Of a stretch of DNA of 47,397 bases, positions 1-47,397 are shown piece by piece; position 1 is the stretch's first letter, and the number at the start of each line of letters is the position of its first letter. Position numbers and translations under genes: made by a program. The notes beneath the pieces are model-generated. The model did no database searches. It saw nothing but the letters and a program-made list of their open reading frames with translations, and was not told the origin of the DNA. Origin of the DNA: Candidatus Hydrogenedentota bacterium (lineage in GTDB: Bacteria > Hydrogenedentota > Hydrogenedentia > Hydrogenedentales > CAITNO01); contig JAAYBR010000063.1 in assembly GCA_012730045.1 (NCBI GenBank), positions 1 to 47,397 of the forward strand, given 5' to 3'.

Positions 1-7
1 AAGAGCA

Positions 8-36
8 ACCACCGATGAACACCGATGAACACCGAT
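8..36. repeat. Short tandem repeat ACCGATGAAC
   Basis: A 10-bp unit ACCGATGAAC is repeated about 2.6 times (11-20, 21-30, 31-36). A degenerate copy of the same phrase lies at about 31304-31331. A second short-unit run, based on CCCATA/CTTCCCATA, follows at about 61-86. No gene is seen in 1-239. Confidence 0.75.
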
Positions 37-120
37 AATGAAGAGAGAATGGTTTCCACCCTCCCATACTTCCCATAACTCCCATCCCCGCCTGACCCGC
101 CACAGAGGCGGTACTTTCTT

Positions 121-155
121 AGCAGCGAAGCAAAGCCATCTCGTGCCCGCCAACG
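121..155. repeat. Fragment of the dispersed GCGAAGC...CCATCTCG repeat
   Basis: The segment resembles one end of the repeat family that is abundant at 29.3-29.6 kb and 31.5-31.8 kb (reverse complement of the GAGATGGCTTCGCTTCGCT phrase). It is incomplete and lies 85 bp before the exonuclease gene. Confidence 0.55.
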
Positions 156-239
156 CCCCGACCGGCGCGGCGCGTTCCGGTTGCACCCCGTCCGCCGCGC
201 GGGTATCCTGTTGTCCGGACAAAGGAGTTTCCCCCACGT

Positions 240-1001
240 ATGACCAAAATCATCTCCTGGAATGTGAACGGCCTGCGGGCCGCGCTGAAGAACGGGTTCC
301 TGGGCTGGCTGGAGGCGGCGCGGCCGGACATCCTGTGCATCCAGGAATCGCGCGTGCTCCCGGAGGAGCTGGACGACTCGGTGAAGACCGCCTTCGGCTA
401 CCGCACCCACTGGAACCCCGCGCAGAAGAAGGGGTACAGCGGCACGGCCCTCTTCACCCTGCGCGAGCCCGTCAGCGTGACCACCCTGGGCGCCCCTGCG
501 TTTGACGCCGAGGGCCGCATGCAGGTGATTGAGTTCCCGGAGTTCACGATCCTCAACGGCTACTGGCCCAACAGCCAGTCCGAGCGCGCCCGGCTCCCCT
601 ACAAGCTGGACTGGTGTGACGCCGTCACCAAGTTCGCCGCCGGACTGGTGAAAAAGAAGCGCAACGTGCTCCTCTGCGGTGACTTCAACATCGCCCACCG
701 GGAGATGGACCTGGCCCGGCCCAAGGAGAACGAGAACAACGCGGGCTACTACATCGAGGAGCGCGAGGCCATGGGGCGCTTCCTGGACGCGGGCTTCGCC
801 GACACCTTCCGCAGCCTCCACCCGGACAAGGTACAGTACTCCTGGTGGTCCTACCGCATGGCGGCGCGCGCGCGCAACATCGGCTGGCGCATTGACTACC
901 ACTGTGTGAACAACGGGTTCCTGCCCCGGGTGAAGGCCGCCTGGATTGACGACACCGTCACCGGGTCCGACCACTGCCCCGTGGGGGTAGAAATTGAATA
1001 G
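240..1001 (+). CDS. xthA: Exodeoxyribonuclease III / AP endonuclease
   Basis: This 253-residue protein has the usual length of exonuclease III family AP endonucleases, which cut 5' of abasic sites and trim 3' ends in cytosolic base-excision repair. Visible motifs are the N-terminal IISWNVNGLRA with its metal-site asparagine, CIQESR with Glu36 as the likely metal ligand, GYSGTALF, CGDFNIAHREMDLARP with the catalytic Asp-Asn pair, the YSWWSYR and RIDYH segments, and the C-terminal GSDHCPV with the Asp-His pair. The ATG at 240 follows an AAAGGAG ribosome site at 221-227. The next gene starts 10 bp after the stop, so the two are probably cotranscribed. All expected catalytic positions appear present. 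The family assignment is secure; the precise substrate preference is inferred. Confidence 0.95.
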   Translation: MTKIISWNVNGLRAALKNGFLGWLEAARPDILCIQESRVLPEELDDSVKTAFGYRTHWNPAQKKGYSGTALFTLREPVSVTTLGAPAFDAEGRMQVIEFPEFTILNGYWPNSQSERARLPYKLDWCDAVTKFAAGLVKKKRNVLLCGDFNIAHREMDLARPKENENNAGYYIEEREAMGRFLDAGFADTFRSLHPDKVQYSWWSYRMAARARNIGWRIDYHCVNNGFLPRVKAAWIDDTVTGSDHCPVGVEIE

Positions 1002-1011
1002 GGAGGACGCC

Positions 1012-1593
1012 ATGCGTTCCCAGGTCACCACGAAGACCGGCGATGACGGCAGCACGCGGATTCTCGCGGGCGACCGCGTGCCCAAGGACGACCCCATCGT
1101 GGAGGCGACCGGCGCGCTGGACAGCCTGCGCGCCGAGCTGGCGCTCTTGCGGCTGGAGATTCTGGAGAGCGGCGGCGCCGCGCACGAGCCCGAGGCCGCC
1201 TTCCTCTGGTGGCTGCTGCACGCCTGCTTCATCATCGGCGCCGAGGTCAGCGACCCGCTGAAAAAGCACCCCAAATGGCGGCAGGGCGAGATCGGCCCGA
1301 AGCACCTCGCCCACCTCGAGGAGGAGCAGGCCCGGGTGGAGGCCCTCACGCCCCTGCCCAAATCCTTCATCGTCTCCGCAACCAACCGCGCCGCCGCCCG
1401 GGCCGACCTCGCCGCCACCACCGTCCGCGCCTTCGAGCGCCGGCTGGTCACGCTCAAGCGCGCCGTGCCCGAGTTCCCCGCCGACCACCTCCTCCGCTTC
1501 GTGAACCGCCTCAGCGACTACCTCTTCATGCTCGCCCGCCGCCTCGACGGCGACACCCACCTCCCCGTGGACTACGCCGTTTTGCTCCTCTGA
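1012..1593 (+). CDS. PduO-type ATP:cob(I)alamin adenosyltransferase
   Basis: This 193-residue protein resembles PduO-family corrinoid adenosyltransferases, which transfer the adenosyl group of ATP to cob(I)alamin to make coenzyme B12 in the cytosol. The N-terminal ATP-binding signature appears as TKTGDDGSTRILAGDRVPK (residues about 5-23). The C-terminal helix has FVNRLSDYLFMLARRLD, very close to the family's LNRLSDYLF signature. The central helix that usually reads DELNS is here ALDSLRAEL, so the protein is a somewhat divergent member. I chose the ATG at 1012 because GGGAGGA lies at 1001-1007; an in-frame ATG at 994 would overlap the preceding gene and has no such site. No other cobalamin gene is in the window, so its role in salvage is inferred. 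Confidence 0.82.
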   Translation: MRSQVTTKTGDDGSTRILAGDRVPKDDPIVEATGALDSLRAELALLRLEILESGGAAHEPEAAFLWWLLHACFIIGAEVSDPLKKHPKWRQGEIGPKHLAHLEEEQARVEALTPLPKSFIVSATNRAAARADLAATTVRAFERRLVTLKRAVPEFPADHLLRFVNRLSDYLFMLARRLDGDTHLPVDYAVLLL

Positions 1594-1638
1594 CAGGCCC
1601 CTGATCGCCGGATAAGCGACGACCCATGCGTCCGCTCC

Positions 1639-1733
1639 AGGGCGCGGCAAGCGGCGCCCCTACAGGAGGATTTTCCGGTGTTTTCGCGTGCGCCCGGGGC
1701 ATGGGCCTGTAGGGGCACCGCTTGCTGCGCCCT
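1639..1733. repeat. Inverted repeat of the CAAGCGG family (27-nt arms)
   Basis: The arm at 1639-1665 pairs with 1707-1733 with two mismatches. The core is GGCGCGGCAAGCGGCGCC and the outer end is CCCTACAG. A further partial inverted copy is at 1751-1769. A single-arm copy with shared flank is at 6872-6932. The layout matches other nested palindromes in this window (4718-4817, 11584-11664, 26416-26490, 29171-29274, 47226-47371). Confidence 0.85.
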
Positions 1734-1905
1734 CTTAGTTCGCGCCATGGCGCCGCTTGCCGCGCCCTCTTTTTTTCGGCATCACCGTCTCACCCGGTGG
1801 GTGAGGAACATCCCTTTCACAACAGCACGAATTCCCCTGCGCGTTCACATAGCGCACATGACCCCGTCCCTCGCCTCATCCGGCGATCAGGGACCCCCGC
1901 GGCGG

Positions 1906-1935
1906 TTGTCCCGCCGGGGGGCGCGCGGGTATGCT
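1906..1935 (+). promoter_or_regulatory. Likely sigma70-type promoter for the radical SAM operon
   Basis: TTGTCC (1906-1911) and TATGCT (1930-1935) are 18 bp apart. The start codon of the radical SAM gene is 49 bp downstream of the -10 box. Match to consensus is moderate and rests on sequence alone. Confidence 0.45.
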
Positions 1936-1983
1936 GTCAGGCGGCGCGCCAAGAAGGCGCGCCGTGCGAACCGGGAGGACGGC

Positions 1984-3321
1984 ATGTATCCAAGAGCCAC
2001 AAAGGGCTGGTGTGCGGCGTGCCGCGCGGCGGTCCCCGCCGAGATCGTTGAGGAGGCGGGCGCGCTGGTGTTCCACCTGCGCTGCCCGGAGTGCGGGGAA
2101 CTCGCCAGTGTGGTGGAGCATGACGCGGAACTCTACAAGCGGTGGGAGACCGCGCGCCGTCCGAACCGCCCGCCCGAGACCGCCCAGACGGCGCCGAGAC
2201 GCGGGTGCCCGCTGGACTGCGGCCTCTGCCCGGATCACCGGCAGAAGAGCTGCGTCGCCCTTATCGAGGTGACCACGGCGTGCGACCTGGGCTGTCCCGT
2301 GTGCTTCGCCGACAGCGGCGGCGGCGGGGCGCACCGCCCGCTGGGCGAAATCGAGTCCATGCTGGACGCCTGCGTGCGCGCGGCGAACGGCAAGCCGGAC
2401 ATTGTGCAGATCAGCGGCGGCGAGCCGGCCTGCCACCCCCAACTCCTGGACATCCTTCACGCGGCGAAGGCGCGCCCCTTCAAGTACGTCATGCTGAACA
2501 CGAACGGGCTGGCCATCGCGGACGGGCGGCTTTCCTGCGCGGACCTGAAGTCCGTCGGCCTTGGGTTCGAGGTGCATCTCCAGTTTGACGGGCTGGACGA
2601 CGCGGCCCACACGGCCCTGCGCGGCCGGCCCCTGCTGGCGCAGAAACTGGCGGCGCTGAACCGGCTCGCGGAGCACGGGATCCCCGTCACCCTGGTGGCC
2701 ACGCTGCGGAACGGGGTGAATATGGAGGGGCTGGGCGGCCTGCTCCGCTTCGCGCTGGACCACCCCGCCGTGCGCGGGCTCAACCTCCAGTGCGAGGCCC
2801 GCTTCGGGCGCAACGACGCGCGGCCCGGCGCGGAGCGCGTCACCCAGACCCAGACCGTGCGCGCCCTGGAGCGGCAGGCGCCGGAACTGCTGACGGCGGA
2901 GGACTTCCTTCCGCTTTCCTGCGGGCTGGCGTCGCTGGCCTATCTGGAGCGGGTGGACGGCGCGTGGCGGCCCCTGCCGCCCGCCCTCGCCGGGGTCATC
3001 CCGGGCAACCCCATGACCACGTCCATCGAGGACCTGCACACGCTGGCCGCGGAGATGTGCGCGTGCCGCGGCGCGGCGCTGCTGGAGGAGGTGGCCGGAC
3101 GCCTGCCCGCCAACCTGCTGGAGATGGACCGGGATGCGCGGTCCCGGCTGGTGCAGGAGCGCTTCTTCCATGTGACGGTCATCAGCTTCCTCGACGCCGG
3201 CAACTTCGACCTCGACCGGGCCTGCCGGGAATGCACCCATGTGGTCCAGCCAGACGGGCGGAAGATCCCCTTCTCCGCGTTCAACACGATCCACCGGGGG
3301 GCGGGCCATGCCCCGGCCTGA
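1984..3321 (+). CDS. Tes/MJ0619-like radical SAM enzyme, probable lipid-modifying
   Basis: This 445-residue protein has the layout of the radical SAM family that includes archaeal tetraether lipid synthase (Tes, MJ0619). An N-terminal rubredoxin-like CxxC pair (Cys10/13 and Cys34/37) is followed by a four-cysteine cluster CPLDCGLCPDH...C (Cys75, 79, 82, 90) and the radical SAM site CDLGCPVC (Cys100, 104, 107). The ISGGEP motif, YVMLNTNG, HLQFDG and a C-terminal PDGRKIPFSAFN segment with further cysteines complete the pattern. Tes joins lipid tails by C-C bonds at unactivated methyl carbons. I infer a related reaction on bacterial lipids because the next two genes are membrane enzymes whose starts overlap. 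The ATG at 1984 follows GGGAGGA (1973-1979); longer upstream frames run through the repeat region. The exact substrate cannot be read from the sequence. Confidence 0.8.
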   Translation: MYPRATKGWCAACRAAVPAEIVEEAGALVFHLRCPECGELASVVEHDAELYKRWETARRPNRPPETAQTAPRRGCPLDCGLCPDHRQKSCVALIEVTTACDLGCPVCFADSGGGGAHRPLGEIESMLDACVRAANGKPDIVQISGGEPACHPQLLDILHAAKARPFKYVMLNTNGLAIADGRLSCADLKSVGLGFEVHLQFDGLDDAAHTALRGRPLLAQKLAALNRLAEHGIPVTLVATLRNGVNMEGLGGLLRFALDHPAVRGLNLQCEARFGRNDARPGAERVTQTQTVRALERQAPELLTAEDFLPLSCGLASLAYLERVDGAWRPLPPALAGVIPGNPMTTSIEDLHTLAAEMCACRGAALLEEVAGRLPANLLEMDRDARSRLVQERFFHVTVISFLDAGNFDLDRACRECTHVVQPDGRKIPFSAFNTIHRGAGHAPA

Positions 3322-3922
3322 CTTCACCCTGCTGGCGGACTTCGTGGCCTCGGTCTGCGTGGCGGGCATGTTCCTCGCCGTGCTCGCGAACTTCCTCGCC
3401 GCCCGCGGCGCCCGGCAGTTCCGCGAGCGGCGTAGCGTGGTGGCCACGTTCAGCATGGCCGTGTTCGGAACCGCGCTGGTGCTCACCATCCGCTTCGGCG
3501 CGGGGGCCGTGGCCGCGCCGCCGCATGGGGCGGTCTACGCCCTGCGCGTCGCCGGGCTGGCCGTCATGCTCGGGGGCCTGCTCTACAACCTCTGGGGCCG
3601 CATCCATCTCCGGGGCAACTGGTCGGACCATGTGCGCGTGTACGACGACCATTTCATCGTGCAGGACGGCCCCTACCGCTTCGTGCGCCATCCCCTGTAC
3701 GCCTCCCTCATCTGGATGTTCCTCGGCGCGTCCGCCGCGTATCTGAACTGGCTGGCCGCCCTGGAGACGCTGCTCATCTTCCTGCCCGCCATGACCTACC
3801 GCGCCGCGCTGGAGGAGAGGGCGCTGGAGGGGCGTTTCGGTGACGCCTACGCCGCCTACCGCGCGCGCACGCCGCGCTTCTTCCCCCGCCCGTCCGCCCT
3901 TTTCCGCGCCGGGGACCGCTGA
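3308..3922 (+). CDS. ICMT/PEMT-like integral membrane methyltransferase
   Basis: This 204-residue polytopic membrane protein belongs to the isoprenylcysteine carboxyl methyltransferase / phospholipid methyltransferase group. The diagnostic SAM-binding motif is GPYRFVRHPLYAS (residues about 121-133), followed by a hydrophobic hairpin and the C-terminal LEERALEGRFGDAYAAYRA...FFP block typical of the family. Three or four hydrophobic helices precede the motif, starting with the first at residues about 9-30. The ATG at 3308 overlaps the preceding gene by 14 bp, and its own stop overlaps the next start, so translation is probably coupled. Family members methylate isoprenoid cysteines, phospholipid head groups or other membrane substrates. 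In this operon a lipid substrate is the natural inference. Confidence 0.8.
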   Translation: MPRPDFTLLADFVASVCVAGMFLAVLANFLAARGARQFRERRSVVATFSMAVFGTALVLTIRFGAGAVAAPPHGAVYALRVAGLAVMLGGLLYNLWGRIHLRGNWSDHVRVYDDHFIVQDGPYRFVRHPLYASLIWMFLGASAAYLNWLAALETLLIFLPAMTYRAALEERALEGRFGDAYAAYRARTPRFFPRPSALFRAGDR

Positions 3923-4692
3923 TGGAGATCAGCCATATCCAACCGGAGGGCTGGGGGCTCTGCCCCGTGATCCCGTTCGGGCCGGTGCCCGTCTCCACCT
4001 ACGCCGTGTTCATGCTGCTCGCCTTCGCCGCGGGCATTGCCGTCTACCGCCGCAACGCCGCGCGCACGGGCGCGCGGACCGGGCAGGTCTTCCCCGTGGT
4101 GCTGGCGGCGGTCTTTGGCGGCGTTTTCGGGGCCAAGATCCCCGTCTGGGCGCTGACCGTGGCCCTCGTGCCGCCGACCGAGTGGCGGCTGGAGCACCTG
4201 CTGGTCGGGCGCACCATCGCGGGCGGCTTTGTCGGCGGCATGCTCGCGGTGTGGTGGGTCAAGCGCCGCCTCGGCCTCCGCGCGCGCTTCGGCAACGTGC
4301 TCGCCCCCGCCGTGGCCCTCGGGATGGCTGTCGGGCGCGTCGGCTGCCTGCTCTCCGGTTGCTGCCATGGCCGCCCCACGGCGCTCCCCTGGGGCGTGGA
4401 CTTCGGCGACGGCGTGCCCCGCCACCCCACGCAGGTCTACGAGATCCTTTTCTGCCTCGCCGCGTTCCTGTTCATGCAGCGGCGGCTGGAAACGGCGCGG
4501 CCCGGCGCGCTCATGACCGGCTTCCTCGCCGCGTATTTCGTTTTCCGCTTCGCGGAGGAGTTCCTGCGCCCCCGAGACATCGCCTGGGGCCTCACCGTCT
4601 TCCAATGGATATGCCTCGCGGGGCTCCTGCTCCTCGCCCTGCGCGAGCGCCTGTTCCGCGCGCCCCCCGGGGAGGAGAATGCGGCACCCTGA
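3922..4692 (+). CDS. Divergent prolipoprotein diacylglyceryl transferase (Lgt)-like protein
   Basis: This 256-residue protein has about seven hydrophobic segments and the overall Lgt pattern: an N-terminal GPVPVSTYAVFMLLAF helix, an AGGFVGG segment, GRVGCLLSGCCHGRPT, RHPTQVYE and FRFAEEFLRP. Canonical Lgt moves diacylglycerol from phosphatidylglycerol to lipoprotein cysteines. Two hallmark regions differ here. The HGG motif is AGG, so the conserved histidine is alanine, and the GRIGNFxNxE signature is replaced by a cysteine-rich GCLLSGCCHG. The arginine and glutamate in FRFAEEF are kept. The ATG at 3922 shares bases with the preceding TGA. Given the operon, it may act on a lipid rather than a lipoprotein. 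That is inference, and a second canonical Lgt elsewhere in the genome would support it. Confidence 0.75.
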   Translation: MEISHIQPEGWGLCPVIPFGPVPVSTYAVFMLLAFAAGIAVYRRNAARTGARTGQVFPVVLAAVFGGVFGAKIPVWALTVALVPPTEWRLEHLLVGRTIAGGFVGGMLAVWWVKRRLGLRARFGNVLAPAVALGMAVGRVGCLLSGCCHGRPTALPWGVDFGDGVPRHPTQVYEILFCLAAFLFMQRRLETARPGALMTGFLAAYFVFRFAEEFLRPRDIAWGLTVFQWICLAGLLLLALRERLFRAPPGEENAAP

Positions 4693-4717
4693 GCAGGGCA
4701 CGGCAAAACCGTGGCGG

Positions 4718-4817
4718 GCACCCGAAGACAAGGCCGGCGGGACGCCGGCGCTACGGAAAAGGCTCATGGGTCGTCATTGCGTGGCGCCGGTGTCCCGCCG
4801 GCCCTGTCTTCGGGTGT
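4718..4817. repeat. Nested inverted repeat with GCCGGCGGGACGCCGGC core
   Basis: The arm 4718-4754 pairs with 4781-4817 over about 37 nt with a few mismatches. Each arm contains its own small palindrome around GGGAC, so several hairpins are possible. The element lies between the Lgt-like gene and the small membrane-protein array and may end the upstream transcript, although no T-run follows. Confidence 0.85.
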
Positions 4818-4869
4818 GCGCAAAAACTTCGGCTGCCCCGCCACCGTGCGCGCCGCGCCGGAAACCGTG

Positions 4870-4878
4870 TGCTATGAT
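4870..4878 (+). promoter_or_regulatory. Extended -10 element TGCTATGAT
   Basis: TGC precedes TATGAT (4873-4878), 87 bp before the first gene of the membrane-protein array. No good -35 box is seen. The same nine bases recur at 5478-5486, ahead of the second paralogue, as part of the duplicated unit. Confidence 0.45.
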
Positions 4879-4965
4879 CAAGGCAATCTTGGGCGCAGGC
4901 GGGGGCGCTCACCCCGCCGGGCCCATAATCGTTGCGGGAACATGCTGGATTAAAGGGGACCGGAC

Positions 4966-5577
4966 ATGACGGACGAGGAACGGGAACCGCACGAGGAAGC
5001 ACCCCGGGAGCTTCACCGGGGTGACCAAATGCCCGTGCGTGAGTTCCTGGTGGGCATCATTGCTGGGGTCGCGCTTCTGATCCCCGGATGCATCCTGAGT
5101 GGTTTCGCCGTTTTGGGAAGCTATGGGGTGGTGGCAATGAGCGCGGACAGGGTTTCCCCGCTGGACTACGTGATGACCGCAGTGTACGGCGCCGCAAGTC
5201 TCCTCCTGATGATGGTCTGGGCGTACGAAATAGTCCGGGCATTCCGCCGTCATCGTCCGTACCTGGGTCTGGGAATGGTTGCGCTGCTTCCTGTCCTGCT
5301 TCTCTTTTTCGGAGCATGCACCAACATGGTGGGCAGGCCCATTGTTCGCCCCCCTCGCGCAGGAATCCCACCGCAGCGGGAACCTCGTCCTGTTTCTGAC
5401 ACCTCCGAAGACGTTTCGCGGGGGTATTCCGCTGGGGAGGACGCGGTTGCGTCTGCAGCAACGCCCGCGGAATGGTCTGCTATGATCAGGAGGGCGCCCG
5501 GAAAGGACGTCCCCGTGTCCGCAGGACACGACAGGGGCCTACAAGCGTCAAACCAACCCCAAGGGGACCGGACATGA
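4966..5577 (+). CDS. Small membrane protein, array paralogue 1, with long C-terminal tail
   Basis: I do not recognise the family. The protein has 203 residues. A charged N-terminus with the VREFLVG segment leads into a first hydrophobic helix (about 30-50), a second (about 70-85) and a third ending in LLLFFGAC near residue 115. The shared block RAFxxxRPYLGLG...LFFGAC is present in three following genes, which end soon after it. Here the frame runs on for about 85 more hydrophilic residues and ends in an ATGA overlap with the next gene. That tail is encoded by DNA that looks like a copied upstream region (TGCTATGAT at 5478, and the leader AAGGGGACCGGACATGACGG again at 5560-5580). The tail may therefore be read-through rather than a selected domain. 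Confidence 0.7.
   Translation: MTDEEREPHEEAPRELHRGDQMPVREFLVGIIAGVALLIPGCILSGFAVLGSYGVVAMSADRVSPLDYVMTAVYGAASLLLMMVWAYEIVRAFRRHRPYLGLGMVALLPVLLLFFGACTNMVGRPIVRPPRAGIPPQREPRPVSDTSEDVSRGYSAGEDAVASAATPAEWSAMIRRAPGKDVPVSAGHDRGLQASNQPQGDRT
5478..5486 (+). promoter_or_regulatory. Second copy of extended -10 TGCTATGAT, inside the first paralogue
   Basis: This repeats the element at 4870-4878 and sits about 88 bp before the second paralogue's ATG, nearly the same spacing as the first copy to its gene. It supports duplication of a unit comprising promoter plus gene. Confidence 0.45.
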
Positions 5578-5960
5578 CGGACGAGGAACGGGAACCGCGC
5601 GGGGAAGCGCCCCGGCCGCCGGACGCCGGCAGTATTTCGCCTCGCCCTCCGCTCCAGAATGAGGCGGCCGTAACAAGTTTTATCAGGGGGGTGCTGGAGG
5701 GAATGATCCTGCTGGTGCCCGCGACGCTTTTCCTCCTGTTCTTTGCGAAGGCGTTCCATATCCACAACATGGACCCCTCCTCGTGGGCCCCCTATGCCCC
5801 CCTTCTGGGAGTCGGAGTGTTTCTGGCGGCGTACTGGCTTTTTTGCATTGCCCGGGCATATCGCCGTGGGCAGCCCCTCCGGAGCGTCGGACTGGTCGCG
5901 GCCATCCCCGCGTTTCTGGTCTTCTTTGGAATGTGCAGCATGGCCCTGTCTGGCGGATGA
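5574..5960 (+). CDS. Small membrane protein, array paralogue 2
   Basis: This 128-residue protein starts MTDEERE, the same seven residues as paralogue 1, and is preceded by the same ribosome-site leader AAGGGGACCGGAC. After about 35 hydrophilic residues there are three hydrophobic helices (about 42-62, 74-92, 102-120). The closing block RAYRRGQP...LVFFGMC matches the array consensus. Its ATG shares bases with the TGA of paralogue 1. No catalytic motif is visible and I assign no function. A location in the cytoplasmic membrane is inferred from the helices. Confidence 0.75.
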   Translation: MTDEEREPRGEAPRPPDAGSISPRPPLQNEAAVTSFIRGVLEGMILLVPATLFLLFFAKAFHIHNMDPSSWAPYAPLLGVGVFLAAYWLFCIARAYRRGQPLRSVGLVAAIPAFLVFFGMCSMALSGG

Positions 5961-5976
5961 AACGGGAGGAAGGCTT

Positions 5977-6417
5977 ATGACGGACAAGAGAGGAGCGAAA
6001 GAACCCGCAGGGAATGCCGCCCTGGGGGCATACCGCTCCGTGAACGACCTCCTGGCGGAGAACGGCGGGGAGGCCGGACCGGCGGTGCCCGGCGGGATGG
6101 AGCACGCCCCCGGCACCGACTTTTCGATGGGGGTTTTCGTGAGCGTTGTGATCCTGGTGCCGGTGGGCGTGTTGGCATTCCTGGCGGCTGTTACATTCTC
6201 CAGTGAATTTGTGCACTTCGGTACGTTTCTTTCCATCAGACGTGTTCTGCTTGGCTTGGTGCTGATCGTGTTCCCCCTGTGTTACTGGCTCTATCGAATC
6301 ATTCGGGCGTTCCGCACGCGCCGCCCTTATGTCGGCCTGGGCATGTTGTCTGCAGTGTCGGCGGTCTTGCTCCTTTTTGGCGCATGCACCGTGCTTCTTC
6401 GCGAGGCGGAATGGTGA
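5977..6417 (+). CDS. Small membrane protein, array paralogue 3
   Basis: The protein has 146 residues. A longer soluble N-terminal part (about 50 residues) precedes three hydrophobic helices, and the closing block RAFRTRRPYVGLG...LLLFGAC matches the array consensus. I chose the ATG at 5977, 16 bp after the previous stop, because GGGAGGAAGG lies just upstream (about 5964-5973) and MTDKR resembles the start of paralogues 1 and 2. Function unknown. It is more diverged from paralogues 1 and 2 than they are from each other. Confidence 0.75.
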   Translation: MTDKRGAKEPAGNAALGAYRSVNDLLAENGGEAGPAVPGGMEHAPGTDFSMGVFVSVVILVPVGVLAFLAAVTFSSEFVHFGTFLSIRRVLLGLVLIVFPLCYWLYRIIRAFRTRRPYVGLGMLSAVSAVLLLFGACTVLLREAEW

Positions 6418-6495
6418 GACGGCCCGAGTGCACCTTGAGATATGTCTTGGGAAGGAGAGGAAGGAGAGGACTGTCACTGGAGAGGAGACCCCCGC

Positions 6496-6831
6496 ATGAA
6501 TGAAGAGCGGCCGGTCCGCGAGTTTCTGAAGGGGTGCGCGGTGGACATTGGGGTGCTTTTGGCGCTCTGCGCACTGCTGGGCACCGCACTTTTCCTGTTG
6601 CTTTGGGCGGGCACGCCGGCACCCGAACCGCCCAACGCCGGCACGATGCGGGCCGGGGCGGCGGCGTGCGCCGCCGGGGCGCTGCTGGTCTTTCTCTTCT
6701 GGGTCCGCCTCTGCGTGCGCGCGTTCAAGAACGAGCGCCGGTATTATTTCTCGGGGCTCATGTCCTTCCTTCCCATTGCGTTTCTATTCTTCGGGACATG
6801 CCGTTTACTGCCCTTTCTGTTTTCCCTGTGA
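6496..6831 (+). CDS. Small membrane protein, array paralogue 4
   Basis: At 111 residues this is the shortest member. MNEERPVREFLKG again shows the VREFL motif of paralogue 1, followed by three hydrophobic helices (about 16-36, 54-72, 84-104). The final block RAFKNERRYYFSG...FLFFGTC matches the array consensus. The ATG at 6496 follows GGAGAGGAGA (about 6479-6488). A longer frame beginning at 6442 has no ribosome site and lacks the paralogue start. Function unknown. Confidence 0.72.
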   Translation: MNEERPVREFLKGCAVDIGVLLALCALLGTALFLLLWAGTPAPEPPNAGTMRAGAAACAAGALLVFLFWVRLCVRAFKNERRYYFSGLMSFLPIAFLFFGTCRLLPFLFSL

Positions 6832-6871
6832 TCGGATTCTCCGCAGGGTGAGGGCAATGCACCAGAAGAAG

Positions 6872-6932
6872 AGGGCGCGGCAAGCGGCGCCCCTACGGGC
6901 GGTGAATTCTGTGTTTTCGCGTGAGCCCGGGG
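6872..6932. repeat. Single-arm copy of the 1639 repeat
   Basis: The segment shares the GGGCGCGGCAAGCGGCGCCC core and the following GTGTTTTCGCGTG phrase with 1639-1702. It lacks the inverted second arm, so it is a partial copy. Confidence 0.8.
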
Positions 6933-6943
6933 CGGACGATGTC

Positions 6944-6974
6944 TTGGACGGGGCGCGCCGCTTCGTGGTATCAT
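6944..6974 (+). promoter_or_regulatory. Likely extended -10 promoter for the glycosyltransferase cluster
   Basis: TTGGAC (6944-6949) and TATCAT (6969-6974) are separated by 19 bp, and TGG directly precedes the -10 hexamer. The first downstream start codon is at 7013. Confidence 0.45.
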
Positions 6975-7012
6975 CCGCACCCGGCTGTTTTGGGCATCTG
7001 TGGAGCAGGGCA

Positions 7013-7234
7013 ATGGCGAGAAAAGACAAGGTGGTTTTGAACCGTTCGGAGGACTTCGCGTCCATCGAGGACGAGCTGTCGGCGGCGCTGGACAAGCTGG
7101 AGCAGGCGAACACCAGTGTGCTGGACCTGCTGGCCAGGGAGGCGCCGCCGGCGCCGGAACCCGCCGGGGACGCCGCGGCGCAGGCGGAGGGGGTGGACGG
7201 TGAACCGCCCCAGGCGGCCCCCGAACAGGCATGA
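7013..7234 (+). CDS. Small acidic protein, possible short coiled coil, unknown
   Basis: This 73-residue protein is soluble and acidic. Residues about 11-44 (FASIEDELSAALDKLEQAN) could form an amphipathic helix or short coiled coil, and the rest is an Ala-Pro-Glu-rich tail. A GGAG site lies at about 7002-7005 and a credible promoter is upstream. It precedes the glycosyltransferases by 45 bp. I recognise no family and assign no function. Confidence 0.5.
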   Translation: MARKDKVVLNRSEDFASIEDELSAALDKLEQANTSVLDLLAREAPPAPEPAGDAAAQAEGVDGEPPQAAPEQA

Positions 7235-7279
7235 CCACGTTCCCCGGGGTGAGGGGATAGAGGACACATCCGCAATCTC

Positions 7280-8443
7280 ATGGACGCAGAACGCCTGCAT
7301 GTGCTGCTGGCCGACCCCCATCTCCAGGGCGGGGGGCAGGTGCGCTACGTCTCCAGCCTCGCCCGCGAGCTGACCCGCTTCGGCCACATGGTCACCCTTG
7401 CGTGCCGTCCGGGGAGCGTGCTGGAGGAGGCCGCCCGGGCCGCCGACTGCGCGGTCCTGCCGGTTTTCCAGTTCCGGGGAGGCGTCCGGCCCATGTCCTG
7501 GGTCAACGACCTGCGCCAGGCGGTCCGGTTCATCCGCGGGGCGCGCCCGGACATCCTCCATGTGAACGGGTCGCAGGACCATTGGACCTTTGGCGTGGCC
7601 GACCGCCTGCTGGGGCGGCCCGTCTGCGTGGTGCGCACGCGCCACAACACCTACCGGGTGGCCGAGAACCTGCCCAACCGCATCCTCAACCGCCACTGGA
7701 CGGACTATGAAATTGTCGTGTGCGAGATGGTCCGCCTCGGGCTGTCGCGCCAGCGCACCTTCGACCCCGCCCACCTGTGCACCATCCACAACGGGGCCGA
7801 CGCGGAGGTGTTCCGGCCGGATCCGGCCTCCCGCGCGCGGGTGCGGGCGGCATTCGGCTACGACGACACGCATGTCGTGCTGGGGATCGTGGCGCGGCTG
7901 GTGAAGGCCAAGGGGCATGAATACCTGTTCCGCGCCGTGGCCCAGCTCAAGAACGCCTGCCCGGAGCTCCGGGTGCTGGTGCTGGGCCAGGGCGAGCTGG
8001 AGGGGCATCTGCGCGATCTGGCGGGGCGTCTGGGCATCGCCGACCGCGTGCTGTTCGCCGGATACCGCGATGACATGGCCGAATGCGTGCGCGCGGTGGA
8101 CATCGGCGTGCAGCCGTCCGTGGACTGCGACACCTCGTCGTTCAGCCTGAAGGAGCTGATGGCCAGCGAGATTCCCGTGGTCGCCTCGGACTACGGCGGG
8201 CTCAAGGAGATCGTTTCCGACGGCGTGGAGGGGCTGGTGGTCCGCGCGGGCACGGTGGACCCCCTCGCGGCGGCCCTGCGCCGCCTGATCGAATCCCCGG
8301 AGTCGCGGGGGCGCATGGGCCGGTCGGGCCGCAAGCGCGTGCTGGCCGAGTTCACCCTGGAGGTCTTCGCCCGGCGCACCGAGCAGGCGTACCGCCGGGC
8401 CCTGGGCATCCACCGCCAGGGCAGGGCCCGCCTTCCCCGCTGA
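7280..8443 (+). CDS. Family 4 glycosyltransferase
   Basis: This 387-residue protein has the GT-B architecture of family GT4, which transfers sugars from nucleotide-activated donors with retention. The N-terminal acceptor domain carries GGGQVRYVSSLARELTRFGH (residues about 13-32). The C-terminal donor domain shows GIVARLVKAKGHEYLFRA, VLVLGQGELEGHLRDLAGRL and the EX7E-type region ELMASEIPVVASDYGGLKE. No membrane segment is seen, so it is a cytosolic or peripheral enzyme. It heads a run of three glycosyltransferases on the same strand, which suggests stepwise assembly of a surface glycan such as lipopolysaccharide core or O-antigen. Donor and acceptor cannot be told. Confidence 0.88.
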   Translation: MDAERLHVLLADPHLQGGGQVRYVSSLARELTRFGHMVTLACRPGSVLEEAARAADCAVLPVFQFRGGVRPMSWVNDLRQAVRFIRGARPDILHVNGSQDHWTFGVADRLLGRPVCVVRTRHNTYRVAENLPNRILNRHWTDYEIVVCEMVRLGLSRQRTFDPAHLCTIHNGADAEVFRPDPASRARVRAAFGYDDTHVVLGIVARLVKAKGHEYLFRAVAQLKNACPELRVLVLGQGELEGHLRDLAGRLGIADRVLFAGYRDDMAECVRAVDIGVQPSVDCDTSSFSLKELMASEIPVVASDYGGLKEIVSDGVEGLVVRAGTVDPLAAALRRLIESPESRGRMGRSGRKRVLAEFTLEVFARRTEQAYRRALGIHRQGRARLPR

Positions 8444-8456
8444 GGGGGCGCTGTCG

Positions 8457-8462
8457 TATAAT
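8457..8462 (+). promoter_or_regulatory. Consensus -10 box TATAAT before the second glycosyltransferase
   Basis: TATAAT lies in the 76-bp gap between two glycosyltransferase genes. No clear -35 box is seen, so an internal promoter is possible but weakly supported. Confidence 0.3.
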
Positions 8463-8519
8463 CGCCCGGCCCGCGGACGGGACGCGCCTGTCCGGCGGCA
8501 ACCAAGGAATACCCGTTTC

Positions 8520-9641
8520 GTGAAGATTCTCCACCTGGACGAGCAGAAGGGCTGGCGGGGCGGTGAGCAGCAGGCCTCCTGGCTGGTGCGCGGCCTCGGC
8601 GCGCGGGGCCACGAGGTCTGGGTGGCCGGGCGTCCCGACGGGGAGTTTGTGAACAGCCCCGCCCACGGCGACGTCGCCGGACGCCTGCCCCTGCCGCTGC
8701 GCGGCGAGTGGGACCTGCCCAGCGCGCGCCGCATCGCCCGGTTTGTCCGCGACCACGGCATTGACCTCATCCACGCCCACACCAGCCACGCCCACGGCAT
8801 CGCCGCCCTCGCCAGGGGCGTCTTCAAGGCCCCGGCGCGGCTGGTGGTGTCCCGGCGGGTCAGTTTCCCCCCGGCCGGCCATTTCCTGAACCGGTGGAAG
8901 TACGCGCAGCCGGACCGCTTCCTCTGCGTGTCCCGCTGCGTTGCCCGCGTTCTGCGCGACTGGGGCGCGCCGCCGCGCCAGATCGAGGTGGTCCACAGCG
9001 CCGTGGACGCCGCGCGGGTGGCCGTGGAGCCCCTGCCGCGCGGCGAGATGGGCGTGCCCGACGGCGTTCCCCTGCTCGTGTCGGCGGGCGCGCTGGTGGA
9101 CCACAAGGACCACGCAAGCCTTCTGCGCGCGTTTGCGCGCGTTTCCGGGGAGTTCCCCGGTGCCTGGCTGGTCATCGCGGGGGGCGGCAAGCTCCGCGCC
9201 GATCTGGAGCGTCTGGCCGCCGAACTGGGCCTCGCGGACCGTGTCCGGTTTCTGGGCCACCGGCCCGACGCCCCGCGCATCATCCGCGCCGGGGACGTCT
9301 ACGTCTCCTCCAGCACCTCCGAGGGGCTGGGCACGTCCATCCTGGAGGCCCTCGCCTCCGGCACCCCCGTGGTGGCGACCCGGGCGGGCGGCGCGGACGA
9401 GATGGTTATTCCCCACCGGACGGGGTGGCTGGTGCCCGTGGGCGACCCGGAGGCTCTGGCAAACGCGGTGGCCGAGTGTCTGCGGCGGCCCGAAGATGCC
9501 GGAATCATGGCAAAAATGGGCCGCGAGCTGGCCGAAACCGCCTTCTCCGCCGAAAAGATGATCGAGGGCACCCTGGCGGTGTACACCCGGCTGCTGGACG
9601 GCGCCGGACCGGAAGAGGGGGACCTGCCATGGGCGACCTGA
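8520..9641 (+). CDS. Family 4 glycosyltransferase (second)
   Basis: This 373-residue GT4 protein starts with GTG at 8520, preceded by AAGGAA (8504-8509). The N-terminus has WRGGEQQASWLVRGL (the glycine-rich loop), then DLIHAHTSHAHG. The donor domain has SAGALVDHKDHASLLRAF, VIAGGGKLRADLERLAAEL and SSTSEGLGTSILEALASGTP with the EX7E glutamates, then AGGADEMV. It resembles envelope-glycan GT4 enzymes. Its last 13 bp overlap the next gene, so translation is probably coupled. The substrate is unknown. Confidence 0.88.
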   Translation: MKILHLDEQKGWRGGEQQASWLVRGLGARGHEVWVAGRPDGEFVNSPAHGDVAGRLPLPLRGEWDLPSARRIARFVRDHGIDLIHAHTSHAHGIAALARGVFKAPARLVVSRRVSFPPAGHFLNRWKYAQPDRFLCVSRCVARVLRDWGAPPRQIEVVHSAVDAARVAVEPLPRGEMGVPDGVPLLVSAGALVDHKDHASLLRAFARVSGEFPGAWLVIAGGGKLRADLERLAAELGLADRVRFLGHRPDAPRIIRAGDVYVSSSTSEGLGTSILEALASGTPVVATRAGGADEMVIPHRTGWLVPVGDPEALANAVAECLRRPEDAGIMAKMGRELAETAFSAEKMIEGTLAVYTRLLDGAGPEEGDLPWAT

Positions 9642-10393
9642 CCGTGCTGACCCTGGTGCCCAACGCGGGCGACCGCCTGAAACGCTGCCTGGAGAGCGTG
9701 GCCTGGGCCGACGACCTCTTCTGCGTCGTGGACCCCGCCACCACCGACGGGTCCGACGGGGTTGCCCGGGCGCACACGGCCCATGTTGTGACGCACCCCT
9801 ACGAAAACGCGGCTGCCCAGCGCAATTGGGCGCTGCCCCAGATCACCACCGAGTGGACCCTGGTCCTTGACGCCGACGAGTGGGTCTCCGACGCCCTGGC
9901 CGGGCGGATCCGTCAAATCATCCAGGACCCCGCCGCCCTCGACGGCTACGACATCCTCCGCCACTCCTATTTTCTGGGGAAGCTCATCCGGCACTGCGGC
10001 TGGCACAAGGACTACAACCTGCGCCTCTTCCGCACCGCCAAAGGCCGCTACCTCGACAAGCGCGTCCATTCCCGGGTCGTTGTGGACGGCCCCACCGGCC
10101 GGATCACCGAGGTCATGTACCACGACACCTACCGCACCTTTGAGGAGTATTTCACCACCTTCCAGCGCTTCACCACCTGGGGCGCCCGCGACGCCCACGA
10201 CCGGGGGAAACGCGCCACGGCGGTGGACCTCACCCTGCGCCCCCTGCACCGTTTTCTGAAGATGTACGTCTTCCGGCTCGGCTTCCTCGACGGCTACCAC
10301 GGCCTCGTGCTGTGCGGGCTCTCCGCCTTTTCCGTGTTTACCAAGTACGCCAAGCTGTGGAACCTCCAGCGTGGGGGCGGCGGAGACGGGTAA
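9629..10393 (+). CDS. Family 2 glycosyltransferase, WaaE/KdtX-like
   Basis: This 254-residue protein has a GT-A fold signature. LTLVPNAGDRLKRCLESVAWADD is followed by the ENAAAQRNWAL block and the metal-binding VLDADEWVS. Features further on (HKDYNLRLFR, a KRVHSRV segment, the YHDTYRTFEEYF block and a C-terminal hydrophobic helix) match the LPS-core glucosyltransferase-like GT2 group (WaaE/KdtX). These inverting enzymes add sugar to lipid A-core heptose or to related acceptors at the inner membrane. The ATG at 9629 is inside the end of the preceding GT4 gene. The family is clear; the acceptor is inferred only. Confidence 0.87.
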   Translation: MGDLTVLTLVPNAGDRLKRCLESVAWADDLFCVVDPATTDGSDGVARAHTAHVVTHPYENAAAQRNWALPQITTEWTLVLDADEWVSDALAGRIRQIIQDPAALDGYDILRHSYFLGKLIRHCGWHKDYNLRLFRTAKGRYLDKRVHSRVVVDGPTGRITEVMYHDTYRTFEEYFTTFQRFTTWGARDAHDRGKRATAVDLTLRPLHRFLKMYVFRLGFLDGYHGLVLCGLSAFSVFTKYAKLWNLQRGGGGDG

Positions 10394-10467
10394 GGCCGAA
10401 CGAGGGCGGATGATTCTGCGCCCTCTGCGCAATCTGCGGACCAGGTTCTGCTCCGCCGGAAAAAAGG

Positions 10468-10497
10468 TTGATTCCCCCCGCCTTCGTTTGGTATCAT
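10468..10497 (+). promoter_or_regulatory. Promoter of rplM-rpsI
   Basis: TTGATT (10468-10473), an 18-bp spacer and TATCAT (10492-10497) with TGG just before the -10 hexamer. The leader to the rplM start is about 75 nt. Confidence 0.55.
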
Positions 10498-10577
10498 TTC
10501 GGTCCCGTTACAAATCGTGTATTGTGTGTTTTTTGACCCCGAAAAATCAGGCAACAGAGTTTCTGGAGGATTGCCTC

Positions 10578-11006
10578 GTGAAAACCTACATCCCCAAGCA
10601 GGGGGAAGTTACGCGGAAATGGCTGGTCATGGACGCCGAAGGCAAGTCCATGGGCCGCATCGCCGCGGAAGTGGCGAAAGTGCTGCGCGGAAAGCACAAG
10701 CCGGAGTTCACGCCGTTCCTTGAGTGCGGCGACTACGTGCTGGTGGTGAACGTGGACAAGATGGTCGTGACCGGCACGAAAATGACGGACAAGGTCTACT
10801 ACCGTCATTCGGGCTACAAGGGCGGGCTGAAGCAGACGCGGATGTCCGACCTCATGCTGAAAGACCCGACGTCCACGCTGGACATCGCGATCCGCGGCAT
10901 GCTGCCCCACAACAGCCTCGGCCGCAGCCTCGCCACCCACTTCCGCCTCTGCGTCGGCGCGGACCATCCGCACACCGCGCAAAACCCCGAACCCTACGAA
11001 TTCTAA
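10578..11006 (+). CDS. rplM: 50S ribosomal protein L13
   Basis: This 142-residue protein has exactly the usual L13 length. It starts with GTG at 10578, 7 bp after CTGGAGGA. Family signatures are KWLVMDAEGKSMGRIAAEVA, LRGKHKPEFTPFLECGDYV, the VVNVDKMVVTGTKMTDKVYY block, YRHSGYKGGLK, and AIRGMLPHNSLGR followed by AqNPEPYEF-type ends. It is part of the large ribosomal subunit and an early assembly protein. The partner gene rpsI follows after 29 bp, the widely conserved arrangement. Confidence 0.97.
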   Translation: MKTYIPKQGEVTRKWLVMDAEGKSMGRIAAEVAKVLRGKHKPEFTPFLECGDYVLVVNVDKMVVTGTKMTDKVYYRHSGYKGGLKQTRMSDLMLKDPTSTLDIAIRGMLPHNSLGRSLATHFRLCVGADHPHTAQNPEPYEF

Positions 11007-11035
11007 CGGCGACTGCCGCGCAGGAGAATTGACAC

Positions 11036-11437
11036 GTGATTGACCCGAAAACAAACGAGATCGTGACGGTTGGACGGCGCAAACGGGCCACGGCGCGCGT
11101 GCGTCTCATTCCCGGCACTGGCAAGTACACGGTGAACGGGCATCCCGTAGCCGAGTATCTCGCCCGCGAGACCCTGGTGCAGGTCGCCACGCAGCCGCTG
11201 GAGCTGCTCGGCCTCAAGGACAGCTTCGACATCCGCGCCCGGTGCGACGGCGGCGGGCTGGCCGGCCAGGCCGGTGCCCTGCGTCTGGGCGTCGCCCGCG
11301 CCATCGCCGAGAACGACGAGAACCTGCGCCCCGCGCTGCGGACGGCGGGCCTGATGACCCGCGACGCGCGCGAGGTGGAGCGCAAGAAGCCCGGCCAGCC
11401 CGGCGCGCGCAAGCGGTTCCAGTTCTCCAAGCGCTAG
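11036..11437 (+). CDS. rpsI: 30S ribosomal protein S9
   Basis: This 133-residue protein begins with GTG at 11036 after CAGGAGAA (11021-11028). VGRRKRATARVRLIPGTGKYTVNG and the C-terminal KKPGQPGARKRFQFSKR are diagnostic of S9. The terminal Lys-Arg tail reaches the ribosomal P site. The internal GGGLAGQAGALRLGVARA block is also typical. A strong terminator hairpin follows at 11476, ending the rplM-rpsI unit. Confidence 0.97.
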   Translation: MIDPKTNEIVTVGRRKRATARVRLIPGTGKYTVNGHPVAEYLARETLVQVATQPLELLGLKDSFDIRARCDGGGLAGQAGALRLGVARAIAENDENLRPALRTAGLMTRDAREVERKKPGQPGARKRFQFSKR

Positions 11438-11475
11438 GCCGAATTCCGGCACGGGCCGGTTTCCCCAGAGAAAAC

Positions 11476-11513
11476 GCCCCCGCTTCCTTATATGGAGGCG
11501 GGGGCTTCTTCGT
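11476..11513 (+). terminator. Intrinsic terminator after rpsI
   Basis: GCCCCCGCTTCC (11476-11487) pairs with GGAGGCGGGGGC (11494-11505) around a TTATAT loop, with one T:G wobble. TTCTTCGTT follows. Confidence 0.8.
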
Positions 11514-11583
11514 TGCAGGGCATTGGCGCGCACCCGAAAACACGGACCCTGAGCCCGCGTTCTCTCCGCAGGACAGCGCTCCA

Positions 11584-11664
11584 AAAGACAGGGGAGGCGG
11601 GCGCCTGCGGTACGCAGAAAGGATATCTCCCCCGTACCGCAGGCGTCCCGCCTGCCCTGTCTTT
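11584..11664. repeat. Nested inverted repeat with GGCGGGACGCCTGCGGTAC core
   Basis: The arm 11584-11614 pairs with 11633-11664 over about 31 nt with one indel and one mismatch. Like the element at 4718-4817, each arm has a short palindrome around GGGAC and an outer GACAGGG phrase. It lies between convergent rpsI and the ceramidase-like gene. Confidence 0.88.
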
Positions 11665-11681
11665 GTCACCGCCGCGTTGTG

Positions 11682-12956
11682 CTACTTCCCCGCCAGTTCC
11701 CTGAGGTCGGCGACGGCCTGGGCGGCGATCTTTTCCCCGGTGCCCACGGGCACCCAGGCCACCGTCGGGTCGGCGCCGTAGCCGCCCTCGCCCACGGCGG
11801 ACTCGGTGGGGATGTACATGCAGTGGCCGTTGCAGTAGCCGAACACCAGGGTGTTTGCCGCAGGGGACTGGGCCTTGATCTGGTTGGACAGGTCGGAGAA
11901 CAGTTCGCCGGAGACACCGGCAAAGGCCAGATCGCCGTTCACCAGCACGCTCGTCAGTTTCGCGGTCACCGTGTTGTCCGGCACCTCCACCAGCATGGCC
12001 ATCATCTCGGGAAAGAACGCCTGGCTGAGGGTGCCCACCACGATGGGGTTTTTGAAGTCCAGACGGGACGGCCCGGAGAAACTGCGGTGCAGGCAACTGA
12101 CACCGGGCGTCGCGGGCACGGCGGGCTGGATGGCCTTGGCCATCCCGGCCACCTTCGCCGCCACGGCCTTCCCGAAGCCGCCGGGGCCTTTCCGCTCGGC
12201 GTTGGTGTTGGGGGACATGTCACCGGAGGCGCCCTGCATGAACATGCACATGGTCCCCAGCTGCTCCTCGACCCCCTGCTGCAGGTGCCCCACCCAGTCC
12301 GCGCTGAATCGGCGGTCCATGATGTTCTCCAGCACGGGATGGGCGGACAGATTGGCCAGCACGGCCAGCGTCTTGCCGTTCAGGTCATCCACCCGGATCA
12401 CCGACAGGCGGGGATCCCGCACCTTGGGCTCCTTCTTGCTGTGCCGGTTGCGGTTGAGGTCGGTCTCCTCCACGGCGACGCCGATGGCCGCCGACACCGC
12501 GCCGTTTGCCGCCTCCACGATGGCGTCGGCGAGGGTTTCCGGAAGCTGTTTTGCGTAGGCCACCGCCGCGTCAAACTTGCCCTGGCCGAGGCCGGGCTGG
12601 TCGAGCAGCTCAATGGCCGGGCCATGGTGGGTGTGGCAGCCCACGGCGAGGACGCAGGTGACCCCGGCCTCCGCGCGCACCCGCTGTTCGATCCGCTCCA
12701 TCATGGCATAGGTGGGGCCGCGACCGAGGTCCAGCCCGACCAGGGCCACCTTTCCGTTGCCGCCGTCCAGCACGAGCACCTTCGCGTGGAGGGGCATCAT
12801 GGCGCCGGTGGAGAGGTAATCGTGGCGCGCGCCGTAGCCCCACATGGGCACCGGCTGCGGCGGGGTGATGTCGCGCACCGCGACCCCGGCCTTGAATTCC
12901 TGGGCGGCGCCGGCGCCTGCCAGCAGGACCACGGCGAGAAAGACTCTTGACAACAT
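11682..12956 (-). CDS. Neutral/alkaline ceramidase-like exported protein
   Basis: This 424-residue protein has a short signal peptide (MLSRVFLAVVLLAGAGAAQ). It is followed by the N-terminal domain of the neutral non-lysosomal ceramidase family: GVAVRDITPPQPVPMWGYG, GCHTHHGP with putative zinc histidines near 108 and 110, SAHPVL with His206, and QGASGDMSPN with Ser248 in the place of the catalytic serine. Ceramidases release fatty acid from ceramide. Many environmental bacterial homologues are shorter than the classical 650-700 residue enzymes and of unproven specificity, as here: the C-terminal domain is absent. It is divergent from the malectin protein gene, with 200 bp between starts. An amidase acting on lipids or glycolipids outside the cytoplasm is the best inference. 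Confidence 0.78.
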   Translation of the reverse strand: MLSRVFLAVVLLAGAGAAQEFKAGVAVRDITPPQPVPMWGYGARHDYLSTGAMMPLHAKVLVLDGGNGKVALVGLDLGRGPTYAMMERIEQRVRAEAGVTCVLAVGCHTHHGPAIELLDQPGLGQGKFDAAVAYAKQLPETLADAIVEAANGAVSAAIGVAVEETDLNRNRHSKKEPKVRDPRLSVIRVDDLNGKTLAVLANLSAHPVLENIMDRRFSADWVGHLQQGVEEQLGTMCMFMQGASGDMSPNTNAERKGPGGFGKAVAAKVAGMAKAIQPAVPATPGVSCLHRSFSGPSRLDFKNPIVVGTLSQAFFPEMMAMLVEVPDNTVTAKLTSVLVNGDLAFAGVSGELFSDLSNQIKAQSPAANTLVFGYCNGHCMYIPTESAVGEGGYGADPTVAWVPVGTGEKIAAQAVADLRELAGK

Positions 12957-13061
12957 GCGGGGTCTCCCAGTGTTAAGTGCCGTACCGTCTGACCGGACTT
13001 GTCCGTTTAGGGTTTCTCCCGGCCCCGTCCGGTTCCATAAACACGGGCCACGGGCACAGTA

Positions 13062-13090
13062 TGCCGACCGGGGGGTGTATTTCGTATAGT
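13062..13090 (+). promoter_or_regulatory. Possible promoter of the malectin-protein gene
   Basis: TGCCGA (13062-13067) and TATAGT (13085-13090) are 17 bp apart. The -10 is good but the -35 is poor. It lies in the 200-bp divergent interval. Confidence 0.3.
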
Positions 13091-13156
13091 AAGCGGAGGG
13101 CCCGCCCCCTTCCAGTCAGGGGGGCGCGCACAGGTCAAGACGAGAGGGCTGCACAC

Positions 13157-16100
13157 ATGGCCAAGGCACTGCGAACAGGATTCTGCGTGGCGGCGCTTTG
13201 CGCTGTTTTGATGCCGGCAGGGGCGGCGTGGGCGGCCACCGCAGCCATTGTCTGTCCCGAAGACGCCTCCCCGCTCACCGCGTACGCCGCCCGGGAACTC
13301 CGCCGCTACGTGCACGCTTGCTCCGGCGAGCTGCTTCCCATCACGGACAAGCCGCGCGGGCACGCGCTGGTGCTGTCCACCGACGATGTCGGGCTGGGTC
13401 CCCAGGAGTACCGTCTGCTCACGGTGAAGGAGGGGCGGTGGCGCCGGCTGCTCATTTCCGGCGGCGACGAGACGGGCCTGCTCTACGGCGTGTACCGGTT
13501 TGCCGGGCGGCTGGGCGTCCGTTTCCACCTTCACGGCGACGTGCTGCCGGATGAGAAGACGCCGTTCGCCATCCCGATGCTGGACGAGACGGGCAAGCCG
13601 CTTTTCCATCTCCGGGGCATCCAGCCTTTCCACGATTTTGCCGAGGGACCCGACTGGTGGAGCCGGGAAAGCTGGCTGGCCACCGTCGCCCAGCTCCCGA
13701 AGCTGGGCATGAACTTCGTCGCCCTGCACACCTATCCGCTGGCCGAGCCGACGGTCTGGGTGGGGACGCCGGAGGACGCCGGGGAGGATGGCCGCCCGCG
13801 CCGGTCCTACGCGACACAGTACCTCAACACGGGGCGCGATTCCGGCTGGGGTTTCCGCAGCCGGGCCACCTCCTCCTTCTGCTGCGGCGCGGGCATGCTT
13901 TTCGAGGACGACCTTTACGGCGCGGACTACCTGCGCGACCTGATGCCGGCGCCCGCCACGGAGGAGGAGAAGAACGAGGTGTTTCACCGGACGGGGGCCG
14001 TGCTGCGCGACGCGTTCACCCTGGCGCGCGCCCTCGGGGTGAAGACCTGCGTGGGCACGGAGACGCCCCTGCGGATTCCGCCGTATCTTCTGGCGGAGGC
14101 CGTCAACCCGGAGGCCGTCATCCACGCGCGCGGCGGTTCGGTGGCGCGCTACGGCAGCCCCATCGCGGACACGGAGGAGGACCCGGTGTACCAGACGGTC
14201 CGGTACAACCTGGACTCCTACCACTTTCGGGTTCCCTCGGGGACGCACCGGGTGACCCTCAAGTTCTGCGAGGTCGCCTATGACACCCCGGGCGCGCGGG
14301 TGTTCGACGTGTCCCTGGAGGGAAACAAGGTCATTGAGAAACTGGACATTTTCGCGCGTGTGGGAAAGAACCGGGCGTTTGACGCCGTGTTCGACGCCGT
14401 GGAGGTGACGGACGGCTCGCTCGACGTGGTCTTCGGAAAAGTGGTGGAGCTTCCCGCCGTCGCGGGCATCATCGTGGAGGGGCCGGGCACGCTGCTCAAG
14501 GTCAACTGCGGCGGGGATGCCTGGCGGGACTACGCGGCGGACCAGGATGTCGCCGTGGACCCCGCCTTCGCCGCGCGGGTGTATGAGGGCGTGTTCACGC
14601 GCATCCTGCGCACCCATCCGCTGGACTACTACTGGTTCTGGACCCCGGAGGACTGGACGTGGAGCGGCACCACGCCCGAGGCGGCGGAACGGACGGCGGC
14701 GGACCTGGCGGCGGCGCACACCGCGTGGGAGCGGCTGGGGAAGCCCTTCGGCCTCGCCACTTGCGGGTGGGTGCTCGGGCCGCAGTTCGACCGCGCCTGG
14801 CTCGACGCGAAGCTCCCCGGGGACTTCGCCATGAGCTGCATCAACCGCGACCTGGGCTTCGAGCCCGTGGACGAGGGATTTTCGAGGATCACCGGGCGGG
14901 GCAAGTGGGCCATTCCGTGGATTGAGGACGACCCCGCCATGACCATCCCGCAGTTCTGGGCGGGCCGCATGCGCCGCGACGCGCGGGCGGCGCTGGAACG
15001 CGGGTGCGACGGTTTGCTGGGCATCCATTGGCGCACCCGCGTGACCGCCCCGACGGTGGACGCCCTGGCCCGCGCCGCCTGGGATCAGGACTGGCCGGCC
15101 GCCCCCGCGCCGGAGGGGGCCCACCGGCTGCGCAACCCCGCCGCGGGGTTTCCGGTGAACACCCTTTACACCCGCGCGGACATTGAGGGCACGGACAATG
15201 ACCCGGTCTACCAGACGGCCCGGGTGGACGCCGCCCAGTATGTTCTGCCGGTCCCCGCAGGGGAATACACCGTCACGCTGCATTTCTGCGAGACCGTCTT
15301 CAACGAGCCCGGTGGCCGGGTGTTTGATGTGGCCCTGCAGGGGCTGAAGGTGGTGGAGGATTTGGACATTCTTCAGGCGGCGGGCGGGATGAACCGCGCG
15401 CTGGACCTTTCGTTCGGGGACATCCGGCCGGAGGGCGGCGCTGTGGTGGTCTCCCTGCTGCGCGAGAAAGACTGGCCCTCCCTTTCCGGGATTTCCGTGG
15501 AGGGCGAGGCGGGGACCGTGCGGGTCAACTGCGGCGGCGGGGCCTGGGGCACCTTTTCCGCGGACGCGCCCCTGGTCTCCGAAGACCCCGCCACGACGGA
15601 CTTCTACGCGGGCTGGGCGGCCGCCGAGTTTGGTCCTGGAATCGCCCGCGAGGCGGCGGCCCTCTTTGCCCGCCTCGACGGCTGCACGCCCCGACCCGCC
15701 ACCTGGGTGACCGGTCCGGGCACCTTTTTCCCCGACCCGCGCCCCTGGGAAATGGTGGCCCACGACTACGCGTTCGTGGATGCCTTCGCGCGGCTGGGGG
15801 CCCGCGTGACCGGGGCCGGGCCGATGGACCGCTTCGTCTACTGGCGCAGTTCGCTGGAGTTCCTGCGCGAGGCGGCCCGCATGAACTGCGCCTGGGGCGC
15901 GTTCAACCGCGAGATGGAGGCCGCCGCCGCCCTGTCCGACGAGGCGGCGCGCCGCGCCCGGGCGCGCGAAACCGCGCTTCCCGCACGGATCGCCCTGGCG
16001 CGGGCGGTGGAGCGGGCCATGACCCGGCTCCTCATGACCGCCTCCACGCCGGGTGAACTGGGCACCATCGCCAACTTCGAGTGCCAGTCCCTGCCGAAGA

Positions 16101-16513
16101 TTCTGCTGGAGCCGGGGGAGAAACTGGCGGCGCTGCTCGGGGGCCCCCTGCCGCCGGAGGCCCATCCCTCCACGGAATGGAACGGGCCCGACCGTCTCTT
16201 CCCCCTCGCCGCGCCTGCATGCCGCGCGGCTGCGGACCCCGTGCGCGTCAAGGCGCTGACGCTGGCCGCGCGGCCAGCGCAGGCGGTTTCCGTGTACTGG
16301 CGGCCCCTGGGGCGGGGCGACTGGAGGGTGCGCGACATCCCCCGCCGCGCGCGCGGCGTGTTCGAGGGGGAGATTCCCGCGGCGGAGCTGGGGGAGGAGG
16401 ACGTGGAATACTATCTGGAGGCGCGCACGGCGGACGGGGGAAGCCTGGTCTGGCCGGCCGCCGCGCCGACGCAGCCGCACAGCGTTGTGGTCGGTCCGCA
16501 ACACGGGGAGTAG
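13157..16513 (+). CDS. Large exported glycan-active protein with two malectin-like domains
   Basis: This 1118-residue protein has a signal peptide (MAKALRTGFCVAALCAVLMPAGAAWA). The first domain, residues about 30-130, reads AIVCPEDASPLTAYAARELRRYV and resembles the N-terminal domain of GH20/GH67-type hydrolases. A barrel-like region (about 150-310 and 455-650) is interrupted by a malectin-like domain at about 314-454 (VTLKFCEVAYDTPGARVFDVSLEG). A second malectin domain at about 655-795 (VTLHFCETVFNEPGGRVFDVALQG) is followed by a helical region and a C-terminal beta domain ending near 1118. Malectin domains bind carbohydrate. I infer a secreted or periplasmic glycoside hydrolase or glycan-binding protein, but I cannot name catalytic residues. 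The ATG at 13157 gives the clean signal peptide. nagA follows after 3 bp. Confidence 0.75.
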   Translation: MAKALRTGFCVAALCAVLMPAGAAWAATAAIVCPEDASPLTAYAARELRRYVHACSGELLPITDKPRGHALVLSTDDVGLGPQEYRLLTVKEGRWRRLLISGGDETGLLYGVYRFAGRLGVRFHLHGDVLPDEKTPFAIPMLDETGKPLFHLRGIQPFHDFAEGPDWWSRESWLATVAQLPKLGMNFVALHTYPLAEPTVWVGTPEDAGEDGRPRRSYATQYLNTGRDSGWGFRSRATSSFCCGAGMLFEDDLYGADYLRDLMPAPATEEEKNEVFHRTGAVLRDAFTLARALGVKTCVGTETPLRIPPYLLAEAVNPEAVIHARGGSVARYGSPIADTEEDPVYQTVRYNLDSYHFRVPSGTHRVTLKFCEVAYDTPGARVFDVSLEGNKVIEKLDIFARVGKNRAFDAVFDAVEVTDGSLDVVFGKVVELPAVAGIIVEGPGTLLKVNCGGDAWRDYAADQDVAVDPAFAARVYEGVFTRILRTHPLDYYWFWTPEDWTWSGTTPEAAERTAADLAAAHTAWERLGKPFGLATCGWVLGPQFDRAWLDAKLPGDFAMSCINRDLGFEPVDEGFSRITGRGKWAIPWIEDDPAMTIPQFWAGRMRRDARAALERGCDGLLGIHWRTRVTAPTVDALARAAWDQDWPAAPAPEGAHRLRNPAAGFPVNTLYTRADIEGTDNDPVYQTARVDAAQYVLPVPAGEYTVTLHFCETVFNEPGGRVFDVALQGLKVVEDLDILQAAGGMNRALDLSFGDIRPEGGAVVVSLLREKDWPSLSGISVEGEAGTVRVNCGGGAWGTFSADAPLVSEDPATTDFYAGWAAAEFGPGIAREAAALFARLDGCTPRPATWVTGPGTFFPDPRPWEMVAHDYAFVDAFARLGARVTGAGPMDRFVYWRSSLEFLREAARMNCAWGAFNREMEAAAALSDEAARRARARETALPARIALARAVERAMTRLLMTASTPGELGTIANFECQSLPKILLEPGEKLAALLGGPLPPEAHPSTEWNGPDRLFPLAAPACRAAADPVRVKALTLAARPAQAVSVYWRPLGRGDWRVRDIPRRARGVFEGEIPAAELGEEDVEYYLEARTADGGSLVWPAAAPTQPHSVVVGPQHGE

Positions 16514-16516
16514 AAA

Positions 16517-17719
16517 ATGACGACGGTTTGCCGGATTTTGGGACGGATTGCGGGATCGGAAACTCCGGTCATCGTGGAGGTGGACACCGCCACCGGCAGG
16601 GTGGCGGCGGTGCGGGCGGCGCGGCCCGGGTCCGGGGCGGACGCGGGCGGCCCGGAGTGCGTATTCTGCCCGCCCCTGGTGGACGGGCAGGTGAACGGCG
16701 CCTTCGGCCTGGACCTCCAGGACGAGGCCCTGCGGCCCGCGGATGTGCTGGAGATTTCCCGCCGCCTTGCCCGCAACGGGGTGGGGTGCTGGCTGCCCAC
16801 ACTGGTCACCGCCCCCCTGGAGGCCATGGAACACCGGTGCCGGGTGATCGCCCAGGCGGCGGCTTTCCAGACCCCGGAGGACGGCGCGCGGATCGGGGGC
16901 ATTCATCTGGAGGGGCCGTTCATTTCGCCGGAAGACGGCGCGCGGGGCGCCCATCCTGCGGCGCATGTCCGGCCGCCCTCCCCGGCGGACATGCGGCGCC
17001 TGCTGCGGGCAGGGGAGGGGAGCGTGCGCTGCGTGACCCTGGCCCCCGAACGGCCCGGGGCGGCGCGGCTCATCCGCCTTCTGGTTTCGGAGGGGGTGGT
17101 GGCCTCGCTGGGACATCATCTTGCCGCGCCCGCGGAGGTCTTTGCGGCGGCGGACGCCGGGGCGACCCTCTGCACCCATCTGGGCAACGGGCTCCCGGCG
17201 ATGATTCCCCGGCATGACAACCCGCTCTGGGCCCAGCTGGCGGACCCGCGTCTGGCGGTTTCGCTCATTCCGGACCTGTTCCACCTGCCGCCCCATGTGC
17301 TGGAGGTGGTCTTCCGCGTGAGAGGCCGGCGCGGGACCCTGCTGGTGTCCGACGCCGTGAATCTGGCCGGCATGCCTGCGGGGGACTACGCCCTCTTCGG
17401 CCAGCCGGTGGAGAAGCGGCGGGACGGCAAGGTGGCCCTGAAGGGCACCGATTACCTTGCCGGGAGCGGGCTGATGCTGCTGGAGGGGGTGATGCGGGCC
17501 GTCCGCCGCACCCGTATTCCGCTGCCCGCCGCGCTGGCCTGCGCGTCCGCCGCGCCCGCGGCCGTCCTCGGCCTGCGGTGTCCCCCATGGCGGCCCGCGC
17601 CGGGGCGTCCCGCGCATTTCCTGCTGGTTGACCCGGGGATGGCCGGGAAGGCGCCGACCCCGGAGACCTTCCTGCGCGCCGTCTTTCTGCGGGGAAGGAC
17701 CGTGACCGCGCCGCGCTGA
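16517..17719 (+). CDS. nagA: N-acetylglucosamine-6-phosphate deacetylase
   Basis: This 400-residue amidohydrolase shows the NagA hallmarks: FCPPLVDGQVNGAFG, GIHLEGPFIS with the metal-binding Glu, ASLGHH, CTHLGNGLPAMIPR (THLFNAM in other NagAs), SLIPDLFHLPP and LLVSDAVNLAGMPAGDY with the catalytic Asp. The enzyme removes the acetyl group of GlcNAc-6-phosphate in the cytosol, giving glucosamine-6-phosphate for glycolysis or cell-wall recycling. It lies 3 bp after the malectin protein, so the two are cotranscribed and probably share a role in using amino-sugar-containing glycans. Deviations such as GN for FN in the THL motif make a related N-acetyl-sugar-phosphate substrate possible. Confidence 0.87.
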   Translation: MTTVCRILGRIAGSETPVIVEVDTATGRVAAVRAARPGSGADAGGPECVFCPPLVDGQVNGAFGLDLQDEALRPADVLEISRRLARNGVGCWLPTLVTAPLEAMEHRCRVIAQAAAFQTPEDGARIGGIHLEGPFISPEDGARGAHPAAHVRPPSPADMRRLLRAGEGSVRCVTLAPERPGAARLIRLLVSEGVVASLGHHLAAPAEVFAAADAGATLCTHLGNGLPAMIPRHDNPLWAQLADPRLAVSLIPDLFHLPPHVLEVVFRVRGRRGTLLVSDAVNLAGMPAGDYALFGQPVEKRRDGKVALKGTDYLAGSGLMLLEGVMRAVRRTRIPLPAALACASAAPAAVLGLRCPPWRPAPGRPAHFLLVDPGMAGKAPTPETFLRAVFLRGRTVTAPR

Positions 17720-17743
17720 GGGCGCCCCGGCGGCCCGCAAGAC

Positions 17744-17772
17744 TTGCACTTTGCGCGCCGCGGGCTTATTAT
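17744..17772 (+). promoter_or_regulatory. Promoter of the APEA-tail protein gene
   Basis: TTGCAC (17744-17749), 17-bp spacer, TATTAT (17767-17772). The start codon is 107 bp downstream. Confidence 0.5.
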
Positions 17773-17878
17773 TGTGCCGGTTCAGGTGCCTCGGGGCGGT
17801 TCCTTTGTTTCGGTGGCGAAACAACAGCGCCGTCCGCGCGGTCCAACACAGACAACAAGAATAGGAGAACCCAGAGCC

Positions 17879-19969
17879 ATGCCCGCGCGAACGAAAATCC
17901 TGATAGCGGTCCTCGTCCTGATCGGCCTCGGCGCCGGCGCCTTCGTGGTCTACGACCAGAACATCAAGCGCCAGCAGCGGGAGATTGCGGAGTCGCTGAG
18001 CAAGTCCACCGAGCCGGTGGAGAAGGAGCCGGAGGCGCCGAAGGAGCCCACGGTGATCGAGTCGTCCACGAAGGACGCCGCGGGTGCGGTGCCGGTCACG
18101 CTGGAAGCCCTGAAGCTGATGCCCGAGGGCAGCCAGATGGCCGTGGGCATTCCGCCGTTCTCCGTGCTCCAGGAGAAGATTGTCCCCGTTGTGCAGCTCG
18201 CCTTCAAGGACGACCTGTCCGTCCAGGAGGAGCTGGACCGGTTTATCGTGGAGAAGGCCGACGAGCTGGGCATCCCCTCCGGCGACACCGCGCTGGCCAC
18301 CTTCTCCGAAATGGGCCTGGACCCCTCGAAGGCGTCCGCGGTTTTCCTGAACACGAAGAAGGCCGCCGAAGTGCTGGGCGAAACGCTTCTTGAGGCGGAG
18401 AAGGCGGCCAAGGAGGGCGGCGAGATGCCCGCCCCCGAGCTCAACCCCGAGGATCTGGAGTTTGTCGCCGTGCTGCCCCTGGGCAACAAGGAGCAGGCCC
18501 TGTCGCTGCTCTCCGACGCGCTGGGCACCCCGGACACCACCGAGACCGTCGGCGCCGTCGAGGTCAGGCTGCACGAGGGCATGGGCGCCTATTTCACCAC
18601 GGATGCCGTTCTCGTTCTCGGAAACTCCGCCGAGATGGTCAAGCAGTCCGCCGCCCGCCTTGCCGCCCCGGCCGAGTTCCGCTACGGCACCCCGGCCTGC
18701 CCCGCCCGCAGCGCCACCGAGATGGTCATGATGATCTACGCGCGCGACCTCGTGGGCGTCGCGGAGAAGTTGCTCGCTTCCAGCACCGCGACCCAGGATC
18801 CCATCACGGGCCCGATAATCGCCTCGCAGCTTGAGCAGCTTAAGAAGATGTTTCCCGCCGAGGGCGTGGAGGATCCGGTCCTCATGACCATGACCGCCGA
18901 CGCGAAGGGCCTGGAGATGCGGTCCCGGGTGGACATGGCGACGCACCCCGGCCTGGTGGACATGCTGGGCTCCGGCAAGCCGCTGCGCATCACCACCATG
19001 CTCCCGGACGACACCTACGCCTTCCTGACCCTCGGCCTGAACGACGAGTTCAAGAGGCATCTCACGGAAACCTACCAGTCCGCGGCGAAGGCCGACCCGC
19101 GCCTCGCGCAGGCGGGCACCTATGTGAAGCAGCTCATGTCCATGCTCGGCGACGAGATCGTCCTGGGCGTCTCCGGCCTCGGCGCGGACAGCTTCCCCGG
19201 CGTCTACGCGGCCATCGCCGTGAGCAACATCAACACGGCGCAGATACTGCTCTCCCTGGCGGGCCTCCAGCCCGAGACGGAGTACAACGGTGTCCAGATC
19301 GGCAAGATCACCCTGCCGGTTCCGGTGCCGCTGTATCAGGCGGGCGCCGAGAACGTGCTCATGCTCTCGAACAGCCTGGACGGGCTGAAGGCGCTGGTGG
19401 ACCGCGTGAAGGCCGGCCAGCCGAGCAACTTCTTCGCCTCGCAGAAACCGCCGATTGACCCCGAGGTTCCGCGGTACAGCGGGCTCTTCGTGCGCACGGG
19501 CATCTATGAGAAGGTGGCGCGGCAGATCATGGCCATCTTCGCCCCGGACACCGTGCCCGCGGAGGTGGACTCCATCATTCTGACGGTCGGCGAGATTGTC
19601 CGCGACCTGCGCGCGTTCAACGAGATGAACGGCTCCTGGTACGAGAGCTCCATCAGCCTCACGCTGTACGAGCCCGGCGGCTACGCGGCCGAGGCGGCGG
19701 AAGTCCCCGTGGCCGCCCCCGCCCCCGCGCCGGAAACGGCGCCCGAAGCGGCGCCCGAAGCGGCGCCGGCGGCTCCTGAGGCAGCTCCGGAAGCGGCGCC
19801 CGAAGCCGCGCCCGAGGCGGCCCCCGAAGCAGCTGCTCCCGAGGCTGCGCCTGCGGCCCCTGAAGCGGCCCCCGAGGCGGCGGCGCCCGAAGCCGCGCCT
19901 GCTGCGGAGGGTGACGATGACTGGGATGAGGTGAGTCCCACGACTTCGACCGGAACTGCGGTCATCTGA
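17879..19969 (+). CDS. Membrane-anchored protein with Ala-Pro-Glu tail, unknown
   Basis: This 696-residue protein has one N-terminal membrane helix (residues about 6-25, ILIAVLVLIGLGAGAFVVY) and a long outer part. Two similar-looking blocks contain phrases such as LMPEGSQMAVGIPPF, VFLNTKKAAEVLGETLL, VLVLGNSAEMVKQSAARL and VLMLSNSLDGLKALVDRV. This pattern reminds me of DUF3352-like proteins of planctomycetes, but I am not certain. Residues about 615-680 are an EAAPEAAP-type tail encoded by 19718-19908. The ATG at 17879 follows AGGAG (17863-17867). A strong promoter and a terminator frame it as a single-gene unit. A periplasmic scaffold or envelope-sensing role would be speculation. Confidence 0.6.
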   Translation: MPARTKILIAVLVLIGLGAGAFVVYDQNIKRQQREIAESLSKSTEPVEKEPEAPKEPTVIESSTKDAAGAVPVTLEALKLMPEGSQMAVGIPPFSVLQEKIVPVVQLAFKDDLSVQEELDRFIVEKADELGIPSGDTALATFSEMGLDPSKASAVFLNTKKAAEVLGETLLEAEKAAKEGGEMPAPELNPEDLEFVAVLPLGNKEQALSLLSDALGTPDTTETVGAVEVRLHEGMGAYFTTDAVLVLGNSAEMVKQSAARLAAPAEFRYGTPACPARSATEMVMMIYARDLVGVAEKLLASSTATQDPITGPIIASQLEQLKKMFPAEGVEDPVLMTMTADAKGLEMRSRVDMATHPGLVDMLGSGKPLRITTMLPDDTYAFLTLGLNDEFKRHLTETYQSAAKADPRLAQAGTYVKQLMSMLGDEIVLGVSGLGADSFPGVYAAIAVSNINTAQILLSLAGLQPETEYNGVQIGKITLPVPVPLYQAGAENVLMLSNSLDGLKALVDRVKAGQPSNFFASQKPPIDPEVPRYSGLFVRTGIYEKVARQIMAIFAPDTVPAEVDSIILTVGEIVRDLRAFNEMNGSWYESSISLTLYEPGGYAAEAAEVPVAAPAPAPETAPEAAPEAAPAAPEAAPEAAPEAAPEAAPEAAAPEAAPAAPEAAPEAAAPEAAPAAEGDDDWDEVSPTTSTGTAVI
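19718..19908 (+). repeat. Low-complexity Ala-Pro-Glu coding repeat
   Basis: About 190 bp encode repeated EAAPEAAP units at the C-terminus of the 17879-19969 protein. Synonymous codons vary (GCG, GCC, GCT, GCA), so the protein repeat looks older than a recent DNA slippage event. Confidence 0.85.
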
Positions 19970-19997
19970 CCATTCCCCAGTAAAACAGTTACCTTCA

Positions 19998-20035
19998 CCC
20001 CCGGCGGCCCCGGCCGCCGGGGGTTTTCTTTCTTT
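19998..20035 (+). terminator. Intrinsic terminator after the APEA-tail gene
   Basis: CCCCCGGCGG (19998-20007) pairs perfectly with CCGCCGGGGG (20014-20023), followed by TTTTCTTTCTTT. Confidence 0.9.
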
Positions 20036-20097
20036 CCGCGGGTCCGTGCACCCGGTATTGCCAGGCTCCAGCCCGGCACAGCGCACTCCCATTATTC

Positions 20098-20175
20098 ACG
20101 TTGTCCATACTGTCCATAACGTCCATAACGTCCATAACGTCCATGGACACTATGGACGTTATGGACACTATGGAC
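20098..20175. repeat. Tandem GTCCATAAC repeat facing its own inverse
   Basis: Several GTCCATAAC-type 9-bp units run to about 20143 and then reverse into GGACACTATGGACGTTATGGAC, so the whole tract can fold on itself. The nearest gene starts 140 bp downstream. A similar structure with a different core (GTCCGAC) is at 23086-23172. Confidence 0.85.
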
Positions 20176-20227
20176 GAAGAGGACCGGGATTCCCGCGTGC
20201 GCCACCGTGTTCCCCCGCCGCTCCGCT

Positions 20228-20258
20228 TTGCATTCTCCCCGCCGGGATTTGCTACACT
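20228..20258 (+). promoter_or_regulatory. Promoter of the small lipoprotein gene
   Basis: TTGCAT (20228-20233), 19-bp spacer, TACACT (20253-20258) with TGC directly before the -10 hexamer. The ATG is 60 bp downstream. Confidence 0.45.
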
Positions 20259-20317
20259 CTGTACGGCTGTCCGGTGCGTTGCCGGCGCACACCCCAAGCA
20301 AGACAAGGAGAACCGAG

Positions 20318-20737
20318 ATGAAGCGCGTTGCATTGACCCTGGCCGTTGTTCTTTTCGCCGCCGTTGTGACCGGCTGCGCGACCACCAAGAAGCCGTCGGA
20401 CGACGAGATGATCCAGACGACCATCGCCGCGTGGTCCGCAGGCCTGACGGAAAAGAACGTCGAGAAGTTCCTCACCTCCATCTCCGAGGACTTCACGTCC
20501 GACCAGGCCGAGGACAAGGCGACGCTCGGCGACTTCATCAAGGACGCCATTGACGCCGGATACCTCGAGGAGGGCGAAGTCACCCTCGCCGACGCCCAGT
20601 ACACCAAGGAAGGCGAGACCTGCACCGTGTACCCGGTGGACCTGGCCAGCGCGGCCGGCTCCGTCAGCGTCGAGCTGGTCCTGACCAAGAAAGACGGCAA
20701 CTGGCTGATCACCGGCATGTCGGTGGACGGGCTTTGA
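20318..20737 (+). CDS. Small lipoprotein with NTF2-like fold
   Basis: This 139-residue protein has a lipoprotein signal ending VVTGCATT, with Cys20 the likely lipid-bearing residue. The mature part, IQTTIAAWSAGLTEKNVEKFLTSISEDF followed by beta strands ending in DGNWLITGMSVDG, resembles NTF2-like (DUF4440/SnoaL-type) domains: an N-terminal helix with a sheet that forms a small pocket. ATG 20318 follows AAGGAG (20305-20310). No catalytic residue is evident. It sits alone with its own promoter, and the next gene begins 120 bp downstream. An envelope-anchored binding or scaffold role is inferred. Confidence 0.7.
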   Translation: MKRVALTLAVVLFAAVVTGCATTKKPSDDEMIQTTIAAWSAGLTEKNVEKFLTSISEDFTSDQAEDKATLGDFIKDAIDAGYLEEGEVTLADAQYTKEGETCTVYPVDLASAAGSVSVELVLTKKDGNWLITGMSVDGL

Positions 20738-20856
20738 TCGTCCCCACCGCCGGATTCCGGCGTTGCTAAAGGCATAGACAGGCGGGGCGCGGTCCGGACG
20801 CGGTGTCCGGGCCGCGCGCCCTTGTTGGGAAACTTCCCTGCGGGAGACTTGCCCCC

Positions 20857-22164
20857 ATGAAAATCACCGTTGTCGGCACGGGCCACCAGGGCCTTGTCAC
20901 GGGCACCTGCCTGGCTGAGACCGGGCACCAGGTCGTCTGCATGGACCGGGACGCGGACCGTGTCGCGCGCCTGCGCGCGGGGGACGTGCCCATCCACGAG
21001 CCGGGCCTGGAGGAGCTCCTGGTCCGCAACATTGAGGAGGAGCGGCTGTCCTTCACGACGGACCTGCGCCAGGCCGTGGCGGACTGCCTCATGATCTTCC
21101 TGTGCGTCGGCACGCCGGTGCGCGAGGACGGCGAGGCGGACATCTCGAACGTGCTGGTGGCGGCGCGCGAGGTCGGGGAGGCCATGTCGGGGTACAAGAT
21201 CCTCGTGAACAAGACCGCGAGCCCCCCCGGCACGGCGGAGGAGCTGGAGCGGCTGCTGCGGGAGACCAGCGGGCAGCCCTGCGACGTGGTGGCGAACCCC
21301 GACTTCATGAAGGAGGGCACCGCCATTGACGACTTCCTGCGCCCCGACCGCGTCATCGTCGGCTGCGAGGACGTCCGGGTCCGCGAGATCATGCGCGAAC
21401 TGTACAGCCCCTTCGTGCGCACGGGCAAGCCGGTGCTCATGATGGGCCGCCGAAGCGCGGAGATGGCGAAGTACGCCACCAACCTCATGCTTGCCGCCCG
21501 CATCTCCCTCATGAACCAGGTGGCCGACATCTGCGAGGCCTGGGACTGCGACATCGCCGAGGTTCGCGAGGCTGTCGGGTCCGACGGCCGCATCGGGCCG
21601 ACCTTCCTCTTCGCGGGCATCGGCTACGGCGGCGCGGGGCTCCCCCGCGACGTGGCCGCGTGCATGCGCCTCGCCCGCGAGAAGGGCGTGCCCCACGAGC
21701 TGGTCGCCGCCGTGAAGGAGGTCAACGACCGCCGCCGCACCCAGTTTGTCGAGCGCATCCGCGCGCACTTCGGCGGCGAGCTTGCCGGGAAAACCTTCGC
21801 CGTCTGGGGCGCGAGCTTCAAGCCCCGCACAGACGACCTGCGCGGCGCGCCCGCCCTCACGGTCATGGACGCGCTGCTGGACGGCGGCGCGGCGGTCCGC
21901 GTGTACGACCCCGTGGCGGGGGACAAGGTCCACGCCCGCTACGGCGGCCGCGTGAAGGTGGTGCCCAAGTACTACGCCGCCCTCGAGGGGGCCGACGCCC
22001 TCGTGATCACGGCGGAGTGGAACGAGTTCCGCCGCCCGGACTACGCCCGCATGGCGGCGCTCATGCGCTCCCCCGTCATCTTCGACGGGCGCAACCTCTA
22101 CACGCCGTCCGTCATGCGCGAGAACGGCTTCGAGTATTACAGCATCGGCCGGCCCAAGGCCTGA
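20857..22164 (+). CDS. UDP-glucose/GDP-mannose dehydrogenase family protein lacking catalytic Cys
   Basis: This 435-residue protein aligns along the full family length. GTGHQGLVTG is the NAD-binding loop, FLCVGTPVREDG follows, and NPDFMKEGTAIDDFLRPDR is the substrate motif. EMAKYATNLMLAARISLMN carries Lys205. The C-terminal domain shows WGASFKPRTDDLRGAPAL. Family enzymes oxidise nucleotide sugars twice, using a cysteine in GGSCFPKD. Here the segment reads YGGAGLPRD, so the cysteine position (residue 261) is glycine. Thioester chemistry of the normal kind therefore seems unavailable. It may be a single-step dehydrogenase, a sugar binder or a divergent enzyme. ATG 20857 follows GGGAGA. The MaoC-like gene starts 15 bp after its stop. 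Confidence 0.85.
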   Translation: MKITVVGTGHQGLVTGTCLAETGHQVVCMDRDADRVARLRAGDVPIHEPGLEELLVRNIEEERLSFTTDLRQAVADCLMIFLCVGTPVREDGEADISNVLVAAREVGEAMSGYKILVNKTASPPGTAEELERLLRETSGQPCDVVANPDFMKEGTAIDDFLRPDRVIVGCEDVRVREIMRELYSPFVRTGKPVLMMGRRSAEMAKYATNLMLAARISLMNQVADICEAWDCDIAEVREAVGSDGRIGPTFLFAGIGYGGAGLPRDVAACMRLAREKGVPHELVAAVKEVNDRRRTQFVERIRAHFGGELAGKTFAVWGASFKPRTDDLRGAPALTVMDALLDGGAAVRVYDPVAGDKVHARYGGRVKVVPKYYAALEGADALVITAEWNEFRRPDYARMAALMRSPVIFDGRNLYTPSVMRENGFEYYSIGRPKA

Positions 22165-22179
22165 GCGGAAAGGCGCGCC

Positions 22180-23061
22180 GTGATCGTCTCCCCCGAGTAT
22201 GTGGGCCGCACCTGCCGCCCCCTGGAGGTCCGCGTCACCCCGCGGCGCGCCATGAACTACGCCGCCGCCGTTGAGGACGACAACCCGCGCTATCTCGATG
22301 ACACCCAATCCGACGGCCTCCCCGCCCCGCCCATGCTCGCCGTGGCGCTCACCTGGCCCATCTCCGCCCATTTCGCGGAGCACTGGGGGGACACCGGGTT
22401 TCCCGCCGAGATTCTCTCCCGTCAGGTCCACTACAGCGAGCACATCGCCTGGGCGCGCCCCCTGCGCGCCGAGGAACTCCTCACGGTCACCGGGCGCGTC
22501 GCCGCCATCCTGCCCCACCGCGCGGGCACCCATCTCGTCATCGAGTACACCGCCGCGGACGGGACGGGTGCGGCGGTCTTCACCGAGCGCATCGGCGGGC
22601 TCCTGCGCGGCGTGAAATGCGACGGCCCCGGACGCGGCGAGGAGGCCCTGCGCGGCGGCGGCGACGCGCCGGACGACGCCCCGCCCCTGTGGGAGAAGAC
22701 GCTGCCCGTCCCGCGGCTGGCCGCCCACTGGTACGACGCCGGGGCGGACATCCATTTCCCCATCCACACCTCCCCCGCCTTCGCCCGGTTCGTCGGCCTG
22801 CCCGGCATCCTGTACCAGGGCACGGCCACCCTCTCCCGCGCCGTTGCCGCCCTCGTCAACGCCGAGGCCGGCGGCGACCCCGCCCGCGTCCGCGAAGTGT
22901 CCTGCCTCTTCACCGCCATGGTCTTCCCCGGCGACGACATCACCCTGCGCCTGCACGCGCGGCGGCCCGCGGACGGCGGGGCAACCCGGCTCGCCTTCAC
23001 GGTGGAAAACGCCGAGGGCAAGACCGCCCTCCGCGCGGGAAGCCTGCTGATCGGGGGGTGA
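22180..23061 (+). CDS. Double-hotdog MaoC-like dehydratase
   Basis: This 293-residue protein contains two hotdog halves. The first has NYAAAVEDDNPRYLDD (residues about 26-41), resembling the (R)-hydratase loop. The second has ADIHFPIHTSPAFARFVGLPG and YQGTATLSRAV, the better-kept hydratase motif with histidines. Such tandem hotdog proteins hydrate or dehydrate beta-hydroxyacyl thioesters in fatty-acid, polyhydroxyalkanoate or other acyl pathways. It starts with GTG at 22180 after GGAAAGG, 15 bp downstream of the sugar-dehydrogenase-like gene, so the two are probably cotranscribed. That pairing is unusual and gives no clear pathway. The substrate is unknown. Confidence 0.78.
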   Translation: MIVSPEYVGRTCRPLEVRVTPRRAMNYAAAVEDDNPRYLDDTQSDGLPAPPMLAVALTWPISAHFAEHWGDTGFPAEILSRQVHYSEHIAWARPLRAEELLTVTGRVAAILPHRAGTHLVIEYTAADGTGAAVFTERIGGLLRGVKCDGPGRGEEALRGGGDAPDDAPPLWEKTLPVPRLAAHWYDAGADIHFPIHTSPAFARFVGLPGILYQGTATLSRAVAALVNAEAGGDPARVREVSCLFTAMVFPGDDITLRLHARRPADGGATRLAFTVENAEGKTALRAGSLLIGG

Positions 23062-23085
23062 GCCGAAGACCGCACGCCGAAAACG

Positions 23086-23172
23086 TCTGACAGGTCCGAC
23101 AAGTCTGACCTGTCCGACCCGTCCGACCCTCTTGATCGGACCGATCGGTCGGATCCGTCGGATCGGTCGGAT
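23086..23172. repeat. Tandem GTCCGAC-type repeat facing its own inverse
   Basis: Units like GTCTGACAG, GTCCGACAA and GTCCGACC run from about 23086 to 23136, then GGACCGATCGGTCGGATCCG units continue in the opposite sense to about 23172. The tract can fold into a long hairpin. It lies just upstream of the GH2 promoter. Confidence 0.85.
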
Positions 23173-23192
23173 TTCTCCCCTCCCGTACCGCG

Positions 23193-23221
23193 TTGCCACA
23201 GGCCTTCGTGCTGGCTATAAT
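23193..23221 (+). promoter_or_regulatory. Promoter of the GH2 gene
   Basis: TTGCCA (23193-23198), 17-bp spacer, perfect TATAAT (23216-23221). The ATG is 59 bp downstream. This is one of the best promoter matches in the window. Confidence 0.65.
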
Positions 23222-23279
23222 CGCCGTGCGGTCCGCAAGGAGCCGCCGGTTCACAACCCCAGTCCTGGAGGGCCCGGTC

Positions 23280-26200
23280 ATGCGGAAGGTGCGTGCTTGG
23301 TCGTTGGCGGGTGTGCTTGCGGGAATCTGTGTGTGCGCCGCGATGCCGGCCTTTGCCGCGGAGCCCCTCTCCCTCGCGGGGGAATGGCGGCTCCAACTGG
23401 ACCCCGAGAACCGGGGGCTGACGGAGAACTGGCCGGCCCGGCCCTTTGCGGAGACGGTGACCCTGCCGGGCTCGCTCGACCAGAACGGCAAGGGCACGCC
23501 GGACACGGAGCCGCACCGGTCCTATCTCAGCCGCAAGGTCACCTACACGGGCGCGGCGTGGTACCAGCGTTCCATTGAAATTCCCCAGGACTGGCAGTCC
23601 CTGCCCGTCGAGGTCTTTCTGGAGCGCTGCCACTGGGAAACGCGGCTGTGGGTGGACGGCGTGGAGGCCGGCATGCGCGACAGCCTCTGCGCGCCCCATG
23701 TGTATCCCCTCCCCCCCCTGACGCCCGGCCCGCACATCCTCTGCCTGCGCGTGGACAATTCGATGAAATACCCCGTGGGGGTCAACGCGCACTCCGTGAC
23801 GGAGCACACCCAGACCAACTGGAACGGCGTGGTGGGCCGCATGGAGATGCGGACCCTGCCTCCCGTGGAGATCGTCTCCGTGCGCGTGTTCCCCGAGGCG
23901 GCCGCCCAACGTGTGCGCGCCGGGGTGGTCCTGCGCAACCTGATGGACCATCCTTTTGACGTGCGGCTGTCCGGCGAGGTGGGCGCGGCGCGCGGACAGG
24001 CCCAGGCGCGGGTGGCGCCCAAAAGCGACCAGACCGTCGAACTGGAAGTCCCGCTGGACGGCGCCCCGGCCCTCTGGGATGAGTTTCACCCGAAGCTCCA
24101 CGAGCTGGTCGTGCGGACCGTGGCCAACCACGGGAGCGCCGCCCGCGAGGACACGCGGCGCGTTTCCTTCGGTTTCCGCGACATCGCGGCGGACGGCATG
24201 CAGCTCACCCTTAACGGCAACCCCCATTTCCTGCGCGGCACGCTGGAATGCTGCATCTTCCCGCTCACGGGCTATCCCCCGACGGATGCGGCCTACTGGG
24301 ACAAGATCATGTCCACCGTGCGGCGCTGGGGGCTGAACCACCTCCGCTTCCATTCGTGGTGCCCGCCGGAGGCGGCCTTCACGGCGGCGGACGCCGCGGG
24401 GATCACCTTCCAGGTGGAGACGCCGGTGTGGACCGATCTCGGCAAGTTCCCCGACCTCGACCAATTCATCCGCGACGAGAGCGACCGCATCCTGGAGGCC
24501 TACGGCAACCACCCGTCCTTCGCCATGCTCGCCGTGGGCAACGAGCCCAGCGGCCCGGACAAGGAGGTCTTCCTCAACGACATCGTGCCCCACTGGCAGA
24601 AGAAGGACCCGCGCCGCCTCTACACCACCTGCTCCGGATGGCCGGAGCTGCCGGTGAGCGACTACCATGTGTTGCCCGAGCGCAACCGCATCCCCTACCG
24701 CATCCACGGGCGGCCCGTCGTTCCCTCAACGGACACGGACTACGTCAAGGTGATGGAGGGGGCCACGGGCCCCGTCGTCTCGCATGAGCTGGGCCAGTGG
24801 TGCGTCTACCCGAGCTACGAGGAGATCCCGAAGTACACCGGCGCCCTGGAGCCGCGCAATCTCATCGGGTTCCGCGAGAGCCTCCGCCGCAACGGCATGC
24901 CGGACCTGGCGGTTCCCTTCTCCCGCGCGTCGGGGCGTCTCCAGCTCCTCATGTACAAGGCCGACATGGAGGCCGTCCTGCGCACGCCGGGCGCGGGGGG
25001 CTACCAGCTCCTCGCCCTGCACGACTTCCCCGGACAGGGCAGCGCGCTGGAGGGCTTCCTCGACGCCTTCTGGGACGACAAGGGCGCCGTGTCGGCGGGC
25101 GAGTTCCGCCGCTTCACCTGCGAGACCGTGCCCCTGCTGCGCGTCGGCAAGTTCGTCTGGACCGCCGGGGAGACCCTCACCGCCCGCGCCGAGATCGCCC
25201 ACTTCGGCGAGAAGCCCCTGAAGAACGCGAAACCCGGCTGGATGATCCGCGACGCGCAGGGGCAGGCGGTCGCCGAGGGCGCGTGGGAGCCGCGCGACAT
25301 TCCCCTGGGCAACGGCACCGCCCTGGGTGACCTGTCCTGGCCGTTGGCGGGCGTCACCGCTCCCGGGCGCTACACGATCTCCGTCGTGCTGGAGGGCACG
25401 CCCTACCTGAACCAGTGGAGCGTGTGGGTCTACCCGCCCGCCGCGCCGCAGGAGGCGCCGGAGGGCGTCACCCTCGCCTCCGAGTGGTCCCGCGACGTGG
25501 AGAAGAAACTGAAGCGCGGTGGCACGGTCCTCCTGTGCCCGGAGGTCATCGCGCCCATGCGGCGCGTGCGCAGCGCCTTCGAGCCCATCTTCTGGAACAC
25601 CCAGTGGTTCCCCGGCCAAAACCGCCAGCTTGGCATCCTGTGCGACCCGGCGCACCCCGCCCTCGCCGCGTTCCCCACGGACGGCCACACGGACTGGCAG
25701 TGGTGGGAGCTGCTGGACAAGTCGCAGTTCGTCCGGCTGGACGATTTTCCGGAGGGCTTCCTCCCCCTGGTGCAGGGCATTGACGACTGGAACAAGAACC
25801 GGAAGCTGGGCGCGGTCTTCGAGGCGAAGGTCGGGAAGGGGCGGCTGCTCGTCTGCACCCTCGACATCGCCAAGGATCTGGACAAGCGCCCCGCCGCCGC
25901 CGCCCTGCGGCGCTCCCTGCTGGCCTACGCGGGCTCGGACGCCTTCGCCCCGAAGCACGAGGTGAAGCCGGACGTGTTCCGCCGGGTCTTCGCCCAAGGC
26001 ACGTCGTCCGTCGTGCGGATCGAGGCCGACAGCGCGGCGTCGGGATTCGCCCCCGAGAACGCCGTGGACGGCGACCCGGACACGATCTGGCACACGCCCT
26101 TCTCCGATGAGACGGTGCCCTACCCGCACGAGCTGCGCATCCAGTATGCCCGCGAGATGAAACTGGCGGGGCTCAAGGTGCTGCCCCGGCAGGACGTGGC

Positions 26201-26420
26201 CAACGCCTACATCGGCCGCTACGAAGTGTACACCGCCCCCGACGGCCGCCACTGGAAAGGCCCCGTCGCCGAGGGCGAATTTCCCGCCGGGAAAGCCCCG
26301 CAGACAGTGAAATTCGCCGCCCCGGTGAAAACCTCCTGGATCAAGTTCGTGGCCCTCAGCAGCGCCGCCGGCGACAACTTCGCCGCCGTCGCCGAACTCG
26401 AGCCCCTGCCCGCAAAGTAG
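23280..26420 (+). CDS. Exported GH2-type glycoside hydrolase with C-terminal F5/8C domain
   Basis: This 1046-residue protein has a signal peptide (MRKVRAWSLAGVLAGICVCAAMPAFA). A GH2 sugar-binding jelly-roll (about 30-200, with YLSRKVTYTGAAWYQRSIEI and the HWETRLWVDG motif) is followed by an immunoglobulin-like domain (about 205-300) and a TIM barrel. AVGNEPSG gives Glu422 as acid/base and VVSHELGQW gives Glu503 as nucleophile, both in the expected GH2 positions. Extra beta domains follow. A C-terminal discoidin-like F5/8C (CBM32) domain spans about 905-1040 (FAPENAVDGDPDTIWHTPF). GH2 enzymes include beta-galactosidases, glucuronidases and mannosidases; I cannot say which this is. The stop codon lies inside a repeat arm. 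It probably degrades external glycans. Confidence 0.85.
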   Translation: MRKVRAWSLAGVLAGICVCAAMPAFAAEPLSLAGEWRLQLDPENRGLTENWPARPFAETVTLPGSLDQNGKGTPDTEPHRSYLSRKVTYTGAAWYQRSIEIPQDWQSLPVEVFLERCHWETRLWVDGVEAGMRDSLCAPHVYPLPPLTPGPHILCLRVDNSMKYPVGVNAHSVTEHTQTNWNGVVGRMEMRTLPPVEIVSVRVFPEAAAQRVRAGVVLRNLMDHPFDVRLSGEVGAARGQAQARVAPKSDQTVELEVPLDGAPALWDEFHPKLHELVVRTVANHGSAAREDTRRVSFGFRDIAADGMQLTLNGNPHFLRGTLECCIFPLTGYPPTDAAYWDKIMSTVRRWGLNHLRFHSWCPPEAAFTAADAAGITFQVETPVWTDLGKFPDLDQFIRDESDRILEAYGNHPSFAMLAVGNEPSGPDKEVFLNDIVPHWQKKDPRRLYTTCSGWPELPVSDYHVLPERNRIPYRIHGRPVVPSTDTDYVKVMEGATGPVVSHELGQWCVYPSYEEIPKYTGALEPRNLIGFRESLRRNGMPDLAVPFSRASGRLQLLMYKADMEAVLRTPGAGGYQLLALHDFPGQGSALEGFLDAFWDDKGAVSAGEFRRFTCETVPLLRVGKFVWTAGETLTARAEIAHFGEKPLKNAKPGWMIRDAQGQAVAEGAWEPRDIPLGNGTALGDLSWPLAGVTAPGRYTISVVLEGTPYLNQWSVWVYPPAAPQEAPEGVTLASEWSRDVEKKLKRGGTVLLCPEVIAPMRRVRSAFEPIFWNTQWFPGQNRQLGILCDPAHPALAAFPTDGHTDWQWWELLDKSQFVRLDDFPEGFLPLVQGIDDWNKNRKLGAVFEAKVGKGRLLVCTLDIAKDLDKRPAAAALRRSLLAYAGSDAFAPKHEVKPDVFRRVFAQGTSSVVRIEADSAASGFAPENAVDGDPDTIWHTPFSDETVPYPHELRIQYAREMKLAGLKVLPRQDVANAYIGRYEVYTAPDGRHWKGPVAEGEFPAGKAPQTVKFAAPVKTSWIKFVALSSAAGDNFAAVAELEPLPAK

Positions 26421-26490
26421 ACGCGGCATCTTGCCGCGTTCTTGACTCCTTTCGTTGACGCGAAGAACGCGGCAAGATGCCGCGTCTACT
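26416..26490. repeat. Perfect 28-bp inverted repeat overlapping the GH2 stop codon
   Basis: The arm 26416-26443 is the exact reverse complement of 26463-26490, with a 19-bp loop. The core is GACGCGGCATCTTGCCGCG. The TAG stop of the GH2 gene (26418-26420) is part of the left arm. It could work as a transcription terminator for the GH2 gene, though no T-run follows. Confidence 0.95.
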
Positions 26491-26541
26491 CGCCTTGCGC
26501 ATCCCCTCCGTGTTCCGCCCATGCGCCCGCGCGGGGGGATG

Positions 26542-26550
26542 TGCTATGCT
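26542..26550 (+). promoter_or_regulatory. Extended -10 element before leuS
   Basis: TGC precedes TATGCT (26545-26550), 54 bp before the leuS start codon. No clear -35 is seen. Confidence 0.4.
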
Positions 26551-26603
26551 ATGGGCCTCGTCCGGAACCCATCCACGTAACCGTTTATGGAGGCGTGTTT
26601 TAC

Positions 26604-29138
<2,535 letters not shown>

Positions 29139-29170
29139 GCAGTGGAACGGAACGCCCCAAGATCCCGCCT

Positions 29171-29274
29171 CCCTGGGATCGCCAAGCTCCAGCTTGGCTT
29201 TCCGGGAAACGTGCCATGGACAGGCCCGCGCGGGAAAGACCAAGAGGCCAGGCTAGAGCCTGGCGATCCCAGGG
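29171..29274. repeat. Nested inverted repeat with CCCTGGGATCGCC outer arm
   Basis: The arm 29171-29198 pairs with 29247-29274. The inner palindromes differ (GCCAAGCTCCAGCTTGGC in one arm, GCCAGGCTAGAGCCTGGC in the other), but each remains self-complementary. The changes therefore preserve base pairing within each arm. Confidence 0.88.
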
Positions 29275-29305
29275 GGCGCGTGGTTTGGGAGCAAGGGGAA
29301 GCCGA

Positions 29306-29595
29306 AGCCGTGGCGGGAACGAGGTTGCTTCAGTCGCTCCGCTCCTTCGCAATGACGTGGGAACACGCGTCACGGCGAGCGATGATCCACCACACCACCG
29401 CCGTTCACCGCGTCATTGCGAGGCGGCCGCCCCGGCCGGCGTGGCAATCTCTTGTCGGAAGGGCCGTGGCGGGAACGAGATGGCCGCGCTTCGCTCGCCA
29501 TGACGCGTTTGTGCAGGGGCATAAGGAAGACCGCCGCTCACCGCGTCATTGCGAGTCGGCCGCCCCGGCCGGCGCGGCAATCTCTTGTCGGAAGA
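29306..29595. repeat. Cluster of CGTCATTGCGAG / GAACGAGATGG dispersed repeats, left flank
   Basis: Units of about 45-50 bp run between CGTCATTGCGAG at one end and GGCAATCTC or GCCATCTCG at the other, in alternating orientation. The middle of the unit varies (GGCCGCCCCGGCCGG, or CGAAGCGAAGC). The same family lies on the right flank at 31480-31807. Confidence 0.85.
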
Positions 29596-29720
29596 CCCTC
29601 CGCGCGAGCAGATTGCTTCCCCGCGTGCCAATGGGACAGAATGGACCAAGTACCGCGATTGCGCCTGAGGGACAGGCCGTCACGGTGAAAGGGCCGCATA
29701 TCCGAAAGGAGGATCGTGTC

Positions 29721-30929
29721 ATGCTCCCCAAGAATCTCAAGGAAGTAACATGGGAACACATTCAGGCGCTGGTTGACAATGAAGTCCCGGAAGACAAGGA
29801 GATTGAGTTCAAGCGGGAATTGCCCAAGAAGATACTTAGGGACAAGAGCGCGAGCATGGAAAGCGGAGGAGATGAGGCCAATGCGAAAAATGAATTCTTG
29901 GCCGATGTCTCCGCGTTTGCCAATGCCGGCGGTGGACACATTATTTACGGCATCCGCGAAGAGAAAGGGACTGCTTACGAGATTTGTGGACTGGATGCGG
30001 ACATGAATCTTGATCAGGAAATCAGGCGTTTGCAGGAAATCCTTCGGAACGGTATTGAACCAGAGATATTTGGAATAGAAATAGAAAAAAGGACGAGTTC
30101 GAAAGGGGTCATCGTCCTAGTTATTCACATCCCCATGAGTTGGTCTGGTCCGCACTGCGTTAAGGCGAACTCCAGATTCCATGTTCGGGTTGGTAACATG
30201 AAACGAGTAATGGGGGTCTCTGAACTCAGGGCCGCGTTTTCCTTGTCGGAGTCAATTGCTGAAAAGATCAGAAAATTTCGGGACGAAAGACTAGGAAGAA
30301 TCATGGCAAACGAAACGCCTGTTGAACTGAGAAATGGGGCCAAGGTTATCCTTCATGTTGTGCCCATGTCCTTCGGGCTTTCACATTCAGTGATAGATTT
30401 GGAGCGGCTGAACATGAGTCCGGAGAAATTCAAAACGCCGATGGGGCACCAAGCAGGAAAACGTTTCAATCTCGATGGATTCTTGGTTATGGGCGGTGCT
30501 GAGAATGATCTTGGGTACTGTCAAGTGTATCGTGATGGACGAATAGAGGCGGTCTCCTGTAGTGCATCTGAAGTACCATCACCTTTTCCAAGCCCCAGCT
30601 TTGAAATTATGATCATTGACTCACTAAAGAGATACCTAGAGGGATTGGGTCCGTTTTGCGAAGTGTTCCCGGTTGTCGTGATGATGAGTATGATTGGTGT
30701 ATTCGGATTGCGTATGGAATTCTGGAATGGTGTTTGGTCTGATCAAGAAAAAGCTCTTGACAGAGATGTTCTAGTGTTTCCTGATGTGGTTATCAAAGAC
30801 AATTCGAGGCCTATCGATATGGAACTCCGCCCCTTGTTCGATGTTCTATGGAACGCATTTGGCCGTTCCCATTGTCCGCATTACACAGAGGAAGGCAGAT
30901 TCAGACGCCCACAAAACAATTGCCGTTGA
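29721..30929 (+). CDS. AlbA_2/Schlafen-like protein with unknown C-terminal half
   Basis: This 402-residue protein has an N-terminal AlbA_2 domain (residues about 10-175). EDKEIEFKRELPKK and FLADVSAFANAGGGHIIYGIREE are its signature segments, and VIHIPMSWSGPHCVKAN with HVRVGNMKR closes it. AlbA_2 domains occur in Schlafen-family nucleases, in transcription-regulator-like ATP-binding proteins and in several phage-defence proteins. The last 220 residues match nothing I know, with no ATPase or HTH motif visible. The gene is clearly richer in A+T than its neighbours and sits inside a repeat cluster, which suggests horizontal acquisition. ATG 29721 has a strong AAAGGAGG site (29705-29712). Possible roles are RNA or DNA binding, or defence; this is inference. 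Confidence 0.72.
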   Translation: MLPKNLKEVTWEHIQALVDNEVPEDKEIEFKRELPKKILRDKSASMESGGDEANAKNEFLADVSAFANAGGGHIIYGIREEKGTAYEICGLDADMNLDQEIRRLQEILRNGIEPEIFGIEIEKRTSSKGVIVLVIHIPMSWSGPHCVKANSRFHVRVGNMKRVMGVSELRAAFSLSESIAEKIRKFRDERLGRIMANETPVELRNGAKVILHVVPMSFGLSHSVIDLERLNMSPEKFKTPMGHQAGKRFNLDGFLVMGGAENDLGYCQVYRDGRIEAVSCSASEVPSPFPSPSFEIMIIDSLKRYLEGLGPFCEVFPVVVMMSMIGVFGLRMEFWNGVWSDQEKALDRDVLVFPDVVIKDNSRPIDMELRPLFDVLWNAFGRSHCPHYTEEGRFRRPQNNCR

Positions 30930-30973
30930 CCTGCAAGGGGAAGATGTGTGTTGCAACTTTGGCTGAGCCCCCC

Positions 30974-31290
30974 TCACAGCACCACGCTGGCGGTGTTGCT
31001 GGGCACCCCAGCGCCTCCATTGTTCACGGGGGCGACGCGGTATTCAAGCTGTTGGGCGCGGGGCTGGCGGGTGAGGGTGATGCTGGTTTCGAGGGCGACG
31101 GCGATCTGGGTCCATTCGGTGAGGGGAGCGTTGGGGGCGGGCTGTTCGCGGCGTTCTACGAGGTAGGCGCAGACGCGGCCGTGGCCTTCGCCAGGGACGG
31201 GGGATTTCCAGCCGAGGGCGAGGGTGCCGCCGTCTTCTAGGACGGCGCGGAGGGTGCGCGCATGGCGGGGGGATGCCGGGTCTCCGGAGG
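30974..31290 (-). pseudogene. Fragment of a fibronectin type III domain protein
   Basis: The minus-strand frame ending at 30974 encodes about 100 residues. LRAVLEDGGTLALGWKSP is followed by VERREQPAPNAPLTEW and QLEYRVAPVNNGGAGVPSN, the last with ASVVL, which is typical of a C-terminal FnIII domain. Upstream of about 31290 the frame runs into repeat phrases (HRWFPPSS is encoded by the ACCGATGAACC repeat) and no start or signal sequence is found. I read it as the 3' end of a lost gene, cut by repeat insertion or deletion. Confidence 0.6.
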
Positions 31291-31479
31291 AAGAGGGAGG
31301 AAACCACCGATGAACCGTGATGAACACCGATGGGCGGGATGGGCCGGGAAGGGAGGCAACGCTGGAAAAGTGTCCGGCCTGTCTTCTTTGTGTTCTTGGT
31401 GCCTTCGTGGTGAAAATTCCGGAGAGGTTCACCACAAAGACACAAAGGACATAGAGAAGGCGGTGAAAGTCAAAGCCGT

Positions 31480-31807
31480 ACCGGGAACGAGATGGCTTCG
31501 CTTCGCTCGCCATGACGCATGTTTCCCCGTCATTGCGAAGGCGCGCAGCGCCTGAAGCAATCTCGTGCAGGCAAAGCCATGGCGGGAACGAGATGGCCGC
31601 GCTTCGCTCGCCATGACGCGCTGTGCCGGGGCCGCGGCGGGAACGAGATGGCTTCGCTTCGCTCGCCATGACGTACTGAGGGGGAGACCATCACAAGACC
31701 GCCGCTCACCGCGTCATTGCGAGTCGGTCGCCCCGGCCGACGCGGCAATCTCTTGTCGGAAGAGCTATGGCGGGAACGAGATGGCTTCGCTTCGCTCGCC
31801 ATGACGT
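31480..31807. repeat. Cluster of CGTCATTGCGAG / GAACGAGATGG dispersed repeats, right flank
   Basis: Units at about 31485-31516, 31529-31566, 31578-31620, 31637-31675, 31711-31760 and 31768-31807 alternate orientation. Several share an identical GAACGAGATGGCTTCGCTTC stretch followed by GCTCGCCATGACG. The last lies about 60 bp past the stop end of hisS. Confidence 0.88.
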
Positions 31808-31865
31808 GTTGGCGGCGAGCTCTGACGGGCACGGGAGGGCGCTTTTCGCCCGTCGTGACGTCGTG

Positions 31866-33317
31866 TTACCCCTGTTCGAGGATCCGGCGGATGACGGCGA
31901 CCATTTCCGCGCGGGGGACGGTGGTCTGGGTTTCGCGGCCGGCCTGGCGGTACTCCTCGCGGGTGGCGATGTTCTCGCGGACGGCCTTGCCGGCGATGAG
32001 GTCTTTGACGGCGACGAGGCCGTTGGCGAGCTCGTCTTCGCCGAGGATGACGGCGACGGGGATCTCGTAGCGGTCGGCGTCGGAGAGCTGGGCGCCCATG
32101 TTTTTCTTGTTGCCGAGGTAGGTGACGGTGTTGAGGCCGGCGTCGCGGAGTTCGCGGGCCAGCTTGAACACCTCTTTGCGGGGGACGCGGCCGACGGTGG
32201 CGACGCAGACCTGGGCGATGGATTTGGCGCGGTGCGCGACGCCGAGGTGGGTCAGGGCGGCCAGGAGCCGGTCCACGCCGATGGACGCGCCGGTGGCGGG
32301 CACTTTCTCCTCGATGAAGCGGGAGCAGAGCTCGTCGTAGCGGCCGCCGCCGCCGACGGAGCCGAACTCGGGCGCGCCGGGCAGGATGATCTCGAAGACC
32401 GGGCCGGTGTAGTAGTCGAGGCCGCGTGTGAGGCTGGGGTCGTAGGCCGCCTCGTCCTCGCCGACGCCGAGGGCCTCCAGGTACTCCGCGAGCTCCGTCA
32501 TCTCGTCGAGTGCCTGGGCGCTCTGCTCGGTGGCGGGCAGGTGGTCGGCGAGGGCCTCCAGCAGCCCGGCGCGCGTGGGCGCGGCCACGGCGACGAAGTC
32601 GGAGATCTTGCCAATGAGGGACGGCTCCAGGCCGACGCCGGGGATGGGGTCGCCGGACTCGTCCACGCGCCCCGGCCCCAGCTCCTCGCGCATCTTTTCC
32701 GGGCCGATCTTCTGGAGCTTGTCCATGACGCGCAGGACGTGCTTGATCGTCTCCAGGTTCGTGATGCCGTTGCCCTCCAGCAGGGCGTCCACGAGGCGGC
32801 GGTTGCTGATGCGGACCTGGAACAGCGCGGGGGCGCCGCCGGCCGCGCCGAGACCCAGGGCGCGGAAGGCGTCGCAGAGCACGGCGATGACCTCGGCGTC
32901 CGCCGCCAGCGTGTTCGCCCCGGCGATGTCAATGTCAAACTGGGTGAACTGGCGGAAGCGGCCGGGGCCCGGCTTGTCGGCGCGGAAGACCGGGCCGAGG
33001 TGGTAGCGGCGGAAGGGGAGCTTCATCTCGTCGCGGTACTGGCTGATGAGGCGTGCGAAGGGGACGGTGAGGTCGAAGCGCAGCGCGGCGGCCTCGCCCT
33101 CCGGCGTCGCCAGCTCGAAAATCTGCTTGTTCGTGTCGCCGCCCGCGGTGCCGGTCAGGATGTCCATGCGCTCCAGGGCGGGTGTGTCCACGGGCAGGAA
33201 CCCGTAGCGCTCATAGGTGCGGCGGATGGTCTCCACGGCCGCCGACCGCGCGATCATGTCGGCGGGCAGCAGGTCCTGGAAACCCCTGAGGGTCTGGGGC
33301 TTGATCTTCTCGTCCAT
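31866..33317 (-). CDS. hisS: Histidyl-tRNA synthetase
   Basis: This 483-residue class II synthetase charges tRNA-His. KPQTLRGFQDLLPADM opens the protein. FDLTVPFARLISQY is followed by the motif 2 region RRYHLGPVFRADKPGPGRFR, then QFTQFDIDIAG. LTRGLDYYTGPVFEI is the histidine-binding HisA motif. GSVGGGGRYDELC and GASIGVDRLL (motif 3) follow, and the C-terminal anticodon domain ends near VIRRILEQG. It is a long-form HisRS with an insertion of about 50-60 residues compared with E. coli. The SDR gene ends 55 bp upstream of its start, so it may be read through from the aldolase operon. Confidence 0.97.
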   Translation of the reverse strand: MDEKIKPQTLRGFQDLLPADMIARSAAVETIRRTYERYGFLPVDTPALERMDILTGTAGGDTNKQIFELATPEGEAAALRFDLTVPFARLISQYRDEMKLPFRRYHLGPVFRADKPGPGRFRQFTQFDIDIAGANTLAADAEVIAVLCDAFRALGLGAAGGAPALFQVRISNRRLVDALLEGNGITNLETIKHVLRVMDKLQKIGPEKMREELGPGRVDESGDPIPGVGLEPSLIGKISDFVAVAAPTRAGLLEALADHLPATEQSAQALDEMTELAEYLEALGVGEDEAAYDPSLTRGLDYYTGPVFEIILPGAPEFGSVGGGGRYDELCSRFIEEKVPATGASIGVDRLLAALTHLGVAHRAKSIAQVCVATVGRVPRKEVFKLARELRDAGLNTVTYLGNKKNMGAQLSDADRYEIPVAVILGEDELANGLVAVKDLIAGKAVRENIATREEYRQAGRETQTTVPRAEMVAVIRRILEQG

Positions 33318-33372
33318 GGTGCCGTGGTGTCCTTCGTTCCGGGGGCGCGCGGGCGCGCCGGGAATCGGGCCC

Positions 33373-34167
33373 CTATTTCATTTCCTGTCCGCCGGTGACA
33401 TTGACGGCCTGGCCGGTCATGTAGCCGGAGGCGTCGCTGGCGAGGAAGACCACGACGTTGGTGACGTCGCGGTATTCGCAGGGGCGCTTCATGGGGACCT
33501 GGTCAATGTACTTCTGGCGGACCTGCTCCTCGGTGATGCCCTGGTTCTTCGCGTACTGCTTGAAGAGGCTGTTCACCCACAGGGGCGAGTTGAGCAGGTT
33601 GCCGGGGCAGACGGCGTTGACGCGCACGCCCAGCTCGGCGAACTCGAGGGCGAGGCTCTGGGTCACGCCGACGCCGCCGAATTTCGCGGCCGCGTAGGCG
33701 CTGTTCCGGAAACTGCCCTTCTTCCCGGACTTGGAGTTGATCTGGATGATGGAGCCGCGGCCGCGCGGCACCATGACGCGGGCGGCCTCGCGGGCGCAGA
33801 GGAAATAGCCCGTCAGGTCCACGTCAATCACCTTGCGCCACTTGTCGGCGTCGAAGGTGAGGGAGTCGCCCGCGATGAGGATGCCCGCGTTGCAGACCAT
33901 CACGTCCAGCCGCCCCATGAGCGCCACCGCCGCGTCCACGGCGTCGCGCACGGCGTCGGCGTCCGTGACGTCCACGGCGCGCCCCTCGACGAGGCGCCCG
34001 GTGCGCGCGGCGACGTCCGCCGCCGTGGCCTTTGCCTGCTCCAGGTTGATGTCCCACACCACGACGTCGCAGCCCTCTTCGGCGAGGTGCTCCGTGATGG
34101 CGGCGCCGAGTCCCTGCGCGCCGCCGGTGACCACGGCCTTGCGGCCCTCGAGTGTGATGCCCTTCAT
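33373..34167 (-). CDS. SDR family oxidoreductase, sorbitol-6-phosphate dehydrogenase-like
   Basis: This 264-residue short-chain dehydrogenase has GGAQGLG (NAD(P)-binding TGxxxGxG), the CNAGIL motif (NNAG type) and a catalytic set with SxxxG and YAAAK (SAYAAAKFG). VRVNAVCPGNLLNSPLW and YMTGQAVNVTGGQ complete the pattern. Asp in VVVWDINLE suggests a preference for NAD over NADP. The nearest family I recall is sorbitol-6-phosphate dehydrogenase (SrlD/SorD type). Its ATG shares bases with the stop of the upstream dehydrogenase, so translation is coupled and a joint role in polyol or ketose-phosphate interconversion is likely. Substrate not proven. Confidence 0.83.
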   Translation of the reverse strand: MKGITLEGRKAVVTGGAQGLGAAITEHLAEEGCDVVVWDINLEQAKATAADVAARTGRLVEGRAVDVTDADAVRDAVDAAVALMGRLDVMVCNAGILIAGDSLTFDADKWRKVIDVDLTGYFLCAREAARVMVPRGRGSIIQINSKSGKKGSFRNSAYAAAKFGGVGVTQSLALEFAELGVRVNAVCPGNLLNSPLWVNSLFKQYAKNQGITEEQVRQKYIDQVPMKRPCEYRDVTNVVVFLASDASGYMTGQAVNVTGGQEMK

Positions 34168-35777
34168 TGCGCGAATTTCTCCAGCAGGGCCGTCTCGGCC
34201 GCCACGGTCCAGCCGCCCTCGGGGCTCAGCTTCGCGCCGACCCCGGGCAGTTTCTCTTTCACCTCCTCCAGCGACATCAGCGGGAGTTCGGGGATTTGCG
34301 TGTAGATGACGGTCTTGCCGGGGTACTTCGCCTCCTTCACCGCCTTGAGCCCGTGGTGCGCCGCGTTGAGCCCGCCGATGGCGGCCACGCTGCGGTTGGT
34401 GTCCAGCTCGCCCGCCTCGGCCAGGGCGAGCACCTTGCGCAGGTCGGAGATGCGCGAACCGCTGCACCCGATGACCTTGACGCCCTGGCAGAGTTTCGAG
34501 ACGGCCAGGGGGGCCACCGTGCCGACGGCCAGCCCGGCGAAGACGTTCACGAAGCCGCGCGGCGCGGCGAGGTCCACGGCGAAACTGGCCAGGCCGGGCA
34601 CCGGTGCGAGGACGACCACGTCGCTGTAGCCCTCCGGGCCGCCGAGTTCGACGATTTTTGCGTTCATCTCGTCCTGCGACGCAAAGTCGGCGGGGGACAG
34701 CGTCACCAGCTCCACCCCGCGGCGGGCGGCCAGGTCGCCGAAACGCGCCACGATGTGGTTCAGGCGGCCCCGGTCAAGGTCCGTGACCACGACGGTCTTG
34801 GAGCCGTCGGCCTTTTCAATGGCCCGCTGGACGTGCATCTGGCCCATGGGGCCGCCCGCGCCGATGAACAGCGAGGTGCCGCCGGGCAGCAGGTCGTTGC
34901 GCGCGTTCGCGGCGGCGACCTCCGCCAGCGTGGCGCCGCCGCCCAGAATCCGCTTGGCCTGGTAATGGATGCCGCCGACGTCGAGGGGGGCCTTGCCGTC
35001 CTCCTTCGGCGCGCCGAGGAGATAAAGGTTTCCCTTGGGGTTCAGGCGTTTGCCGAGGGCCTCCACCAGCGCGGGGGTGGCGCCCTCCAGCACGATGTCG
35101 TCAAAGGTGTCGGCCTCCGCCAGTCCGGCGAGATCTGTGCCGGCGACCCGGGCGTTCGGCAGCTGCGCCTTCAGCGCGCCGGGCGCGTCGGACACGATCA
35201 ACTGCGCCGCGCCGGTGGGCTCCAGCCGCTCCGTGAGGTCGTAGGACATTTCGACGCAGGCCCAGGGCTCCGCGAGGGCCGCCTGGCTGTACCCGGTGGC
35301 GTCCTGCACGGGCAGCAGGTAGCAACCCTCGTCGCCGTCGAGCACGCGCTCGTCCACATAGGCGTATTCGGCGAGGCCGCCGGGGATCATGTAGCCGAAG
35401 GCGTCGTTCACGCCCTTGTAATAGATGTCCGCCTGGACGATGAACCGCTGGCCCGGCTGGAACCGGTCCGCCCACTGTTTTCCGGCCTTGACCACCGTGC
35501 AGGCGCACTCGTGTCCGAGGACCGTCGGGTCGTTCGCCAGGTCGCGGCCCCGCAGGCGGGGGTGGTTGCCGCCGAGGGCGATGATTTTCATGTCCGACAG
35601 GCACAGGCCGAGGGCGTCCACGCGGACCATGACCTCGTTGTCCGCCGGCTCCCGCAGCGGCAGGGGGACGGACTGGCCGTCGCGGCCCACGTTTTCCAGC
35701 CCGGCGCCGAAGACCTGCCACGCCCGGTATTCGGCCGGGAGGGGCTTCGCCGCCTGTTTGAATTCGCTCAGTGTCAT
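34164..35777 (-). CDS. Zinc-type medium-chain dehydrogenase, L-sorbose-1-phosphate reductase-like
   Basis: This 537-residue protein belongs to the medium-chain dehydrogenase family. LCLSDMK (catalytic zinc Cys), NDPTVLGHECACTV (His and Glu) and a GYMIPGGLAEY block are in place. The Rossmann region shows GAGGPMGQMHVQRAIEKAD and VVVTDLDRGRL. The structural-zinc cysteine cluster of classical ADH is not evident. The protein is about 130-190 residues longer than typical members; the extra part lies mainly between the catalytic domain and the Rossmann core (about 190-310) and includes a second nucleotide-loop-like stretch. L-sorbose-1-phosphate reductase (SorE) is the nearest activity I recall. It is coupled to the SDR downstream and follows the aldolase by 12 bp. 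Confidence 0.75.
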   Translation of the reverse strand: MTLSEFKQAAKPLPAEYRAWQVFGAGLENVGRDGQSVPLPLREPADNEVMVRVDALGLCLSDMKIIALGGNHPRLRGRDLANDPTVLGHECACTVVKAGKQWADRFQPGQRFIVQADIYYKGVNDAFGYMIPGGLAEYAYVDERVLDGDEGCYLLPVQDATGYSQAALAEPWACVEMSYDLTERLEPTGAAQLIVSDAPGALKAQLPNARVAGTDLAGLAEADTFDDIVLEGATPALVEALGKRLNPKGNLYLLGAPKEDGKAPLDVGGIHYQAKRILGGGATLAEVAAANARNDLLPGGTSLFIGAGGPMGQMHVQRAIEKADGSKTVVVTDLDRGRLNHIVARFGDLAARRGVELVTLSPADFASQDEMNAKIVELGGPEGYSDVVVLAPVPGLASFAVDLAAPRGFVNVFAGLAVGTVAPLAVSKLCQGVKVIGCSGSRISDLRKVLALAEAGELDTNRSVAAIGGLNAAHHGLKAVKEAKYPGKTVIYTQIPELPLMSLEEVKEKLPGVGAKLSPEGGWTVAAETALLEKFAQ

Positions 35778-35789
35778 GGGGTGCGCTCC

Positions 35790-36560
35790 TTACTTTTCCT
35801 GCCCGAGGGTGTTCTGGCGGTATTTTTCGTCCGGGCGGGTGTCAATCCGGCGGATGTCCGCGCCGCTCATGAAGCGCGGGCCGCCGGCGCTGTACGCGCC
35901 CAGCAGAATCTTCGACATTTTTTCGGCCATTTCGGTGATGTTCATGACGGCCCTCGCCGTCGCGCCGAGGGCGAACAGCCCGTGGTTCTCCAGCAGCATC
36001 GCCTTCGGCAGCACGCCCTCCTCCTCCACATAACGCGCCACCCGCTCCCGCACTTCCCGCGCCAGCACCAGCCCGGGGTCCACATAGGGGACAAAGACGG
36101 ACTTGTGGCCCATGACCACGATGTGGTCCGGGCAGAGACGGCCCATGGCGGCCTCCCGCGCGTGGATCGAGCACATGAGCGCGTTCGTGGAGACGGGGTG
36201 GGTGTGGCCGATGAACCCGTATTCCGGGTAGTGCCGGTAAAGCAGGGCGTGCATCATCGTCTCCACCGACGGCATCCGCTTCTCCGACGGGTCGCACAGC
36301 GACCCCCGCAGCGCCGCCGCCACATCCGCGTCCCCCGCGTTCGGGTCTTCCAGAATCGCCGTCGCCCGGGGGATGGAAACCTCCAAAAAGTCCGCCTCCC
36401 CCATCGTCGCCAGGCAGGTGCCCGACGCCTTCACATACATCGTTTCCGCGTCAATGCGGGCCGACGTGTTCCCCTCGCCCAGGATGGCAAAGGTGCGCGA
36501 CGGGTCGCCCAGGCAGTGCGACATGTCCACGAGCTGCTTCAGAACGTCATGCTTGTCCAT
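35790..36560 (-). CDS. Class II aldolase/adducin family protein
   Basis: This 256-residue protein resembles L-fuculose- or rhamnulose-phosphate class II aldolases, which use zinc to cleave sugar 1-phosphates into dihydroxyacetone phosphate and an aldehyde. GEGNTSARI (phosphate loop), YVKASGTCLA, FIGHTHPVSTNAL with the paired zinc histidines, and MLLENHGLFALG with the third zinc histidine are all present. It is the first gene of a minus-strand operon with a sorbose-1-phosphate reductase-like enzyme and a sorbitol-6-phosphate dehydrogenase-like SDR, and the following genes are closely spaced. A role in a phosphorylated sugar or sugar-alcohol pathway fits. The exact substrate is unknown. Confidence 0.82.
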   Translation of the reverse strand: MDKHDVLKQLVDMSHCLGDPSRTFAILGEGNTSARIDAETMYVKASGTCLATMGEADFLEVSIPRATAILEDPNAGDADVAAALRGSLCDPSEKRMPSVETMMHALLYRHYPEYGFIGHTHPVSTNALMCSIHAREAAMGRLCPDHIVVMGHKSVFVPYVDPGLVLAREVRERVARYVEEEGVLPKAMLLENHGLFALGATARAVMNITEMAEKMSKILLGAYSAGGPRFMSGADIRRIDTRPDEKYRQNTLGQEK

Positions 36561-36597
36561 GGTGTTTTTGCTCCGCAGGGGGTGTTGGAATGCATGG

Positions 36598-36606
36598 AGT
36601 ATAGCA
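36598..36606 (-). promoter_or_regulatory. Extended -10 promoter of the aldolase operon
   Basis: On the minus strand TGC directly precedes TATACT (plus-strand 36598-36603). It lies 38 bp before the aldolase start codon. No -35 box is seen, as expected for an extended -10 promoter. Confidence 0.45.
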
Positions 36607-36648
36607 AAAGCGCCCCGCGCCGCGCGCCCCGGGGGGAAACGCGGATCA

Positions 36649-36674
36649 CATGGATGGACGGGATGGACGGGATA
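36649..36674. repeat. Short tandem GGATGGACG repeat
   Basis: ATGGATGGACGGGATGGACGGGAT is about two and a half copies of a 9-10 bp unit, similar in style to the tracts at 20098 and 23086 but short and not inverted. Confidence 0.65.
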
Positions 36675-37474
36675 AGGAAAGCGAATCCTGTGTGTCCATG
36701 CCAACCCTTCGCGGCGGCGATCAGGGAAATGAGGGAAGGCAGGGCAGCCGGGACGGTGGCGGGGCGGAGCAGCCCCCGGGCGCCCCCCCGAACCGCCAGG
36801 GTCTCGCTGGCCCTGGCATCTGGCCCGGCGCGCGCAGCATGGCGGACCCTTCAGGCGCTTTCCGGGAGGTGAATCTGATGGGACTGTCCCGGAAACAATC
36901 ATGCCGGACACCCCGGTGCCGCCTGCGGTCATCGGCTTCGGAGCGGGGCGGGGTGCTGGTTGTCAGCAAGATGCGCCTTGCGGTCATGTTCAGTGGAGGG
37001 GCATGTTTGTCGCGCGCATCGTCGGGCGAGAAAGACGCGGGGTGGCAGAGGCCAAGCTTGTGCGGGAGGGGGCTGGATGTCGGCGCGTAAGTGGCTGGCG
37101 TGTGGAAGGTTAAAAGGGTGCGGAGCCACAACAGGGGAAGGGGAGGGGAGGAAGTGGGGGAAACCTGCTGCGGCTCCGCATAGTATTTAGTGTCATGTCG
37201 AGCGGACGTTTACTGCGACCCGCTCCGAACAACACGCATTTTCAACTGTCTGCCGAGGCGACGACTTCTCGTGAAACCCCTCGGCGAATCAACTCCATCC
37301 AACTCGCAACTCACTGTCGGGAACGCCCCCCAGGGCTCTTTTCCCCGGCTGCCTTACACCGGAAGTATACCACATGTTTCCGGCCAACGCAAATTCCCTT
37401 CCAAGATTTTTTGGGGGGCGGCCGGGTGTGTTACAGTGCCGCGATACCTGCGACCAAGTCCTTGGGAGAACGCC

Positions 37475-38005
37475 ATGGAACGCTGGACGGAAAGCCGCAT
37501 TGTCTTTGAGGGAAAGATCATCACGGTCCGGACGGGCACGGTGGTGCTGGACGACGGCACCACGGCGTACCGGGAGGTTGTGGAGCATCCAGGGGGCGTG
37601 TGTATCCTCCCCTTTACAGGAAGCTCCGTCATTCTGGTGCGCCAGTTCCGCATCGCCCTGAACCGGGACCTACTGGAGGCGCCGGCGGGGAAATTGGAGG
37701 GACCAGAGGATCCCCTGCGCCGCGGGCTGATCGAACTGGAGGAGGAGGTCGGCCTGAAGGCCGGGCGCGTGGTGGACGCGGGGAGGGTCTGCGCGACCGT
37801 CGGCTTCTGCTCGGAGGTCATCCACCTGTTCCTCGCGTTCGACTTGGAGCAGACCGAGCGGTGCCCGGAGCCGGACGAGCGCATCGAGGTGGTGGAGATT
37901 CCCCTGGCCGAGGTCCGCGCGGGACTCCGCGACCACCGTTTTGACGACGCGAAGACCGTGGTGCTGCTCCACCGGCTTTTGGACCATTTGGACAACCTGC
38001 ATTAG
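37475..38005 (+). CDS. Nudix hydrolase, ADP-ribose pyrophosphatase-like
   Basis: This 176-residue protein has the fold and length of ADP-ribose pyrophosphatases (NudF type), which hydrolyse ADP-ribose or similar nucleoside diphosphates. The N-terminal strand RIVFEGKIITVRTGTVVLDDG, REVVEHPGGV and ILVRQFRIALNRDLLEAPAGKLE are typical. The Nudix box is G-x5-E-x7-(I)E-L-x-E-E-x-G-L (residues about 73-95, GKLEGPEDPLRRGLIELEEE). The arginine of the REUXEE core is isoleucine here, while the metal-binding glutamates are kept. ATG 37475 follows GGGAGAA. The gene is single and convergent with a membrane protein gene 14 bp away. Substrate inferred from the subfamily. Confidence 0.85.
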   Translation: MERWTESRIVFEGKIITVRTGTVVLDDGTTAYREVVEHPGGVCILPFTGSSVILVRQFRIALNRDLLEAPAGKLEGPEDPLRRGLIELEEEVGLKAGRVVDAGRVCATVGFCSEVIHLFLAFDLEQTERCPEPDERIEVVEIPLAEVRAGLRDHRFDDAKTVVLLHRLLDHLDNLH

Positions 38006-38019
38006 GCTGCCCCTCACGC

Positions 38020-40029
38020 CTACCGGTGCACCCCCTCCTTGAGGATGGGTTTGATGCGCCAGTGGGCCTCTGGGCCGAAGCGTTTGTGGTTCACCGTTGG
38101 GTGCTGCACGGGCTTGTCCCCGTAGACAACGCGCGTGGCCGCCGCCATCAGCATCAGCCCGGCGAGCACGAGGGGCAGGGCCCGCCGCGCCCCCCGCCGC
38201 AGGGACCAGGCGTCCGCATCCTCCGCGCCCCCGGGCAGGGGGACGCCCTCCCCCGGCAGCCACAGCACCAGGAAGGTCGCCAGCAGGGCGTTCATGAAGA
38301 GGACCCACTCCGTGACCAGCCTCCCCTCGCTGAAATGGACCAGGGCGCGCTCGTGGTTGGCGATGACCATCATCCACAGGAAGGCGATGTAGAGGAGCTG
38401 TCCCTTGCCCAGGGAGGAGTGGGGCACAATGTCCAGCCGTCGGCGGAGATGAGCCGCCAGCAGTACCGTCACCATGAGGGCCGCCGACCACCAGACCAGG
38501 TTAAACCACGTTGCCGCGCCGAGGGGCACGCCAATGAGCGGGGCCTTCATGATTTCCGGGACGGCGGGGGCCGTTCCCGAGGTCCATTCGTCCACGTTTT
38601 TGAAGACATTGAGCCAGCCCACGCCGAAGAGCAGGAAGACCACGGCGAAGACATCGGTCCAGTTTCTGCGCGGGGGCGACGGGTCCGCGAGTCCGGGCGC
38701 GCGCGCCGCGAGCACCGCCATGACGGCGGCAATTCCCAGTCCGTGGCAGAAGCCGTGGCCCTGCTCCAGGATGCTGTGCCAGTTGGCGGCATGCCAGTGG
38801 GTCCAGGCGGGCGGCGTGCCGCCGGGGGTGAGCTGGCCGTGGCCGGGCAACAGGAGCAGGGACCGCACAAAGGGGACGAGCGCGAAGCCGAAGCCGCCGA
38901 TGGCCGCGGAGACCGCCCCCGCCCACGCCACGGGCCGAAGGCCCCGGCGCAGGCAGTAGACGGTCATGCCGAGGAACACCCCCGTGATGCCCGCCCAGTC
39001 GTCGCTGCGCGGCGGCATCATGCGCAGGCCGCCCCAGCGCTGGAGGGGGATCGTGCCCAGCACGGGCAGAAGAAGGAAGGCCAGCAGCCAGCCCAGGGAC
39101 ATGCACAGCAGCAGGCCGGCGTCGCGCCGAAACTTCCCGAACCTGATGAAATACAGGGTGATGCCCGCAATCAGGCCCACGGCAAGCCCGCCGTGCTGCG
39201 GATAGTCCAGCACCACCTGGGGCCAGTTGGTGAGGAACTGCGCGGGGTCGAAAAGCTGGCCGGTTTCCGGGTTGACCGCGTGGAGATCGCCCAGGGGCGC
39301 GACCAGCAGCCGTCCCAGCGGCACGGCCATCCCCACGGCGTCGAGCAGGCGCTGCGCCCCCCAGCCCGCCGCCGCGCCGACGGCGGCAAAGGCCGCCAGC
39401 AGGTGCGCCTTCGCGAAACGGCGGTCCCACAGGTCAAAGGCGCACACCCCCAGCAGGGCGGCCAGGGCAGGCCGCCAGTCGGCGTCGAGCCAGTAGAGCG
39501 GGTTGCGGTGGCGCAGGAAGGTTCCGTCCACGTCCACGGCCAGGGCCTGCTGCGCCCAGGCGCTGAGGGTGTCCTCCAGCAGCGCGTGCGCCCCGATGGG
39601 CACCAGCACAAAGAGGAGGGGGACGAAGAAGTCTTCCAGCCGTTTGCGGTCCATGACCGCCGGAAGCGCCGTGCCCGCGCCGCCCATGCCCGCCCAGAGC
39701 CCGCCGACGCAGAAGGTGATCAGGAATCCGTAGAGGGCCGTGGGCCAGTGCTCCGATCCGGCGAAGGAGATGCAGTACATGTAGGCGATGGAGCCGCCGA
39801 AGGCCCAGCCCAGCCCGCCGAAGAGGGCGAACCACGGGGCGCGGCCCCGCCAGTCCTCCCGCCCCGAGAGCAGGCAGGCGGCCAGGGCGGCCAGCGCCCC
39901 GGGGATCATGGCCCCGGCCTCATGGCCGAAATTTCCCCGGATGCCCCATCCGATGGACAGGGACAACGCTACGAGGAGCACGGCCAGCGGGCGGCGTCCG
40001 GGCAGGGGCGCGGGGGGTTCGGTTGCCAT
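38020..40029 (-). CDS. Large polytopic membrane protein, unknown family
   Basis: This 669-residue protein has about 14 hydrophobic segments spread over its length, a charged N-terminus (MATEPPAPLPGRRP) and a hydrophilic C-terminus after a last helix near residue 635. Distinctive segments are WGIRGNFGHEAGAMIPGAL (20-38), FAGSEHWPTALYGF, RWGGLRMMPPRSDDWAGITG and FLWMMVIANHERALVHFSEGR. I do not recognise a named family. There is no ATP-binding, peptidase or glycosyltransferase motif I can identify. Conserved-looking His, Glu and Arg residues in membrane segments suggest a transporter or a membrane enzyme. It is divergent from the PKD lipoprotein gene and convergent with the Nudix gene. Confidence 0.65.
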   Translation of the reverse strand: MATEPPAPLPGRRPLAVLLVALSLSIGWGIRGNFGHEAGAMIPGALAALAACLLSGREDWRGRAPWFALFGGLGWAFGGSIAYMYCISFAGSEHWPTALYGFLITFCVGGLWAGMGGAGTALPAVMDRKRLEDFFVPLLFVLVPIGAHALLEDTLSAWAQQALAVDVDGTFLRHRNPLYWLDADWRPALAALLGVCAFDLWDRRFAKAHLLAAFAAVGAAAGWGAQRLLDAVGMAVPLGRLLVAPLGDLHAVNPETGQLFDPAQFLTNWPQVVLDYPQHGGLAVGLIAGITLYFIRFGKFRRDAGLLLCMSLGWLLAFLLLPVLGTIPLQRWGGLRMMPPRSDDWAGITGVFLGMTVYCLRRGLRPVAWAGAVSAAIGGFGFALVPFVRSLLLLPGHGQLTPGGTPPAWTHWHAANWHSILEQGHGFCHGLGIAAVMAVLAARAPGLADPSPPRRNWTDVFAVVFLLFGVGWLNVFKNVDEWTSGTAPAVPEIMKAPLIGVPLGAATWFNLVWWSAALMVTVLLAAHLRRRLDIVPHSSLGKGQLLYIAFLWMMVIANHERALVHFSEGRLVTEWVLFMNALLATFLVLWLPGEGVPLPGGAEDADAWSLRRGARRALPLVLAGLMLMAAATRVVYGDKPVQHPTVNHKRFGPEAHWRIKPILKEGVHR

Positions 40030-40527
40030 GGGTGAAGCATTCCTTTCTCCGGAACGGGCGATCCGGGTGAGGGGGTAGTGTACGGGGCATGGGCCGCCGG
40101 GTCAAGCACCCGGAAACCAGCCGCGCATCATCGCCGGACAAGCAGGCGAAGACAGAAAGGCCGAATCTCAAGACGCGTTTTCGGCAGAGACGCGCAGCCC
40201 GCAAACGGGGAGAACGGGCGGCCATGCCAAGAGGGAAAATGGGATCGCGTGCCTGTCAAATCCAGACCGCACGACAGCCAACGGCGCCGTTTGTCAGGGC
40301 AAACGCCGTCTCTCTGGGAGACCGCAGCCAACCTTGGGCGCCCAAGGCAACCGCGCCGCAAACGGGTTGCAGGCGACCGAGCGTCTTCGCATCCGCGCCG
40401 GCGTCCACGCGCATTTTTCCTCGTCCTCCCCTCCTCATGAACGGGTGCGGGGTATTGACACTATTCATCATATTCGGTAAAATCACTTAGCCTTGGTGCT
40501 GGCGTTCCAACATGGGAGAACAAACCA
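40030..40527. other. Divergent intergenic region with a strong promoter
   Basis: These 498 bp between two divergent starts hold a near-consensus promoter (40455-40483) and no credible gene. The central part is moderately GC-rich, and I see no repeat of the families found elsewhere. Confidence 0.55.
40455..40483 (+). promoter_or_regulatory. Near-consensus sigma70-type promoter of the PKD lipoprotein gene
   Basis: Perfect TTGACA (40455-40460), 17-bp spacer, TAAAAT (40478-40483, one mismatch). The start codon is 45 bp downstream. It is one of the two strongest promoters in the window. Confidence 0.75.
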
Positions 40528-41898
40528 ATGAACAAGAAAGTGTCGGCGGCGATTGCCCTTTTCCTGGGCGGGGCAGTGGTTGTATGCGCGGGATGCATAC
40601 CCGGCGAACCGCTTGCGGCATTCACGGCAAGCGTGTCACAGGGGCAGGCACCGCTCACGGTGGAGTTCACAGACCGGTCGGCGATTCAAAAGGCCCACAC
40701 CATCACCGGCTGGCAGTGGGATTTTGGCGACCAGCAGGTTTCGTCGGAGCAAAATCCGGTGCATGCATACGCCGCCCCCGGGACGTATGATGTGTCCCTC
40801 ACGGTCACGACAAACAAGGGAAAAACCAACACCGCGACCGTACCGGCCTGCATCACTGTGCAGCCCAGCGGGGGGGGCAATGAGGGGGAGGGAGAAGGGG
40901 AAGGGGAAGGAGAAGGAGAAGGGGAAGGGGAAGGAGAAGGAGAAGGAGAAGGGGAACCGCCAACATCTGTCTATGTGTGGGGGCTGGGCGACAACTGGGC
41001 TGAAGAGGCTCTGGAGTCACAATCCATCGCCGTCTCCGGACCGTTTACAGGCGAAATGAAGCTCAACCGCATGCCCGAATACGATGAAGGCTCCCACGAA
41101 GAGCACGAGGCAATCATGTACCTCGCGGCGTTTGCGGCAAACGTTCCGGGAGACCTGCACTTCCTGCGGTATCCCAAGGCGGAGGGCGATACGACCGTTA
41201 AGACTTGGCACATGATAGGAAGCCAGTTCCAGATGAGGCTTGTGGGGACGACCAAAGCCCGCGTGACGCCCAAGGACACGGACCCCTCGACCGCCAATCT
41301 GGTTCTCGTGGTGGGGTCCCAAGGCGAAATCCCCGAAGGGTACGACCCCCGCCCAGACCTGTATGCATGGCGCAAACTTCCGGGGGCGTGCTGTGACGAC
41401 AGTGGCGGGGCCCTTTCCACAGAGTTCTGCTGGCTCAATCAGACACAGGGTTTGGAGAACTTCGTCTGGGTTTCCAATGGTGCCAAGACCGGGATTTACG
41501 CGAGCATCCACTATCCCGTCGGCCACCAATTCGACTGCCCGTTAGAAAGTCCTGTGAACTACGCGCTGATCACCGTTCCCTCGGAGTCCCCGCCCCAGTG
41601 GCATCAGGACCTGGTGAATGATTCCCGGACCGCAAACTGGATCGACCCCCCCTCAGCATGTCCGGCAACCCCTCCGCCAGGTTACGAGTATGAGTATCAG
41701 GGCGTGACTGTCGTGGTGGACAAGGTGGCCCGCCTGTGCACCCTGCCCGGACTCAATGACCCTGTCAACCCGAGGGACTACGTGGACGCCCCCACGGACG
41801 TCACCTTGCTGCGGTCGACAACCAGAGTGGAGAACTTCGTCTGCACGAAGGACGTCATTGTGGCCCACACTTGGCGCTTGGTCCCCCAATCGGACTAG
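40528..41898 (+). CDS. PKD-domain lipoprotein with Gly-Glu linker, unknown C-terminal domain
   Basis: This 456-residue protein has a lipoprotein-type signal (MNKKVSAAIALFLGGAVVVC then AGC, Cys23 likely lipidated). A PKD domain (about 30-110) shows GQAPLTVEFTDRS, WQWDFGD and HAYAAPGTYDVSLTV. A linker of about 13 Glu-Gly pairs (about 119-144) follows. The C-terminal 310 residues contain paired cysteines and many aromatic residues (VYVWGLGDNW, CCDDSGG, FCWLNQTQG) and match no family I recognise. PKD domains usually mediate binding to glycans or proteins at the cell surface. The cell-surface location is inferred from the lipobox. The hairpin at 41951-41980 follows. Confidence 0.75.
   Translation: MNKKVSAAIALFLGGAVVVCAGCIPGEPLAAFTASVSQGQAPLTVEFTDRSAIQKAHTITGWQWDFGDQQVSSEQNPVHAYAAPGTYDVSLTVTTNKGKTNTATVPACITVQPSGGGNEGEGEGEGEGEGEGEGEGEGEGEGEPPTSVYVWGLGDNWAEEALESQSIAVSGPFTGEMKLNRMPEYDEGSHEEHEAIMYLAAFAANVPGDLHFLRYPKAEGDTTVKTWHMIGSQFQMRLVGTTKARVTPKDTDPSTANLVLVVGSQGEIPEGYDPRPDLYAWRKLPGACCDDSGGALSTEFCWLNQTQGLENFVWVSNGAKTGIYASIHYPVGHQFDCPLESPVNYALITVPSESPPQWHQDLVNDSRTANWIDPPSACPATPPPGYEYEYQGVTVVVDKVARLCTLPGLNDPVNPRDYVDAPTDVTLLRSTTRVENFVCTKDVIVAHTWRLVPQSD
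40888..40953 (+). repeat. Hexanucleotide GAGGGA/GAAGGG coding repeat
   Basis: About 66 bp of purine-only sequence in a 6-bp period encode the Glu-Gly linker. Expansion or contraction in steps of 6 bp keeps the reading frame, so linker length can vary without breaking the protein. Confidence 0.85.
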
Positions 41899-41950
41899 CT
41901 GTATGAGCCCGAACCCTGAAGGCCTGCGACCAGAGTCGTGATCTGCTTGG

Positions 41951-41985
41951 CCGGACCCGCTCCCATGGGGGCGGGTCCGGTTATT
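41951..41985 (+). terminator. Likely terminator after the PKD lipoprotein
   Basis: CCGGACCCGC (41951-41960) pairs perfectly with GCGGGTCCGG (41971-41980); a short TTATT follows. The weak T-run lowers confidence. Confidence 0.6.
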
Positions 41986-42184
41986 CCATCGGAGGGTTCA
42001 TTTCCTGCCCCCCGGACCAGGGACTCCTAGGTTGGTGTGCCTGGGGGGCGGCAGGACATGCCTCTCCCGACACACCGTCCGGGGGGTGAAGGTGCCTGCC
42101 CACCCATGAGACAGCAGGAGAGGCCGGGGGCGCGGCGGCCGGGCAGTGTGCGGGGCTCTGGGGGCCCATTCAAGAACATTACGC

Positions 42185-42212
42185 TTGCATTCTGTCAAAA
42201 ATCTGCTAAAAT
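42185..42212 (+). promoter_or_regulatory. Promoter of the papain-like protease gene
   Basis: TTGCAT (42185-42190), 16-bp spacer, TAAAAT (42207-42212) with TGC just before the -10. The -10 hexamer is the same as at 40478. Confidence 0.55.
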
Positions 42213-42265
42213 CCCTCTCAGGGGGTGAGTGTTGCTGAATGTCCGAACGCAACGGGAGCAGGAAA

Positions 42266-44011
42266 ATGTCAGGCATGAAGCGTGTGTGGGCCGTGTTTGG
42301 GGCGGTGTGTGTGCTGGCGGCGGGCGCCCTGGCCCAGGGCGCACCGGGACTCGCCCCCGTGAACCCCGCCTTTGAGGCGTGGCAGGCGGGCAAGTCCGCC
42401 GGCGGCGGACACGGCTACATCCCGTCCCCCGTGGACTGGTCGCATCTCGCCCCGTACATGGCGGGCAAGGCCGACCCGCCGGCGTCTTACAACCTGCGCG
42501 CCCTCGGCTTTGTCACCCCCGTGAAGAGCCAGTCGGTGTGCGGTGCCTGCTGGTCCTTCGCCGCCTGCGGCGCCATGGAGGCGTGGCTCAAGCGCTTCGA
42601 GGGCGCCACCTGGGACTTCTCGGAAAACCACATGAAGAACACCCACGGGTTTGACTGGTCCTCCTGCGACGGCGGAAACAACGACATTGCCAACGCCTAC
42701 CTCACCCGGGGGACCGGGCCGCTGAACGAGGTGGACGACCCGTACAATGCGATGGCGCAGACGCCGCCCGCACCCGGGGCGGCGGTGCAGAAACTGCTCA
42801 CCCGCTCCCGCGTGTTCTCCCTGGGAACCGGCGGCGACCGCACGGCGGTGCAGAACGCCCTGATGGAGCACGGCGCGCTGTCCATCCCCATGACCTGGAA
42901 CGATGCGGCCTACGACGACGGCACGGACACGTATTACTACAGCGGTGACGGCCTGCAGCCGGGCGATGGCGGCCACATGGTGACGCTGGTGGGCTGGGAC
43001 GATGCGAAGGTTGTCCCCGGGGTGGCGGAGCCGGGCGCGTGGTACTGCAAAAACAGCTGGAGCACCGGCTGGGGCGACGGCGGTTACTTTCACATCTCCT
43101 ACCAGGACACCCAGGCGATTTCCGAGGCCTACGCCTTCACGGACATCGCCGCGCCGACGGCCTACGGCCGCATTTACCAGCATGACCCGCTCGGCATGAC
43201 CTCGGGCTTCGGGTACACGGGGCTGGGCGTCATTTTCGGGGCGAACGTTTTCACGGCTGCGGAGACGGGCGAAATCGCCGCCGTCGGCACCTATGCCCGC
43301 GTTCCGGGCATGCAGCTCCAGATCACGGTGTACCGGGGCGGCTATTCCAACGGCTTCTCCAACCAGGCTGCCACAGTCTCCACCACGGCGGACGACGCCG
43401 GATACCTCATCGTCCCCCTGCCGACCCCGGCCGCCTTCACGGCGGGCCAGCTGTTCTCCGTGGTCGTCCGCTACACCGCCGCGGGGTACGACTATCCCCT
43501 GCCGGTCGAGATGAATATTTCCGGGTATTCGTCGGCTGCGGCGGCCTCCGCCGGCCAGGGGTATTTCAGCGACAGCGGCGTCATCTACCAGGACATGCAC
43601 GTTGACGGCTACGCGAACGCCAGCGTCTGCATCAAGGCCTACGCGAAGTCCACGGCGGTGACGCCCGGGGCGGTGATCTACGGCACCTCCAAGGTGGAGT
43701 CGGGCGCCCCGCTCACCCTGCGCGCCGTCGCTTCGGGAACGACCGGCGCCGTGTCCTACCAGTGGCGCAAGGGCGCGTCCGACCTCTCCGGCGAGACGGC
43801 GTCCACCCTGCACTTCGACGCGGTGAACGACACCCATGCCGGGGTGTACCGGGTGGCCGTCACGGATGCCAGCAAGGCCGTGACCGTCAGCGACCCGTTC
43901 ATGGTGGAGGTGCTCGCGCCCGGATCGCTGTCCGCGGCGAACGCGGCGGGGCTGGCGCTGATGGTGTCGCTCATGGGGTTGCTGGGGCTGCGCCGCGTGC
44001 GGCGCGCGTGA
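42266..44011 (+). CDS. Exported papain-like (C1A) peptidase with Ig-like domain and C-terminal anchor
   Basis: This 581-residue protein has a signal peptide (MSGMKRVWAVFGAVCVLAAGALA). The C1A catalytic domain covers residues about 65-295. QSVCGACWSF gives Cys95, GGHMVTLVGWDD gives His237 and YCKNSWSTGWGDGGYF gives Asn263, so the catalytic set is complete. There is no obvious propeptide of normal length. A beta-rich lectin-like region follows (about 300-470), then an Ig-like domain (about 475-555, VSYQWRKGASDLSGETASTL). The last 30 residues hold a hydrophobic helix and an RRVRRA tail, resembling the C-terminal sorting signals of exosortase-type systems, but without a PEP motif. I chose ATG 42266 because GGGAG at 42254-42258 precedes it; 42239 is an alternative. 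Confidence 0.82.
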   Translation: MSGMKRVWAVFGAVCVLAAGALAQGAPGLAPVNPAFEAWQAGKSAGGGHGYIPSPVDWSHLAPYMAGKADPPASYNLRALGFVTPVKSQSVCGACWSFAACGAMEAWLKRFEGATWDFSENHMKNTHGFDWSSCDGGNNDIANAYLTRGTGPLNEVDDPYNAMAQTPPAPGAAVQKLLTRSRVFSLGTGGDRTAVQNALMEHGALSIPMTWNDAAYDDGTDTYYYSGDGLQPGDGGHMVTLVGWDDAKVVPGVAEPGAWYCKNSWSTGWGDGGYFHISYQDTQAISEAYAFTDIAAPTAYGRIYQHDPLGMTSGFGYTGLGVIFGANVFTAAETGEIAAVGTYARVPGMQLQITVYRGGYSNGFSNQAATVSTTADDAGYLIVPLPTPAAFTAGQLFSVVVRYTAAGYDYPLPVEMNISGYSSAAAASAGQGYFSDSGVIYQDMHVDGYANASVCIKAYAKSTAVTPGAVIYGTSKVESGAPLTLRAVASGTTGAVSYQWRKGASDLSGETASTLHFDAVNDTHAGVYRVAVTDASKAVTVSDPFMVEVLAPGSLSAANAAGLALMVSLMGLLGLRRVRRA

Positions 44012-44037
44012 CCACCCCCCGGGCCGCCTGAGAACGC

Positions 44038-45312
44038 CTAGCGGTTGTCCGTGTGGACCGGGCGCCCGTCGCAGAAGACGTGTTTTACCCGCCCGGTCAG
44101 CGTGTGGCCGATATAGGGGGAGTTCGCGCTCTTGGAGCCGAAGTCCGCCAGGGTGACGGTCCACTGCTCCTCCGGGTCGAACACGGTGACGTCCGCCGGG
44201 CCGTCCGGGCGGAGGCATCCCGCCTCAAGCGAGCAGACCCTCGCGCCGCCGAGGGTCATGAGCTCCACGGCCCGCTCCAGCGTGATGTGCCCCGGTTTCA
44301 CCAGGTGGGTGACGGTCAGGGCCAGCATGGTCTCCAGCCCGATGATCCCGAAGGGGGCGAGCTGGAACTCCACATCCTTCTCAGCGCGGGTGTGCGGGGC
44401 GTGGTCCGTGGCGATGTTGTCCAGGGTGCCGTCCTGGAAGCCCGCGATGATGGCGGCGATGTCCTCCTCCTCGCGGAGGGGGGGGTACATCTTGGCGTGG
44501 GTGTTGAATCCCATGGCGGCGGCGGCGGTGAGGCTCCAGTAGTGGGGGGCGGACTCGGCGGTCACGCGCGCGCCGCGCTTTTTGGCGTCGCGGACGATCT
44601 GCACGCCGCCCGCGGTGGAGATGTGCTGGATGTGGATGCGGGCGTCCGCCAGCTCGGCCAGGCGGATGTTCCGGTCAATGCGGATCTCCTCGGCCTCGCG
44701 GGGGATGCCGCAGACGCCCATGAGCATGGAGTGGCGGCCCTCGTGCATCGTGCCGCCGTCGCTGAGGTCCTCGTCCTGGCAGTGGGCGAGGTAGGGCAGG
44801 CCGACCATGCCGGCGTACTCCAGCACGCGCCGCATGACGGCGCTGCTGCGGATGTCGCGCCCGTCGTCCGTGACGGCCACGGCCCCCGCCTCCCTCAGCT
44901 CCGCCATCTCCGTCAGCTCCTCGCCTTTCATGCCCTTGGTGGCGCAGGCGGCGGGGCGCACCTTGATGCAGGCGGTCTCCCGCGCGCGCCGGGTCACCAG
45001 CTCCACGAGCCCCGCGTTGTCAATCGGCGGGTTCGTGTTGGCCATGGTCACCACGGTGGTCACGCCGCCGCGGGCCGCGGCGCGACTGCCGGAGGCAATG
45101 GTCTCCTTCGACTCGAAACCGGGCTCGCGGAAGTGGACCTGGATGTCCACGAGACCGGGGCACACCACGAGGCCGCGCGCGTCGAGGGTCTCGTCGCCGC
45201 GCAGGGACTTCCCCATTTCGCGGACGCGGCCGTCGGCGACCAGCACGTCCATCGTCTCGGAGAGGCCGGAGGCCGGGTCCACCACATGTCCGTTTGCGAT
45301 CACAAGGCTCAT
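44038..45312 (-). CDS. pyrC: Dihydroorotase, type I
   Basis: This 424-residue amidohydrolase cyclises N-carbamoyl-aspartate to dihydroorotate, step three of pyrimidine synthesis. Motifs: PGLVDIQVHFREPG, ANTNPPIDN, VTDDGRDIRSSAVMRR (Asp in place of the carbamylated lysine), AHCQDEDLSDGG, IHIQHISTAGGV and IATDHAPHTRAEK. The first histidine of the usual HxH pair is glutamine (QVH); this variant occurs in some other type I enzymes as I recall, so activity may persist. The start is 21 bp after pyrB ends. The convergent protease gene ends 26 bp away. Confidence 0.93.
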   Translation of the reverse strand: MSLVIANGHVVDPASGLSETMDVLVADGRVREMGKSLRGDETLDARGLVVCPGLVDIQVHFREPGFESKETIASGSRAAARGGVTTVVTMANTNPPIDNAGLVELVTRRARETACIKVRPAACATKGMKGEELTEMAELREAGAVAVTDDGRDIRSSAVMRRVLEYAGMVGLPYLAHCQDEDLSDGGTMHEGRHSMLMGVCGIPREAEEIRIDRNIRLAELADARIHIQHISTAGGVQIVRDAKKRGARVTAESAPHYWSLTAAAAMGFNTHAKMYPPLREEEDIAAIIAGFQDGTLDNIATDHAPHTRAEKDVEFQLAPFGIIGLETMLALTVTHLVKPGHITLERAVELMTLGGARVCSLEAGCLRPDGPADVTVFDPEEQWTVTLADFGSKSANSPYIGHTLTGRVKHVFCDGRPVHTDNR

Positions 45313-45333
45313 GGAAGGGCTCCTTGAAAAAGG

Positions 45334-46314
45334 CTATCTTGCGGCGCCGCCGCTGTTCGCCAGCAGGTGCATCACGGCCATGCGCACGGCGACGCCGTTG
45401 GTCACCTGCTGGAGGATGACGCTGCGCGGGCCGTCGGCGACCTCGGCGGACAGCTCCAGGTCGCGGTTGATGGGGCCGGGGTGCATGACAATGGCGTGGT
45501 CGGGGGCGCTCTTCAGGCTCTCCGCGTCAATGCGGAAGAGCTTGATGTACTCGCGGAGGCTGGGGAAGAGCGCCTTGGCCTGGCGCTCCAGCTGGATGCG
45601 CAGGGAGTAGACGACATCGGCGTCCTCCAGCGCCTCCTTCAGGCGGTGGGTCACCCCCACGCCGTAGCGTTCCAGCTCGCGCGGCACCAGCGTGCTCGGC
45701 CCGCAGACCGTCACCTTCGCGCCGAGTTTCAGCAGCGCGTGGATGTCGCTCCGGGCGACCCGGCTGTGCTCCACATCGCCCACAATCGCCACCTTGATCC
45801 CGTCCAGCACCGCGTCGGGGTTGCCCGTGCGGCGGCGGACACTCTCGCGCATGGTGTAGCAGTCGAGCAGCGCCTGGGTCGGGTGCTCGTGGCGGCCGTC
45901 GCCCGCGTTGATGATGTGGGACCGGTGGCTGCCCGCCAGCAGGTGGGGCGCGCCGGCGCAGCTGTGGCGGATCACCGTGATGTCCGCCCGCATCGCCTCG
46001 ATGTTCGCCAGCGTGTCGTGCAGGGTCTCGCCCTTCACGGAGCTGGAGGTGGACGACGCGACGGCCAGCGTGTCCGCGCTCAGCCGCTTGGCCGCCAGCT
46101 CGAAGGAGGACCGGGTGCGCGTGCTGGGCTCGTGGAACCACAGCACGACCAGCCGCCCCTGGAGCAGGGGCACCTTCTTGATGCCGCTGGCGCGCTGGGA
46201 CACGGCGCCGAACTGGGGCGCGGCGTCCAGCACCATCTCGATCTCCTCGCGGGTCAGGTCGGCGATGCCCACGAGGTCCTTGCGTGTCCACACGGCGTGC
46301 GTCGTCCCCGCCAT
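45334..46314 (-). CDS. pyrB: Aspartate carbamoyltransferase catalytic subunit
   Basis: This 326-residue protein catalyses the committed step of pyrimidine synthesis, carbamoyl phosphate plus aspartate. Carbamoyl-phosphate motif FHEPSTRTRSSFELAAKRL, the SSVKGETLHDT segment, VIRHSCAGAPHLL, DGRHEHPTQALLD and VMHPGPINRDLEL are all present. No pyrI regulatory chain is seen. It sits between pyrR and pyrC with 19-21 bp gaps. It is slightly longer than many ATCases at the N-terminus. Confidence 0.97.
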   Translation of the reverse strand: MAGTTHAVWTRKDLVGIADLTREEIEMVLDAAPQFGAVSQRASGIKKVPLLQGRLVVLWFHEPSTRTRSSFELAAKRLSADTLAVASSTSSSVKGETLHDTLANIEAMRADITVIRHSCAGAPHLLAGSHRSHIINAGDGRHEHPTQALLDCYTMRESVRRRTGNPDAVLDGIKVAIVGDVEHSRVARSDIHALLKLGAKVTVCGPSTLVPRELERYGVGVTHRLKEALEDADVVYSLRIQLERQAKALFPSLREYIKLFRIDAESLKSAPDHAIVMHPGPINRDLELSAEVADGPRSVILQQVTNGVAVRMAVMHLLANSGGAAR

Positions 46315-46333
46315 GGCGTTCCGCGCTCCTTCC

Positions 46334-46918
46334 TTAGTCGTTCATTTCCGCCCGCCGTTCCTGCCGCAGCAGCAGGACCGCGTCCTCGTCGTCGGTCTCG
46401 CGCAGGCGGACCGAGACCCACTCGTCCGCCCCCGTGGCGATGCTGTAGCCCAGGTAGTCCGCCTGGATCGGCAGCTCGCGCCCCCCCCGGTCCACCAGAC
46501 AGGCCAGCTGGATGCGCCGGGGCCTGCCATAGTCCATCACCTCGTCCAGGGCGGCGCGGATCGTGCGCCCCGCCGCCAGCACATCGTCCACCAGCAGCAC
46601 CGTCCGGTCGTCCACCGAAAAGTCGAAATGCGTCTCCCCCTTCAGCAGCGGCACCGCCGCGCCCGTGCGCACGTCGTCCCGGTACATCGTGGTGGCCAGC
46701 GAGCCCACGGGCGGCGTTGTGCCGGTGTACTCGCCGATGAGCGCCGCCAGGCGGTCGGCCAGGGGCCGCCCCCGGCGGAGAATGCCCAGCAGCGCCAGCT
46801 CTCCGATGTCCGGGTTCGCGTCGCAGATGGCCAGGGCCAGGCTCCGGACCGTCGCCGCCAGGGCGTCCCGGTCCATCAGCACCGTGCTCTCGACCTCAAA
46901 GTCCTTGTCCGGCGTCAT
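46334..46918 (-). CDS. pyrR: PyrR, pyrimidine operon attenuator / uracil phosphoribosyltransferase
   Basis: This 194-residue protein has the type I phosphoribosyltransferase fold. LGILRRGRPLADRLA, a DDVRTG segment and the PRPP-binding loop TVLLVDDVLAAGRTIRAALD are typical of PyrR, as is the RPRRIQLACLVDRGGRELPI block. PyrR binds UMP- or UTP-responsive RNA in pyr leaders and promotes termination; many also have weak uracil phosphoribosyltransferase activity. The gene is first in the operon, and its own leader carries a terminator hairpin ending about 18 nt before the start codon, so autoregulation by attenuation is likely. The ATG at 46918 has a GGAG site; upstream in-frame starts would cross the hairpin. 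Confidence 0.93.
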   Translation of the reverse strand: MTPDKDFEVESTVLMDRDALAATVRSLALAICDANPDIGELALLGILRRGRPLADRLAALIGEYTGTTPPVGSLATTMYRDDVRTGAAVPLLKGETHFDFSVDDRTVLLVDDVLAAGRTIRAALDEVMDYGRPRRIQLACLVDRGGRELPIQADYLGYSIATGADEWVSVRLRETDDEDAVLLLRQERRAEMND

Positions 46919-46936
46919 AGGGGGTGCTCCATACAG

Positions 46937-46969
46937 AAAAAACGCCTTCCCAGCCCGGGCTGAGAAGGC
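46937..46969 (-). terminator. Attenuator hairpin in the pyrR leader
   Basis: Read on the minus strand, GCCTTCTCAGCCCGGGCTGGGAAGGC (positions 46969 to 46944) forms a stem with a short loop, and six Ts follow (46942-46937). It lies between the promoter (47043-47072) and the pyrR start (46918), so it must act inside the transcript, consistent with PyrR-dependent attenuation. Confidence 0.82.
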
Positions 46970-47020
46970 CGCTTGTCGCGGGCCGGCTGTCGGCGCAACG
47001 CTGTGTGCATATTCGCTCCC

Positions 47021-47035
47021 GTGCGCTCCGCGCAC
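47021..47035 (-). promoter_or_regulatory. 5' leader hairpin of the pyr operon
   Basis: GTGCGC-loop-GCGCAC is a perfect 6-bp stem with a 3-nt loop at the start of the leader RNA. It may be part of an antiterminator or PyrR-binding structure, but the known PyrR-binding consensus is not obvious. Confidence 0.4.
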
Positions 47036-47042
47036 CGGCGTA

Positions 47043-47072
47043 AATATAGGAAACCGGACCGCCCCGTGTCAA
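47043..47072 (-). promoter_or_regulatory. Strong promoter of the pyrR-pyrB-pyrC operon
   Basis: On the minus strand, perfect TTGACA (47072-47067), 18-bp spacer, TATATT (47048-47043). A transcript would start near 47035, giving a leader of about 115 nt. Confidence 0.72.
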
Positions 47073-47109
47073 CCTGGACCGGGTGGGGGGCCGCCGCGGG
47101 GAAGAGGGG

Positions 47110-47140
47110 TCCGCAGATTGCGCAGATGTTCGCAGATTGG
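47110..47140. repeat. Short tandem CGCAGATTG repeat
   Basis: CCGCAGATTGCGCAGATGTTCGCAGATTG is about three units of the CGCAGATT phrase that is widespread in many environmental genomes. Confidence 0.65.
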
Positions 47141-47225
47141 GGGGAAAGAGGGGGAGAAAAGCGGCCGATCGGGAGACCGGCGTGCCCAGGGGGGGGTAAC
47201 CTTCGGCGGTGCACAGAGCGAAGCT

Positions 47226-47371
47226 CCTTGGAGTGCGGCAGCTTGCTGCCGCCTTTCTTCGCGCGGGCTTGCCCGCGCGCGGGGTTCCGTGACGAACTTG
47301 GGCGGGACGTTTTTCCGAATCTTTCGCGGGCCCCGGTCTGGAAGGCGCAAGCAAGCTTGCGCACTCCAAGG
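47226..47371. repeat. Nested inverted repeat with CCTTGGAGTGCG outer arm
   Basis: The arm 47226-47253 faces 47344-47371. Outer bases pair perfectly (CCTTGGAGTGCG with CGCACTCCAAGG). The inner cores differ: GCGGCAGCTTGCTGCCGC and GCGCAAGCAAGCTTGCGC, each self-complementary. Between them is another palindrome, GCGCGGGCTTGCCCGCGC (47261-47278). No gene is seen from 47075 to the end. Confidence 0.87.
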
Positions 47372-47397
47372 CGCGCGTTGCGCGCGGGGGGCACGGA

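Follow-up and report, generated by a model that had tools for sequence, protein, structure and literature searches.

A widespread bacterial gene cassette joining a Tes-family radical SAM enzyme to an Lgt-like transferase and small Gly-x-Cys membrane proteins, with a possible role in lipid modification of an in-membrane cysteine

The locus

The window, by which we mean the whole stretch of DNA analyzed, comprises positions 1-47,397 of contig JAAYBR010000063.1 (assembly GCA_012730045.1), from an uncultured member of Hydrogenedentota. In the named collection, the closest relatives of the host are 'Candidatus Hydrogenedentota' assemblies, with identities of up to 96% for the radical SAM protein discussed below. 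The locus contains three overlapping genes on the plus strand (Table 1), as described in a first-pass annotation made from the sequence alone: the open reading frames of the radical SAM and ICMT/PEMT-like proteins share 14 nt, and the start ATG of the LGT-like gene overlaps the TGA of the ICMT/PEMT-like gene. That annotation ended the operon with the third gene, giving it a span of 1984-4692. However, four related small membrane proteins, termed S1-S4, are encoded directly downstream of the LGT-like gene (4966-6831) and belong to the operon too.

Table 1. Coordinates of the cassette genes and motifs within the window
Feature	Position	Strand	Remarks
Tes/TrsS-family radical SAM enzyme	1984..3321	+	445 aa
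CxxxCxxC radical SAM cluster motif (C100, C104, C107)	2281..2304	+	from sequence; invariant in 71 Lgt-linked relatives
ICMT/PEMT-like membrane methyltransferase	3308..3922	+	204 aa; Pfam; one cassette sub-clade
LGT-like membrane diacylglyceryl transferase homologue	3922..4692	+	256 aa; Pfam
GRVGC motif of LGT-like protein	4333..4347	+	R143 kept, N146 replaced by Cys (E. coli numbering)
S1 small membrane protein	4966..5577	+	GxC cysteine C118 at 5317-5319
S2 small membrane protein	5574..5960	+	128 aa; GxC cysteine C121 at 5934-5936
S3 small membrane protein	5977..6417	+	146 aa; GxC cysteine C137 at 6385-6387
S4 small membrane protein	6496..6831	+	111 aa; GxC cysteine C102 at 6799-6801

The radical SAM protein and its relation to Tes

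The radical SAM protein matches the Pfam families Radical_SAM (E 2.8e-19) and HMPTM zinc ribbon (E 1.1e-7), and its best PDB match is Tes (7tol; E 5.8e-61), in agreement with the initial assignment to the Tes family. Its best family model is TrsS (NF045646), which it matches nearly end to end with 310 bits against a cut-off of 490, followed by 231 bits for Tes (NF045702) against a cut-off of 450; because both scores lie under the curated cut-offs, the protein is assigned to neither family. Among 386 genomes, no TrsS above the NF045646 cut-off was found. Tes of M. jannaschii is the sole solved full-length relative, and the AlphaFold model of the window protein (pLDDT 92) matches it over the whole length (7tom; TM 0.84), the other structures listed having TM values near 0.42 or below.

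The cysteine motifs recognized at first pass, CxxC...CxxC, CPLDCGLC..H and CDLGCPVC, are all present in the window protein, where the ligands are C10/C13/C34/C37 for the rubredoxin site, C75/C79/C82/H85 for the N-terminal cluster and C100/C104/C107 for the SAM cluster. None of the 71 Lgt-linked relatives checked has lost a cysteine of the rubredoxin site or a ligand of the N-terminal cluster (C73, C77, C80 and H83 in Tes) or of the SAM cluster; rubredoxin His36 is Cys in the window protein. As for the C-terminal block considered characteristic of Tes, PDGRKIPF..N is indeed found, but Tes cluster residues C455 and C470 are replaced by Glu and Ser, and Met439 and Tyr459 by Ile and Val. C455, C470 and Tyr459 are missing in 71/71 of the Lgt-linked relatives, and C313, C417 and an extra cysteine that Tes does not have, C90, are invariant among them.

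Conservation within the Tes clade and position in the C-terminal cluster domain suggest that C455 and C470 are ligands of the C-cluster, the site that holds the substrate carbon through sulfur during C-C coupling (Tes; PMC9433317). Because this site has lost its cysteines, the chemistry of the radical SAM enzyme in the cassette may differ from that of Tes, and with Tyr459 gone as well, C-C coupling of the Tes type is not assured.

A tree built from 106 relatives by a quick search, with SH-aLRT as its sole measure of support and several uncertain long branches, groups MJ0619 with proteins that have no Lgt neighbor (support 99). The window protein lies outside this group, in a 25-row clade (support 98), and LGT and ICMT genes are both neighbors in 22 of these rows. 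Comparison with archaeal Tes in a tree was a check proposed along with the first-pass annotation. By its sequence, the window protein is a Tes-family enzyme but not Tes.

Two other ideas about this protein were considered and set aside. The radical SAM genes of two loci (L041 and L059) contain in-frame stops, which are TAA and so do not encode selenocysteine, pointing instead to damaged genes or sequencing errors. In a search for an anti-phage defense role, PADLOC gave only weak viperin-like matches to the SAM core.

The Lgt-like protein

The third protein was recognized at first pass as Lgt-like, and it matches PF01790 (E 1.9e-36) with 126 bits, above the gathering cut-off of 24.9; a separate canonical Lgt is encoded in the same genome. 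Residues were compared using E. coli Lgt numbering and the structure paper (PMC4728403), according to which R143, Y235, R239, E202 and G154 take part in phosphatidylglycerol binding or activation, and the histidine of the HGGL motif is essential for activity in E. coli and lies in a region proposed to bind the lipobox peptide. All five phosphatidylglycerol-handling residues are present in the window protein, and among 48 cassette Lgt-like proteins they are almost always kept (R143, Y235 and G154 in 48/48; R239 and E202 in 47/48). In addition, position 243 is Glu or Asp, and position 246 Lys or Arg, in 47 of the 48 each. The HGGL histidine (H103) is Ala in the window protein and His in none of the 48, all of which have Cys in place of N146 and a new invariant Lys. 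Given the roles of these regions in Lgt, the cassette enzymes seem to have kept the donor side and altered the acceptor side, which is what one would expect if their acceptor is a different one. The lost histidine could mean either that the acceptor differs or that no transfer to a thiol takes place.

The ICMT-like protein

The ICMT/PEMT motif noted in the second protein is reflected in matches to the Pfam families ICMT (E 1.2e-10; PF04140, 42 bits, above the gathering cut-off of 24) and PEMT (E 7.8e-9). Against the NCBIfam model for protein-S-isoprenylcysteine O-methyltransferase, it scores 78 bits, under the cut-off of 160. The gene is found mainly in one sub-clade of the cassette, and it is a clade-specific extra, not part of the core. 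Most cassettes of this clade also encode a cysteine-rich DUF4395 protein, usually between the ICMT and LGT genes; none is present in the cassette of the window.

Distribution of the cassette

A scan of GTDB contigs with a profile of the radical SAM protein gave 80 loci, ranked by radical SAM similarity alone, and an LGT-like gene adjoins the radical SAM gene in 70 of them. In about half of the remaining ten, a contig end lies too near the radical SAM gene for an LGT-like neighbor to be seen, and the rest are true exceptions. The Lgt-linked loci come, by record titles and tree labels, from at least 17 phyla, including Bacillota, Pseudomonadota, Actinomycetota, Bacteroidota, Chlorobiota, Acidobacteriota, Planctomycetota, Verrucomicrobiota, Spirochaetota, Elusimicrobiota, Omnitrophota and two candidate-phyla-radiation lineages. 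Whether the three genes stay together in related genomes had been posed as a check, and they do so in two of them (G001 and G012), with the radical SAM and LGT genes adjoining in a third (G002) and also across phyla. Clustering of all cassette neighbors revealed no other recurrent gene of apparent specificity. Two plasmid relatives (L104 and L106) have a methyltransferase and no Lgt, and were therefore taken as an outgroup.

The small Gly-x-Cys membrane proteins

The S proteins adjoining the cassette are small multi-span membrane proteins, about 60-180 aa long, that share a GxC motif, in which Gly and then a small residue precede a cysteine; the motif sits close to the outer end of a helix with a basic start. 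One fixed rule was applied, namely a GxC small membrane protein on the same strand within 1.2 kb of the cassette, and it is matched in 57 of 70 cassettes, the rule having been shaped on these same loci and the controls having used the same or a stricter one. It gave 2 matches on the antisense strand and 1 in 43 matched control spans 2.6-3.8 kb away, and under the stricter rule no S-type protein was found in 400 kb of the own genome. Among Tes-family loci without Lgt, 1 of 26 has a match, an ordinary-looking lipoprotein (Fisher P 1.5e-12, with shared ancestry ignored). In several of the 13 cassettes lacking a match, a GxC protein is plainly present but falls just beyond the thresholds (e.g., L028 and L092), and the same motif occurs in more distant radical SAM lineages with an Lgt-like neighbor (L014, L018, L130, L196 and L200). 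The association between the cassette and S proteins is thus strong. No S proteins were seen near other Lgt-like genes that lack the histidine (L173, L174, L176 and L177), so the link seems to belong to Lgt-like proteins of the G[KR][ST]I type.

In 83 S sequences, Gly stands at -2 in 60 and Gly, Ala, Ser or Thr at -1 in 71, and the helix is preceded by 242 Lys/Arg residues in all and followed by 42. This bias implies an outward position for the GxC cysteine, on the outer side of the inner membrane, which is also the side of the Lgt active site (PMC4728403). When 16 diverse S proteins from several phyla were aligned, the only invariant columns were one Gly, G135 and C137. Pairs from related species differ mostly at codon position 3, which indicates that the S genes are real. 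For ten S proteins there was no Pfam or NCBIfam family above cut-off, and no PDB fold matched an S protein at E 0.001.

The position of the cysteine varies between clades. In the ICMT clade it lies 5-19 residues from the C-terminus in 27/27 scored proteins; outside this clade, some S proteins also carry it near the C-terminus, and in many Proteobacteria the first helix holds it and a further 40-125 residues follow. As for the window, S1 has a long tail beyond the motif, possibly owing to a lost stop, and the predicted structure of S3 consists of three long helices with C137 in the last. Among 30 related genomes, the S family of the window occurs only with the cassette, in G000 and G012; of the G012 copies, one adjoins the LGT-like gene and one lies at a contig end. 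The S proteins were also considered as canonical lipoproteins, in which an N-terminal signal peptide ends in [LVI][ASTVI][GAS]C and the mature protein follows the Cys, and this was rejected, as the window proteins carry Gly at -2 and have their GxC in the last helix.

Proposed function and alternatives

With moderate confidence, we regard the window as containing a complete copy of a widespread bacterial cassette for the lipid modification of an in-membrane cysteine, in which a Tes-like enzyme would modify the lipid. The core would comprise the Tes-family radical SAM enzyme, a specialized Lgt-like diacylglyceryl transferase and at least one S protein. The chemistry that follows is what we infer from the association of these genes, the motif and its orientation, and the catalytic residues kept or lost. 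The Lgt-like enzyme, working at the outer face of the inner membrane, would draw a diacylglyceryl-type lipid from phosphatidylglycerol and join it to the GxC cysteine of S, which is probably the acceptor; the S helix would present this cysteine as a lipoprotein signal peptide does, with no need for cleavage. The Tes-like enzyme would abstract hydrogen from an unactivated carbon of a lipid tail, leading to a C-C or C-S bond; the tail could be that of the donor lipid, ahead of transfer, or one already linked. That its substrate is a lipid tail is a little less than an even bet, known Tes chemistry being on lipid tails (PMC9433317). Since a cytosolic location is expected for the radical SAM enzyme and an outward one for the GxC cysteine, the enzyme would have to act on the lipid ahead of its transfer, do so from the other leaflet, or work prior to insertion. 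In the clade of the window, the ICMT-like enzyme would add a methyl group.

A bolder form of this proposal, which we put forward tentatively as possible but on balance doubtful, is a protein-lipidation pathway in which a specialized Lgt adds a glycerolipid to the in-membrane Gly-x-Cys of uncleaved multi-span proteins, and the Tes-family enzyme bonds an inert carbon of a lipid tail to a second tail, to sulfur or to the protein, yielding a covalently lipid-stapled membrane protein.

The first-pass annotation had instead favored a free product, an unusual tail-linked or methylated membrane lipid; if so, the S proteins would be accessory membrane factors. This reading is consistent with the full Tes fold of the radical SAM enzyme, the phosphatidylglycerol-handling residues of its partner and the proposal that bacterial Tes homologues make membrane-spanning lipids (PMC8941075). 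However, synthesis of a membrane-spanning lipid through Tes itself finds no support in an enzyme that scores under the Tes and TrsS cut-offs, falls outside the MJ0619 clade and has lost C455, C470, M439 and Y459, and the conserved GxC cysteine that accompanies the Lgt-like gene is left unexplained. We consider a free lipid unlikely. It was the small GxC proteins, missed at first pass, that made a lipid-modified membrane protein a likelier product than a free lipid.

An equally unlikely alternative is a RiPP-like product, in which S precursors would be modified by the radical SAM enzyme, the methyltransferase and the Lgt-like enzyme and cut to give a short lipopeptide starting or ending at the GxC cysteine. 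Such precursors would fit the divergent S copies that lie in tandem next to the modifying enzymes (the window has four and L200 up to five candidates) and the short tails of all ICMT-clade S proteins, and RiPPs of the lipoprotein pathway do exist (PMC12636315). Yet the neighborhoods hold no recurring protease or exporter, the S proteins are multi-span membrane proteins in which an obvious leader is absent, and the many proteobacterial members with the cysteine in their first helix do not fit the scheme.

Somewhat less probable still is a thiol or redox system in which the Lgt-like protein or DUF4395 would provide the exchange partners of the GxC cysteine through their own cysteines, with no transfer of lipid. 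The invariant Cys in place of N146, the lost HGGL histidine and the frequent DUF4395 protein of the ICMT clade would suit this reading. However, it offers no reason for the near-constant retention of the residues that bind and activate phosphatidylglycerol or for the presence of a Tes-type radical enzyme, and DUF4395 is missing from the very cassette of the window. Finally, a chance adjacency of unrelated genes has nothing beyond variation in gene order to recommend it and is highly improbable given 70/80 loci, at least 17 phyla and controls near zero.

Relation to known systems

The radical SAM protein resembles Tes (GDGT-MAS; MJ0619) in its whole fold, rubredoxin site, N-terminal auxiliary cluster and SAM cluster. 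Unlike Tes, it belongs to a separate clade marked by C313, C417 and C90, and it has an Lgt-like partner and GxC proteins. TrsS provides the closest family model, yet one whose cut-off lies above the score obtained. The Lgt-like protein, for its part, shares with Lgt (PF01790; 5azb) the family match and the residues handling phosphatidylglycerol, and differs in lacking the HGGL histidine and in its substituted Cys and new Lys.

The nearest concepts are the DAG-RiPPs (PMC12636315) and the MYXO-CTERM/myxosortase system (PMC11980579). DAG-RiPPs have in common with the cassette, where this step is predicted, that a ribosomal product undergoes Lgt-type lipidation on a cysteine and is also modified by another enzyme. 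However, they use the ordinary lipoprotein pathway with an N-terminal lipobox and MNIO enzymes, and as described they include neither a dedicated Lgt-like gene nor a Tes-family enzyme. MYXO-CTERM proteins have an invariant cysteine by a C-terminal membrane helix, proposed in their case to be lipidated by an Lgt-like enzyme, but the helix has the opposite orientation, a CPBP protease cleaves, and there is no radical SAM enzyme. Neither system, as described, has a dedicated Lgt-like and Tes-family cassette or this motif geometry. A literature search, largely of open-access papers, found nothing describing the cassette or joining Lgt, radical SAM and tetraether, in line with the earlier statement that no system with exactly these three genes was known; protein lipidation is already known, and it is the assembled system that has no precedent in that literature.

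Bacterial Tes homologues are common, and the papers found on them (PMC8941075, PMC9433317) show no function. Through the cassette, a large bacterial Tes-like subfamily gains a partner enzyme that is constant and a protein that is likely to be its substrate, so its function could be tested directly in hosts that grow in culture, for example Paenibacillus, Brevibacillus, Novosphingobium and Thiothrix. Should lipidation of the GxC cysteine be borne out, lipoprotein-type chemistry would extend beyond cleaved N-terminal signal peptides. Furthermore, a bacterial Tes homologue should be taken as a marker of membrane-spanning lipids only after checking for an Lgt-like partner and for the C-cluster cysteines.

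Repeats and duplication within the cassette region

Copies of a dispersed palindromic repeat lie on both sides of the window's cassette, and an inverted repeat that is possibly a terminator or a mobile repeat lies between the LGT-like gene and S1, the first of the small GxC membrane proteins (coordinates are collected in the table). The ribosome-binding site and first codons of both S1 and S2 are spanned by a direct repeat, which is a recent tandem duplication. Because the S1 reading frame continues through this repeat, the original stop codon of S1 has possibly been lost. Elsewhere, up to five tandem S-type candidates precede an rSAM-ICMT-LGT cassette in locus L200 (G323:C1:153000-166000).

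Sequence features in the window and in compared loci
Feature	Location	Detail
Dispersed palindromic repeat AGGGCGCGGCAAGCGGCGCCCCTAC	window 1639-1666, 1706-1733, 1749-1768, 6866-6900	
Inverted repeat, 45-nt	window 4714-4821	arms 87% complementary, loop 18-nt
Direct repeat, 55-nt	window 4953-5007 and 5561-5615	95%
Schlafen/AlbA_2-domain protein	window 29142-30929	
rSAM gene	L041 4962-6329	single in-frame TAA
rSAM gene	L059 1132-2499	single in-frame TAA

Variation in the Lgt-like gene and in cassette records

In loci L013/L026 and L011 (genomes G036 and G002), the rSAM proteins share 74-75% identity with that of the window, whereas the neighboring LGT-like proteins share only ~30-34% with their window counterpart, which suggests replacement of the Lgt-like gene. 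The window's own genome encodes a second Lgt-like protein (L108, G000:C31:52523-53233), in which Phe replaces the HGGL histidine and a GC..GCC.G motif is present; the 20-kb stretch surrounding this gene yielded no GxC protein. A further Tes-family context, from which Lgt is absent, occurs on a Mycolicibacterium plasmid (L104, 1299-6339) and comprises two radical SAM genes together with genes for CcdA, a thiol:disulfide oxidoreductase, a PhnD-like protein, and a methyltransferase; in the tree, the clade-mates of its rSAM are Chloroflexota and Methylomirabilota proteins.

The in-frame TAA codons in the rSAM genes of two compared loci are either gene damage or sequencing error. One cassette (L085) comes from a sequence whose record title reads Bacillus subtilis strain DE0224, a species label that is possibly wrong.
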